This document shows positions 1 to 41,504 of a stretch of 41,504 nucleotides of DNA, piece by piece. Each line of letters opens with the position of its first letter. Within the stretch, counting starts at the first letter, position 1. The notes under the pieces were generated by a model, which was given only the letters and a program-made list of their open reading frames with translations, ran no database searches and was not told the DNA's origin. The DNA comes from an uncultured Oscillospiraceae bacterium (GTDB lineage: Bacteria > Bacillota > Clostridia > Oscillospirales > Oscillospiraceae), in the NCBI GenBank assembly GCA_944387775.1, contig CALXGE010000011.1, positions 1 through 41,504 of the forward strand, in the 5' to 3' direction. Position numbers and translations under genes: made by a program.

Positions 1-1153
1 ACCTATACGATCAATTAGCCTGCCGTCCAGGCGGGCTGGGTTGTTGCGCCCTTCCGGGGGAAGGTTTTCATAACAAATAAGCCCCCAATGTTTCGCCCAG
101 CTCCTTCAGCGCGGGAACAGCCTCATTCAAAACCAGGAAATTCCCTCTGCTGCCGGCTTCCAGTACCGTCAGTCCGAAGGACTCGGAGTAGGAGGGACAG
201 ATAAAAAGATTGGAGAGCGTAAACAGCTCAAACACGCCCTGCCTGGGAAACCCCTCTGGATAGCCGATGTCAGATGTGAACAGGATATCGGTTTCATCCA
301 ATCCGTACCGTTTCCCCTCCATGCGTATCATGGTTTTATAGACATGGCTTGGAATGTCGGCGCTGGGGAAGTCGCAGAATACCACCTTGCAGCGCTTTTC
401 TGTCTGGGACTTGATGGCGCCCATTAGCGCCGCAACTTTTTCAAATTGCTTTCCGGTTGTCAGCCTGGCAGGATAGACCGCCAGAATGTCTGCGCGCATG
501 AGATCAATGTTTTCGGCCACCCGCTGCACATCCGGGCTCATGGAGGAGAGAAGCGGCAGTGTATTGTATACAACCGCGCATTTTCCCTCGGGAATATCGT
601 ATTGTCTGGCCAGTGCGGGAATGCCGGAATAGGTGGGGTAGATAAACCGGGTCCGGGGCATGTCGGTAAATCATGCGGAAAAGGGGTACTCCACTTCTCT
701 GGGGCGACTGAGGGGAAGAGAGTGGGTGAAGGCCAGGAAACGGACATGGGGCAGCTGCTTCTGCGCTGTCCGGATGGCGATGTTGTGGACCAGGTGCCAT
801 CCCTGATATAAAATATCGTGCAGGATACACACATCCACATCCTTCAGATGCCGTACAAAATCCGCAGCGATCACATCGGCTTCCTGAAAAAATGTTTCAT
901 GCACATTTCCTGAAACATGGGAGTAGTCGTGCCATGTGATATTTTTCCCATTCAGGGTATTGGTAACCTTGACCCACTCGATACGCTGATCCAAGAAGAT
1001 CCCCGTCCGATCACTGTCGGGACAGGTTTCACTCACAAGAACCTTGACAGGAATATCGGCCTGCAGCAGCATCTGGATTTGATCCGCCACTACATTTACC
1101 AGGGAGTACGTGGAGGAGAGGCCGGAGAACATGGTTACAATGGCAACCTTCAT
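1..1153 (-). pseudogene. Broken GT4-type glycosyltransferase, 3' end cut by the window
   Basis: The product is a family 1/GT4-like glycosyltransferase. The N-terminal part starts MKVAIVTMFSG, and the C-terminal part has an E-x7-E type motif in SYSESFGLTVLEAG, where these enzymes bind the sugar nucleotide. Two lesions break the frame. An in-frame TGA at 671-673 falls between ...EYPFSA and FTDMPRTRFIYP, with good protein sequence on both sides; a CGA-to-TGA change is the simplest cause. Near 73-80 the frame then fails: one frame stops at 68-70, while the adjacent frame reads on without a stop to base 1 as CYENLPPEGRNNPARLDG and beyond. The start at 1153 is the natural Met, although the ribosome site in front of it is weak. 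It follows the Ser/Thr-rich surface protein gene, so glycosylation of that protein is a reasonable but unproven role. Sequencing error is the alternative explanation for either lesion. Confidence 0.8.
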
Positions 1154-1217
1154 ACGGAGGAGACTCACATCCTTCTTTATGGTATTTGGCGCAGCAGAAT
1201 CCTGCTGCGCCAAATTT

Positions 1218-2450
1218 TTATGCCTGGTTTGTGGTGCTGTCGCACATACACTCGTCAAACAAGTCCAACTTCTGCTTCAAAATACTCTCCAGACTGGCAA
1301 TAGAATTTACCATGGATTCCACCGACTGATTGGTCTGCAGGATGATTTCAGGAGAGATTCCGGGAATAGAGAATACCTTCTGCAGCTTTTCGCCTTCCGC
1401 ATTCAGAATATGCGCCAATGCAGCCTGTTGCAGCGCAATGGACTCAAACAGGTCTGAAACTGCCTGACTGCGGAAATCGGGAGCCACTGTGGTCGTGGTG
1501 GTGGTTGAAGTTGTAGATGTGGTCGTCGTTGTGCTGGTAGTGCTGGTAGTGCTGGTGGTGCTGGTAGTGCTGGTAGTGCTGGTAGTACTGGTAGTACTGG
1601 TGGAGCTAGTGGTGCTGCTGGTGGTCAGAAGACAGGCTGTTGGCTCCGGCAGCTGGCCGATAAACAGCTCGTTATGGCTTTCTGAGTTTCCGGTAAATGT
1701 GTCAAATACAATATTACCGTTTATCTGGCTGTAGGTGGTGTTTGCGGCGGCATAAGGGGCCAGGACAGATCCATAAATTGCAGTGGTGCTGTTGGACCAG
1801 GTCAGTGCATCCGGGTAGTTCCACAGGATTTTTCTCGCGTTTTCTCTGGTTGCCGCGATTCCGTTTCGGAATATCTGGTAGCTGCCGTACTGAATATTCG
1901 CACCGGTCACATTGATCAGAATAGTAGAGTCAATGGGAGCGATGATGTTGATTCCATTTAACTGGTTGAGAGACAGACCGGTACCATAGATGTTGGAGCT
2001 GTCAAACCGGAAGATGTTCAGATCCGGATTGGTACCGGTCAGGTTGAGCTGATTGAATAAAACTTCACCGGTTCCGTTCTCCACAAGCGCGCCCCAGAAT
2101 GCGGATGCGCATTTCAAATACCGCTCTGCCTCCGCAAAATCAATGGGAGTGCCCGTGACAAGAGCTCCATTGGGGTTCCCCATGGTATAGCTGAGCACGG
2201 TGCTGCTGGGACTGATGACGGTGTTTCCGCTTGCATTGGAGCCTGCGGACACATTGACGTCGCCGCTTATCACAAAGGATGGGTCGGTATTGGCAGGCGG
2301 GAGCGGGATGATTCCGGCACCGACGCCGTAGTTGCTCAGCGTCGCATTGCCGCCAACGGCGACTCTGCCTTCGGCATCCGTATTGCTCATGCTCATATTG
2401 CCGAATACGAATACATTATAGTCATTGGCCAAGCCTAAATTGACTGCCAT
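1218..2450 (-). CDS. Choice-of-anchor A family surface protein with Ser-Thr-Thr repeat
   Basis: About 410 residues in three parts. Residues 1 to about 265 match the choice-of-anchor A domain style, with NVFVFGN and RVAVGGNATLSNYGVG near the start. About 275-322 is a Ser-Thr-Thr repeat, a likely O-glycosylated stalk. About 323-410 is a helical module containing AALAHILNAEGEKLQ that recurs in the small neighbouring protein. There is no signal peptide and no LPXTG anchor, so it is not an ordinary sorted wall protein. From memory, the ILNAEGEK module occurs in clostridial and Bacillus proteins associated with spore surfaces, so a spore-coat or exosporium role is inferred. AGGAGG lies 7 bases before the ATG at 2450; a TTG two codons upstream sits too close to that site. 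The gene lies between the small paralogous protein and the broken glycosyltransferase. Confidence 0.75.
   Translation of the reverse strand: MAVNLGLANDYNVFVFGNMSMSNTDAEGRVAVGGNATLSNYGVGAGIIPLPPANTDPSFVISGDVNVSAGSNASGNTVISPSSTVLSYTMGNPNGALVTGTPIDFAEAERYLKCASAFWGALVENGTGEVLFNQLNLTGTNPDLNIFRFDSSNIYGTGLSLNQLNGINIIAPIDSTILINVTGANIQYGSYQIFRNGIAATRENARKILWNYPDALTWSNSTTAIYGSVLAPYAAANTTYSQINGNIVFDTFTGNSESHNELFIGQLPEPTACLLTTSSTTSSTSTTSTTSTTSTTSTTSTTSTTSTTTTTSTTSTTTTTTVAPDFRSQAVSDLFESIALQQAALAHILNAEGEKLQKVFSIPGISPEIILQTNQSVESMVNSIASLESILKQKLDLFDECMCDSTTNQA
1532..1603 (-). repeat. In-frame 9-bp tandem repeat encoding Ser-Thr-Thr
   Basis: Eight consecutive near-identical 9-base units (TGCTGGTAG on the plus strand, with TAC or TGG variants) run without interruption, and degenerate units continue on both sides from about 1489 to 1626. 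Because the unit is three codons, copy number changes alter stalk length without breaking the frame. The repeat encodes the Ser/Thr stalk of the choice-of-anchor A protein. Confidence 0.9.
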
Positions 2451-2524
2451 GTGCAATCCTCCTCGTGCGAGAGTAAGCTTCTGCGCACAATATCAATATA
2501 TGCCGCAGCCAAAGGGAGGTTACG

Positions 2525-2555
2525 AAAAAGGCGGGACCTCTTTTGAGGTCCCGCC
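2525..2555 (-). terminator. Rho-independent terminator after the small surface protein gene
   Basis: GGCGGGACCTC (2530-2540) and GAGGTCCCGCC (2545-2555) form a perfect 11-bp stem with a 4-base loop. On the minus strand the stem is followed by a run of five T. It lies just downstream of the 95-residue protein gene and before the choice-of-anchor A gene, so the two may be partly uncoupled. Confidence 0.8.
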
Positions 2556-2576
2556 TGACAGAGCAGCAGTATACGC

Positions 2577-2864
2577 TTACGGCTGAGTAGTGGTGTCACA
2601 CAGGCAGCTTCCAAAAGTGGAGAGCTTGGACTGCAGAATCATTTCCAGCCTGGAAACAGCGTTCACCATGGATTCCACCGACTTGTTGGTGGCAAGCAGC
2701 ACCTCCGGCGTAACATCCGGCAGGGCCACCATTTTCTGAATTTTTTCACCCTCAGCATTCAGAATGTGGGACAGAGCAGTTTCCTGCAAAGCGACGGATT
2801 CGATAATATCGGTTACAGCCTGCTCTCTGGTAGTTGCGCTGGGGGTAATAACTGGCATACCCAT
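2577..2864 (-). CDS. Small ILNAEGEK-module protein (95 aa)
   Basis: A 95-residue protein made almost entirely of the helical module that also ends the neighbouring choice-of-anchor A protein. Shared blocks include ALSHILNAEGEKIQK, the segment TNKSVESMVNAVSRLE, and a Cys-x-Cys near the C terminus (CLCDTTTQP here, CMCDSTTNQA in the neighbour). There are no membrane segments or signal peptide. AAGGAG stands 10 bases before the ATG. The two proteins probably assemble on the same structure through this module, but no biochemical function is known to me. A terminator follows at once. Confidence 0.75.
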   Translation of the reverse strand: MGMPVITPSATTREQAVTDIIESVALQETALSHILNAEGEKIQKMVALPDVTPEVLLATNKSVESMVNAVSRLEMILQSKLSTFGSCLCDTTTQP

Positions 2865-2878
2865 AAATGGCTCGCTCC

Positions 2879-3100
2879 TTATATTGCATTAAGCTTTCGC
2901 TCGAGTACATAATATGCTGCCGCCATGAATTGGGTGTATGCTTCTGCGGCGCATCTCTGTACGGAAGGAGCATCCGCGCCAAATGGATACAGCCAAACAC
3001 TCTCCTGACCGCTGTTCCAGGTCGCAGACAAGATTTGCTCCGTCAAAGCCTCATGGGAAATGCCTGGTGTTCTACCGAGAGAGGTGCACAGTGCCGGCCA
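2879..3100 (-). pseudogene. Open coding-like remnant without a start codon (73 codons)
   Basis: This frame is open for 73 codons between the TGA ending the CYTH gene and a TAA at 2879-2881. It reads like real protein, with TWNSGQESVWLYPFGADAP and later AYTQFMAAAYYVLERKLNAI. It has no ATG except very near its end and no ribosome site before its only internal TTG codons. It is in the same frame as the CYTH gene, but that protein already has a normal length. The likeliest reading is the 3' remnant of a truncated gene of the surface locus. I do not recognise the family. Chance openness in GC-rich DNA is the alternative. Confidence 0.35.
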
Positions 3101-3670
3101 TCACAAGGTTGAGGCCTGGCGCCTCAGCAGCATCTCCAGATAGGACCGGCGCGTCAGCCGCTTCCGGTCCACCCCCAAGCGGTCCAGCAGTGTCAGCAGC
3201 CGTGCCACGGATGTCTCACGGCACTCCTCTGAGGCAGCAAGGGTCTCCAGCTCCACGAATTTCCCCAGCCCCACCACGTCGTCCATACAGAGCGTCACGT
3301 CGTCCAGACGGTATGTGTACCGGGTCTTATCGACCGTAAAGACCGGCCGGTAACCCAGGGCTTCCAGCAGCTTTTTTGCTGTCTCCCCGTCCGCTACCGC
3401 TGTCTCATACTCCGTTCTGGTGTTGGAAATCTGGTCTAGTTTTGGCCCTTTGTAGGTCAGCAGGCTCTCGCAGGGGCCGTCAGGCAAAACCGTCAGACTG
3501 CGCAGCCGCAGGGCCTCGTCTGTCCGACGAAAATCCCGCTGGTCCCCATTAAAATATATGTCCGTTTCCCGCACCTGCTCGCAGGGTACAAACCCGCAGG
3601 ATTGTGCCCGGTGCAGCACCTCCTCAGAGGACATCCCCTCCAAAGAAGCTTTGAGCTCAATTTCCAGCAT
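3101..3670 (-). CDS. CYTH domain protein
   Basis: A 189-residue protein of the CYTH superfamily (class IV adenylate cyclase, thiamine triphosphatase and inorganic triphosphatase relatives). The signature E-x-E-x-K is EIELK at residues 3-7. Charged strand motifs expected in the tunnel fold follow: ALRLRSL, LLTYKGPK, TRTEYET, DKTRYTY and KFVELETL. These enzymes bind triphosphates with a divalent metal; the actual substrate cannot be told from sequence alone. GGGAGG, inside the end of the TetR gene, stands 8 bases before the ATG at 3670. Only two bases separate the TetR stop from this start, so the two genes form an operon. Longer upstream in-frame starts would overlap the TetR gene. Confidence 0.8.
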   Translation of the reverse strand: MLEIELKASLEGMSSEEVLHRAQSCGFVPCEQVRETDIYFNGDQRDFRRTDEALRLRSLTVLPDGPCESLLTYKGPKLDQISNTRTEYETAVADGETAKKLLEALGYRPVFTVDKTRYTYRLDDVTLCMDDVVGLGKFVELETLAASEECRETSVARLLTLLDRLGVDRKRLTRRSYLEMLLRRQASTL

Positions 3671-3672
3671 CG

Positions 3673-4287
3673 TTACGCCTCCCGTTTTTCTGCCACGCCT
3701 GCCAGCAGCTGATCTATCATATCCTGCACCCGCCGGTGGCACTGCTCCGGCGTATAGTGCTCCAGATTCTCCCATCCAAATTGGGTCAGCAGGTATGCAC
3801 CCAGAAATCCCTCCGTCAAGGCTTCCGGGGACAGGTCCCGGCGCAGACGGCCCTGATCCTGGGCCTCCCGGACCATCTGGCCCAGGATCTCCACCAGTTC
3901 CTGACGAGTCACATGGAGCTCACTGTCAGGAGAGAGGTTGGAGTAGAGGATCCTTCGGGACAGGGTAAGATACCGGATGGAGTCTGTCACCAGGGTTTCC
4001 ATTACGCGCCGCAGCTTTTCCAGACTGTCGGGTTCGTCCCGGAGATCCTCGCTTATCAACTGGCGGACTTCGTCCAAAGCCGCCTCAGCAATTCCCAGAA
4101 GCAGATTTTCCTTGCTGGAGAAGTAGTTGTACAAGGTTGCCTTGGAGACCTCAGCCGCCTCGGCAATATCCTCCATGGTCGTTTCTTCGTACCCTTTAGC
4201 GGTAAAGAGCCGCCGGGACATCTTCAAAATCCGGTTTCGGCACTGAATCTTATTCAGTTCCCGTCTTCCCTGTTTCATACCGTACAC
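3673..4287 (-). CDS. TetR family transcriptional regulator
   Basis: A 204-residue TetR-type repressor. The N-terminal helix-turn-helix shows the usual pattern: ILKMSRRLFTAKGYEETTMED, AAEVSKATLYNYFSSKENLL. The C-terminal ligand-binding half is not diagnostic. It heads a two-gene operon with the CYTH gene and is divergent from the kinase-aminotransferase-RLP-phosphatase operon. The shared intergenic region contains promoters in both directions and a 19-bp palindrome, so control of that operon is plausible but not shown. The ATG at 4275 (MKQGRR) is an alternative start. Confidence 0.88.
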   Translation of the reverse strand: MYGMKQGRRELNKIQCRNRILKMSRRLFTAKGYEETTMEDIAEAAEVSKATLYNYFSSKENLLLGIAEAALDEVRQLISEDLRDEPDSLEKLRRVMETLVTDSIRYLTLSRRILYSNLSPDSELHVTRQELVEILGQMVREAQDQGRLRRDLSPEALTEGFLGAYLLTQFGWENLEHYTPEQCHRRVQDMIDQLLAGVAEKREA

Positions 4288-4337
4288 CCGTTATCCCGGA
4301 CCTTCCAGGAAGGCCCATCTTAGTTTCCATTATTATA

Positions 4338-4366
4338 ACTATAACAGAATCCGATCTTCAGCGCAA
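4338..4366 (-). promoter_or_regulatory. Sigma-A type promoter of the TetR-CYTH operon
   Basis: On the minus strand, TTGCGC (4361-4366), a 17-base spacer and TATAGT (4338-4343) lie about 50 bases before the TetR start. Confidence 0.6.
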
Positions 4367-4412
4367 CTGTCGTCCCCATTTCGCCCAAAAAGCGCTGCTA
4401 TTATCTTCTGCT

Positions 4413-4431
4413 TTTGTTTATACTGAACAAA
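4413..4431. promoter_or_regulatory. 19-bp palindrome between divergent operons, possible operator
   Basis: TTTGTT and AACAAA form a perfect inverted repeat around a 7-base spacer. It lies between the TetR promoter and the RLP-operon promoter, about 50 bases upstream of the latter's -35 box. The size suits a TetR dimer. The assignment to the adjacent TetR rests on position only. Confidence 0.4.
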
Positions 4432-4483
4432 TTTACGCCGCGAATTTTTCTGTGTGCACTGCCTGATTTAACAATTCTTGTAC

Positions 4484-4512
4484 TTGATGCTAAATTTAGA
4501 ATATAGTACAAT
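4484..4512 (+). promoter_or_regulatory. Sigma-A type promoter of the RLP operon
   Basis: TTGATG (4484-4489), exactly 17 bases, then TACAAT (4507-4512). It lies about 57 bases before the kinase start in an AT-rich stretch that contrasts with the GC-rich genes. Confidence 0.7.
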
Positions 4513-4568
4513 ATTTTATCATAGATCTCTCAGTTGTGCAATGGATCCGAGGAAAGGAGGAGAACCAG

Positions 4569-6113
4569 TTGTCAATGAAAGTCATTGCCTACGATGTGGG
4601 CACCACTGGACTCAAGACCTGTATGTTCCGCATCTCCGCCGAGGAAAGCGTACAATATCTGGCCGGCGAGGTGGAGCACTATGAGCTCCATGTGCTGGAA
4701 AACGGCGGCGTGGAGCAGGATGCGTCGGACTGGTGGGACGCCATGGCCCGCAGCACCCGGCGCCTGCTGGAGAAGAGCGGTACCGCCAAGGAGGAGATCC
4801 GGGGCATCACCTTCTGCTCCCAGTTTCAGACGGTGGTGATGGTGGATAAAGCGGGCAAGCCCCTGCGCCGCGCCATGAGCTGTATGGACGCCCGTGCGGA
4901 TCTCCAGTTCAAGCGCTGCATGGCCACCGGACTGAAGGTGGAGGGCTTGGACATTGTCAAAGTCCTCAAGTACCTGAAGATCACCGGGGCGGTATCCGGC
5001 AGCGCCAAGGACCCGGCCTGGAAGTATCTGTGGGTACGGGACAATGAACCGGAAATCTTCCGCAATACATACAAATGGCTGGACGCCAAGGAATATCTGA
5101 CCTGCCGGGCCACGGGAAACATGGTGGCCAGCCGCGACGACGCCTGCGCCACCTTCCTCTACGATGTAAAGAACCGCTGCTGGAGCAAGACCCTGTGTAA
5201 GATGCTGGGCATCAACATGGAGCACCTGCCGCCTCTGTGCGACTCCACCGATAAGGTGGGGGACCTGCTGCCCCAGGCGGCAGAGGAGCTGGGACTGGCT
5301 GCGGGTACACCGGTCTTTTCCGGGGCCAGCGATGTGAGCTTGTGCTCTGTAGGAGCCGGCTGCGTGGAGCTGGGAGATGTGCTGGTATACTCGGGTACCT
5401 CAGGCTGGGTAGCTACCACAGTGGGAAAACTCCACCTGGATCTGGGGAACCTGATCGGCGCCCTGGTGGGCGTGGACCCCACCACCTACAACTACGTGGC
5501 GGAGGTGGAGACCTCCGGCAAGTGTATGGAGTGGGTCAAGGACCGCATTGACCAGATGGGCATGGACTACGACCAGATGATCGAGTACATCAAGGATACC
5601 CCCGCCGGCAGCAACGGCGTGGTGTTCTCTCCGTGGATGCACGGCAACCGCTGCCCCTTTGACGATGCCAACTCCCGGGGTGTGTTCTTCAATCTGGATA
5701 TCACCACCCGGGGCTCTGATCTCATGAAGGCCGTGATCGAAGGCGTCTGCCTGCACATGCGCTGGCTTCTGGAGTGCACGGAAAACACCTTCCCCACCAA
5801 TCCTGTGGTCCGCTTCACCGGCGGCAGCGCCATTGCGCCCTATATCTGCCAGGTCATGGCCGATGTGCTGGGACGGGATGTGGAGACTGTGGAAAATCCC
5901 CGGCAGGTAGGAGCCATGGGTGCAGCGGCCCTGCTGGCTGTCAGCTTTGGCCTTCTGCCGGACATCAAGGATATCAAGAAGATCATAAAGGTCCAGGCGA
6001 TCTACCATCCCCGGCGGGAAAATACCGCTGTCTATGACCGAATTCTGCCGGTATTCAAGGACCTGTACCACAACAATAAAAAGTCTTTTGCGGCCCTCAA
6101 CGAAGGAAAATAA
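4569..6113 (+). CDS. FGGY family carbohydrate kinase
   Basis: About 514 residues, the normal length for FGGY kinases, which use ATP to phosphorylate ketoses, polyols or similar compounds. The N-terminal phosphate-binding segment is IAYDVGTTGLKTC. The second domain has YSGTSGWVATT and the conserved FTGGSAIAPYICQVMADVLG, followed by NPRQVGAMGAAALLA. It looks xylulokinase-like, but the substrate cannot be assigned. AAAGGAGG lies 8 bases before a TTG at 4569 and 14 before the ATG at 4575; the spacing favours TTG, giving a protein starting MSMKVIAYD. It is the first gene of an operon with a class III aminotransferase, an RLP and an MtnX-like phosphatase, so its product probably feeds the RLP with a phosphorylated ketose-like compound. 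Confidence 0.88.
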   Translation: MSMKVIAYDVGTTGLKTCMFRISAEESVQYLAGEVEHYELHVLENGGVEQDASDWWDAMARSTRRLLEKSGTAKEEIRGITFCSQFQTVVMVDKAGKPLRRAMSCMDARADLQFKRCMATGLKVEGLDIVKVLKYLKITGAVSGSAKDPAWKYLWVRDNEPEIFRNTYKWLDAKEYLTCRATGNMVASRDDACATFLYDVKNRCWSKTLCKMLGINMEHLPPLCDSTDKVGDLLPQAAEELGLAAGTPVFSGASDVSLCSVGAGCVELGDVLVYSGTSGWVATTVGKLHLDLGNLIGALVGVDPTTYNYVAEVETSGKCMEWVKDRIDQMGMDYDQMIEYIKDTPAGSNGVVFSPWMHGNRCPFDDANSRGVFFNLDITTRGSDLMKAVIEGVCLHMRWLLECTENTFPTNPVVRFTGGSAIAPYICQVMADVLGRDVETVENPRQVGAMGAAALLAVSFGLLPDIKDIKKIIKVQAIYHPRRENTAVYDRILPVFKDLYHNNKKSFAALNEGK

Positions 6114-6157
6114 TCAGTATGAAACGATACCAGTAAAAAGCAACAGGAGGAATCGGT

Positions 6158-7603
6158 ATGATGAAAGAACATTACGGCGTGTCCCATTGGCCGGATGAAA
6201 AAGAGATCTTTGCCAAAATGGACCGTCTGGTCAACCAGCCCCTTCACCACATCAAGCCGGAGGCGATGAAGCGCTATCTCAACTACTTTGATACCAGGTG
6301 CAGAAGCTCCAAGGCCATGATCGAAGAGGCGAAAAAGGTCATTCCCGGCGGCGTACAGCACAATCTGGCCTTTAACTATCCCTTTCCCCTGGTCATTACC
6401 AAGGCGGAGGGGGCGTACCTCTACGACATCGACGGCAACCGGTATGTGGACTATCTCCAGGCTGGCGGTCCCACCCTGCTCGGCAGCAACTATGGCCCGG
6501 TCAACGAGAAGGTGTGGGAGGTGGTCCGGGAATCCGGTCCGGTGACCGGCCTGTTCCATCCCTTTGAGAAGAAGCTGGCGGAGAAGATTCGGGAGTGCAT
6601 GCCCTGGGTGGAAATGTATCGCTGCCTTGCCAGCGGCACCGAGGCTGACATGGTGGCCATCCGCATTGCTCGCACCTACACGGGCAAGCAGCGGATCGTG
6701 AAGGTGGGCGGCGCCTACCACGGCTGGAGCGATCAGCTGGTCTACTCCCTCCACATCCCCTACACCAAGACCTTCGAGGCCCACGGCATCCCCAAGGAGG
6801 CCAGCGCCAATACCTGTGAGTTCTTTCCCGGCGACGTGGACGGCCTGAGAAAGGTGCTGGAGGAGAACGAGAAGTACGGCGGCACCGCGGCGGTGCTCAT
6901 CGAGCCCTTCGGCCCTGAGAGCGGTACCCGCCCGGTGGCCATGGACTTTGCGGCCAAGGCCCGGGAGCTGTGCGACGAGTTTGGCGCCCTGCTGATCTTC
7001 GACGAGGTGGTCACTGCCTTCCGGGTAGGCCCCGGCGGCGCCCAGGGATTCTTCAATGTGCGGCCTGACCTCACTGTATTCGGCAAGATTGTGGCCGGCG
7101 GCTACCCCATGGCCGGCGGCGTAGGCGGCCGGGAGGAGATCATGTCCTGCGTGGCGGCAGGCGTCAAGGCCGGCAAGAAAAAGGCCTATGTGGGCGGTAC
7201 TCTGACGGCCAACCCCCTCAGCTGTGCGGCGGGCTACTTTGCCATCGATGAGATCATCCGCCAGGATGCAGCCAAGAAGGCCGGTGAAAACGGCGACAAG
7301 CTCTGCGCAGGCATCCAGAAGCTGATCGACAAGTATGATCTGCCCTTCGTCACCTGGAACACCGGCTCCATTGTCCACTTCGAGGTCTCCGACGTCATGT
7401 ACCTGAGCGTCACAGACCCGGATATCTTCACCAAGATCCCTGAGCGGCAGAAATATATTGAGGAGTTCGGCGCGGCCCTGACTGCCAACGGCGTGATCAC
7501 CCTGGCCGGCTCCCGTATCTATACCAGCATGGCGGATAACGACCAGACCATCGCCCAGACTCTGAACGCATTTGAGGACGTATTTTCCAACGTGGAGCGC
7601 TGA
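6158..7603 (+). CDS. Class III PLP-dependent aminotransferase, glutamate-1-semialdehyde aminomutase-like
   Basis: A 481-residue fold-type I class III aminotransferase. The N-terminal half has VIPGGVQHNLAFNYPFPLV and YLYDIDGNRYVDYLQAGGPT, as in glutamate-1-semialdehyde 2,1-aminomutase relatives. The PLP-binding Asp is D282 in LIFDEVVTAFRVGPGGAQG, and the Schiff-base Lys is K310 in FGKIVAGGYPMAGGVGG. YVGGTLTANPLSCAAG closes the site. A biosynthetic hemL role is unlikely, because no tetrapyrrole genes are near and the gene sits between a sugar kinase and an RLP. It more likely transfers an amino group to or from an aldehyde or keto intermediate of the local pathway. AGGAGG is 7 bases before the ATG; the gap to the kinase gene is 44 bases and to the RLP gene 14 bases. 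Confidence 0.88.
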   Translation: MMKEHYGVSHWPDEKEIFAKMDRLVNQPLHHIKPEAMKRYLNYFDTRCRSSKAMIEEAKKVIPGGVQHNLAFNYPFPLVITKAEGAYLYDIDGNRYVDYLQAGGPTLLGSNYGPVNEKVWEVVRESGPVTGLFHPFEKKLAEKIRECMPWVEMYRCLASGTEADMVAIRIARTYTGKQRIVKVGGAYHGWSDQLVYSLHIPYTKTFEAHGIPKEASANTCEFFPGDVDGLRKVLEENEKYGGTAAVLIEPFGPESGTRPVAMDFAAKARELCDEFGALLIFDEVVTAFRVGPGGAQGFFNVRPDLTVFGKIVAGGYPMAGGVGGREEIMSCVAAGVKAGKKKAYVGGTLTANPLSCAAGYFAIDEIIRQDAAKKAGENGDKLCAGIQKLIDKYDLPFVTWNTGSIVHFEVSDVMYLSVTDPDIFTKIPERQKYIEEFGAALTANGVITLAGSRIYTSMADNDQTIAQTLNAFEDVFSNVER

Positions 7604-7617
7604 AAGGAGAACACGAT

Positions 7618-8934
7618 ATGATCCGTAAACTGGATGTGGAAAACCTGACTTACGCTTTTCCTGAGGTGGCCTTCGACAACGACTATGTGATTGCCACCTA
7701 TCAGGCCAAGGTACAGACCAAGAACATTGAGAAGCTGGCCATGGCCATTGCCGACGAGCAGACCACCGGCACCTGGATCAAGGTGGGGGCCGACTCTCTG
7801 GAGAAGACCCGGCGCTTCGGCTCCAAGCTGGTGGCCCTCTACGAGGTGCCTGATGTGGGCTGCGACTACCAGTCCGACGAGCCGCCTATGTACATCATCC
7901 AGGTGGCCTACCCCATGTCCAACTTCTCCACTAGTATGTCCGCCATGCTGACCATCCTCTTTGGCAATATCTCTGCCTCCGGCATGATCCGGCTGATCGA
8001 CGTTGCCTTCCCCAAGAAGTTCATCGCCCAGTTCCAGGGCCCCAAGTTCGGCGTAGAGGGCCTGCGGAAGGTGCTGGAGGTGCCTGACCGGCCCCTCCTC
8101 AACGCCATGATCAAGCCCAACATCGGCTGGACGCCGGATGAGGGCGCGGACCTGTTCTATCACGCCTGCAAGGGCGGCGTGGACATCATCAAGGACGATG
8201 AGCTGATGCTGGCTGACGGCCCCTTCTGTCCTCTGAAGGACCGGGTCACCAAGTTCATGGAGAAGGAAAAGCAGGTCTTTGCCGAGACCGGCGAGCACAG
8301 CCTCTACGCCGTCAATATCTCCGATAGCACCGAGAAGGTCCGCGACAACGCCTACCGGGCGCTGGAGTACGGCACCAACTGCCTCATGGTCAACACCTAC
8401 ACCACCGGGTTTGACACGCTGAAGATGCTGGCGGAGGACCCCAACATCAACGTGCCCATCCTGGCCCATGTGAACTTTGCGGGAACCATGGCCGCCTCCA
8501 CCTACACCGGCATCGCCGCGCCGCTCCTCATCGGCAAGATCACCCGTCTGGCCGGCGGCGACTTCCAGATCAACGGTCACCCCTACGGCAAATTCCCGGT
8601 GCCCTATAAGATGTTCTACCGCAGCTTCAAGTTCTTCACCCAGCCCTGGTGGAACATCAAGCCCATGATGTACGCCTGCTCCGGCGGCACCACCCAGCTG
8701 GCGGTGGAGAAGATCATCCGGGATGTGGGTACCGATGTGATCCTGGCCGCAGGCGGCGGCGTCCACGGCCACCCCGACGGCAGCGAGGCCGGCGCCAAGA
8801 GCATGCGTCAGGCTATTGATGCGGCCATTGCGGGGATTCCTGTAACCGAGTACGCCAAGGACCACCCGGAGCTGGCCCGGATGCTGGGCTATCTGAATCC
8901 GGACCTCCGGAAGAATTTCGACCTGATGAACTAA
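7618..8934 (+). CDS. RubisCO-like protein (form IV large-subunit homologue)
   Basis: A 438-residue RLP. The catalytic-base Lys is kept as K166 in IKPNIG, and the carbamylated Lys and metal ligands as K192, D194 and E195 in GGVDIIKDDE. H284 in LAHVNFAGT matches His294 of plant RubisCO. Phosphate-binding loops are CSGGTTQ (354-360) and AAGGGVHGHPDG (377-388). The second Lys of K-P-K is Asn168, the Arg after H284 is Val, and the loop-6 region (LAGGDFQINGHPYGK) lacks the Gly-Lys CO2-addition loop. Carboxylation is therefore not expected. It should instead enolise, isomerise or decarboxylate a phosphorylated keto compound, as MtnW does in methionine salvage. GAAAGGAG is 11 bases before the ATG. 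Neighbours (kinase, aminotransferase, MtnX-like phosphatase) fit a dedicated pathway. Confidence 0.93.
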   Translation: MIRKLDVENLTYAFPEVAFDNDYVIATYQAKVQTKNIEKLAMAIADEQTTGTWIKVGADSLEKTRRFGSKLVALYEVPDVGCDYQSDEPPMYIIQVAYPMSNFSTSMSAMLTILFGNISASGMIRLIDVAFPKKFIAQFQGPKFGVEGLRKVLEVPDRPLLNAMIKPNIGWTPDEGADLFYHACKGGVDIIKDDELMLADGPFCPLKDRVTKFMEKEKQVFAETGEHSLYAVNISDSTEKVRDNAYRALEYGTNCLMVNTYTTGFDTLKMLAEDPNINVPILAHVNFAGTMAASTYTGIAAPLLIGKITRLAGGDFQINGHPYGKFPVPYKMFYRSFKFFTQPWWNIKPMMYACSGGTTQLAVEKIIRDVGTDVILAAGGGVHGHPDGSEAGAKSMRQAIDAAIAGIPVTEYAKDHPELARMLGYLNPDLRKNFDLMN

Positions 8935-8944
8935 GTGTTTGCTG

Positions 8945-8972
8945 CCGCGGCGGAGGATACCCTCCGCCGCGG
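8945..8972 (+). other. 12-bp intercistronic hairpin between RLP and phosphatase genes
   Basis: CCGCGGCGGAGG (8945-8956) pairs perfectly with CCTCCGCCGCGG (8961-8972) around a 4-base loop. No T run follows, so it is not a typical terminator. It may stabilise the upstream message or lower expression of the TTG-started phosphatase. Confidence 0.7.
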
Positions 8973-8998
8973 TACCTTACCCGGAAAGGAGAATCCTA

Positions 8999-9625
8999 TT
9001 GTACGACACCATTGTATTCGCCGACTTTGACGGCACCATTACCCTGGAGGATACGCTGGTGGGGGCGATCCGCCTGTTTGTAGACCCGGCGGAATTTCAC
9101 CTGTACAGCCAGAAATTGGCTCAGGGCGAGATGACTTTGAGCCAGGTGGTGCGCCGCGCCTTTGACGGGGCACCCTCGGAGCTGCTGGCCCGGATGCTGG
9201 AGTACGTGAAAACCGTTCCCCTGCGCCCCGGCTTTTCCGACTTTCTCGACGAGATGGAGCGCCAGAGTATTCCGGTCGTGGTGATCTCCGGCGGGGTGCG
9301 GCAGTTTGTGGAGCAGACTCTGGCCCCCTTCCGCCACCGGCTGCTGGGCGTCCACGCGGTAGACCTGGATGTGAGCCGTCCCCAGATGCACCTGGTCTCC
9401 GCCTATGACAACGGCGACGAGCTGCTGAAAAAGACTGACGTCATGGCGCTCTACGACTACCGCCGCTCGGTGGGGATCGGTGACAGCTTCACCGACCGAA
9501 ACATGAGCCAGGCGGTGGACACCATCTTTGCCCGGGATATCCTGGCGCAATACCTTCAGAAATGCGGCCTTCCCTACCTGCCCTACGAGGATTTTTACGA
9601 CGTGATCCGTCAGTTTCCCGTATAA
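8999..9625 (+). CDS. HAD family phosphatase, MtnX-like
   Basis: About 208 residues of a HAD hydrolase close to MtnX (2-hydroxy-3-keto-5-methylthiopentenyl-1-phosphate phosphatase) and phosphoserine phosphatases. Motif I is FADFDGTIT, with the nucleophile and acid Asp at residues 9 and 11. Motif II Ser is in VVISGGVRQF. Motif III/IV is GIGDSFTDRNMS, preceded by KKTD. No ATG fits: GGAAAGGAG lies 7 bases before a TTG at 8999, giving MYDTIVFADFDGT. It is the last gene of the RLP operon. In methionine salvage an RLP enolase is followed by MtnX, and this gene pair repeats that logic. No dioxygenase (MtnD) or class I aminotransferase (MtnE) is present here. Confidence 0.85.
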   Translation: MYDTIVFADFDGTITLEDTLVGAIRLFVDPAEFHLYSQKLAQGEMTLSQVVRRAFDGAPSELLARMLEYVKTVPLRPGFSDFLDEMERQSIPVVVISGGVRQFVEQTLAPFRHRLLGVHAVDLDVSRPQMHLVSAYDNGDELLKKTDVMALYDYRRSVGIGDSFTDRNMSQAVDTIFARDILAQYLQKCGLPYLPYEDFYDVIRQFPV

Positions 9626-9786
9626 CAATTTCCAAGAAAAAATCCGGGTATGCCGCTATGGCGGAGAGTATCCTGGGACGGCGGCGGGCAGTATAGAGCA
9701 CTGCTGCTGCGCCAAAAAGACAAGACATTCGCCGGCACGAAAAGAATCAAAATACTTTGGTGACCATGTCACGGAAGGAGCGGCAG

Positions 9787-9806
9787 GGGCCTGCTATAAT
9801 AGGCCC
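9787..9806 (+). promoter_or_regulatory. Extended -10 promoter of trxA inside a palindrome
   Basis: TGCTATAAT (9792-9800) is a perfect extended -10 element, and no clear -35 box is seen. GGGCCT (9787-9792) and AGGCCC (9801-9806) form a 6-bp inverted repeat exactly around the -10 hexamer, so a bound protein would block or remodel it. Confidence 0.55.
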
Positions 9807-9840
9807 ATAAAACAACACAACACCTAAGGAGGATGTTACA

Positions 9841-10149
9841 ATGTCCGCTCTGTCTATTACCAAGAATAACTTCCAGGAGGAAGTAATCAACAGCAAAAAG
9901 CCCGTCCTGCTGGACTTCTGGGCCAGCTGGTGCGGCCCCTGCCGCATGGTGAGTCCCATTGTGGATGAGATCGCCGAGGAGCGCTCGGACGTAAAGGTCT
10001 GCAAGGTCAATGTGGAGGAGCAGCGGGAGCTGGCCGCCGCGTTCAAGGTTATGAGTATCCCTACCCTGGTGGTCATGAAAGAGGGCAAAATTGTCAACAG
10101 AGCCATGGGGGCCCGCCCCAAGGATCAGATCCTGGAATTGCTGGGATAA
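9841..10149 (+). CDS. trxA: Thioredoxin (CGPC)
   Basis: A 102-residue canonical thioredoxin: WASWCGPCRMV with redox cysteines 31 and 34, cis-proline segment SIPTLVVMKEG, and no signal peptide. It reduces cytoplasmic disulfides using thioredoxin reductase. AAGGAGG stands 7 bases before the ATG. It is monocistronic, with its own extended -10 promoter and a terminator, and is separate from the GCVPC thioredoxin of the grd locus. This general WCGPC form contrasts with the dedicated grd form. Confidence 0.95.
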   Translation: MSALSITKNNFQEEVINSKKPVLLDFWASWCGPCRMVSPIVDEIAEERSDVKVCKVNVEEQRELAAAFKVMSIPTLVVMKEGKIVNRAMGARPKDQILELLG

Positions 10150-10163
10150 TTGCCGCACATAGA

Positions 10164-10207
10164 AGAGAGCCGTCCGGCGCAGATCTGCGCCGGACGGCTC
10201 TCTTTTT
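10164..10207. terminator. Terminator between convergent trxA and the Crp/Fnr gene
   Basis: A 40-base perfect palindrome (10164-10203) built around GGCGCAGATCTGCGCC, followed on the plus strand by a run of T. It ends trxA. Its other side touches the stop of the convergent regulator gene, so it may serve both, though the T run is good only on the plus strand. Confidence 0.85.
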
Positions 10208-10865
10208 AGCTTTCTGCCAAGGCTTCCAGCCTTTTTTCGTCGGTGATCTCCACCGTTCCTCGGGCCAGACGAACCATCCCCTCGCTCTGGAAATACCGCA
10301 GCATTCTGGTTACTACCTCCCGGGCAGTACCCAAATGGTCGGCAATCCGCTCGTGGGTAACAGGCAATACAAGACTTCCCTCCAGTCGGGCTTCTGTCAG
10401 AAGAAAACCGGCCAGCCGCTGGTCGAAGCTTCTCCACATGATTTGCTCTATGAGCCACATGACCTCGGAGAAGCGGCTGCTCATAACATCGTTGGTATAG
10501 TTGGCCACGGCGGCGGACTCCGCCATCAGTCCACGGTAGAGGTCGGGCGGAATGATCCAGAAATCGGCATCCCGTTCCACCTCGACAGCGATGTCAAACT
10601 GAATATCCCGCAGCATGCAGGAGGCGGAAAAGAGGCAGATATCCCGCTCAAACAGGCGGTAAAGGGTAATTTCCCGGCCCTCCTCGGAGAGAATAAAAGC
10701 GCGCAACTGGCCGGAGCGAATGACCAGAAGCCCCAGGCACTGCTCTCCCGTCCCATGGATCATCTGTCCTTTCGTTCCATGGCGGAGGACGGCGGCCTTG
10801 GCCAGCTTCTCCTGCTGGGCAGGGGTTAGTGATGTCCAAAACGGCAAGTATGCCCCTACGTCCAT
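10206..10865 (-). CDS. Crp/Fnr family transcriptional regulator
   Basis: A 219-residue regulator with an N-terminal cyclic-nucleotide-binding-type beta barrel (LLVIRSGQLRAFILSEEGREI, LYRLFERDICLF) and a C-terminal winged helix-turn-helix (VTHERIADHLGTAREVVTRMLRYF). There is no N-terminal Cys cluster of the classical Fnr type. Cysteines in CLFSASC lie inside the barrel, so direct Fe-S sensing is uncertain. AAGGAGG stands 8 bases before the ATG, and a strong promoter precedes it. It is convergent with trxA. The target genes are unknown. Confidence 0.9.
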   Translation of the reverse strand: MDVGAYLPFWTSLTPAQQEKLAKAAVLRHGTKGQMIHGTGEQCLGLLVIRSGQLRAFILSEEGREITLYRLFERDICLFSASCMLRDIQFDIAVEVERDADFWIIPPDLYRGLMAESAAVANYTNDVMSSRFSEVMWLIEQIMWRSFDQRLAGFLLTEARLEGSLVLPVTHERIADHLGTAREVVTRMLRYFQSEGMVRLARGTVEITDEKRLEALAES

Positions 10866-10894
10866 AAGCGATTCCTCCTTGCTTCTGTAGAGAC

Positions 10895-10923
10895 AGTATA
10901 CGGCCTTTCCTGGTTCCTGTCAA
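10895..10923 (-). promoter_or_regulatory. Near-consensus promoter of the Crp/Fnr gene
   Basis: On the minus strand, TTGACA (10918-10923), a 17-base spacer and TATACT (10895-10900) lie about 30 bases before the start codon. Confidence 0.8.
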
Positions 10924-11041
10924 AGGGGAAAGCAACCGGGAAGCAGGAAAGAAAGACGGCCACGTTTCTCGGTGAAGCTTCAAAGAAATTCAAAATTGAG
11001 AAAAAATATTCAAAAAGCAGGTAGATTTTTGCAAACTGTCC
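10924..11041. other. Middle of the Crp/Fnr-YitT intergenic region
   Basis: The gap between the regulator and the YitT gene is 315 bases (10866-11180). Promoters on each side and a structured leader account for most of it. This middle part becomes strongly A-rich towards 11030, which may act as an UP-like element for the plus-strand promoter. No gene was seen in it. Confidence 0.4.
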
Positions 11042-11069
11042 TTGACGTGAACTGAAAATTTGTTATGCT
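11042..11069 (+). promoter_or_regulatory. Promoter of the YitT-family gene
   Basis: TTGACG (11042-11047), a 16-base spacer and TATGCT (11064-11069), preceded by an A-rich stretch. It predicts a leader of about 105 bases before the start codon at 11181. Confidence 0.65.
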
Positions 11070-11089
11070 GTATATGGGGAATGGACAAA

Positions 11090-11160
11090 GCGGTAATGCC
11101 CCGAGTAATTTTGCGTTTCGGAACCGATGGAGCAGACAAAATTACCGCCTGGACCGGCGG
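11090..11160 (+). promoter_or_regulatory. Structured leader with three competing helices upstream of the YitT gene
   Basis: Helix 1 pairs GCGGTAAT (11090-11097) with ATTACCGC (11141-11148). Helix 2 pairs GTAATTTTG (11105-11113) with CAAAATTAC (11137-11145). Helix 3 pairs CCGCC (11145-11149) with GGCGG (11156-11160). All three use overlapping right-hand bases, so they exclude one another, as in an attenuator or riboswitch. The last helix ends 6 bases before the GAGG ribosome site. No known riboswitch class was recognised. Confidence 0.5.
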
Positions 11161-11180
11161 AGAAATGAGGAATTGAGGAG

Positions 11181-12062
11181 ATGCAGCGGAATAACTACGG
11201 AAAGATCGTATGGGATTGGCTCTCCATTACTGTGGCCACGGCGATTGTGTCTGCATCGGTGTTCTTTTTCCTGGTTCCCAGTCAGGTGCCGGTGGGCAGC
11301 GTGTCCAGTCTGGCCATGGTGTTGGGCGTTGTGATCCCATTGCCTATTTCTGCGATTACCATGATTCTCAACGTAGCGCTGCTTTTGCTGGGCTTTTTGT
11401 TCATCGGCCGGGAATTTGGAGCTAAAACGGTCTATACCTCTCTGCTGATGCCGGTTTTCCTGGCGGTTTTTGAGTGGATATTCCCGGGATATACTTCTCT
11501 GATGAGGGACCCCGTTTTGGATATGATTTGTTTTATTTTCCTGGCGGACCTGGGGTTGTCCATGCTGTTTAACCGCAACGCATCCTCTGGAGGCCTGGAC
11601 ATTATAGCGAAATTTTTAAACAAGTATCTCCGTATGGACCTGGGCCACGCCATGTCCCTGTCGGGAATGTGTGTTGCCTTGTCGGCGGCTTTTGTATATG
11701 ATGCAAAGACGGTGGTGCTCAGCGTTTTGGGAACCTACATCAATGGCCTGGTGCTGGACCACTTTATTTTCGGGGCAAATGTGAAGAAACGGGTGTGCAT
11801 TATTTCCGAGCGGGAGGAAGAGATTCGGGATTTCATTCTGAACAGACTCCATAGTGGTGCCACTATCTATGAGGCCATCGGCGCCTATAATGGGCAGCCC
11901 CGCAGGGAGATCATTACCATCGTGGACAAGGGGGAGTACCGCCAGCTGGTAGATTTTCTTAGCAAGGTGGATCCGGGCGCTTTTGTCACGGTCTATACTG
12001 TCAGTGAAGTGTTTTACCGGCCCAAAGTGTTTGCTCCGGATCAGAAACAACCGAAAAAATGA
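11181..12062 (+). CDS. YitT family membrane protein (DUF161 plus DUF2179)
   Basis: A 293-residue protein with about five or six hydrophobic segments in the first 200 residues (WLSITVATAIVSASVFFFLVP, AITMILNVALLLLGFLFIG and so on), the ASSGGLDIIAKFLNK motif of the YitT/DUF161 fold, and a soluble C-terminal DUF2179 domain (VCIISEREEEIRDFILNRL ... GATIYEAIGAY). The family is widespread in Firmicutes and its transport or sensing role is not settled. GAGG at 11167-11170 is 10 bases from the ATG, and a second GAGGAG touches it. The unusual structured leader suggests regulated expression. A hairpin follows. Confidence 0.88.
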   Translation: MQRNNYGKIVWDWLSITVATAIVSASVFFFLVPSQVPVGSVSSLAMVLGVVIPLPISAITMILNVALLLLGFLFIGREFGAKTVYTSLLMPVFLAVFEWIFPGYTSLMRDPVLDMICFIFLADLGLSMLFNRNASSGGLDIIAKFLNKYLRMDLGHAMSLSGMCVALSAAFVYDAKTVVLSVLGTYINGLVLDHFIFGANVKKRVCIISEREEEIRDFILNRLHSGATIYEAIGAYNGQPRREIITIVDKGEYRQLVDFLSKVDPGAFVTVYTVSEVFYRPKVFAPDQKQPKK

Positions 12063-12077
12063 AATCTGATAAGTATC

Positions 12078-12110
12078 CCGGGCCCTCTGCGTGATAAGTA
12101 GAGGGCCCGG
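12078..12110 (+). terminator. Hairpin after the YitT gene
   Basis: CCGGGCCCTCT (12078-12088) pairs with AGAGGGCCCGG (12100-12110), a perfect 11-bp stem. The tail TACTGTTTGG has few T, so termination is probable rather than certain. Confidence 0.6.
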
Positions 12111-12151
12111 TACTGTTTGGGCGTGAAATCACAAAAAGCGGGAAAAATTGC

Positions 12152-12195
12152 TTTACAGGTAAATTTGATAGGGGTATAATAGTTGCGAACGCAAC
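12152..12195 (+). promoter_or_regulatory. Promoter and MarR-type operator of the exporter operon
   Basis: TTTACA (12152-12157), a 17-base spacer and TATAAT (12175-12180) form the promoter. GTTGCGAACGCAAC (12182-12195) is a perfect 6-2-6 palindrome starting one base after the -10 box, over the expected transcription start. The position suits autorepression by the MarR protein encoded next. Confidence 0.8.
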
Positions 12196-12218
12196 GATTA
12201 TAGATGGGAGGCCGGGAC

Positions 12219-12644
12219 ATGTATACCATAACCACCCACATGAATAACCTGATCCGGTGTATGAATCAGTACCGGACAGAGCTGCTGGCGCCTATGGCGC
12301 TGAAATCCTGCCACGCCAGCTATCTGCTGGAGATCTGCGCCTGTCCTGGGATCTCTCAGGAGCAGCTTGCCCGCCGGATCTATATCAATAAGAGCAATGT
12401 GGCCAGACAGCTGGCCATTTTGGAGGAAAACGGCTATGTTACCCGCCGCCCCGGGGAGGAGGACCGGCGGGTGATGCGGGTATACCCCACGGAGAAGGCC
12501 CAGGCGGCTCTGCCCCGGATCCAGGAGATTATGGGCAATTGGGAGGAGGCTGTGGCCGTTGGGCTGACAGAGGCGGAGCGGGAGAAACTCTCCGCCCTGC
12601 TGGAGGATATGACGCGCCGGGCGTCGGCGCTGCTGGAGGAGTGA
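12219..12644 (+). CDS. MarR family transcriptional regulator
   Basis: A 141-residue winged-helix regulator. The recognition region is ISQEQLARRIYINKSNVARQLAILEENGYV, and the wing is RRPGEEDRRVMRVYPTEKA. GGGAGG lies 7 bases before the ATG at 12219; the earlier in-frame ATG at 12204 overlaps that site and is rejected. It sits 4 bases before the exporter genes. With the palindrome over its own promoter, it probably represses the operon until an inducer, often the exported toxic compound, binds. Confidence 0.92.
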   Translation: MYTITTHMNNLIRCMNQYRTELLAPMALKSCHASYLLEICACPGISQEQLARRIYINKSNVARQLAILEENGYVTRRPGEEDRRVMRVYPTEKAQAALPRIQEIMGNWEEAVAVGLTEAEREKLSALLEDMTRRASALLEE

Positions 12645-12648
12645 GAGC

Positions 12649-14385
12649 ATGGGTAAATTAAGCAGTTATATCCGCCCCTATGGGGGCTATATCGTGCTGA
12701 CCATGGCCATCAAGCTTCTGGCAGCGGTGATGGAGCTGTTCGTCCCTTACCTTATGGAGATCATTCTGGATGATGTGGTACCTGCCGGGGGAAGAAACCT
12801 GGTGTTTGTCTATGGAGGACTGATGCTGCTGTGTGCCGGCGGGTGTCTGCTGCTCAACATCGTGGCCAACCGGATGTCTGCTATCAGCTCCGGCAAGATC
12901 ACTCTGGCCATCCGCCACGACCTCTTTGACCGGCTCAGCCGCCTCTCCGCCCGGCAGATGGACCAGCTTACCGTGTCCTCTGCGGAGTCCCGGCTCACCA
13001 GCGACACCTATAATATCAACCAGCTGCTGGCCCGAATTCAGCGCCTGGGCGTCCGGGCGCCCATTTTGCTGCTGGGCGGCATCGTTATGATGCTGGGTAT
13101 GGATCCGGCCCTGGCCACAGTCCTGGTGGTTATGCTGCCGGCCATCGCCCTTATCGTCTACTTTGTCACCAAAGCCAGTGTGCCTCTCTATACTACGGAG
13201 CAGGGGGTGCTGGACAAGGTGGTGCGGGTGCTCCAGGAGAATATTACCGGCATTCGGGTCATCAAGGCCCTCAGCAAGACCGACTATGAGAAGGGCCGCT
13301 TCAACCAGGTGAATCAGGAGCTCACCAATATCGACCAGAAGGCAGGCATCATCTCCGGTATCACCAACCCAGGGGCCTCCCTTATCCTGAACCTGGGCCT
13401 CACGGCAGTGGTGGTGGCGGGAGCCTACCGGGTCAACGCCGGCAGCTGCCAGAGCGGTGTGATCGTTGCCTTTTTGCAGTACTTCGTGATGATTCTCAAT
13501 GCCATGCTGGGCGTTACCCGGATCTTTGTCATCTGGTCCAAGGGTGAGGCCAGCGCCCGCCGGGTGGCGGACGTGCTGGCTACTCCGGCGGACCTGACGG
13601 TGCTGCCCGCCGCGGAAGTGGAAAACAGCGGGGAGGAGCAGCCGGTACCCCACGTGGAGTTCCGGAACGTGACCTTCTCCTACACCGGTGTGGGCGAAAA
13701 CATTGGTCACCTGAGCATCCGTCTTATGCGGGGAGAGAGCCTGGGCATCCTGGGGGCTACCGGCTCCGGCAAGTCCACTATCCTCAATCTCCTTATGCGC
13801 TTCTACGATCCGGACCAGGGCCAGGTCCTCATCGATGGCAGGGACGTGCGGACCATACCGCCGGAGGAGCTGCGGCCTAAGTTTGGCGTGGTGTTCCAGA
13901 ACGACTTTGTGGCCGAGGGCACCATCGCTGATAACATCCGCTTTTTCCGGCCTCTTGCGGACGAGGCCTTGACCCGGGCGGCGGAGGATGCCCAGGCCCT
14001 GGAGTTCATCCAGAACAAGTCGGGACAGATGAACGCGCCGGTGGCGGTCCGGGGCAATAACCTCTCCGGCGGCCAGAAGCAGCGGCTTCTCATTGCCCGG
14101 GCTCTGGCGGGGGCGCCGGAGATTCTGGTGCTGGACGACGCCTCCTCTGCCCTGGATTACCGCACCGACGCCCAGCTGCGCCGGGCCCTGAGGACCAACT
14201 ATCGGGATGTGACCACCATCCTGGTGGCCCAGCGGATCAGCTCCATTCGCCACTGTAACCATATTCTGGTCCTCTCCGACGGCCAGGTTATCGGCAGCGG
14301 TACCCATCAGGAGCTGATGGAGAGCTGTGGGGAATATCGCATGATCGCCCAGACCCAGATGGGCGAGGAAAAGGAGGGAGCCTGA
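12649..14385 (+). CDS. ABC exporter half-transporter, degenerate-site subunit
   Basis: A 578-residue membrane-ATPase fusion with six helices and a C-terminal ABC domain. Walker A is GATGSGKST and the signature is LSGGQKQR (intact). After Walker B the catalytic Glu is Asp (LVLDDASSALD), and the H-loop His is Gln (VAQRISSI). Together these mark the subunit that contributes the degenerate nucleotide site in heterodimeric exporters of the LmrC/BmrC type. The start codon GTGAGAGC-ATG is four bases after the MarR stop, and its stop overlaps the next start by one base (TGATG), giving coupled translation in equal amounts. Confidence 0.93.
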   Translation: MGKLSSYIRPYGGYIVLTMAIKLLAAVMELFVPYLMEIILDDVVPAGGRNLVFVYGGLMLLCAGGCLLLNIVANRMSAISSGKITLAIRHDLFDRLSRLSARQMDQLTVSSAESRLTSDTYNINQLLARIQRLGVRAPILLLGGIVMMLGMDPALATVLVVMLPAIALIVYFVTKASVPLYTTEQGVLDKVVRVLQENITGIRVIKALSKTDYEKGRFNQVNQELTNIDQKAGIISGITNPGASLILNLGLTAVVVAGAYRVNAGSCQSGVIVAFLQYFVMILNAMLGVTRIFVIWSKGEASARRVADVLATPADLTVLPAAEVENSGEEQPVPHVEFRNVTFSYTGVGENIGHLSIRLMRGESLGILGATGSGKSTILNLLMRFYDPDQGQVLIDGRDVRTIPPEELRPKFGVVFQNDFVAEGTIADNIRFFRPLADEALTRAAEDAQALEFIQNKSGQMNAPVAVRGNNLSGGQKQRLLIARALAGAPEILVLDDASSALDYRTDAQLRRALRTNYRDVTTILVAQRISSIRHCNHILVLSDGQVIGSGTHQELMESCGEYRMIAQTQMGEEKEGA

Positions 14386-16190
14386 TGGCCAAAAAGGAAC
14401 AGACCGAGCCCCAGGAACAGGGACTGCGGACCCAGCCTGCGGGAAAGCAGTCCAAGGGGCGGATCCTCTACCGCCTGTGGAAATACATGGGCCGCAGCCG
14501 GTTGCTGCTGGTGCTGGCGGTGGTATTGTCTTTCAGCAGCAGCCTCCTGTCCCTGTACGGTCCCAAGCTTTCCGGTGAGGCCATCAACGCCATCGACCTG
14601 GGGGCGGGGAAGGTGGATTTTTCTGTGGTTTGGCGGTGTGCGGTGCTGATGGCCGCCTGCTATATCTTCTCCAGTCTATTTACATTCCTTCTCAATGTGG
14701 TCATGGTCCGCCTGTCCCGGCGGGTGTCCCGGCAGATGCGCCACGATATTTTCGAGAACCTGTCGGCCCTGCCGGTGGGCTTCTTTGACCGCTACCAGAC
14801 CGGCGACATCATCAGCGTAGTCACCTACGATGTGGACACAGTGAACCAGTCCCTCTCTGCGGACCTGCTGCAGATCCTCCAAAGTGTGGTGACGGTGGTG
14901 ATGTCCTTTGTGATGATGCTCACCATTGCCCCGGATCTGGTGATTATCTTCGCGGTGACGGTACCGGCCACGGTGGTGTTCACCAAGTGGCTGGCGGGGA
15001 AGGTACGGCCTATGTTCCGCCGCCGCAGCGCCCGACTGGGCGCCCTCAACGGCTTCGTGGAGGAGATGCTCTCCGGCCAGAAAACCACCCGGGCCTACGG
15101 CCGGGAGGCAGCGGTGCTGGAGAAGTTTGATGAGAAGAACAAGATGGCGGTGGATGCCTATACCGTGGCAGAGGCCTACGGTACCATTACCGGCCCCTCG
15201 GTGAACTTTATCAACAATGTGTCTCTGACCCTGGTGTGCGTCTTCGGTTCCCTGCTGTTCCTTCAGGGCAAGGTACAGCTGGGAGACCTCTCCAGCTTTG
15301 TCCAGTACTCCCGGAAGTTTTCAGGCCCCATCAACGAGGTAGCCAACATCATCTCCGAGCTCCAGAGCGCCTTCGCCGCGGCGGAACGGGTACTGTCCCT
15401 CATCGATGCACAGCCGGAGGCACCGGATGCTCCCGATGCCAAGGAGCTGGGTGAGGTGAAGGGGGATGTGGAGATCCGGAACGTGGATTTCTCCTACCTG
15501 CCCGGCCAGCCCATTATCCACGACTTCAGCCTCCACGCACAGCCCGGCTCCCTCACCGCCATCGTGGGTCCCACCGGCGCGGGCAAGACCACCATTATCA
15601 ACCTTCTCATGCGCTTTTACGACGTGGACGGCGGGGCCATCTATGTGGACGGTCAGGATATCCGCACCCTGAAGCGGGATTCCCTCCGCCGGGCCTATAC
15701 CATGGTTCTCCAGGACACATGGCTCTTCCACGGCACCATCTTTGAGAACATCGCCTACGGTAAGCCGGGGGCCACTATGGATGACGTGGTGAAGGCCGCC
15801 AAGGCTGCCCGCATCCACTCCTATGTCTCCCGGCTGCCGGAGGGGTATAACACCATTCTCTCCGACAACGGTACCAGCATCTCCAAGGGGCAAAAGCAGC
15901 TCCTCACCATTGCCCGGGCCATGCTGCTGGATGCCCATATGCTGATCCTGGACGAGGCCACCTCCAACGTGGACACCCGGACGGAGCAGGAGATCCAGGC
16001 GGCCATGCGGGAACTCATGAAGGGCAAGACCTGCTTTGTCATCGCCCACCGGCTGAGCACCATCCGCTCCGCGGACCACATCCTGGTCATGCGGGACGGC
16101 CGGGTGGTGGAGCAGGGTACCCACGACTCCCTGATGGCCCAGAACGGCTTCTACCGCCAGCTGTACTTGGCCCAGTTTGAGGCCGCATAA
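14385..16190 (+). CDS. ABC exporter half-transporter, catalytic subunit
   Basis: A 601-residue partner of the preceding gene, with a polar N-terminal extension, six membrane helices and an ABC domain. Walker A is GPTGAGKTT, Walker B is LILDEATSNVD with the catalytic Glu, and the H-loop is VIAHRLSTI. Its signature is altered to ISKGQKQ. It therefore combines a consensus Walker/H-loop with a degenerate signature, the mirror image of its partner, so the dimer should have one active and one degenerate ATP site. The substrate is unknown; MarR control suggests a drug or toxic metabolite. A terminator follows. Confidence 0.93.
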   Translation: MAKKEQTEPQEQGLRTQPAGKQSKGRILYRLWKYMGRSRLLLVLAVVLSFSSSLLSLYGPKLSGEAINAIDLGAGKVDFSVVWRCAVLMAACYIFSSLFTFLLNVVMVRLSRRVSRQMRHDIFENLSALPVGFFDRYQTGDIISVVTYDVDTVNQSLSADLLQILQSVVTVVMSFVMMLTIAPDLVIIFAVTVPATVVFTKWLAGKVRPMFRRRSARLGALNGFVEEMLSGQKTTRAYGREAAVLEKFDEKNKMAVDAYTVAEAYGTITGPSVNFINNVSLTLVCVFGSLLFLQGKVQLGDLSSFVQYSRKFSGPINEVANIISELQSAFAAAERVLSLIDAQPEAPDAPDAKELGEVKGDVEIRNVDFSYLPGQPIIHDFSLHAQPGSLTAIVGPTGAGKTTIINLLMRFYDVDGGAIYVDGQDIRTLKRDSLRRAYTMVLQDTWLFHGTIFENIAYGKPGATMDDVVKAAKAARIHSYVSRLPEGYNTILSDNGTSISKGQKQLLTIARAMLLDAHMLILDEATSNVDTRTEQEIQAAMRELMKGKTCFVIAHRLSTIRSADHILVMRDGRVVEQGTHDSLMAQNGFYRQLYLAQFEAA

Positions 16191-16210
16191 CCTGAATTCA
16201 GCCCAAGAAA

Positions 16211-16252
16211 AAAGAGCCCCGCTCCGGAACCATCAGTTCCGGAGCGGGGCTT
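16211..16252. terminator. Bidirectional terminator
   Basis: GCCCCGCTCCGGAAC (16216-16230) pairs with GTTCCGGAGCGGGGC (16236-16250). On the minus strand it is followed by TCTTTTTTCTT, a strong tail for the larBC-GIY-YIG operon. On the plus strand the tail is weaker but also ends the exporter operon. Confidence 0.88.
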
Positions 16253-16258
16253 GTGCTG

Positions 16259-16510
16259 TTATATTGTGCCCCTGCCTGCAATGAGGGCCAGCTTCTCCTC
16301 CCGGCTCAGCTGCTTAAGGGCCCATTCCCGCTGTCGGGCCTGGGTGGGGGTGTCATAGGTCTCCTGATATACCAGCTCCACCGGCAGGTGGGAGCGGGTG
16401 TACTTGCCGCCCTTGCCCGCCTGATGGGACGCCAGCCGCCGGGGCAGGTCGTTGGTCCAGCCGGTGTACAGTGAGTCGTCGCCGCAGCGGAGGATGTATA
16501 CCCAGTTCAT
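16259..16510 (-). CDS. GIY-YIG domain protein (YhbQ/UPF0213-like)
   Basis: An 83-residue stand-alone GIY-YIG domain. The motif appears as WVYILRCGDDSLYTGWTNDL, with the Arg-rich helix RRLASHQAGKGGKYTRSH and the catalytic Glu near QETYDTPTQARQREWALK. Small proteins of this group are common in bacteria and are probably structure-specific nucleases or DNA-binding proteins; the role is not known. The ATG overlaps the larC stop by four bases (ATGA), so it is translated with larC. A longer in-frame upstream extension lies inside larC and is a shadow. Confidence 0.88.
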   Translation of the reverse strand: MNWVYILRCGDDSLYTGWTNDLPRRLASHQAGKGGKYTRSHLPVELVYQETYDTPTQARQREWALKQLSREEKLALIAGRGTI

Positions 16511-17787
16511 CCCCGGTTCAGGACGTCCTGTACCTGGCTCAGGGGAATGTTCTGCTCCCGGGCGATCCGGGCCATGTCGGCGTACTCCACCTTGGACTTG
16601 GTGACACCGTAGCCCATGCCCTCCTTCCGACGGACGGGGCCGTAGGAACTGTGCTCGGTGACGGAGGCCGGAGAAAGGGCGTAGCGGGTGCAGTCCGTCC
16701 GCCGGACCCCAAAGGTGGTGGTGTGGTGGAGCATCTCCTTGGCCAGCCTGTCCGCCTCCGCCGGACGGCAGAGACAGGTGAGGAGCACCCCGGGGCGGTT
16801 CTTCTTCATCTGGATGGGCTGGTAGGATACGTCCAGAGCCCCCGCGGCCAGCAGGGCCTCCATGGCAAAGCCCAGGGCCTCCCCGGTCATGTCGTCGATA
16901 TTGGCTTTCAGCTCCGTGACGGCGTCGTTGGGACCCTCCGCTCCGCCTTCCTCTTCCAGGAGGAAAGCGCGCACGCAGTTGGCCCGGGGGAAATCCTTGG
17001 TGCCGCAGCCGTGGCCGCAGCGGAGCAGCACACCGGCAGGCATGGGGCCGAAGTCCCCGGCAAAGGTCCGCAGCAGGGCTGCCCCAGTGGGGGTGCACAG
17101 CTCTGCAGCGATGTCCCCGGTGGTCACCGGGACCCCCTCCAGAAGACAGGCGGTGGCAGGGGCCGGTACCGGCAGGAGACCGTGGGCAGTGCGGACTGTG
17201 CCGCTGCCCACCGTCACCGGCGAGGCTACGATCCGGTCCGGCGAGAGCAGGTGGAGCAGCAGGCTCACGCCTACCACATCTGCCACCGCGTCAAGAGCTC
17301 CTACCTCGTGGAAGTGGACCTCCTCCACCGGCACGCCGTGGGCCCGGGCCTCCGCCTGAGCCAGAAGGCCGTATACCGCCTCCGCCTGGTCACGCACCGG
17401 CTGAGGGAGAGGCAGTTCCTCGATCAGGTGCCGGATGTGACCGGGGGTGTGGTGGTGGTGCTCATGGCCATGCGCGTGGTCATGAGTGTGTTCGTGATGA
17501 TGGTCATGTTCGTGTTCATGTGGATGGTCGTGGCCCTCGTGGCTGTGCTCTTGGCCGATGGCGTGGACCAGACCGCCGTGGCCCTCCTCCAGACCGTCGA
17601 TCACTACCCGCATGTGGGTGCCGGCAATGCCCTGGCGGCGGACGTTCTCTGCCGCTACTGTGAGGTCGGGAAAGAGGTGGTTCATGGTATGGAGGAACTG
17701 CTCCTTTTCCGGGTACAGCTCGTAGAGGGCTCCCATCAGCATATCTCCCGCTGCGCCCATGGCGCACTCCAGGTACAGTGTTTTCAT
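16507..17787 (-). CDS. larC: LarC, nickel insertion protein of pincer cofactor synthesis
   Basis: A 426-residue LarC. It inserts nickel into pyridinium-3,5-bisthiocarboxylate mononucleotide in a CTP-dependent reaction, making the nickel-pincer cofactor of lactate racemase and relatives. The N terminus is LYLECAMGAAGDMLMGALYEL, a His/Asp/Glu-rich segment at about 81-115 is a likely nickel store, and the C-terminal half has ELKANIDDMTGEALG and KKNRPGVLLTCLC. Unlike Lactobacillus plantarum, where larC needs a ribosomal frameshift, it is one uninterrupted frame here. Its ATG overlaps the larB stop by four bases, and the GIY-YIG gene overlaps its stop in the same way. Confidence 0.94.
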   Translation of the reverse strand: MKTLYLECAMGAAGDMLMGALYELYPEKEQFLHTMNHLFPDLTVAAENVRRQGIAGTHMRVVIDGLEEGHGGLVHAIGQEHSHEGHDHPHEHEHDHHHEHTHDHAHGHEHHHHTPGHIRHLIEELPLPQPVRDQAEAVYGLLAQAEARAHGVPVEEVHFHEVGALDAVADVVGVSLLLHLLSPDRIVASPVTVGSGTVRTAHGLLPVPAPATACLLEGVPVTTGDIAAELCTPTGAALLRTFAGDFGPMPAGVLLRCGHGCGTKDFPRANCVRAFLLEEEGGAEGPNDAVTELKANIDDMTGEALGFAMEALLAAGALDVSYQPIQMKKNRPGVLLTCLCRPAEADRLAKEMLHHTTTFGVRRTDCTRYALSPASVTEHSSYGPVRRKEGMGYGVTKSKVEYADMARIAREQNIPLSQVQDVLNRG

Positions 17788-18548
17788 GCCTCATCTACTC
17801 CCTTCATCTGGTTGATCCGGGAGGCCAGAAAGCCTGCCCCAAAGCCGTTGTCAATGTTCACCACGCTGATGCCGCTGGCGCAGGAGTTCAGCATAGCCAG
17901 CAAGGCGGCAAGGCCTCCCAGATTGGCTCCGTAGCCCACACTGGTGGGCACGGCGATGACGGGGCAGCTCACAAGGCCTCCCACCACGCTGGGTAAAGCC
18001 CCCTCCATGCCTGCCACGGCAATGATGCACCGGACCTTCTCCAGGGTAGGTACCTCGTGGAGCAGACGGTGGAGGCCCGCCACTCCTGCGTCATAGATAC
18101 GGTATACCTTGTTGCCCAGGGCCTCGGCGGTGAGGGCAGCCTCCTCGCATACCGGCAGGTCGCTGGTGCCGGCGGATACTACGGCGATAGCCCCCACCTG
18201 GGGCTGCTCCGCCGGGTTGGCAATGGCCAGCCGAGGAGCGTTGTGGTAGTCGTAGGGGAATTTGCCCCGGAGCTTCGCCTCCTTCTCCCCGTCCAGCCGG
18301 GTGATGAGGATGTTATGGCTTCCCCGGTCCATCATGCACCGGACAATGCCTTCAATTTGTTCCGCTGTCTTGCCCTGGCCGAAAATTACCTCCGCCGTTC
18401 CTTGACGGAGGCTCCGGTGGTGGTCCACCCGGGCGTAGCCCAGGTCCTCGAAGGAGGGCAGCCGCTCCAGCTGCCGGGCCGCCTCCTCCGGTATAATGTC
18501 TCCGGCCCTGACAGCGTCAAGCAGGGCCAGCAGTTCCTTTCGTTCCAT
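17784..18548 (-). CDS. larB: LarB, NaAD carboxylase/hydrolase of pincer cofactor synthesis
   Basis: A 254-residue LarB, which carboxylates and hydrolyses nicotinic acid adenine dinucleotide to pyridinium-3,5-biscarboxylate mononucleotide. The C-terminal PurE-like domain shows AIAVVSAGTSDLPVCEEA, GVAGLHRLLHE, AVAGMEGALPSVVGGLVSCPVIAVPTSVGYG and NIDNGFGAGFLAS. The N-terminal helix-rich part includes DHHRSLRQGTAEVIFGQGKT. GAGGAG is 7 bases before the ATG. It is the first gene of larB-larC-GIY-YIG, all joined by 4-base overlaps. No larA-like racemase is visible in the window. Confidence 0.94.
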   Translation of the reverse strand: MERKELLALLDAVRAGDIIPEEAARQLERLPSFEDLGYARVDHHRSLRQGTAEVIFGQGKTAEQIEGIVRCMMDRGSHNILITRLDGEKEAKLRGKFPYDYHNAPRLAIANPAEQPQVGAIAVVSAGTSDLPVCEEAALTAEALGNKVYRIYDAGVAGLHRLLHEVPTLEKVRCIIAVAGMEGALPSVVGGLVSCPVIAVPTSVGYGANLGGLAALLAMLNSCASGISVVNIDNGFGAGFLASRINQMKGVDEA

Positions 18549-18598
18549 ATCGTCTCTCCTCGCTCTGGCGGCTCCGGGCCGCCCGATTCGTCCCTATC

Positions 18599-18627
18599 AG
18601 CATACCGCATCCCCGGCAGCTTGTCAA
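18599..18627 (-). promoter_or_regulatory. Promoter of the larB-larC operon
   Basis: On the minus strand, TTGACA (18622-18627), a 17-base spacer and TATGCT (18599-18604) lie about 50 bases before larB. Confidence 0.8.
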
Positions 18628-18684
18628 ATAAACGCGGCAAGCCGCCGGGAACTTTACATTTTCCCCCGGCGGCCTGCCCTATCG

Positions 18685-18775
18685 TTTGTTCCCCCGCAAG
18701 GCATTCGCCTTGCGGACAAAGTTTTTTGCCCCGCTTTTTTTCAAAAAAGTGGGCGGGGTCCGGGGCGGCGCCCCG
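18685..18775. repeat. Dispersed multi-hairpin intergenic element, copy 1
   Basis: A 9-bp hairpin (CCGCAAGGC 18694-18702 with GCCTTGCGG 18707-18715) is followed by ACAAAGTTTTTTGCC, then a hairpin built on T and A runs (about 18729-18758), then CGGGGC-GGC-GCCCCG (18761-18775). The same first-hairpin, AAGTT-Y-TTTTGCC, second-hairpin order recurs at 31242-31299. From memory, such sequence is frequent between genes of Oscillospiraceae. It lies downstream of the serpin gene. Confidence 0.6.
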
Positions 18776-18794
18776 ATGGTACATACCTGCATCG

Positions 18795-20039
18795 CTATTG
18801 CCCGATGTCCATCACCGCTCCCATAAACAGGGGCAGCCCCGTCTCGCAGTGGATCAGGAGGCACAGGAAGGGTCGGTCCAGGATGACCTCCCGGCCCACA
18901 AAGCACTCGGCGCCGGCGTCCATGGCCACCAGGGTGGCCGCTGCCGCCTTGGTCTTCTGCTCGTCCACCGAGAGGAAGGTCTTGTGGAGCACCTCACTGA
19001 TGTAGAGAGGGCCGCTGCCGCAGCTGCCCAGGGCGGAGAAATCCGCAAGGCCGGGATCAAAGGCGTCGGTAATCCCCATAGAGGCCAGCGGTGCTGCCAG
19101 GGACAGGGTGTCCTCCATCTGGAACTTGGGCAGGGCGGCAGACACTATACCTTCCTGAATATTGCGGAGCATACGGCAGAGCTTCTCCCCGGTGAGGGAG
19201 GCGGCGTACTCCGCGAGAGGCATTCCCTCCTCCGGCAGCAGAGCCACAAAGGCGTAATCGCGGCCCTTATAGTACTTGAGAAATCCCAGGGTATCCTCAT
19301 CCTCCAGGAAATAGGACTCCTCGCTGTACATGAGCTCCACCGTCCGCTCTGTGCCATCCTCCAACGTGAAGGTGCCGGGGCGGACCTGGTCCTTCTCGTA
19401 GACTTCCTCCCACTTCTGCTCAAAGGTCAGGGCGTTGATAAGGCATATGACGGTGCTTTCCGAGAGCTGGTCCACCAGATGGGGGATCATGCCGTCGGTG
19501 CGGGCGTCCACCCAGCGGTTGATGTCTGCCACAGTGGTGCCGTCGAAGGGGGCTAGGTAGATGTCGGGGTCAAAGTAGTCGGCGTTGGTCTGGAGGAAGC
19601 TCTCCTCCACGTTCAGATTTTCAGTGTCCCGCAGCCACAGGGAGTTGGCAATACTTACCCCGCTCTTCCGGGGGATGGCCTCCTGAAAGGCCGCCAGATA
19701 CTGATCCAGATCTTGAATGGACATGCCGAAGGCGGCCTCCATCTGGGTTAAGGTATCTCCCTGAGCGCCGTTGGCGGCCATAGCCATAGCATAGAGCACC
19801 GATACCGGGGAGAGCAAAGCGTTGTCCCCGGTGAGGCAGCTCTCCTGAAACAGCTCCACACAGAAGTCCGTGGCGGCCTGGGTGGTAGTATCGCTCAGGG
19901 CTCCGGTGGTATCAACGTCCCGGGCGGAGATGGTCTTGGTCAGATCCTGGGCCTGGAGGTTCGGCTCTCCGGCGCAGCCGGAGGCGAGGGTCAGAAAAAG
20001 TGCCAGACACAGCAGCAAAGCGGTGGTCCTTTTTTTCAT
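18795..20039 (-). CDS. Serpin lipoprotein
   Basis: A 414-residue serpin with a lipoprotein signal peptide; the lipobox is LASG-C with the lipidated Cys at 22, so it should sit on the outer face of the membrane. Serpin landmarks include NALLSPVSVLYAMAMAANGAQG, SIANSLWLRD, CLINALTFEQKWE and the C-terminal DRPFLCLLIH. The reactive-loop hinge reads EQKTKAAAAT, where P15, normally Gly, is Lys. Counting from P17, P1 falls near the Gly of AMDAGAE, suggesting an elastase-like target, but this is uncertain. Gut bacterial serpins inhibit host or microbial serine proteases. It has its own AGGAGG site and lies between larE and larB. Confidence 0.92.
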   Translation of the reverse strand: MKKRTTALLLCLALFLTLASGCAGEPNLQAQDLTKTISARDVDTTGALSDTTTQAATDFCVELFQESCLTGDNALLSPVSVLYAMAMAANGAQGDTLTQMEAAFGMSIQDLDQYLAAFQEAIPRKSGVSIANSLWLRDTENLNVEESFLQTNADYFDPDIYLAPFDGTTVADINRWVDARTDGMIPHLVDQLSESTVICLINALTFEQKWEEVYEKDQVRPGTFTLEDGTERTVELMYSEESYFLEDEDTLGFLKYYKGRDYAFVALLPEEGMPLAEYAASLTGEKLCRMLRNIQEGIVSAALPKFQMEDTLSLAAPLASMGITDAFDPGLADFSALGSCGSGPLYISEVLHKTFLSVDEQKTKAAAATLVAMDAGAECFVGREVILDRPFLCLLIHCETGLPLFMGAVMDIGQ

Positions 20040-20105
20040 CGGTCATTCCTCCTCGTATGGCGTTCTATCTATCAGGACGCAGAGAGGAGGGGAAATATGC
20101 CGCCG

Positions 20106-20153
20106 GAAAATCAAAAGAGGCAGGGCGCGGAAATAGTCCCGCGTCCTGCCTCT
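20106..20153 (-). terminator. Terminator after larE
   Basis: AGAGGCAGG (20116-20124) and CCTGCCTCT (20145-20153), extended by CGCGG/CCGCG, form a 15-bp stem with one imperfect pair. On the minus strand the tail is TTTTGATTTT. It lies between larE and the serpin gene. Confidence 0.75.
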
Positions 20154-20233
20154 CTTCTGTGAAATGCCAATTTCCCAAGCTGTATAAGGGAAAAATCCTA
20201 TACAAATCGTTATAATTAAAACGACAAATACTG

Positions 20234-20992
20234 TCAGGATTCGCGGCTTTGCCGCGGGACGCTGTCCAGCACCACCTGGGGGAGGATGTGGCGGAGCTTC
20301 TGCTGCAGCATTGGCAGCTCTGCTGCCGCCCTGTCCAGGTCTGCCTCCCTTACCTGAAAAAGGGCGTAGTCTCCCCGGAGCCGCAGCCGAAAGTCAATAT
20401 AGCCCAGGTCCATGAGAAGGGCCTCCCCCTCTTCCACCCGACGGAGATCCTCACGGGTGATGGGGGTGCCGGCGGGAATGCGGGTGGCGAGACAGGCGTA
20501 GGAGGGCTTGTCCCAGAGGGCAATTCCAGCCGCCTTGGCCTGGGCTCGGATGCCCGCCTTGGTGACACCGCACTCTCGGAGAGGGGAGCGGACCCCCAGC
20601 TCCCGGAGGGCACGCATGCCGGGGCGGTCCCCGGCGTCATCGGAGGCGTTGCTTCCATCCAGCACCAGGGGGAAACCGTCGGCTTTGGCCTGAGCCAGAA
20701 GGGCTGTAAAGAGAGTACGTTTACAGTAATAGCACCGGTTTTCCGGGTTGGCTGCCACCTGAGGAACTGTCAGCACGTCCACCTCCAGCACCGTCAGAGC
20801 CGCTCCCAGAGCGGCGGCGGTTTCCTGGGCGTCCTTTAGTTCGAATGCGGGCTGGAAGGGGGTGCGGACAAAGTAGGCTCTCACCTTCCGGCCGCAGCGC
20901 AGGGCCTCATGGAGAAGCCAGGCGGAGTCAATGCCCCCGGAGAAGGCCACGGCACAGTCGGGGTGGGCGGCAAAAAATTCAGGTATGGTCAT
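20234..20992 (-). CDS. larE: LarE, sulfur transferase of pincer cofactor synthesis
   Basis: A 252-residue ATP-pyrophosphatase-type LarE. The PP-loop is SGGIDS at 18-23. It thiolates pyridinium-3,5-biscarboxylate mononucleotide after adenylation. Three cysteines stand out: C87 and C90 in NRCYYCK, and C167 in SYACLATRIPAG. The single-Cys enzyme of L. plantarum sacrifices its own sulfur, whereas three-Cys homologues such as that of Thermotoga are reported to carry an Fe-S cluster and turn over. This protein has the three-Cys pattern. AGGAGG stands 9 bases before the ATG. It is separated from larBC by the serpin gene but completes the cofactor pathway. Confidence 0.93.
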   Translation of the reverse strand: MTIPEFFAAHPDCAVAFSGGIDSAWLLHEALRCGRKVRAYFVRTPFQPAFELKDAQETAAALGAALTVLEVDVLTVPQVAANPENRCYYCKRTLFTALLAQAKADGFPLVLDGSNASDDAGDRPGMRALRELGVRSPLRECGVTKAGIRAQAKAAGIALWDKPSYACLATRIPAGTPITREDLRRVEEGEALLMDLGYIDFRLRLRGDYALFQVREADLDRAAAELPMLQQKLRHILPQVVLDSVPRQSRES

Positions 20993-21025
20993 AGGTGGCA
21001 GCCTCCTGTACAGGTTCTCTCGTAA

Positions 21026-21054
21026 AGCTTACCGTTCCGGTGGAAATTTGTCAA
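21026..21054 (-). promoter_or_regulatory. Promoter of larE
   Basis: On the minus strand, TTGACA (21049-21054), a 17-base spacer and TAAGCT (21026-21031) lie about 34 bases before larE and just after the polysaccharide deacetylase stop. Confidence 0.72.
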
Positions 21055-21057
21055 CTG

Positions 21058-21912
21058 TCAGCGGGCTCTCTCCAGCAGTCGGACTAGGGCTTGACCACTC
21101 CATCGGTCTGTGACGTTGTAGCGGCCCAGCAGCCGCAGGGATGAATCGTCTCCCCGGATCAGCAGATTGCAGTGGGGGTCAATGGTAAAGGTCACAGGGA
21201 TTCCCTCCTCCTGAAGGATAACATCCGCCTCCTCCGTCCAATAGCCAAAGGGGTAGGCCAGTGCCACCAGATCTGTGGCCACACGGCCCTCCCGCCGCTG
21301 TCGGAACTGGGCCATATCCTCGCTTAATACTCGCTGGTAGTCCGCTAGGGATTCGCCCGCCAGAGGGCGCATGCCGTCCCGGTCGCTGTAGCCATAGCTG
21401 GCCAGCTGGTGAAGGTCATAGCTGTGGGACTGGAGGTCCAGCACACCTTTTTTGACCCATGGGGCGGCCTCCTCATAGGAAAAACGGGATGGCATGAGAG
21501 GTTCCCCTGAGTGGATGTAGGTGGTCTCCCCTTCATTAATGCCGATGACGAATACGGTGGCGCACATCCCCAGATCCTCCAGAATCGGGGCGGCCACGGT
21601 GAGATTGCTGGTGTAGCCGTCATCCATGGTGATGAGCACCGGCTTTTTGGGGAGAGGCTGACCCTCCTCCACAAAGGCCTGGATCTGTTTCAGGGTTACT
21701 GCTGTAAAGCCCGCCGCCTTCAGAGCCTCCATTTGTTCCCGGAAAACGCCGGCGGATACCACCGTGTCGGCGCTGCTCTCCTGGTCGAAGTGGTGGTACA
21801 TGAGGACCGGCAGTCGCCTGCGGCCCGGGTCTATGGACGCAAAAATGATATCCAGGCCCAATACCAGCAGCAGGAGAGAGAGGACCACTGCCGCCAGGAT
21901 TCGCTTTTTCAT
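21058..21912 (-). CDS. Membrane-anchored polysaccharide deacetylase
   Basis: A 284-residue NodB-domain carbohydrate esterase (CE4). Residues 5-26 are a signal anchor. Motif 1 is LITMDDGYTSN with D97 and D98, the metal-binding histidines are in SHSYDLHQ (H163 and H168), and motif 3 is ALAYPFGYW. PVLMYHHF near the N terminus is typical of Firmicutes cell-envelope members, which remove acetyl groups from peptidoglycan or other surface glycans. AAGGAGG is 8 bases before the ATG at 21912; the longer upstream open frame is unlikely to be coding. Confidence 0.9.
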   Translation of the reverse strand: MKKRILAAVVLSLLLLVLGLDIIFASIDPGRRRLPVLMYHHFDQESSADTVVSAGVFREQMEALKAAGFTAVTLKQIQAFVEEGQPLPKKPVLITMDDGYTSNLTVAAPILEDLGMCATVFVIGINEGETTYIHSGEPLMPSRFSYEEAAPWVKKGVLDLQSHSYDLHQLASYGYSDRDGMRPLAGESLADYQRVLSEDMAQFRQRREGRVATDLVALAYPFGYWTEEADVILQEEGIPVTFTIDPHCNLLIRGDDSSLRLLGRYNVTDRWSGQALVRLLERAR

Positions 21913-22046
21913 ATCGGTGGCCTCCTTGAAAAAGAGTTTTGCTATTAGGACGACTTTCCGATTGAAAAAGTTCCTAATGTTTCCAAAACGATGCAATTTT
22001 GTTGCTAAAATTATGGGAATAGTAGAATGAGGCGGATGCCCAAAGC

Positions 22047-22090
22047 ACAAAAAACTCCCTCCTCCCGTTGGGGAGGAGGGAGTTTTTTGT
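22047..22090. terminator. Strong bidirectional terminator
   Basis: A perfect 20-bp stem (22047-22066 with 22071-22090) whose outer part is ACAAAAAACT/AGTTTTTTGT, giving A and T tracts on both strands. It begins at the stop codon of the S-component gene and separates it from the deacetylase gene. Confidence 0.92.
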
Positions 22091-22635
22091 TACTGCTCTG
22101 CTTTCTTCAGCCGGACAATAATGGGCCAGCTGATGATACCGCCGCACAGGGCGGTGACGCCCTGGGGCCAGGAGAACATAATGGAGAGCATGGTGGTCTG
22201 CTTTTCCGGCAGTCCGGCCAGTCCCAGAATCAGAGGCACCGTCAGCCACAGGAAGGCGCACTTGACCACGGCGCCCAGAAGCATAGCAGGGACATGCCAG
22301 GAGGGGCGGCGGGCCAGCAGGCTGTAGACTACGCACAAGAGCGCGTTACCAATGGCCACAGCCGGGGATACCACAATCTGGCTGATGCCCATGAAGGCTG
22401 CCAGAAAGGCGGACAGAAAGCCAATGACGGCGCCGGAGGTAAGACCCGCCATAGCGGTGAATACCAGGAGCACGCAGTTGACCAGGGTACCGGTGATGAG
22501 CTGCTTGACGCTAAAGGGTCCAAAGATTACGGCAATGTCAGGGATCAGACTCCCCAGGTACTGAGCCACTACCACCAGGGCTACGCCCATGGCGGTGACG
22601 GCAATCCATTTGGCAGGTTTGGTGTTTGCGTTCAT
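22090..22635 (-). CDS. ECF transporter S component-like membrane protein
   Basis: A 181-residue, very hydrophobic protein with about five or six membrane helices. The pattern of a short N-terminal polar stretch, the GVALVVVAQYLGSLIP segment and an internal FGPFSVKQLITGTLVN loop resembles substrate-binding S components of energy-coupling factor transporters. The ligand is unknown, and no EcfA or EcfT genes are close. It is 23 bases downstream of the TM1266-type gene, so it may share its transcript with the hydrogenase genes. Confidence 0.65.
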   Translation of the reverse strand: MNANTKPAKWIAVTAMGVALVVVAQYLGSLIPDIAVIFGPFSVKQLITGTLVNCVLLVFTAMAGLTSGAVIGFLSAFLAAFMGISQIVVSPAVAIGNALLCVVYSLLARRPSWHVPAMLLGAVVKCAFLWLTVPLILGLAGLPEKQTTMLSIMFSWPQGVTALCGGIISWPIIVRLKKAEQ

Positions 22636-22658
22636 AAAAATCCCTCTCTCTATTTATG

Positions 22659-22913
22659 TCAGTTTTCTGTTGCCTTAGCGCAGACGGTCTTGGTGGATAC
22701 ACCGGGGAGCATCCCCAGCTTGCCGCTCATGGCGCTGATGACATTGTTGGGGGCGCACATGGCAATGCTGATAAGGCTGAGTCCCTGATCCCGGCAGGGA
22801 AGGCCCATGCGGCCAATAATATAGCCGCTATACTCGTGAAGAATAGCATTGAGCTGCTCTACAGCGTCGGGATTTTCCACGATAATGCCCACCAGGGCGA
22901 TACGTTCTTCCAT
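22659..22913 (-). CDS. TM1266-type iron-only hydrogenase system putative regulator
   Basis: An 84-residue protein with an ACT/NikR-like fold pattern: MEERIALVGIIVENPDAVEQLN, a central YIIGRMGLPC, and GLSLISIAMCAPNNVISAMSGKLG. Members occur beside [FeFe]-hydrogenase maturation or structural genes and are annotated as putative regulators; the mechanism is not known. AGGAGG stands 10 bases before the ATG at 22913. It follows the hydrogenase gene after a hairpin. Confidence 0.82.
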   Translation of the reverse strand: MEERIALVGIIVENPDAVEQLNAILHEYSGYIIGRMGLPCRDQGLSLISIAMCAPNNVISAMSGKLGMLPGVSTKTVCAKATEN

Positions 22914-22974
22914 TTTATGAATTCCTCCTGTGTGAAGTTTGATCGTATATTGCCGGACCGCCTCGCGAGACAAA

Positions 22975-23009
22975 GAGGAAGGCCCATGCCACAGGCATGG
23001 GCCTTCCTC
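22975..23009 (-). terminator. 16-bp hairpin after the hydrogenase gene
   Basis: GAGGAAGGCCCATGCC (22975-22990) pairs perfectly with 22994-23009 around a 3-base loop. On the minus strand only TTTG follows, so it may reduce rather than stop read-through into the TM1266-type gene. Confidence 0.65.
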
Positions 23010-23096
23010 CGCCCGTTACGGGCGGATCAGCAGGTCGTTTCCATGCCTTTCCCCGCAGGACGGACCTTTGGGGGCAGAACCGGATGATATCGTTTT

Positions 23097-24848
23097 TTAC
23101 AGCCGGGAGGGGGCTTTTGGCATCTCCCAGGCGTGGTGGTCGGTGTGGAGCAGGTGGTGGCTCCGCTCCCCACAGGGCTTTTCCAGATAATCCCGGTACA
23201 GGGTGCGGATATCCTCGTTTTCGTGGCTGAAACGAACCTTCTCGTTCTTATCCAGATTCCACAGGGCACCGCCGCGATACTCCGCCATCTCTACACCGTC
23301 CACAATGGGCTGACCGCCGCCGCCGGCGCAGCCGCCGGGGCAGGCCATGACTTCTACGAAGTCATATTCCACATCGCCGCGGCGAATGGCCTCCATCAGC
23401 TTCCGGGTACGGCCCAGGCTGCTGACCACGGCTACCCGGACCACGCCGGCACCGGGAATGTTGAAGGTGGCCTCCTTCCAGGTGCCGTTGTCCATGCCAC
23501 GGACTGCCCGGAAGGTGTCGGCGTTGGGGTTGCGGCCGGTGATGAGATAGTAGGCGCTGCGCAGGGCCGCGTCCATGACGCCGCCGGTGGCGCCGAAGAT
23601 CACCGCCGCGCCGGTGCTGCTGCCCAGAGGGCTGTCAAAGGGAGATTCTTCCAGAGTATCCACCATAATGTGGTCGCTGCGGAGCATCCGCACGAACTCA
23701 CGGGTGGTCAGGACGATATCCACATCCGGATCGCCGCAGGCATCCCGCATAGGCTCCAGTGCGGCCTCTTCTTTTTTGGCCAGGCAGGGCATGATGGAGA
23801 TAACCCGGATCTTGTGGGGATCCAGCCCCATCTTCTGGGCAAAGTAGGTCTTGGCGACGGCGCCGAACATCTGCTGCGGGCTCTTGGCGGTGGAGAGGTT
23901 GTCGGTGAACTCGGGGTAGTTGGACTTGACAAACCGCACCCAGCCGGGACAGCAGGAGGTAAACATGGGCCACTGGTAATCCTCCCGGTGGGTAAACCGC
24001 TCCACGAACTCGCTGCCCTCCTCCATAATGGTCAGGTCGGCGCTGAAGTTGGTGTCGAATACATAGTCAAAGCCCAGCCGCTTGAGGGCGGAGACCATCT
24101 TTCCGGTGGTGGCGGGGCCGGGAGTCAGGCCGAACTCCTCTGCCCAGGCCACCCGCACTGCGGGGGCTACCTGGACCACAGTGGTGATCTCCGGATCTGC
24201 CAGGGCGTCCAGCACGTTCTCGGTGTCGTCCCGCTCACGGAGAGCCCCTGTGGGACAGTGGGTGATGCACTGCCCGCAGAAAGCGCAGTCCGCCTCCCGG
24301 ATCTTCCGGTTATGGCTGACGTTGACGGTGACGCGGGAACCGGTTCCCGCCACATCCCAGATATTCAACCCCTGGATCTTGTCGCAGACCTGAATGCAGC
24401 GCATGCACTTGATGCACTTACTCTCCTGCCGGATCAGAGGGGCGGAACGATCCCAGAGACCCTTGCGGATGTTCATGGGATAGGGAATATAGAGGAGGTT
24501 TGCCTCCATAGCCATTTCCTGCAGAGCGCAATTGCCATTGCGCACGCAGAAGGCGCACTGACAGTCGTGCTGGGAGAGGATCAGGCGCAGATTGGTGCGC
24601 CGGGCAGAGCGAACCTTGGGGCTGTTGGTGTAAACCACCATACCTTCCTGAACGGTGTTATTGCAGGCGGTGACCAGCCGGTCAATCCCTTCTACCTCCA
24701 CCACGCATACCCGGCAGGCGCCGATCTCATTCAGGCCTTTCCAGTAGCACAGACTGGGGATGGGAGAACCGGCCAGCTTGGCGGCTTCCAGGAGGGTAGT
24801 ATTTTCCGCTACCTCCAGCGTCTTTCCATTAATGGTCAGTCTTACCAT
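23097..24848 (-). CDS. [FeFe]-hydrogenase catalytic subunit
   Basis: A 583-residue cytoplasmic hydrogenase. The N-terminal [2Fe-2S] ferredoxin domain (C34, C45, C48, C62) is followed by the His-Cys3 cluster region (HDCQCAFCVRNGNC), a two-cluster ferredoxin domain (KCIKCMRCIQVC and CAFCGQCITHCP) and the H-cluster domain with TSCCPGW (297-303), MPCLAKKEEA (353-362) and MACPGGCAGG (501-510). A C-terminal small-subunit-like tail is present. It interconverts protons and H2, coupled to the upstream flavoprotein, whose frame it overlaps by seven bases. The genes resemble glutamate-synthase-linked (group A2) or trimeric bifurcating (A3) systems; with no separate NuoE- or full NuoF-like gene, the former fits better. 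Confidence 0.94.
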   Translation of the reverse strand: MVRLTINGKTLEVAENTTLLEAAKLAGSPIPSLCYWKGLNEIGACRVCVVEVEGIDRLVTACNNTVQEGMVVYTNSPKVRSARRTNLRLILSQHDCQCAFCVRNGNCALQEMAMEANLLYIPYPMNIRKGLWDRSAPLIRQESKCIKCMRCIQVCDKIQGLNIWDVAGTGSRVTVNVSHNRKIREADCAFCGQCITHCPTGALRERDDTENVLDALADPEITTVVQVAPAVRVAWAEEFGLTPGPATTGKMVSALKRLGFDYVFDTNFSADLTIMEEGSEFVERFTHREDYQWPMFTSCCPGWVRFVKSNYPEFTDNLSTAKSPQQMFGAVAKTYFAQKMGLDPHKIRVISIMPCLAKKEEAALEPMRDACGDPDVDIVLTTREFVRMLRSDHIMVDTLEESPFDSPLGSSTGAAVIFGATGGVMDAALRSAYYLITGRNPNADTFRAVRGMDNGTWKEATFNIPGAGVVRVAVVSSLGRTRKLMEAIRRGDVEYDFVEVMACPGGCAGGGGQPIVDGVEMAEYRGGALWNLDKNEKVRFSHENEDIRTLYRDYLEKPCGERSHHLLHTDHHAWEMPKAPSRL

Positions 24849-26680
24849 TTCTCATGCCTCCCTCCCTTGAATGCACCGTAGCCGAAGTGATCGCAGCGCA
24901 GACACCGGGCGCTCTCCTCCAGAGCTCCCTGCTGACTGAGTCCACATTCAATGCAGACAAAGTCATGTTTACGCTCACTGGCCTCCCGCTCTGTGGTGTT
25001 GACGCGCCCGTGAGGCGTCCGATCCCGGAGATCCGGGTCGGGGATGGTCACATCCACTGTGATCTCATGGCGGAAACCGAGGTATTCATCAATATTGGCG
25101 GCAGCCACCTTGCCGGCGGCAATGGCTTTGATGGCGGAGGCAGGGCCGGTGACGCAGTCGCCGCCGGCAAAGATGCCGTCCATATCCGCCTTGGCCAGCT
25201 TGCTGTCACTGAGAGCGTCAATGGTGCCGCGGTGGATGGGAATACCGGCGTGCTCAAAGGCGTTGGTCTCGATGCCCTGACCAATGGCAAATACCACCAC
25301 ATCCGCGGGAATGCGGACTTCCGGCTGGTCGGCCGTCTTGGGAGCAGGGCGGCCACCCCGGATATCTCCGGGCATCTGGGGCTGGACCCACAGCGCCACA
25401 GCATGGCCGTTTTCATCGGCTTCAATGCGGACAGGGGCCATCAGGGTGAGAAGCTCCACGCCCTCGGCCACAGCGCCCTCCACCTCTTCCGGCAGGGCGG
25501 TCATATCCACCTGACGGCGGCGGTAGACGCAGGAAACCTTATCCGCGCCCAGCCGCACGGAGCTGCGGGTAACGTCCATAGCCACGTTGCCGCCGCCGAT
25601 GACAACCACTTTTTTGCCGGTGAAGTCGGGCATCTCGTTGTCGCCGATGGCCCGGAGCATCTCTACCGCACTGACCACGCCCTGGCTGTCCTCGCCGGGG
25701 ATGCCGGTCTTCTTGTCGGTATGGGCGCCAATGGAGATGTACACGCTGTCATACTGGCGGCGCAGCTCCTCAAAGGGGATGTCTTTTCCGACATCCACCT
25801 CGGTGATCACCGTGATGCCCAGGGAGAGGATGGAGTCGATCTCCCGATCCAGCAGTTCCCGGGGGAAACGATAGCTGGGGATGCCGTAGCGAAGCATGCC
25901 GCCCAGCTGCTTGCGCTTTTCATATACGGTGACCTCATGGCCCATGAGGGCCAGATAGTAGGCGGCGGAAAGACCACCGGGGCCGCCGCCGATGACGGCT
26001 ACCCGCTTGCCGGTAGGTGCGGCGCACAGAGGCTGGGGCACATCGCCGGCGGTGTCCACGGCGTAGCGCTTCAGCCCCCGGATGTTCATGGCGTCGTCGA
26101 TCATATTCCGGCGGCAGCGGGCCTCACAGGGATGCTCGCAGATGTAGGCACAGGCCACCGGGAAGGGATTATCCTTGCGGATCAGGCGCACGGCGTCTTC
26201 GCAGCGGCCGGCGTTGATCAGAGCTATGTAACCGGGAATATCCACGCCAGCGGGGCACAGCGCCACGCAGGGCACAGGATTTTCCAGACTGCCCAGGCAG
26301 CGGTGGTTGTTGATGTGCTCCCAGTAGTCGTCGGCAAAGCCGCGGATGCCGTTGAGCACCAACTGGGCGGCGTGCTGACCGATGGCGCAGGCGGCACTTT
26401 CTTCAATAGAGCGGGCGGTGTCCTCGATGATCTTCATATGCCTGGGCTTGGCACGCCCATCCAGCACATCGGTGAGAAGAATAGACAACTGCGCCAATCC
26501 CACACGGCAGGGCACGCATTTGCCACAGGTCTGGGCATGACACAGGTTCAAAAAGTTCAGCGCCATATCCACCGGGCAGAGCCCCGGAGGGGAGGCGGCG
26601 ATCCGGCGCTCCATGTCGTGGTAGAGCTGCTCCACTACCATTTGGGCCCGGTCCGGCGTTTTGATGTCAAGTCGGCTCAA
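24842..26680 (-). CDS. NuoF-tail plus GltD-like NAD(P) flavoprotein, hydrogenase partner
   Basis: A 612-residue fusion. Residues 1-120 correspond to the C-terminal [4Fe-4S] part of NuoF/HydB: TCGKCVPCRVG with C52, C55 and C58, plus C98. Residues about 125-560 are a GltD/NfnB-like flavoprotein: Cys-rich VALCPAGVDIPGYI and CEHPCEARCRRN, FAD site VAVIGGGPGGLSAAYYLA, NAD(P) site VVVIGGGNVAMD, and FAGGDCVTGPASAIKAIAAGK. The end adds a four-Cys motif (CIECG ... CLRCD). The FMN-binding front of NuoF is missing. It probably passes electrons between NAD(P)H and the hydrogenase encoded next. The start is TTG at 26680, 10 bases after AAAGGAG; no ATG fits. Confidence 0.9.
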   Translation of the reverse strand: MSRLDIKTPDRAQMVVEQLYHDMERRIAASPPGLCPVDMALNFLNLCHAQTCGKCVPCRVGLAQLSILLTDVLDGRAKPRHMKIIEDTARSIEESAACAIGQHAAQLVLNGIRGFADDYWEHINNHRCLGSLENPVPCVALCPAGVDIPGYIALINAGRCEDAVRLIRKDNPFPVACAYICEHPCEARCRRNMIDDAMNIRGLKRYAVDTAGDVPQPLCAAPTGKRVAVIGGGPGGLSAAYYLALMGHEVTVYEKRKQLGGMLRYGIPSYRFPRELLDREIDSILSLGITVITEVDVGKDIPFEELRRQYDSVYISIGAHTDKKTGIPGEDSQGVVSAVEMLRAIGDNEMPDFTGKKVVVIGGGNVAMDVTRSSVRLGADKVSCVYRRRQVDMTALPEEVEGAVAEGVELLTLMAPVRIEADENGHAVALWVQPQMPGDIRGGRPAPKTADQPEVRIPADVVVFAIGQGIETNAFEHAGIPIHRGTIDALSDSKLAKADMDGIFAGGDCVTGPASAIKAIAAGKVAAANIDEYLGFRHEITVDVTIPDPDLRDRTPHGRVNTTEREASERKHDFVCIECGLSQQGALEESARCLRCDHFGYGAFKGGRHEKW

Positions 26681-27161
26681 TAGCGGTACACTCCTTTCTG
26701 CTCACAGCAGTACCTGAAATGATTTGTTCCATTCGATAACGAACAAAAAATTCGCAGAAAAATGATAAAAATCCAATGATGCGATTCTATTATACATCAA
26801 ATGCGCAATTTGTCCATAGGTATAGAAAAATATGTTAAATGACAAATACCAAACAATAAGGACTGCAGCGGGCAATCTATTGGACTATACATGACAGCAA
26901 GCAGGAAGAAAACAGGAAAAGTGGAGACAAATTTTTGGATTTATCGTTCACTCCGGCAGAGTAAGTCGGCGGCATGGGCGGTGCTGCTGCAGAGGGAGTA
27001 TGCTCTGGGATAAGTCGGAATAATTTATCATCTGTCTTGCCAATCCTTGTTCCGGGCTTTATAATACTATATCATGTGCGGATCCGTCAGGGCCCGGAAA
27101 CGGTGCCTGTCCGGGGAGTATCTCTCCCCGTCCCGGAAAAGCGGCGAAAGGAGCGATATCT
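26681..27161. other. Divergent intergenic region upstream of the hydrogenase operon
   Basis: A 481-base AT-rich gap. TTTGTTC (26723-26729) and GAACAAA (26741-26747) form an inverted repeat with an 11-base spacer, close to the hydrogenase-operon start. TATAAT on the minus strand (26789-26794) is a possible -10 box without a convincing -35. A good plus-strand promoter lies at 27037-27065. Nothing coding was seen in the rest. Confidence 0.5.
27037..27065 (+). promoter_or_regulatory. Promoter of the metallo-beta-lactamase-fold gene
   Basis: TTGCCA (27037-27042), a 17-base spacer and TATAAT (27060-27065), about 97 bases before the start codon. Confidence 0.75.
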
Positions 27162-27773
27162 ATGACCATTACCTGGCTGGGCCACTCCTGCTTTGTACTG
27201 GAGAACGGCGGCTTTCGGGTGCTGCTGGACCCTTACAAGGTGGTCCGGGGCTATCCTGATGTGACCGCGGAGGTGGATGCGGTCTACTGCAGCCACAGTC
27301 ACTTTGACCATGCCCATACTGCCGGCGTGACTCTCACTTCCGGCAAAGCGGACCCCTTTGCGGTAAAGGAAGTTCCCACCTTCCACGACGATCAGAACGG
27401 CTCCTTCCGTGGGGAGAACATAGTACGGGTATTTTCCGCCGAGGGCCTCACAGTGGCCCACCTGGGGGATCTGGGCCACCGACTCACAGAGCGCCAGGCG
27501 GCGGCCATCGGGCAGTGCGACGTACTGCTGCTGCCGGTAGGCGGGACATATACCATTGATGCTCAGACTGCCAAGGAGGTGGCGGAGCAGCTCTCGCCAC
27601 GGGTCATTATCCCCATGCACTACCGCCAGGGGGAGAAGGGGTTCCTGGAGCTGGACACGGTGGACTCCTTCCTCAGCCTTTTCCCCAGGGAGATGATCCG
27701 GCGCTATCCGGTGAGCCGCCTGGAGGTGACAAAGGACACTCCCGCCCAGGTGGCGGTGCTGGCCGTGCCTTGA
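27162..27773 (+). CDS. Metallo-beta-lactamase fold hydrolase (UlaG-like)
   Basis: A 203-residue MBL-fold protein. The metal motif is H-x-H-x-D-H in CSHSHFDHAH (45-50), and further ligands are expected at VAHLGDLGH and IPMHYRQGEKG. The N terminus ITWLGHSCFVLE is typical of UlaG-like metal-dependent hydrolases. No substrate can be assigned. GAAAGGAG is 9 bases before the ATG. The gene is monocistronic, with its own promoter and terminator. Confidence 0.88.
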   Translation: MTITWLGHSCFVLENGGFRVLLDPYKVVRGYPDVTAEVDAVYCSHSHFDHAHTAGVTLTSGKADPFAVKEVPTFHDDQNGSFRGENIVRVFSAEGLTVAHLGDLGHRLTERQAAAIGQCDVLLLPVGGTYTIDAQTAKEVAEQLSPRVIIPMHYRQGEKGFLELDTVDSFLSLFPREMIRRYPVSRLEVTKDTPAQVAVLAVP

Positions 27774-27787
27774 TTCAGAAGATACAC

Positions 27788-27827
27788 AAAAATATCCCGG
27801 GACCGGATAAGGTCCCGGGATATTTTT
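27788..27827. terminator. Bidirectional terminator between convergent genes
   Basis: AAAAATATCCCGGGACC (27788-27804) pairs perfectly with GGTCCCGGGATATTTTT (27811-27827). It serves both the MBL-fold gene and the convergent phosphofructokinase gene. Confidence 0.93.
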
Positions 27828-27839
27828 ATGAGCAGCGAA

Positions 27840-28916
27840 TCAGCCCAGGCTGATGCCCATCCGGCGGGCGACCTCCAGCATGCCGTGGCCCTCAGGGACC
27901 AGGCGGCTCTTGCCGGCGATATCGGAGAGCTTGTTGGCCCATACGTGGTTGTTCTTCATAGCCACGGTGATGCCGTAGTTCTCGTCCTCCACCATCTTGG
28001 CGGCGTAGGCGCCGAACTGGGTGGCCAGCACCCGGTCATAGGGAGAGGGGGTGCCGCCCCGCTGCATATGGCCGGGGACGCACACCCGGGTCTCAAAGCC
28101 GGTCATGGCCTCAATCTGCTTGGCAATGCGGTTGGTGGCGGTGGTGTAGCCCTGCTCTGCCCGCTTGGCGGCCCGCTCTTTCTTCTTCATCCGGGCCTCC
28201 TCCACGTCGTAGACGCCCTCGGCTACCGCCAGAATAGAAAAGGACTTCCCGTGCTTGGCCCGCTTCTCAATAGCGGCGCAGACATTTTCAATGGCGTAGG
28301 GAATCTCGGGGATCAGGATGATATCGGCTCCGCCGGCAATACCGGCGTACAGGGTCAGCCAGCCAGCCTTGTTGCCCATGAGCTCCACCACCATGCAGCG
28401 GCTGTGGCTGCCAGCGGTGGTGTGGATGCGGTCGATGGCCTCGGTGGCAATGTCCACGGCGGTGTGGAAGCCGAAGGTCACGTCAGTGCCGTAGATGTCG
28501 TTGTCAATGGTCTTGGGCAGACCGATGACGTTGAGCCCCTCCTCGGAGAGAAGATTGGCAGTCTTGTGGGTGCCGTTGCCGCCCAGGCACAGAAGGCAGT
28601 CCAGCTTCATCTCTTTGTAGTTCTTCTTCATGGCCTCCACCTTGTCCACCTCATCGTCGCCCACCACCCGCATGAGCTTGAAGGGGGTGCGCTTGGTGCC
28701 GAGGATGGTGCCGCCTACGGTGAGGATACCGGAGAACTCCTCCCGCTGCATGACCCGCCAGTCGCCGTTGATAAGGCCATAGTAGCCGTTGATGATGCCG
28801 ATGATCTCCAGATCGTCCCCCATGCGCTGATACAGGGCTTTGGCCACGCCCCGGATGGTGGCGTTGAGGCCCGGGCAGTCTCCGCCGGAGGTCAGGATGC
28901 CGACGCGCTTCTTCAT
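27840..28916 (-). CDS. 6-phosphofructokinase, Gly/Lys (group III) type
   Basis: A 358-residue PfkA-family enzyme that phosphorylates fructose 6-phosphate. The nucleotide loop GILTSGGDCPGLNA and the catalytic PKTIDND (134-140) are clear. The donor-selecting positions are Gly115 in GGNGT (ATP-like) and Lys135 in PKTIDND (as in pyrophosphate-type enzymes). The Asp of the usual GGDG is Asn114. Such Gly/Lys proteins form a separate clade, many of which use ATP, so donor choice needs assay. AAGGGGG stands 8 bases before the ATG, and a consensus promoter precedes it. Confidence 0.92.
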   Translation of the reverse strand: MKKRVGILTSGGDCPGLNATIRGVAKALYQRMGDDLEIIGIINGYYGLINGDWRVMQREEFSGILTVGGTILGTKRTPFKLMRVVGDDEVDKVEAMKKNYKEMKLDCLLCLGGNGTHKTANLLSEEGLNVIGLPKTIDNDIYGTDVTFGFHTAVDIATEAIDRIHTTAGSHSRCMVVELMGNKAGWLTLYAGIAGGADIILIPEIPYAIENVCAAIEKRAKHGKSFSILAVAEGVYDVEEARMKKKERAAKRAEQGYTTATNRIAKQIEAMTGFETRVCVPGHMQRGGTPSPYDRVLATQFGAYAAKMVEDENYGITVAMKNNHVWANKLSDIAGKSRLVPEGHGMLEVARRMGISLG

Positions 28917-28965
28917 GTGCGAATCCCCCTTATTTTATGAAATGATGCACAGATTCTTCTCTTTC

Positions 28966-28994
28966 AGGATACCTCCTGGGGAGAAGCTTGTCAA
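28966..28994 (-). promoter_or_regulatory. Promoter of the phosphofructokinase gene
   Basis: On the minus strand, TTGACA (28989-28994), a 17-base spacer and TATCCT (28966-28971), about 50 bases before the start. Confidence 0.75.
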
Positions 28995-29088
28995 TGCCCT
29001 AGGCCCGGCGGGACCAGCGAATAAACAAGGCCCAGACGGCATATACTTTCTCCAGAAGTGCGGGAAAGCCCTGCAGAGGAGGAAGAAT

Positions 29089-29616
29089 ATGGACACTGGA
29101 TGCCGGAAGTGGCAAATCGGAGGTTTTCTGTTTACCAGCGCTGTTGGATCGCTGCTTCACTTTACCTATGACTGGAGCGGAAAGAATCCTGTTGTGGGGG
29201 CATTTTCAGCGGTGAACGAATCCACTTGGGAGCATATGAAGCTGCTGTTTGTGCCTCTGCTGCTCGTGGCCCTGGCTGCAGCGATTTTTGGAGGGCACTG
29301 CCGGGGGTATTGGACGGCAAAACTGGCGGGGGCTCTGGTGGGACTTTTGCTGATTCCCATGCTGTATTATGGATACACCGAATCTCTGGGCGTCCATGTG
29401 ACATGGGTGGATATAGGCATCTTTTTTGTGGCGGCTGCGGTGGCCTTCCTGTTGGAGAGCCACCTGACAAAGCACCTGCCAATGCGGAGCAGCGCTCTGC
29501 AGGCGGTGGCAGCAGCTCTGTTCGCCGCCCTGGCGGTGCTGTTCGTGTGGTTTACCTATGCGCCGCCCCACCTGCCTATTTTTCTCGATCCCATTACCGG
29601 GACCTATGGAATCTGA
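29089..29616 (+). CDS. DUF6512-like membrane protein
   Basis: A 175-residue protein with about five hydrophobic segments. The N-terminal signature WQIGGFLFTSAVGSLLHFTY, followed by AVNESTWEHMKLLFVP, is characteristic of the DUF6512 family of Firmicutes, which has no known function. AGAGGAGG stands a few bases before the ATG at 29089; an upstream in-frame extension overlaps the divergent phosphofructokinase gene and is rejected. It precedes the ECF sigma gene by about 150 bases. Confidence 0.75.
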   Translation: MDTGCRKWQIGGFLFTSAVGSLLHFTYDWSGKNPVVGAFSAVNESTWEHMKLLFVPLLLVALAAAIFGGHCRGYWTAKLAGALVGLLLIPMLYYGYTESLGVHVTWVDIGIFFVAAAVAFLLESHLTKHLPMRSSALQAVAAALFAALAVLFVWFTYAPPHLPIFLDPITGTYGI

Positions 29617-29763
29617 TTTGTAAGAGCGGAGATGTCGATACCGGCATCCCCGCTCTTCTCTTGCCAAATCCCAAAATTTGCGATACTATCGAAGAAAAGG
29701 AAGAAAACTTATTGCGGTGTTGCTTCGTCTATTATTCAGAACGAAGCGGAAAGGGTTTTTCGC

Positions 29764-30258
29764 GTGGCTAGAATTCAGGAAGATCAGCTGACCAGCTTTT
29801 TTGTGGAAAATCAGGTGCGGTTTTACCGCCTGGCTTACAGCTATCTCAAAAACAGGGAAGAGGCTCTGGACGCGGTACAGTCCGCGGTCTGCAGGGCACT
29901 GGAAAAACAGGATAGCCTCCATGAGCCGGACGCCCTCCGAGCTTGGTTTTACCGCATTTTGATAAATGTATGTACAGACACGCTCCGCCGACAGAAGCGA
30001 ATTACGCTGCTGCCGCCGGAGGAACTGGATGAGGGGAGCTACGAAGACCCGCTGCCGGCGGATGAGCTGCTGCAGCGTCGGGTAGAGGAGCTCCCCCTGG
30101 AGTTGCAGACGGTGATCCGACTGCGCTTTTATGAGGAGCTATCCCTCCGGGAGATCAGCGAAGCCACCGGATGGAACCTCAATACGGTGAAGACGCGCCT
30201 GTACACAGCTTTGAAAAAGCTGAGAGTATCGCTGGAAGGAGATGAACTATATGGATGA
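29764..30258 (+). CDS. ECF-type RNA polymerase sigma factor
   Basis: About 164 residues: sigma region 2 (FYRLAYSYLKNREEALDAVQSAV, AWFYRILINVCTDTLRRQ) and region 4 (LPLELQTVIRLRFYEELSLREISEATGWNLNTVKTRLYTALKKL). The start is GTG at 29764, 8 bases after GGAAAGGG. Upstream, AAAC at about 29705 and CGTC at 29726-29729, 17 bases apart, resemble an ECF-sigma promoter, so autoregulation is possible. The next gene, an RsiV-like anti-sigma factor, overlaps its end by eight bases, as expected for a sigma/anti-sigma pair. Confidence 0.9.
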   Translation: MARIQEDQLTSFFVENQVRFYRLAYSYLKNREEALDAVQSAVCRALEKQDSLHEPDALRAWFYRILINVCTDTLRRQKRITLLPPEELDEGSYEDPLPADELLQRRVEELPLELQTVIRLRFYEELSLREISEATGWNLNTVKTRLYTALKKLRVSLEGDELYG

Positions 30259-31111
30259 ATTCCGGGAGGCAAAGCAGGAGTACGAGGCTACGCCGATTCC
30301 TGAGGAGCTCAGCGGTCGGGTATGGGCCGGTATCTGTCAGGGACGGGTGAACCGTCGGCGGGCCATCCGGCGCCGGATCCTGCGCACGGTGGGGAGCTTT
30401 GCAGCTTGCTTCGCGCTGCTGATCGGCGGCTTGAACCTGTTTCCTGGTTTTGCCTCGGCGGCTGCGGAGATTCCGGTACTGGGCGGCCTGTTTCAGGTGC
30501 TGACGGTTCGGAATTATGATGCAGTCAAGGACCAGATCAATTATCACGTATCCGTGCCTGAGATCCAGACCGAGGGGGATGACGACCTGGCCCAAAAGGT
30601 CAATGCGGAGATTCAGGAGCGGGTGGACGCCCACCTGGAGGAGACAAAGCAGCTCTGGGAGGAGTACCGGGAGGCCTATCTGGCCACCGGCGGCACCGAA
30701 GAGGAGTGGGAACAGCGCCAGATGGACGTGATCATCGAGTACGAGATCAAGAGCCAGACGGACACCACGGTATCCTTCGTGGTCAACCTGTTCCAGGGTT
30801 CCTTTAACGCCTACAACAAGCTGTACTTCTACAACCTGAATCTGGCGGAGGACAGGGACATCACTCTGGAGGACCTGCTGGGAGAGAACTGGGTGGAGAT
30901 CTGCAACACGGCGATCCAGAAGCAGATCGATGCCAGTGTGGACGAGGATGGCTTCACCTACTTCTTCCCGCCGGATCAGGGAGGATTTACTACGGTGGAC
31001 GAAGACACCGATTTCTACATCGGTGAGGATGGTGTGCCGGTAGTGGTGTTCCCCCAGTATGAGATCGCTGCCGGTGCTGCCGGCGCGGTAGAGTTCCGCA
31101 TCGAGGGCTGA
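30251..31111 (+). CDS. RsiV-like anti-sigma factor (DUF3298)
   Basis: About 286 residues: a short cytoplasmic part, one membrane helix (FAACFALLIGGLNLFPGFAS) and a large extracellular domain ending in the DUF3298 pattern (YFYNLNLAEDRDITLEDLLG ... FFPPDQGGF ... VVFPQYEIAAGAAGAVEF). In Bacillus, RsiV binds lysozyme directly and is then cleaved, releasing SigV. The same sensing role is inferred here. GGAAGGAG directly touches an ATG at 30242, so the next in-frame ATG at 30251, 9 bases away, is the better start. A terminator follows. Confidence 0.86.
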   Translation: MDEFREAKQEYEATPIPEELSGRVWAGICQGRVNRRRAIRRRILRTVGSFAACFALLIGGLNLFPGFASAAAEIPVLGGLFQVLTVRNYDAVKDQINYHVSVPEIQTEGDDDLAQKVNAEIQERVDAHLEETKQLWEEYREAYLATGGTEEEWEQRQMDVIIEYEIKSQTDTTVSFVVNLFQGSFNAYNKLYFYNLNLAEDRDITLEDLLGENWVEICNTAIQKQIDASVDEDGFTYFFPPDQGGFTTVDEDTDFYIGEDGVPVVVFPQYEIAAGAAGAVEFRIEG

Positions 31112-31184
31112 GACTGCTCTGGTGGACCGCCCTGCGGGACGAGGGCCTCTGAGCCCATATCCCATCGGAATAAAGCAACAAAAG

Positions 31185-31219
31185 AAGCCCCGGAAGCGCA
31201 GCTGCTTCCGGGGCTTTCT
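31185..31219 (+). terminator. Terminator after the sigma/anti-sigma pair
   Basis: AAGCCCCGGAAGC (31185-31197) pairs with GCTTCCGGGGCTT (31204-31216), followed by TCTC. It closes the plus-strand operon. Confidence 0.8.
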
Positions 31220-31241
31220 CTATGCTAAATGGGGGAATAGA

Positions 31242-31299
31242 CGGCGAAACAGGGTTTCGCCGCAGAAGTTCTTTTGCCTCTTTTCTTTAAGAAAAGAGG
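31242..31299. repeat. Dispersed multi-hairpin intergenic element, copy 2
   Basis: CGGCGAAAC (31242-31250) and GTTTCGCCG (31254-31262) form a 9-bp hairpin, followed by CAGAAGTTCTTTTGCC and a second hairpin of CCTCTTTTCTT with AAGAAAAGAGG (31277-31299). The order and the AAGTT-Y-TTTTGCC core match the element at 18685-18775. Both copies lie just downstream of minus-strand genes (here transketolase). Confidence 0.6.
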
Positions 31300-31313
31300 A
31301 GAACATTCCAGTG

Positions 31314-32237
31314 TTACAGGATCTCCTTAATGCTCTCAGCAATCTGGGGAGCGGTGAGGCCGTACTCTTTGAGGACATCCTTGGCCTTGCCGGACTGGCC
31401 GAACTGATCCTGTACGCCGATCTTTTTGAACTGGCAGCAGATCTTGCCCATGAGGACATCGGCCACGGCGTCGCCCAGGCCGCCGATGACGCTGTGCTCC
31501 TCCACGGTCACCACGCGGCTGCACTTCTGAGCGTACTCCATAACGCACTCGGCATCAATGGGCTTGATGGTGTGGACGTTGATAACGGCGACGCTCTTGC
31601 CCTCAGCCTCCAGGAGCTTGGCGGCTTCCAGAGCGGCGCTGACCATCAGACCGGTGGCAAACACCGCCACATCCTTGCCCTCCCGCATGACATTGGCCTT
31701 GCCAATTTCAAAGGGATAGTCCTCCTCAAAGACGGGGGAGGCCAGGCGGGCCAGACGCAGATACACAGGGCCCTGCATCTCAGCGGCGGCAAACACGGCC
31801 TTCCGGGTCTCGTTGGCATCGGCGGGGCAAATAACGGTCATGCCGGGGATGGCCCGCATGAGGGCCAGATCCTCGATGCACTGGTGGCTGCCGCCGTCCT
31901 CGCCTACGGATACGCCGGCGTGGGTCATGGCCAGCTTCACATTGAGCTTGGGGTAGGCGATGGAGTTGCGGACCTGCTCATAGGCCCGGCCTGCACCGAA
32001 CATAGCGAAGGTGGAGCAGAAGGGAATCAGCCCCATGGTGGACATACCGGCGGCCATATCCACCATGTTGGCTTCGGCAATACCGGCGTTGAAGTGGCGG
32101 TCGGGGAAAGCGTTCTTAAAGGTCAGGGTCATGGTGGCGTGGGCCAGGTCGGCGTCCAGCACCACTACCTTGTCGTTGACGGCGCCCAGCTCAGCCAGGG
32201 CCTCGCCATAAGCGGCTCTCGTTGCTTTTTCACTCAT
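31314..32237 (-). CDS. Transketolase, C-terminal subunit
   Basis: A 307-residue protein covering the pyrimidine-binding and C-terminal domains of transketolase: VVLDADLAHATMT, NAGIAEANMVDMAAGMS, the FCSTFAMFGAGRAYEQVRNSI region, VSVGEDGGSHQCIEDLALMRAIPGM, and RVVTVEEHSVIGGLGDAV. With the N-terminal subunit encoded four bases upstream it forms the split thiamine-diphosphate enzyme common in Clostridia and archaea, which moves two-carbon ketol units in the non-oxidative pentose phosphate pathway. It is the second gene of the pair. Confidence 0.95.
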   Translation of the reverse strand: MSEKATRAAYGEALAELGAVNDKVVVLDADLAHATMTLTFKNAFPDRHFNAGIAEANMVDMAAGMSTMGLIPFCSTFAMFGAGRAYEQVRNSIAYPKLNVKLAMTHAGVSVGEDGGSHQCIEDLALMRAIPGMTVICPADANETRKAVFAAAEMQGPVYLRLARLASPVFEEDYPFEIGKANVMREGKDVAVFATGLMVSAALEAAKLLEAEGKSVAVINVHTIKPIDAECVMEYAQKCSRVVTVEEHSVIGGLGDAVADVLMGKICCQFKKIGVQDQFGQSGKAKDVLKEYGLTAPQIAESIKEIL

Positions 32238-32241
32238 TGTC

Positions 32242-33054
32242 TCAGCCCTCCAATTCCTTCAAAGCCTGCTGGCGCTGCTCCTCGTTGGGAGCCTTGCCGT
32301 GCCAGCCCACCTGGTTCTCCATGTAGCTGACGCCCTTGCCCTTGACGGTGTGGGCCAGGATGGCCTTGGGCTTGCCGGGGGTGGTGGGCTCGTTCAGAGC
32401 GGCCACCACGGCCTCGATATCGTTGCCGTCGGCCAGCTCGATGGTGTGGAAGCCGAAGGCCTTAAGCTTGGCGGCCAGATCGCCCAGGCTCATGACCTCG
32501 TCGTTGGAGCCGTCGATCTGCAGACCGTTGTTGTCGATCACCACGGTCAGGTTGTCCAGCTTGTAGTGGTTGGCGGCCATAAAGGCCTCCCAGACCTGAC
32601 CCTCCTGGCACTCGCCGTCACCCAGAATGGTATACACCTTGGTATCCTTGCCCAGGTACTTGGCGCCCAGGGCCATACCGGTGGCAATGGAAACACCCTG
32701 GCCCAGAGAACCGGTGGAGGCGTCCACACCGGGGGTCTTCTTCATATCAGGGTGACCCTGAAGAATGCTGTGGAGCTGACGGAAGTTCTGGAATTCCGCC
32801 TTGTCAAAGAAACCCAGCTCCGCAAGGATGCCGTAGTAGCAGGGGGCGCAGTGGCCCTTGCTGAGGACGAAGCGGTCCCGGTTGGGATCCTTGGGGTTCT
32901 TGGGATCAATGCGCATCTGGGTGCAGAAAATGGCGCTCATCAACTCTGTAGCAGACAGAGATCCACCGGGGTGGCCGCTGCCGGCGTTGGCAGTCATGTT
33001 GATGATGTCGCGGCGAACCTCTGTGCAGAATTGCTTGAGTTCTGCTGTGTTCAT
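32242..33054 (-). CDS. Transketolase, N-terminal subunit
   Basis: A 270-residue protein holding the thiamine-diphosphate pyrophosphate domain: ANAGSGHPGGSLSATELM, DRFVLSKGHCAPCYYG, TGSLGQGVSIATGMALGAK, and the metal-binding GDGECQEGQVWEA ... VVIDNNGLQ. GGGAGG stands 7 bases before the ATG at 33054; longer upstream starts cross the promoter and are rejected. It is first in the two-gene transketolase operon. Confidence 0.95.
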   Translation of the reverse strand: MNTAELKQFCTEVRRDIINMTANAGSGHPGGSLSATELMSAIFCTQMRIDPKNPKDPNRDRFVLSKGHCAPCYYGILAELGFFDKAEFQNFRQLHSILQGHPDMKKTPGVDASTGSLGQGVSIATGMALGAKYLGKDTKVYTILGDGECQEGQVWEAFMAANHYKLDNLTVVIDNNGLQIDGSNDEVMSLGDLAAKLKAFGFHTIELADGNDIEAVVAALNEPTTPGKPKAILAHTVKGKGVSYMENQVGWHGKAPNEEQRQQALKELEG

Positions 33055-33088
33055 GGTAATACCTCCCATCAGAATTTTGCCTGTCCCT

Positions 33089-33117
33089 AGCATACTGCAC
33101 TTCCCGGGCAAAGTCAA
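33089..33117 (-). promoter_or_regulatory. Promoter of the transketolase operon
   Basis: On the minus strand, TTGACT (33112-33117), a 17-base spacer and TATGCT (33089-33094), about 35 bases before the start codon. Confidence 0.8.
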
Positions 33118-33183
33118 TTGGACAATCAGCAAAAAGGATATTTTCGAAACCTTTATGGTGCTTTATGGCTGAAAGCGTATAAA

Positions 33184-33212
33184 TTGACAGCTTTTTCCGG
33201 CTGTGCTATAAT
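33184..33212 (+). promoter_or_regulatory. Perfect consensus promoter of the HAD phosphatase gene
   Basis: TTGACA (33184-33189), exactly 17 bases and TATAAT (33207-33212), with an extended TGC before the -10. It is the strongest promoter match in the window. Confidence 0.9.
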
Positions 33213-33253
33213 ACAGCTGCTTTTGAAGTCAGAGGAAACAGGAGGAACATAAC

Positions 33254-33916
33254 ATGATCAAAGCCGTTGTATTTGATCTGGACGGAACGCTGCTCAATAC
33301 CATTCCGGACATTGCCGGGGCACTGAACCGGGCCCTGGCCGCCTGTGGTCTGCCTACCCATTCGGTGGAGGCCTGTAAGACGTTTATCGGCGGCGGAATC
33401 CGCGAGGCGGTGCGCAAGGCGGTGCCGGCAGGAACCAGCGATGAAATGCAGGAGAAGGTCCTGGCTTGCTATAAGGACGACTACCGTTTCCACTGTGCTG
33501 AGGAGACGGACTACTACCCCGGTGTCAAGGAGATGCTGTCGGAACTCTCATCGGCGGGGTTGGCTCTCGGGGTCCTCAGCAACAAGACGGAGGCCACCGC
33601 ACAGAAGATTATCCGCACCTATTTTCCCGACACGGAGTTTCGTTTTGTCCTGGGCCGGGCAGATGGCCGGCCTCTGAAGCCGGACCCCGGCGCCGCGGTG
33701 CCGGTGCTGGAAACTCTGGGGCTGAAGCCGGAGGAGATCGCTTACGCGGGGGACAGCGGCACCGACATCACCTTCGCTCTGGCGGTGGGGATGCTGTCCA
33801 TCGGGACCCCATGGGGCTACCGCAGCCGCCAGGAGCTGGCAGACCGGGGTGCCGTACTGCTGCCGAGCAGTCCGGCGGAGCTGGCGGAGCAGCTGCTGGA
33901 GCGAATCAGAAAGTAA
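33254..33916 (+). CDS. HAD hydrolase, phosphoglycolate phosphatase-like
   Basis: A 220-residue HAD subfamily IA phosphatase. Motif I is VFDLDGTLLNT, motif II Ser is in LGVLSNKTEA, motif III Lys is in LKPDPGAAVPVLE, and motif IV is AYAGDSGTDI. A four-helix cap lies after motif I. The sequence resembles Gph/PpaX phosphatases; 2-phosphoglycolate or pyrophosphate are possible substrates. AGGAGG is 9 bases before the ATG. It is monocistronic, with a perfect consensus promoter and its own terminator, implying steady strong expression. Confidence 0.88.
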   Translation: MIKAVVFDLDGTLLNTIPDIAGALNRALAACGLPTHSVEACKTFIGGGIREAVRKAVPAGTSDEMQEKVLACYKDDYRFHCAEETDYYPGVKEMLSELSSAGLALGVLSNKTEATAQKIIRTYFPDTEFRFVLGRADGRPLKPDPGAAVPVLETLGLKPEEIAYAGDSGTDITFALAVGMLSIGTPWGYRSRQELADRGAVLLPSSPAELAEQLLERIRK

Positions 33917-33934
33917 TACTAGCGTTTACAGGAA

Positions 33935-33967
33935 GGCGGCCGCCGGGATTCCGGCGGCCGCCTTTTT
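33935..33967 (+). terminator. Terminator after the HAD phosphatase gene
   Basis: GGCGGCCGCCGG (33935-33946) pairs with CCGGCGGCCGCC (33951-33962), followed by five T. Confidence 0.9.
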
Positions 33968-33985
33968 ATCTTATCTGTGTTATAG

Positions 33986-34021
33986 AAACCACCCGCCGCC
34001 GATACCGGCAGCGGGTGGTTT
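33986..34021. terminator. Hairpin at the end of the grd operon
   Basis: AAACCACCCGC (33986-33996) pairs with GCGGGTGGTTT (34011-34021). It lies 20 bases downstream of the last grd-operon gene and is the likely end of that transcript, although the T run is short on both strands. Confidence 0.6.
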
Positions 34022-34041
34022 TGCTGTATATGGATCAGATA

Positions 34042-34335
34042 TTAGCCCAGACGGACCTCGGCGGCCTCCTCAGGGAGGAAGTAACCAGCCATGTCGTACT
34101 TGTTGTAGCCGCTGTAGTCGCTGAGAGCACGGCCCTGGAAGAAGTAGCTGCGGATGAACCGCTTGCCGTCTACGCAGGTCCAGTTCTCCTGATCCCAGCT
34201 GAGATAGCCATCCTCGTCGGTGCGCTTCTCGTTGAAGACCAGATCAACCTGGCGGTTGTGGTTGGCCACCAGATCGATGAGCTGCTCAGTGGTAAGATCC
34301 AGCTCTGTCTTGTTGACAGTGTCGATGACTTTCAT
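34042..34335 (-). CDS. Unrecognised 97-aa protein, last gene of the grd operon
   Basis: A 97-residue soluble protein, MKVIDTVNKTELDLTTEQLI at the start, with an aromatic middle (DGYLSWDQENWTCVDGKRFIRSYFF) and a Tyr-rich end (DYSGYNKYDMAGYFLPEE). It has one Cys (CVDGKRF), no signal peptide and no membrane segment. AAGGAGG stands 8 bases before the ATG at 34335, and the gene begins 13 bases after the grdD stop, so it is co-transcribed with the glycine reductase genes. It is not GrdX as I know it. Possible roles include an assembly or accessory factor for the GrdC/GrdD complex; this is inference from position only. Confidence 0.8.
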   Translation of the reverse strand: MKVIDTVNKTELDLTTEQLIDLVANHNRQVDLVFNEKRTDEDGYLSWDQENWTCVDGKRFIRSYFFQGRALSDYSGYNKYDMAGYFLPEEAAEVRLG

Positions 34336-34348
34336 CTTGTCTGCCTCC

Positions 34349-35503
34349 TTAGCCGATGTAGCCGGCAGCCTTGAGAAGCTCCACGGCCTTATCGTGGTTG
34401 GCATCGCTCATCATCACCAGGGGGCCGGTGCAGCCCATGCCGGTCTCGGCATAGATGCCGGCCTTCCACAGCACCTTAGCGGCATCCTCCAGGTCCATGA
34501 CCTCGATGCCGGGGATGCTGGCGGTGCAGGGCTCAGCAGGAGGAGCCTTGACCTCTTCCTCGTCGGCGGCAGCGCCCTTGGCGGCAGCCTTGCGCTCCGC
34601 CAGGATCTTGCTGAGGCCGGCCTTCTCGGCAGCGGCAAACTCCTTGGCGGCAACCTCAAACACCTTGCCCTTCACCAGCTGGCCGGCAAACTCCAGGGCG
34701 TTAGCCACCAGAGGAGCACCGGAGGCGCGGGACACGATCAGCACCAGCTTGTCGTAGCCGGGGCCGATGCCGGGGCCGTAGCCGTAACCGGTGGCCTCAA
34801 AGCTGCCGCCGGTGGTGTAGGCGGAGAGCATCTTCACCAGGACATTGCCGGTGAGGCTGTCGCAGATGAGAACATCGGGGGTACCCTTGAGGACGTCGTT
34901 GCCCCGGAGGACAGCGCCGCCGTCCGCACGGGCGGAGGTGGCCCACTCAAACTCGTAGCCGTTGTCCTTCAGGGTGTTGAGGGCCATCTCGGTCTGGCGG
35001 GCGCCATCCACGTTCAGGATACCCACGGTGGGGTTCTTCACGCCGCAGGCCTTGGCGGTGATGATGCCGTAGACCGCGTTCTTGATCATGCCCTCAATAC
35101 GGTCGGCACTGGAGGTGCCGGTGGAAGTGGCGATGAACATCTCCTTGCCGTAGGCGGGGGTGATGACACGGCCTACAGTAGAAACACCGATGGGGAAGGG
35201 GAAGTGCATGGTGACGGCGCCGTCCACCTCGTGGGACTCCACCATCTGCTCCATCTTCTTGTGGCCCTCGTCCTCGTTGTCCACATGGACAGTGGTGACG
35301 CCCTCGGCCTCCAGGGTGCCGATGTAGTACACATCCACACCCCGGGCGGCGGCCATACGGGCGGCCTTCATGGCGTTTTCTTCACCATGCTCACTGCCCA
35401 TGCCGGTGATGGCGATCTTCGGCCGGGGGCCGAAGGAGCCAGTCTCCAGGCCTTCCGCCATTTCCAGGAAGGCCTTGGCAATGGTTTTTTCCAAATTACT
35501 CAT
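34349..35503 (-). CDS. grdD: Glycine reductase complex protein C, alpha subunit
   Basis: A 384-residue GrdD. With GrdC it converts the carboxymethyl-selenoether on GrdA, through an acetyl-enzyme thioester, to acetyl phosphate. The first two thirds have a PlsX-like fold (KIAITGMGSEHGEENAMKAARMAAARGVDVYYIG, DVLICDSLTGNVLVKMLSAY). A charged Ala-rich linker near 300-320 leads to a C-terminal segment with ETGMGCTGPLVMM, whose Cys (about 358) corresponds to the reactive Cys of known GrdD. It follows grdC by 14 bases and precedes the 97-residue gene. Confidence 0.95.
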   Translation of the reverse strand: MSNLEKTIAKAFLEMAEGLETGSFGPRPKIAITGMGSEHGEENAMKAARMAAARGVDVYYIGTLEAEGVTTVHVDNEDEGHKKMEQMVESHEVDGAVTMHFPFPIGVSTVGRVITPAYGKEMFIATSTGTSSADRIEGMIKNAVYGIITAKACGVKNPTVGILNVDGARQTEMALNTLKDNGYEFEWATSARADGGAVLRGNDVLKGTPDVLICDSLTGNVLVKMLSAYTTGGSFEATGYGYGPGIGPGYDKLVLIVSRASGAPLVANALEFAGQLVKGKVFEVAAKEFAAAEKAGLSKILAERKAAAKGAAADEEEVKAPPAEPCTASIPGIEVMDLEDAAKVLWKAGIYAETGMGCTGPLVMMSDANHDKAVELLKAAGYIG

Positions 35504-35517
35504 GGTTTGCCTCCCGC

Positions 35518-37062
35518 TTACTCAGCCTGAGCCATCAGCGTGGCGGCGAAGTCACGCATAGCCTTGGCGATCATGCCCTTGACTTCCTCCTCGCTGACGC
35601 CAGCCTGGGCCTCCTCAGCACCGGTGTTGGCCTGGATGACGAAGGAAACGCCGTCGAACAGGTTGGTCATGCGGCCCAGGAACAGGGAGCCCTTGCCGAT
35701 GATCATGACGCGGTTGAGCTTGCCGGCCATGATGTCCTCACGAGCAAAGCCGATGTAGGGCACGCCGGAGGGGATATGACCCTGGGTGGGAGCCCAGCCG
35801 GTGAGGCCGTGCTTGGCGGGGAAGGAGGCGAGGTCAGCCTTCTGCAGCTCACCGCGCTTGACAGCCAGGGCGGCAATCATCTTGTAGTTGGCCAGAGGCA
35901 CATCGCCGGCGCCGGCGGGCTTGGTGATGTCGGGGTTCTGCATCTCGGGGGAGTACTTGTCGATGTCGGTGATCTTCAGACCGTGCTTGTCCAGGGGGTT
36001 GGTGACCAGGCTGGAGATAACGGCCTGAGGAGCGGAGCCGGTACCCACGGTGTGGCGGCCCAGCATATCCAGGTTGATCTCAGGGCTTACGCCGTCGTCC
36101 TGGGTGACTACCACGGCGAAACCGCCGATCATGTCCTCCATGATGGGCAGACCCTTCTTCACGTGGTCCTTGCCGTTCATGCCCAGCTTGGCGGTGCAGC
36201 CGCCGGCGGTGACGACGACGGTCTTGTAGGCGCCGGAAGCGACCAGGGCAGCGGCCTCGATCATGGCGTGAGCGGGAGCGGCGCAGAAGCCGCGGGCGTC
36301 GGAACCGGTGGCGTTGGCAAGGCCGGCGATCTCAGCAGCGCTCTTGGCAAAGTTGCCGCCGCCGCGCTGGTTCATGTCGCCGCAGGCCTCCTCGGCGCAG
36401 TCCACCACGTACTCCACGTCCTCCTTGGCGATGCCGGCGTTCTTCACGGCGGAGAGGAGGGCCGTGACGGAGCTGGCCTTGCTGACGATGTTCTCGTGTA
36501 TGACATGGGCGGACAGGTTCACGTCGATGTCGTGAGCGCGGTTGACGCAGCCCACCAGCTCGCCGTTATGATACAGGCCCTCGGAGTGCTCCTCGTCCAC
36601 CAGACGCTGGATCTCAGCGGCATCGGTCTGCTCGGCGGGGATACGGGCCATGATGGTCTCATCGATAATGGGGTTGGCAGCCAGGGCGGCCTTGTGAGCC
36701 TCCACAAAGCCCTTCTCCAGCTTGACAAGGCCGAACACATCGCAGGCCTGCATCAGCAGAAGGAACTCCTCCTGGGGCATGATCTGGCCAAAGTGACCAT
36801 AGCGATCATTGACATCGCAGACCTTATCGCACCAAGGCTGCTCCACAGCGGCCAGCTCATCGGGGGTCTTGTTGCCGATGTACACCTGGTTGGGCCAGTA
36901 GCTGAGGGCCTGCTCGAAGGTACGGATGTGCTTGGGCAGCTCCTTGAGGTACTCGCCGTCGGGGTTCACGATCCGCTCGGTGGTCTGAGTGGTTCCGTTG
37001 TGCAGAACCATGTCGGGGGTGTGCACCAGAATGTATCCGGCGCCTTTGATGACACTTTTCAT
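35518..37062 (-). CDS. grdC: Glycine reductase complex protein C, beta subunit
   Basis: A 514-residue GrdC, a FabH/thiolase-fold relative: VIKGAGYILVHTPDMVLHNG at the start, GLYHNGELVGCVNRAHDID, and thiolase-like FCAAPAHAMIEAAALVASG and VVVTAGGC segments. It works with GrdD in acetyl phosphate formation. The ATG at 37062 is 11 bases from AAAGG; an in-frame GTG at 37071 sits only 2 bases from that site and is less likely. A 220-base gap rich in hairpins separates it from grdA. Confidence 0.94.
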   Translation of the reverse strand: MKSVIKGAGYILVHTPDMVLHNGTTQTTERIVNPDGEYLKELPKHIRTFEQALSYWPNQVYIGNKTPDELAAVEQPWCDKVCDVNDRYGHFGQIMPQEEFLLLMQACDVFGLVKLEKGFVEAHKAALAANPIIDETIMARIPAEQTDAAEIQRLVDEEHSEGLYHNGELVGCVNRAHDIDVNLSAHVIHENIVSKASSVTALLSAVKNAGIAKEDVEYVVDCAEEACGDMNQRGGGNFAKSAAEIAGLANATGSDARGFCAAPAHAMIEAAALVASGAYKTVVVTAGGCTAKLGMNGKDHVKKGLPIMEDMIGGFAVVVTQDDGVSPEINLDMLGRHTVGTGSAPQAVISSLVTNPLDKHGLKITDIDKYSPEMQNPDITKPAGAGDVPLANYKMIAALAVKRGELQKADLASFPAKHGLTGWAPTQGHIPSGVPYIGFAREDIMAGKLNRVMIIGKGSLFLGRMTNLFDGVSFVIQANTGAEEAQAGVSEEEVKGMIAKAMRDFAATLMAQAE

Positions 37063-37096
37063 ATTGTCCACAGCCTTTCTTGTATTGTTTTTCCGG

Positions 37097-37263
37097 GGAC
37101 CGTCAAAAACGGTCCATCAATCGCTATAAATCGATGCAGCAGTTTCCCCTGCTGCGGGGAGGGGTGCTTCCTTACCATATGGCGTGGCCCGCGGGCGGCA
37201 ATCGCTCCTGCAGCCATTTATAGTGACAGAAAGACGGAAGGGCGGCGGCTGTAGCCGCCGCCC
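37097..37263 (-). other. Hairpin-rich gap between grdA and grdC
   Basis: Three clear hairpins lie in the 221-base gap: GGGCGGCGGCT with AGCCGCCGCCC (37240-37263) right after grdA, GCAGCAG with CTGCTGC (37136-37155), and GGACCGT with ACGGTCC (37097-37115) with a short A/T loop. None has a proper T tail on the minus strand. They probably set the ratio of grdA to grdCD message rather than stop transcription. No convincing promoter or glycine riboswitch was seen. Confidence 0.6.
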
Positions 37264-37283
37264 GATAGGCATGTCTTGCTCCC

Positions 37284-37754
37284 TTAGTACTTGCAGTACT
37301 GCTCCCGGATGCTGGTCATTTCGTTGATGATATCATCAACATCCAGCACCATCTCCATCATGCTGACTTGCTCGTCATAGACGGCGGGGTCGAATTCTGC
37401 CTTGACTTCGGGCTCGCACACATGGTAAACCTTGAGTCCCAACGAGACTCCTGTCAACGGACCGGCATAAGTGGGATCGCCATTGGTCACCGTCTCGGCG
37501 GCCAGGCCGGAAGCCTCACCCTCAGCGGCGCCCAGCAGAACGACAACGTTCTCGGGACCATACTGCTCGGCGAGTTCCTTAACCCGCTTCTGATTTTCCA
37601 GATCCATTGCACCAGCGGCGGTTCAGACGAAGCACTCCGTCGAGGAAAACACGACCTCGGCGCCGGCGGATTCCGCGCAGGCTTCAATGGCCTGTCCGGG
37701 GATGCCATCGCGGTCACCGATGATGATGACCTTCTTACCAGCCAAGATGCTCAT
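37284..37754 (-). CDS. grdA: Glycine reductase selenoprotein A
   Basis: A 156-residue GrdA, a small selenoprotein that carries the carboxymethyl group from protein B to protein C. The redox motif is ECFV-Sec, with selenocysteine at residue 44 encoded by TGA at 37623-37625; [22 protein letters not shown] continues directly. The N terminus is [20 protein letters not shown], and AAAGGAGG stands before the ATG at 37754. Software that treats TGA as stop would report only the part from 37607 or nothing. A selenocysteine insertion hairpin after this TGA is not obvious by eye. It is third in the trxB-trxA-grdA group. Confidence 0.96.
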
Positions 37755-37824
37755 GTCTCTTTCCTCCTTTGCAATAGATTTTATTATAGAAACCTTGCGG
37801 TATCTACCAGAGATTTGCGTACGC

Positions 37825-38142
37825 TTACACGTACTTCTTGATCATAGCCTCTACGTTCTCGGGGGTGGCGTCATCCTTGACACAGGAATCGATCATCTCG
37901 CCGTTCTCATAGATAGCGATGACGGGCAGACCCAGGATCTTCTGGCTGATGGCCAGACGACGGGCCTTGGTGGTGTTCAGGGCGCAGAACTTGATCTTGT
38001 CGCCGTAGGTCTCGGCAAAAGCGTGAACGTGGGGCATCAGGGCGGCGCAGGGGACGCAGCCGTCACCATAGAAATCTACCAGGACCTTACCCTCGGCCTT
38101 CAGCACTTCAGCCTCAAAAGTGTTCTTATCCAGCTCGAGCAT
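37825..38142 (-). CDS. trxA: Glycine-reductase-associated thioredoxin (GCVPC)
   Basis: A 105-residue thioredoxin with the atypical active site DGCVPC (C29 and C32) instead of WCGPC, the form known from glycine reductase operons such as that of Eubacterium acidaminophilum. It passes electrons from TrxB to the selenoprotein. The rest of the fold is normal: [32 protein letters not shown] precedes the ATG. It lies between trxB and grdA and has its own promoter signal overlapping the trxB stop. Confidence 0.95.
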
Positions 38143-38176
38143 GGGAAAACTCCTCCTTTGTATTAATGATAGAAAC

Positions 38177-38205
38177 AGTATATCCTATCTATAGCCAAGA
38201 ATCAA
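38177..38205 (-). promoter_or_regulatory. Internal promoter for the grd thioredoxin and grdA
   Basis: On the minus strand, TTGATT (38200-38205), a 17-base spacer and TATACT (38177-38182). The -35 overlaps the trxB stop codon. It would give extra thioredoxin and GrdA. Confidence 0.55.
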
Positions 38206-39146
38206 TGGTTGCTGACGTAATGTTCAGCCTGCATGGCGGCAATGGCGCCGTCTGCGGCGGCGGTGACCACCTGGCGCAGGCTCTTGACGCGGATGTCGCC
38301 GGCGGCAAACACACCGGGGATGCTGGTGTGCATATTCTCGTCGGTCTTGATGTAGCCGTTCTCCATGTCCAGCATGCCCTCGAAGAGCTGGGAGTTGGGG
38401 TTATAGCCGATAAAGCCGAAGAGTCCGAAGAGGCCGTCATCCTCGTCCGCATTGATGGTGGTGAGCTCACCGGTCTTGACGTTCTTCACGGTCATGGAGC
38501 TGAGCAGCTCGTCACCGTCCACACGGGTGACCACGGTATCCCACATGAAGTGGAGCTTGGGGTTCTTAAAGGCCTTCTCCTGGATGGACTTGGCAGCACG
38601 CAGCTCGTTCCGGCGGTGAATGATGGTCACCTTCCGGGCAAACTTGGTCAGGTACATGGCCTCTTCCACGGCGCTGTCGCCGCCGCCTACCACGTACACT
38701 TCAAAGTCCTCAAAGAAGGAGGCGTCGCAGGTAGCGCAGAAGGAGATGCCCTTACCGGTGAACTTGCCCTCGTTCTCGCAGCCGATGGGCTTGGGGAAAG
38801 CGCCGGTGGCGATGATGACGCACTTGGCCTCGTACTCGCCCTTGGCACCTACCAGCTTCTTCACGTCGCCGTTGAGCTCCACGCTCTTGATCACATCAGA
38901 GCAGCGCTCAGCGCCGAACTTCTTGGCCTGCTCGGTCATACGGGCAATCAGGCTGCGGCCGCTCTCGCCCTCAACAATCTGGCCGGGGTAGTTCTCGATC
39001 TCATCGGTGATAGCGATCTGACCGCCATCCTGACCTTTTTCAATGATCAGGGTGCTCAGACGGCTTCTGCCGGCATAGAGGCCGGCGGCCAGGCCCGCAG
39101 GGCCAGCGCCAAGAACAATTACATCATAAATCTTGCTCATATCCAA
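38202..39146 (-). CDS. trxB: Thioredoxin reductase
   Basis: A 314-residue low-molecular-weight flavoprotein thioredoxin reductase. The FAD site is VIVLGAGPAGLAAGLYAGR, the redox pair is CATC (C137 and C140), the nucleotide site is VYVVGGGDSAVEEAMYL with IIHRRNELRA, and FAAGDIRVKSLRQVVTAAADGA ends the fold. It reduces the GCVPC thioredoxin encoded next. AGGAG is 6 bases before a TTG at 39146 and 12 before the ATG at 39140, so either start is possible. It is first of the trxB-trxA-grdA group, with its own promoter. Confidence 0.95.
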   Translation of the reverse strand: MDMSKIYDVIVLGAGPAGLAAGLYAGRSRLSTLIIEKGQDGGQIAITDEIENYPGQIVEGESGRSLIARMTEQAKKFGAERCSDVIKSVELNGDVKKLVGAKGEYEAKCVIIATGAFPKPIGCENEGKFTGKGISFCATCDASFFEDFEVYVVGGGDSAVEEAMYLTKFARKVTIIHRRNELRAAKSIQEKAFKNPKLHFMWDTVVTRVDGDELLSSMTVKNVKTGELTTINADEDDGLFGLFGFIGYNPNSQLFEGMLDMENGYIKTDENMHTSIPGVFAAGDIRVKSLRQVVTAAADGAIAAMQAEHYVSNH

Positions 39147-39171
39147 TGTAAACTCCTGTTTTTCAGAATGT

Positions 39172-39219
39172 CCGGCATGGGATAAACCATATCAGCAGAT
39201 ATAGTATATCCCATACCGG
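39172..39219 (-). repeat. Palindrome A over the trxB promoter
   Basis: On the plus strand, GGCATGGGATA (39174-39184) faces TATCCCATACC (39207-39217) across 22 bases. The arms pair except for one C-A position, which is a G-U wobble in minus-strand RNA. The same arms recur in palindrome B at 39293-39335. Confidence 0.7.
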
Positions 39220-39231
39220 TTTTCCAGTCAA
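39203..39231 (-). promoter_or_regulatory. Promoter of trxB-trxA-grdA
   Basis: On the minus strand, TTGACT (39226-39231), a 17-base spacer and TATACT (39203-39208). The -10 box overlaps one arm of a long palindrome (39172-39219), which could be an operator or a leader hairpin. Confidence 0.7.
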
Positions 39232-39292
39232 TCGGTCAATGAGGAAATTGAGGCGCCTGCGCCCAATAAGTTCTATAATTTTTTTCGATAGA

Positions 39293-39335
39293 GGCATGGG
39301 ACAAAGCGGGGCCGCAGCCCCGCCTGTCCCATACC
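39293..39335 (-). repeat. Palindrome B between grdB and trxB
   Basis: On the plus strand, GGCATGGGACA (39293-39303) faces TGTCCCATACC (39325-39335), with an inner GCGGGGC (39306-39312) pairing GCCCCGC (39317-39323). The arms match palindrome A with one compensating change (T-A there, C-G here) and the same wobble position. It follows the grdB stop. Confidence 0.75.
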
Positions 39336-39356
39336 GGGAATTAAATCCGCAACGGA

Positions 39357-40661
39357 TTAGACCTCGAAGATGGTCTGATCCTCGACCTCAGTGGTCAGAG
39401 CCTCCAGGGCACGCTCCACCAGCTTGCGGCGGAGAGCCTTCTCCTCATCGTGGGAGAGGGCGGGGTTGCCCAGGGGGTGGGGGATAGCGATGGTGGGAAC
39501 AATTCTGTTGGCGCCCACCGTCATGGAGATAGGAGTGACCGTGCACATATGCACCACGGGGATACCGGCACGCTCGATCTCTTTAACCATCGTTGCACCG
39601 CAACGAGTGCAGGTACCTCAGGTACTGGTCATGATAACGGCATGAACACCGGCCTGGAGCAGCTTCTGAGCATACTCGGCAGCAAAAGACTTGGCGTTGG
39701 CCACGGAGGTGCCGTTACCAACAGTGGTGTAGAAGAAATCGTGGAGCTTGCCGATCTTGCCCTCGCGCTCCATATCCCGCAGCACGTCCACAGGCAGGAC
39801 GCGGTTGGGATCGGCGTTGGCGTAGACAGGATCGTAACCGCCGTGAGCGGTCTCATAGCCCTCGCTGGTCAGAGCCTCCACACCGGCGATGTTGTACTCA
39901 CCGTAGTGGGAAGCGGAGGAGGACTCGATGTGGTCGGGGTTGCCCTTGGGGACAATACCGCCGGAAGTGCACAGGGCGATGGTAGCCTTGCTCAGATCCT
40001 TGACAGCGGGATTGGGAGCCACACGGTCGAAAGAGGGCATGGGATACTCGGTGGTGAAGGGCTTGCCATTGAGCTTGGCAACCAGCATGTCGACAGCGCG
40101 CTCAGCACCGACCTTCTTCTCGAAGAAGTTCTTGCGGATGCCGTTGGGCATATAGCCCTCCTCGCAGGAGGCGCCGATCTTCTCACCCTTCATCATCTTC
40201 AGGGCCAGCTTAGCCATAGCGGGGGCAGCCTTGCGCATGCCGGCGGCGCTGTTGGCGGTAGCGACCATGAGGACCTTGTTCTTCAGGTCTGCACCGGGGT
40301 TCTCCTCGTACATACCAGTCAGAACGGGAATGCCCAGCTCATCCTGCACAGCGGCGCAGATGGTGGCGCAGGCGTAGCCGTAACGGCCAGCGTTGAAAGC
40401 AGGACCAGCCAGGAAGAAGTCGGGCTTCTCAGCCTTGACCCAGTCCAGGATCTGAGCCTTGGCATCAGCCTCGTGCTCAGCGAAGTAGGAGTCGCCGCAG
40501 ACTACGGTCTTGACGATCTCAGCCTCGCCCTTCCAAGCCTGATTGAATGCCAGGCCGGGACCGACGATGCCCTCCCGCAGCTCGGGAGCCACATGAGCCA
40601 TCTCCTCGCCGCCGATGTTGGCGAAGAACTGGTTAATATAGTGTACTACTTTATAACTCAT
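39357..40661 (-). CDS. grdB: Glycine reductase complex selenoprotein B (substrate-specific)
   Basis: A 434-residue GrdB with selenocysteine at residue 348, encoded by TGA at 39618-39620 in ...VIMTST-Sec-GTCTRCGATMVKEIE. With the pyruvoyl subunits made from GrdE it binds the substrate as a Schiff base and gives the carboxymethyl group to GrdA. The N terminus is MSYKVVHYINQFFANIGGEEMAHVAPELREG. A conventional gene finder would split it at the TGA. A stem-loop for selenocysteine insertion follows the TGA. Sarcosine- and betaine-specific homologues (GrdF, GrdH) are similar, so glycine specificity rests on the operon context. The start follows grdE by 24 bases with AAAGGAGG. Confidence 0.95.
39591..39620 (-). 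promoter_or_regulatory. Selenocysteine codon and SECIS-like hairpin in grdB
   Basis: Downstream of the TGA (39618-39620) on the minus strand, CGTTGC (39600-39605) pairs with GCAACG (39591-39596) around a GGT loop. The loop begins 18 bases after the TGA, a distance and GGU loop consistent with bacterial SECIS elements bound by SelB. Confidence 0.75.
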
Positions 40662-40685
40662 AATGAATGATCCTCCTTTCCTTCA

Positions 40686-41504
40686 TTATCGGGCGCTGAG
40701 ACGGTTGAAGCCCATCTCGTTGGTAGCGCCGGTGATAACCTGGAGCTCGGCCTCGATGGTGCCGTCGGGACGCAGGGAACCAGCATGACCGCCGGCGATG
40801 ACGTCCACATAGTCCAGGGTGCCGATCACCTTGTCCAGCTTGGGCAGGATGATGACCTCGTTGGCGTTACCGCCGGTGACAACGGCGTCGGCCAGAGGAT
40901 CGGCGTCAGCCAGGGACTGGGACTTACCATCCTGGCCGGCGTACTCGTCGGTGATGATGGTGGTCTTGACGCCCTGGAGCTCGATCTTCTTGGTGTTCAT
41001 GATCAGGTCGGTGTCGGGGTTACCGAAGCCTTCCTGGGACACGATAGCGCCATCCAGATCCAGCAGGCGGCAGAGCTTAGCGGTCCAGTCGGAGGAGCGC
41101 TGCTTGTCAGCCAGGTAAACGTTCTCGTTGGTGATGATGTTGCAGACGTAGTTCAGGGTCTTGCCGTGAGCGGCGAACAGAGCTTTCACCACGGGGTTGT
41201 TCTGGTGATGATAGGTGGTGTTCTTGTCGCAGGCGGACACGCAGTTACCGCTGATGATGGCGCCATCCATGGTCTCGGTGGGGTTGAGGATGGTGGTCAG
41301 GCTGCGCTTGGCATCCACGCCGTAGACGTAGGTGTCGTGGAGCAGGCCCTGGCTCTGCAGCATGTGGACATAAGCCACGCGGGGCAGGTCGGGATACTTC
41401 TCGATGCCCTCCTTGATGCCCAGAGTCTCAAACTCCTGGGTCTCGTCGGGGGTCACGTTCCGGCCGATCTCACCGATGAAGGTGGCGGCCCGCAGGCCGG
41501 CGAT
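40686..41504 (-). CDS. grdE: Glycine reductase complex protein B proprotein, 5' end cut by the window
   Basis: The last 272 residues of GrdE; the frame stays open to the window end (IAGLRAATFIGEIGRNVTPDE upstream of the first Met), so roughly the first third is missing. GrdE is a proprotein that self-cleaves before a Cys, which becomes the pyruvoyl group that captures glycine. That site is ISGNCVSACDKNT, with the Cys codon at 41241-41243. Downstream are VIILPKLDKVIGTLDYVDVIAGGHAGSLRPDG and VITGATNEMGFNRL. It is the first visible gene of the grd locus; any grdX or regulator would lie outside. Confidence 0.95.
   Translation of the reverse strand: MAGLRAATFIGEIGRNVTPDETQEFETLGIKEGIEKYPDLPRVAYVHMLQSQGLLHDTYVYGVDAKRSLTTILNPTETMDGAIISGNCVSACDKNTTYHHQNNPVVKALFAAHGKTLNYVCNIITNENVYLADKQRSSDWTAKLCRLLDLDGAIVSQEGFGNPDTDLIMNTKKIELQGVKTTIITDEYAGQDGKSQSLADADPLADAVVTGGNANEVIILPKLDKVIGTLDYVDVIAGGHAGSLRPDGTIEAELQVITGATNEMGFNRLSAR

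Follow-up and report, generated by a model that had tools for sequence, protein, structure and literature searches.

Bacterial breakdown of sphingoid bases is still a largely open question. In Pseudomonas aeruginosa, the available text of one report links the metabolism of sphingosine, sphinganine and phytosphingosine to sphBCD, a predicted cytochrome, oxidoreductase and PLP-dependent aldolase, and gives the direct product as unknown (PMC11893366). Another parallel is FumI, a class III aminotransferase acting on aminopentol (hydrolyzed fumonisin), which, according to the accessible portions of two papers, deaminates the C2 amine of this sphingoid analogue independently of oxygen (PMC2933618, PMC9858248). 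Among the RuBisCO-like proteins (RLPs), OiaX, the 3-oxo-isoapionate-4-phosphate decarboxylase of the D-apiose pathway, acts directly after a kinase. The operon described here, from an uncultured Oscillospiraceae bacterium of the gut, differs from sphBCD in its gene content and offers a route of which we found no description: we consider it rather probable, judging from sequence comparisons, that it serves the anaerobic catabolism of sphingoid long-chain bases.

The window, i.e., the whole stretch of DNA analyzed, spans 41,504 nucleotides, and the operon lies within positions 4484-9625. Its four genes, on the same strand (+) and separated by short gaps, encode an FGGY-family kinase (4575..6113; ORF 4536-6113, probable start ATG 4575; Pfam FGGY_N 2e-43, FGGY_C 9e-22), a class III aminotransferase of the GSAM-like subgroup, here AT3 (6158..7603; Aminotran_3 4e-48), an RLP (7618..8934; RuBisCO_large 2e-52) and an MtnX-like HAD phosphatase (8999..9625; ORF 8939-9625, HAD 7e-14). 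The probable start of the last is a TTG at 8999 preceded by a Shine-Dalgarno-like stretch, and between it and the RLP gene the sequence reads as a G+C-rich hairpin with a 12-bp stem and a loop of 4, lacking a T run (8945..8972, +). The AT-rich intergenic region upstream (4288..4574), characterized by consensus matches only, is a probable promoter/operator: three sigma-70-like matches overlap on its + strand (4468-4522), an imperfect palindrome of 25 nt lies at 4473-4516, and the scanned region has 8 promoter-like sites against 2.3 expected. Beside the operon, on the − strand, are two genes that the initial annotation did not mention, namely, a divergent TetR-family regulator (3673..4287; PF00440 1.4e-18) and a CYTH/triphosphate-tunnel protein (3101..3670; ORF 3101-3775, likely start at ~3670) that matches the class IV adenylate-cyclase model TIGR00318 at 140.9 bits (cutoff 57.95).

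This arrangement is kept in relatives. Taking as a core set the 18 loci whose RLPs are closest (67-93% identity), and as a neighbor any BLAST match at most 8 kb away, AT3 and the FGGY kinase are each found near the RLP in 16/18 loci, the HAD phosphatase and TetR each in 15/18, CYTH in 11 and an MFS transporter in 7. In two exceptions (L022, L023) the contig ends right beside the RLP, and a third (L019) has a partial AT3 without FGGY or HAD. The operon is thus confirmed as conserved in many anaerobes (Anaerovorax and Sinanaerobacter being cultured carriers), usually with TetR, its order being kept far beyond chance; TetR matches are frequent in the clostridial clusters vs 2/25 in the spirochaete/Chloroflexota set, which we count against a sphingoid substrate. 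The initial annotation had read the four genes as one operon of these families and had called for a check of their conservation, and on all three points the strand and spacing, the Pfam matches and the relatives agree with it. The locus counts cover neither L117 (a GatY-type aldolase, FGGY and AT3) nor L001-L007, nor the RLPs L025, L026, L028 and L034, which are partial, and the contexts of three weaker AT3 matches (L141-L143, 39-43%) were likewise set aside. Further AT3 contexts numbered 0/399 in a Burkholderiales sample and 1/296 in an actinobacterial class sample, the single one being the center itself.

In the tree, the core RLPs (type A) form a clade of their own (100/100) that falls within the MtnW superclade, apart from both MtnW and OiaX; MtnW, a single row on a long branch, groups with L035/L036/L064 rather than with this core. 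Model scores are in keeping with this placement: the RLP reaches 300.8 bits with the MtnW model TIGR03332 (cutoff 513.6) and 345.1 with NF007095 (cutoff 409), and OiaX was rejected at 211.6 bits against a cutoff of 700. The earlier suggestion that the protein is not MtnW is thereby upheld, and its placement in the tree, which had been recommended, puts it outside any clade of known function. Neither of the outcomes named there as refuting the reading, genes scattered in relatives or an RLP within MtnW, has come about. The AlphaFold model (pLDDT 85.5) has the RuBisCO fold. Aligned with RuBisCO, all 19 core rows retain E60, N123, K175, K201, D203, E204, H294 and K334, of which E60, N123 and K334 are missing in the MtnW row, while K177 is replaced by N and the second-phosphate residues are replaced as well (R295 by V/I/S, H327 by I). 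By alignment, then, the second-phosphate site is gone and the RuBisCO catalytic residues are intact except for Lys177. Apolar replacements at R295 and H327 are common to the whole MtnW superclade, an observation we count against a sphingoid substrate.

AT3 scores 300.7 bits with the glutamate-1-semialdehyde aminomutase (GSAM) model (cutoff 398). The PLP lysine is present in 55/55 AT3 rows, and, in an alignment to E. coli HemL on which the result depends, the segments with the carboxylate-binding Arg32 and the gate Glu406 of GSAM are gapped in all 55; on these residues we rejected a GSAM-like aminomutase. Given the gaps, AT3 would more probably work ahead of the RLP, on a C2 amine, and the earlier proposal that transamination comes last, on an aldehyde, is doubtful. 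FumI is a distant homologue (profile E 3.5e-35, vs 4.6e-95 for GSAM), and its role, unlike that proposed for AT3, is mycotoxin detoxification. In the AT3 tree, rows linked to an RLP part from those linked to an aldolase with one change (94/98, a little below the starred level); five rows are unlabeled, and L112 is labeled as aldolase-linked though its contig ends before any aldolase.

The second of these contexts, the class II aldolase, also occurs in the window's own genome, which carries a sister cluster of AT3 (54%), class II aldolase, TetR and FGGY without an RLP. Across 68 AT3/RLP loci, an aldolase is nearby in 38 of the 44 AT3 loci without an RLP vs 2 of the 24 with one, and 16/18 core loci have no aldolase gene near the RLP; the aldolase takes the RLP's place. 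Sister clusters include an aldolase-AT3 fusion (L144) and an aldolase-ALDH fusion in Emergencia (L146); an ALDH3-family dehydrogenase can also lie close to the aldolase without being fused to it. Both ALDHs examined belong to the ALDH3 family and match the fatty aldehyde dehydrogenase 4qgk (1.7e-126 and 1.4e-114); counting against a sphingoid substrate, the best NCBIfam model for five cluster ALDHs is benzaldehyde dehydrogenase, below its cutoff. Further, beta-oxidation genes lie upstream of AT3-aldolase in L187, and an Mpo1-like gene adjoins the B. ambifaria cluster on the opposite strand; against a sphingoid substrate, no fatty-acid gene was recognized in the type A clusters.

A link to sphingoid bases comes from two spirochaete genomes (L198, L199) with the gene run FGGY, sphingosine-1-phosphate (S1P) lyase, TetR, FGGY, AT3 and RLP. 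For the L198 lyase, a solved S1P lyase from bacteria is matched at 2.5e-188, the human enzyme at 7e-134; both loci branch deeper than the core clade (RLP 40-42%, AT3 42-43%), which we count against the proposal. Within the spirochaete sample, each of the 23 lyase places with the highest scores (~490 bits or more) has an FGGY kinase next to the lyase. The window's kinase is nested (99/95, 49 rows) inside a 57-row clade (96/82) that it shares with these kinases, 17 of the 23 being in the tree, and that is separate from E. coli XylB, AraB, GlpK, FucK, RhaB and LsrK. Xylulokinase was rejected on this position and on score (279, cutoff 380). The AT3-linked kinase of L117 fell inside the clade in a first kinase tree; the long-branch kinases L033, L035 and L117 were omitted from the second. 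On this evidence the FGGY protein is proposed to be a kinase of a sphingoid base or its 2-oxo derivative. The HAD protein is closest to MtnX (NF007103, 96.8 bits, cutoff 292; second model 84.5, cutoff 303.2) and matches 2fea at 5e-18. Co-occurrence of AT3 with the lyase was withdrawn as support: among Spirochaetota, a lyase adjoined by FGGY is found in 5/24 AT3 genomes vs 15/174 others (p 0.07, not corrected for phylogeny), or 4/24 vs 15/174 at an identity of 53% or more (p 0.26), and the p of 8e-8 that results when every lyase homologue is counted is due to 23 weaker homologues without FGGY that may be another enzyme. A search of the window's genome at E 1e-40 gave no S1P lyase, which counts against the proposal but is not decisive at 84% completeness.

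A long-chain amino alcohol is favored as the substrate because of the ALDH3-fused sister clusters, the S1P lyase in the same run in two genomes, and the beta-oxidation neighbors of L187. In the proposed pathway, whose substrate, step order and products are read from gene linkage, family membership, residue conservation and trees, uptake of the base would come first, and an FLVCR-like MFS transporter is present in some relatives. The FGGY kinase would phosphorylate the C1 hydroxyl of the base and AT3 would remove its C2 amine, in either order, to give a 1-phospho-2-oxo-3-hydroxyalkane, a lipid that resembles the head portion of ribulose bisphosphate. With 4-hydroxyl bases such as phytosphingosine, the sister class II aldolase might release DHAP and a fatty aldehyde, to be oxidized by ALDH3. 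Bases lacking the 4-hydroxyl (sphinganine, sphingosine) could not undergo retro-aldol cleavage, so the RLP would take over, abstracting the C3 proton to form an enediol. As an isomerase it might then move the carbonyl, with the MtnX-like HAD removing the phosphate. Alternatively, it might carboxylate C2 and cleave between C2 and C3, making it a lipid carboxylase: from the sphinganine- or sphingosine-derived intermediate and CO2 it would form 3-phosphoglycerate together with a fatty acid, palmitate in the case of C18 sphinganine, with neither oxygen nor an aldehyde involved. We regard this carboxylation as a speculative, rather unlikely outcome; if true, it would be RuBisCO chemistry breaking lipids, outside carbon assimilation, and the RuBisCO reaction would gain a second use in biology.

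The substrate might instead be a soluble amino-polyol or amino-sugar with a small tail, with AT3 yielding a ketose that, once phosphorylated by FGGY, would be the substrate of the RLP or the aldolase. Sugars are indeed what the FGGY and class II aldolase families mostly act on; a kinase, an aldolase and an Fe-ADH (L114) or ALDH form a fucose-like arrangement; in L115, AT3 and RLP lie next to an MFS_2 transporter of the sugar type and a regulator that binds sugars; other related RLPs (L029, L035, L036, L064) sit in sugar-like clusters; and the nonsignificant AT3-lyase co-occurrence is compatible with it. Against these stand ALDH3 as fusion partner and as neighbor, the single run of lyase, AT3 and RLP, the FGGY-lyase pairs, the separation of the kinase clade from the six E. 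coli sugar kinases and the L187 genes, and we hold this reading to be doubtful. The ALDH3 fusions, the lyase run and the L187 genes likewise give no support to the 5-deoxy-/5-methylthio-pentose or dietary sugar that the initial annotation had suggested. Because OiaX and the class II enzyme OtnC are decarboxylases, we also considered a D-apiose-type decarboxylation by the RLP and a route from a beta-amino acid to a 3-oxo acid; both were dropped given the ALDH3 fusions and the S1P lyase.

Human ETNPPL is a class III phospho-lyase, and AT3, itself class III and in one gene run with the S1P lyase in L198/L199, might similarly remove the phosphoethanolamine that the lyase makes, leaving the RLP to serve something else; as the lyase is missing (E 1e-40) from 32 of the 33 AT3/RLP genomes examined, clostridial and other, the remaining one carrying it, and AT3 is fused to an aldolase in L144, this is the least probable account. 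Scarcely more plausible is an anaerobic variant of methionine/5-deoxyribose salvage, in which the kinase and an MtnB-like step would be followed by the RLP as MtnW, the HAD as MtnX and a final transamination. The position of the RLP in the MtnW superclade, the MtnX-like HAD and the added class II aldolase-type gene in L021/L022 are in its favor, but both proteins fall short of their model cutoffs, E60, N123 and K334 are kept, 16/18 core loci have no aldolase gene nearby and MtnB above cutoff is absent from the 84%-complete genome, where the sole match is the sister-cluster aldolase (62.8 vs 137.05 bits). We rejected it on the cutoffs, the residues and the missing MtnB.

If sphingoid-base catabolism is indeed its role, the operon would let anaerobes of the gut and the environment break down a major lipid of the diet and the host without oxygen, supply an FGGY-family candidate for the bacterial sphingoid-base kinase, and provide an unassigned RLP clade with a testable substrate. 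Among the matches listed from open-licence literature, preprints excluded, there was no report linking FGGY or an RLP with sphingolipids, a weak absence given that scope. The operon resembles OiaX in having an RLP after a kinase but differs in its RLP clade and in using FGGY where the OiaX pathway has a four-carbon acid sugar kinase. As in Bacillus MtnW-MtnX, an RLP of the same superclade precedes an MtnX-like HAD, and the predicted substrate would likewise have one phosphate, a 2-oxo group and an apolar tail; unlike that system, it includes an FGGY kinase and a class III aminotransferase, keeps three residues that the MtnW row lacks and scores below the cutoffs. The sister cluster follows the logic of the L-fucose and L-rhamnose pathways, in which a kinase and a class II aldolase precede the oxidation or reduction of the aldehyde, but it has an aminotransferase where those have the isomerase and, in several cases, an ALDH3-type dehydrogenase. 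Finally, like the pathway of sphingosine kinase and S1P lyase, to which same-clade FGGY kinases are tied by adjacency in spirochaetes, the operon would pair a kinase with a PLP enzyme on a sphingoid base; in the route proposed here, in a genome where no lyase was found, transamination would remove the amine and the RLP or aldolase would cleave the C-C bond.

The window carries four genes on the forward strand, separated by short gaps: an FGGY-family kinase (FGGY; open reading frame 4536-6113, likely start 4575), a class III aminotransferase (AT3; 6158-7603), a RuBisCO-like protein (RLP; 7618-8934), and an MtnX-like HAD phosphatase (open reading frame 8939-9625, likely start 8999). Genes for a TetR regulator and a CYTH protein lie divergently upstream of the kinase. 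No NCBIfam equivalog cut-off is reached by any of the four enzymes. Of 84 relatives of the RLP found by scanning GTDB genomes, 80 were kept; 18 core loci, with RLPs 67-93% identical to that of the window, had their neighborhoods read by script. Their hosts include Oscillospiraceae (also the source of the closest named RLP matches in a second genome collection), Emergencia, Anaerovorax, Sinanaerobacter, Mobilibacterium, Christensenellaceae, and one spirochaete. AT3 and FGGY each neighbor the RLP in 16/18 loci, HAD and TetR each in 15/18, and, less frequently, CYTH (11/18) and MFS (7/18) proteins. Given these frequencies of AT3, FGGY, and HAD, the four-gene set that the initial annotation had proposed as one pathway is real and kept in relatives beyond chance. 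The one MFS protein tested, from locus L013, resembles FLVCR1/2 (4.5e-29), for which the PDB names are choline/ethanolamine or heme transporters. The CYTH/triphosphate-tunnel protein (3101-3670) and its homologues in the core clusters adjoin TetR or HAD. In a close relative (loci L003 and L007 of genome G022), the RLP is split over two overlapping frames, which reflects either a pseudogene or an assembly error. A G+C-rich 12-bp hairpin without a T run at 8945-8972, between the RLP and HAD genes, is a possible processing or attenuation site, and an open reading frame at 1218-2456 on the reverse strand, in which a long tract of Thr/Ser repeats lies close to the C-terminal part, is possibly a surface protein.

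The 19 core RLPs group as a single clade (100/100) in maximum-likelihood trees, separate from the MtnW row and OiaX; this clade lies within a superclade (100/99) that also holds MtnW and several further RLPs. An AlphaFold model (pLDDT 85.5) matched MtnW structures best in Foldseek (3.8e-41); a Form III RuBisCO scored 2.9e-38. In an alignment numbered by a Form I RuBisCO, the 19 core rows all retain E60, T65, W66, N123, K175, K201, D203, E204, H294, K334, S379, G381, and G403, and replace K177 with N, R295 with V/I/S, H298 with A/V, and H327 with I; E60, N123, and K334 are missing from the MtnW row. We take K201/D203/E204 to hold the metal and carbamate in RuBisCO, E60/K334/N123 to serve the carboxylation half-reaction, and R295 and H327 to bind the second phosphate of the substrate. 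From these residues, the RLP looks like an enzyme with a RuBisCO-type active site for a substrate phosphorylated only at C1. The apolar replacements at R295/H327 are common to the whole MtnW superclade and so are by themselves no proof of a fatty tail. Elsewhere, a cluster at L029:3374-10262 combines an RLP of 46% identity with a PTS-like transporter, transketolase halves, and a zinc dehydrogenase, named from inspection of the proteins, and a HAD identified by Pfam, in what looks like a polyol pathway. In three clostridial loci (L035, L036, and L064), RLPs occur together with FGGY kinases and partly also with SDR and sugar-symporter-like genes, as a putative second RLP sugar pathway.

The draft genome of the window (2.18 Mb, 84% complete) encodes a second AT3, 54% identical to the first; after it come a large class II aldolase, TetR, and FGGY, without an RLP. 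Searches for AT3, chosen independently of the aldolase, found it in 13/391 Clostridia genomes, that of the window included (E 1e-100), 13/23 genomes preselected for an RLP match (E 1e-60), 24/198 Spirochaetota (E 1e-90), 2/148 genomes of one Chloroflexota class, 1/296 genomes of one actinobacterial class (the genome on which that sample was centered), 0/399 Burkholderiales genomes, and two plasmid records. Among the loci read, with L117 left out, an aldolase lies near AT3 in 38/44 loci without an RLP versus 2/24 with one, and the AT3 tree separates 19 RLP-linked from 31 aldolase-linked rows by a single change (94/98). These near-exclusive neighborhoods and the one-change tree show the RLP and the aldolase as alternatives, each partnering the same kinase-aminotransferase pair. 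Six genomes read contain both the core RLP cluster and the AT3-aldolase cluster; a seventh, G457, has a second AT3 locus without a visible aldolase. Aldolase-type clusters also occur on plasmids of Burkholderia ambifaria and Butyrivibrio fibrisolvens, with transposase genes nearby, suggesting that this cluster may be mobile between phyla.

A link to sphingoid bases is offered by two spirochaete loci (L198 and L199) with the order FGGY, PLP enzyme, TetR, FGGY, AT3, and RLP in one direction and no MtnX-like HAD. The PLP enzyme of L198, 82% identical to its L199 counterpart, is a homologue of sphingosine-1-phosphate (S1P) lyase (bacterial 3mad, 2.5e-188; human 4q6r, 7.2e-134), and the accompanying RLPs show the core active-site pattern except for C at 177, M at 295, and V at 327. 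A search with this lyase found 46 places in 34 of 198 Spirochaetota genomes and a single place in 33 clostridial and other AT3/RLP genomes, and we inspected the neighborhoods of all 47. FGGY directly adjoins the lyase at all 23 best-scoring spirochaete places (about 490 bits or more; L198, L199, L216-L233, L235, L256, and L257) and at none of the 23 weaker ones (432 bits or less) or the clostridial one. Because S1P lyase needs a sphingoid-base 1-phosphate, a sphingoid-base kinase is the natural role for this neighbor, making it a candidate bacterial sphingoid-base kinase in Spirochaetota. In kinase trees that took in 17 of these 23 kinases, one 57-row clade (96/82) unites lyase-linked kinases, those of both AT3 cluster types, and that of the window, leaving outside six Escherichia coli FGGY kinases and four other rows; three long-branch rows were left out, one of which, the AT3-linked L117, had been placed within this group by an earlier tree.

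Co-occurrence over genomes adds no support to this link. Ignoring relatedness, any lyase homologue is found in 15/24 AT3 genomes versus 19/174 other Spirochaetota (p 7.6e-8), but the signal is carried by weaker homologues (14/24 versus 12/174, a count that also held FGGY-adjoining places: three near 50% identity in G1350, G1410, and G1435, and one in G1447). FGGY-adjoining lyases (5/24 versus 15/174, p 0.07) and those at 53% identity or more (4/24 versus 15/174, p 0.26) show less, again with relatedness ignored. The weaker homologues (L243-L255 and L258-L267), which are 36-48% identical, tend to co-occur with AT3 in Spirochaetota, and in several cases lie beside a DUF819-type membrane gene, may be another enzyme. 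The near absence of the lyase from clostridial and other AT3/RLP genomes (1/33) fits AT3 with RLP or aldolase as another route for the same compounds, and equally fits a different substrate.

The aldolase clusters also bear on the aldehyde product. Fusions join the class II aldolase to an ALDH3 aldehyde dehydrogenase in Emergencia (L146:12674-14632, 652 aa) and to AT3 in an actinobacterial MAG (L144:6542-8842, 766 aa). ALDH3 lies near AT3 in 8/19 aldolase-type loci of the first set and in 0/25 spirochaete/Chloroflexota loci and 0/24 RLP loci; 6/19 loci of the first set also have a GtrA-type membrane gene close to AT3. PDB searches with two dehydrogenases, those of L107 and L146, put both in the ALDH3 family, with matches to fatty aldehyde dehydrogenase 4qgk (1.7e-126 and 1.4e-114). 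A hydrophobic aldehyde fits these enzymes, but a fatty one would fall short of proof, since other class 3 enzymes match equally or better and the top NCBIfam model for those of L107, L146, L112, L118, and L119 is, below cut-off, benzaldehyde dehydrogenase MdlD. In locus L187, AT3 is preceded by genes for acyl-CoA dehydrogenase, 3-hydroxyacyl-CoA dehydrogenase, and enoyl-CoA hydratase. The B. ambifaria plasmid cluster (L118) includes an SDR and an ALDH, and beside it, on the opposite strand and adjoining an IS5 gene, is an Mpo1-like gene (PF06127, 2.8e-23); the Butyrivibrio plasmid cluster is L119. Mpo1 is part of yeast phytosphingosine breakdown.

The sphingoid link is a genomic association made by way of the sister clusters and of a deeper branch of RLPs, and on that association we lean toward sphingoid-base catabolism as the function of the operon. 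Counted against it are the lack of recognized fatty-acid genes in the RLP clusters, the few TetR matches in the spirochaete/Chloroflexota aldolase set (2/25, although the one regulator tested, that of L183, is TetR-type by Pfam), and the sugar-type transporters or regulators adjoining L115 and more distant RLPs.

Sphingoid bases are 2-amino-1,3-diols, phytosphingosine being a 2-amino-1,3,4-triol. Under the sphingoid reading, the kinase and transaminase would convert the base to PO-CH2-CO-CHOH-CHX-R. Were X a hydroxyl, this would be a lipid ketose 1-phosphate, which a fuculose-phosphate-type aldolase would split into DHAP and a fatty aldehyde, the latter a substrate for ALDH3. Were X a hydrogen, retro-aldol cleavage would be impossible, yet a RuBisCO-type enzyme could still take the proton from C3, the step that RuBisCO carries out on RuBP. 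The carbonyl could then migrate, followed by dephosphorylation by the HAD, or carboxylation at C2 and C2-C3 cleavage might yield 3-phosphoglycerate and a fatty acid. Retention of E60, N123, and K334, the lack of ALDH3 at the RLP loci, and the absence of the MtnX-like HAD from 6/6 deep RLP loci, some on short contigs, speak for carboxylation; the loss of K177 and the HAD kept in most core loci speak against it, and we know of no RLP (Form IV) shown to carboxylate. A true lipid carboxylase is unlikely.

We found no description of the FGGY-AT3-RLP-HAD gene set in the open-licence literature and no link there between FGGY kinases or RLPs and sphingolipids; bacterial sphingosine metabolism is called open in PMC11893366. 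In 55/55 aligned AT3 rows, the segments that carry Arg32 and Glu406 of GSAM are gapped, so an aminomutase acting on an amino acid aldehyde is not the expected role of AT3. According to PMC2933618 and PMC9858248, the class III enzyme FumI uses pyruvate to remove the C2 amine from hydrolysed fumonisin, a sphingoid analogue. FumI (6hbs) is a distant homologue of AT3 (3.5e-35) and provides a precedent for a C2-amine transaminase.
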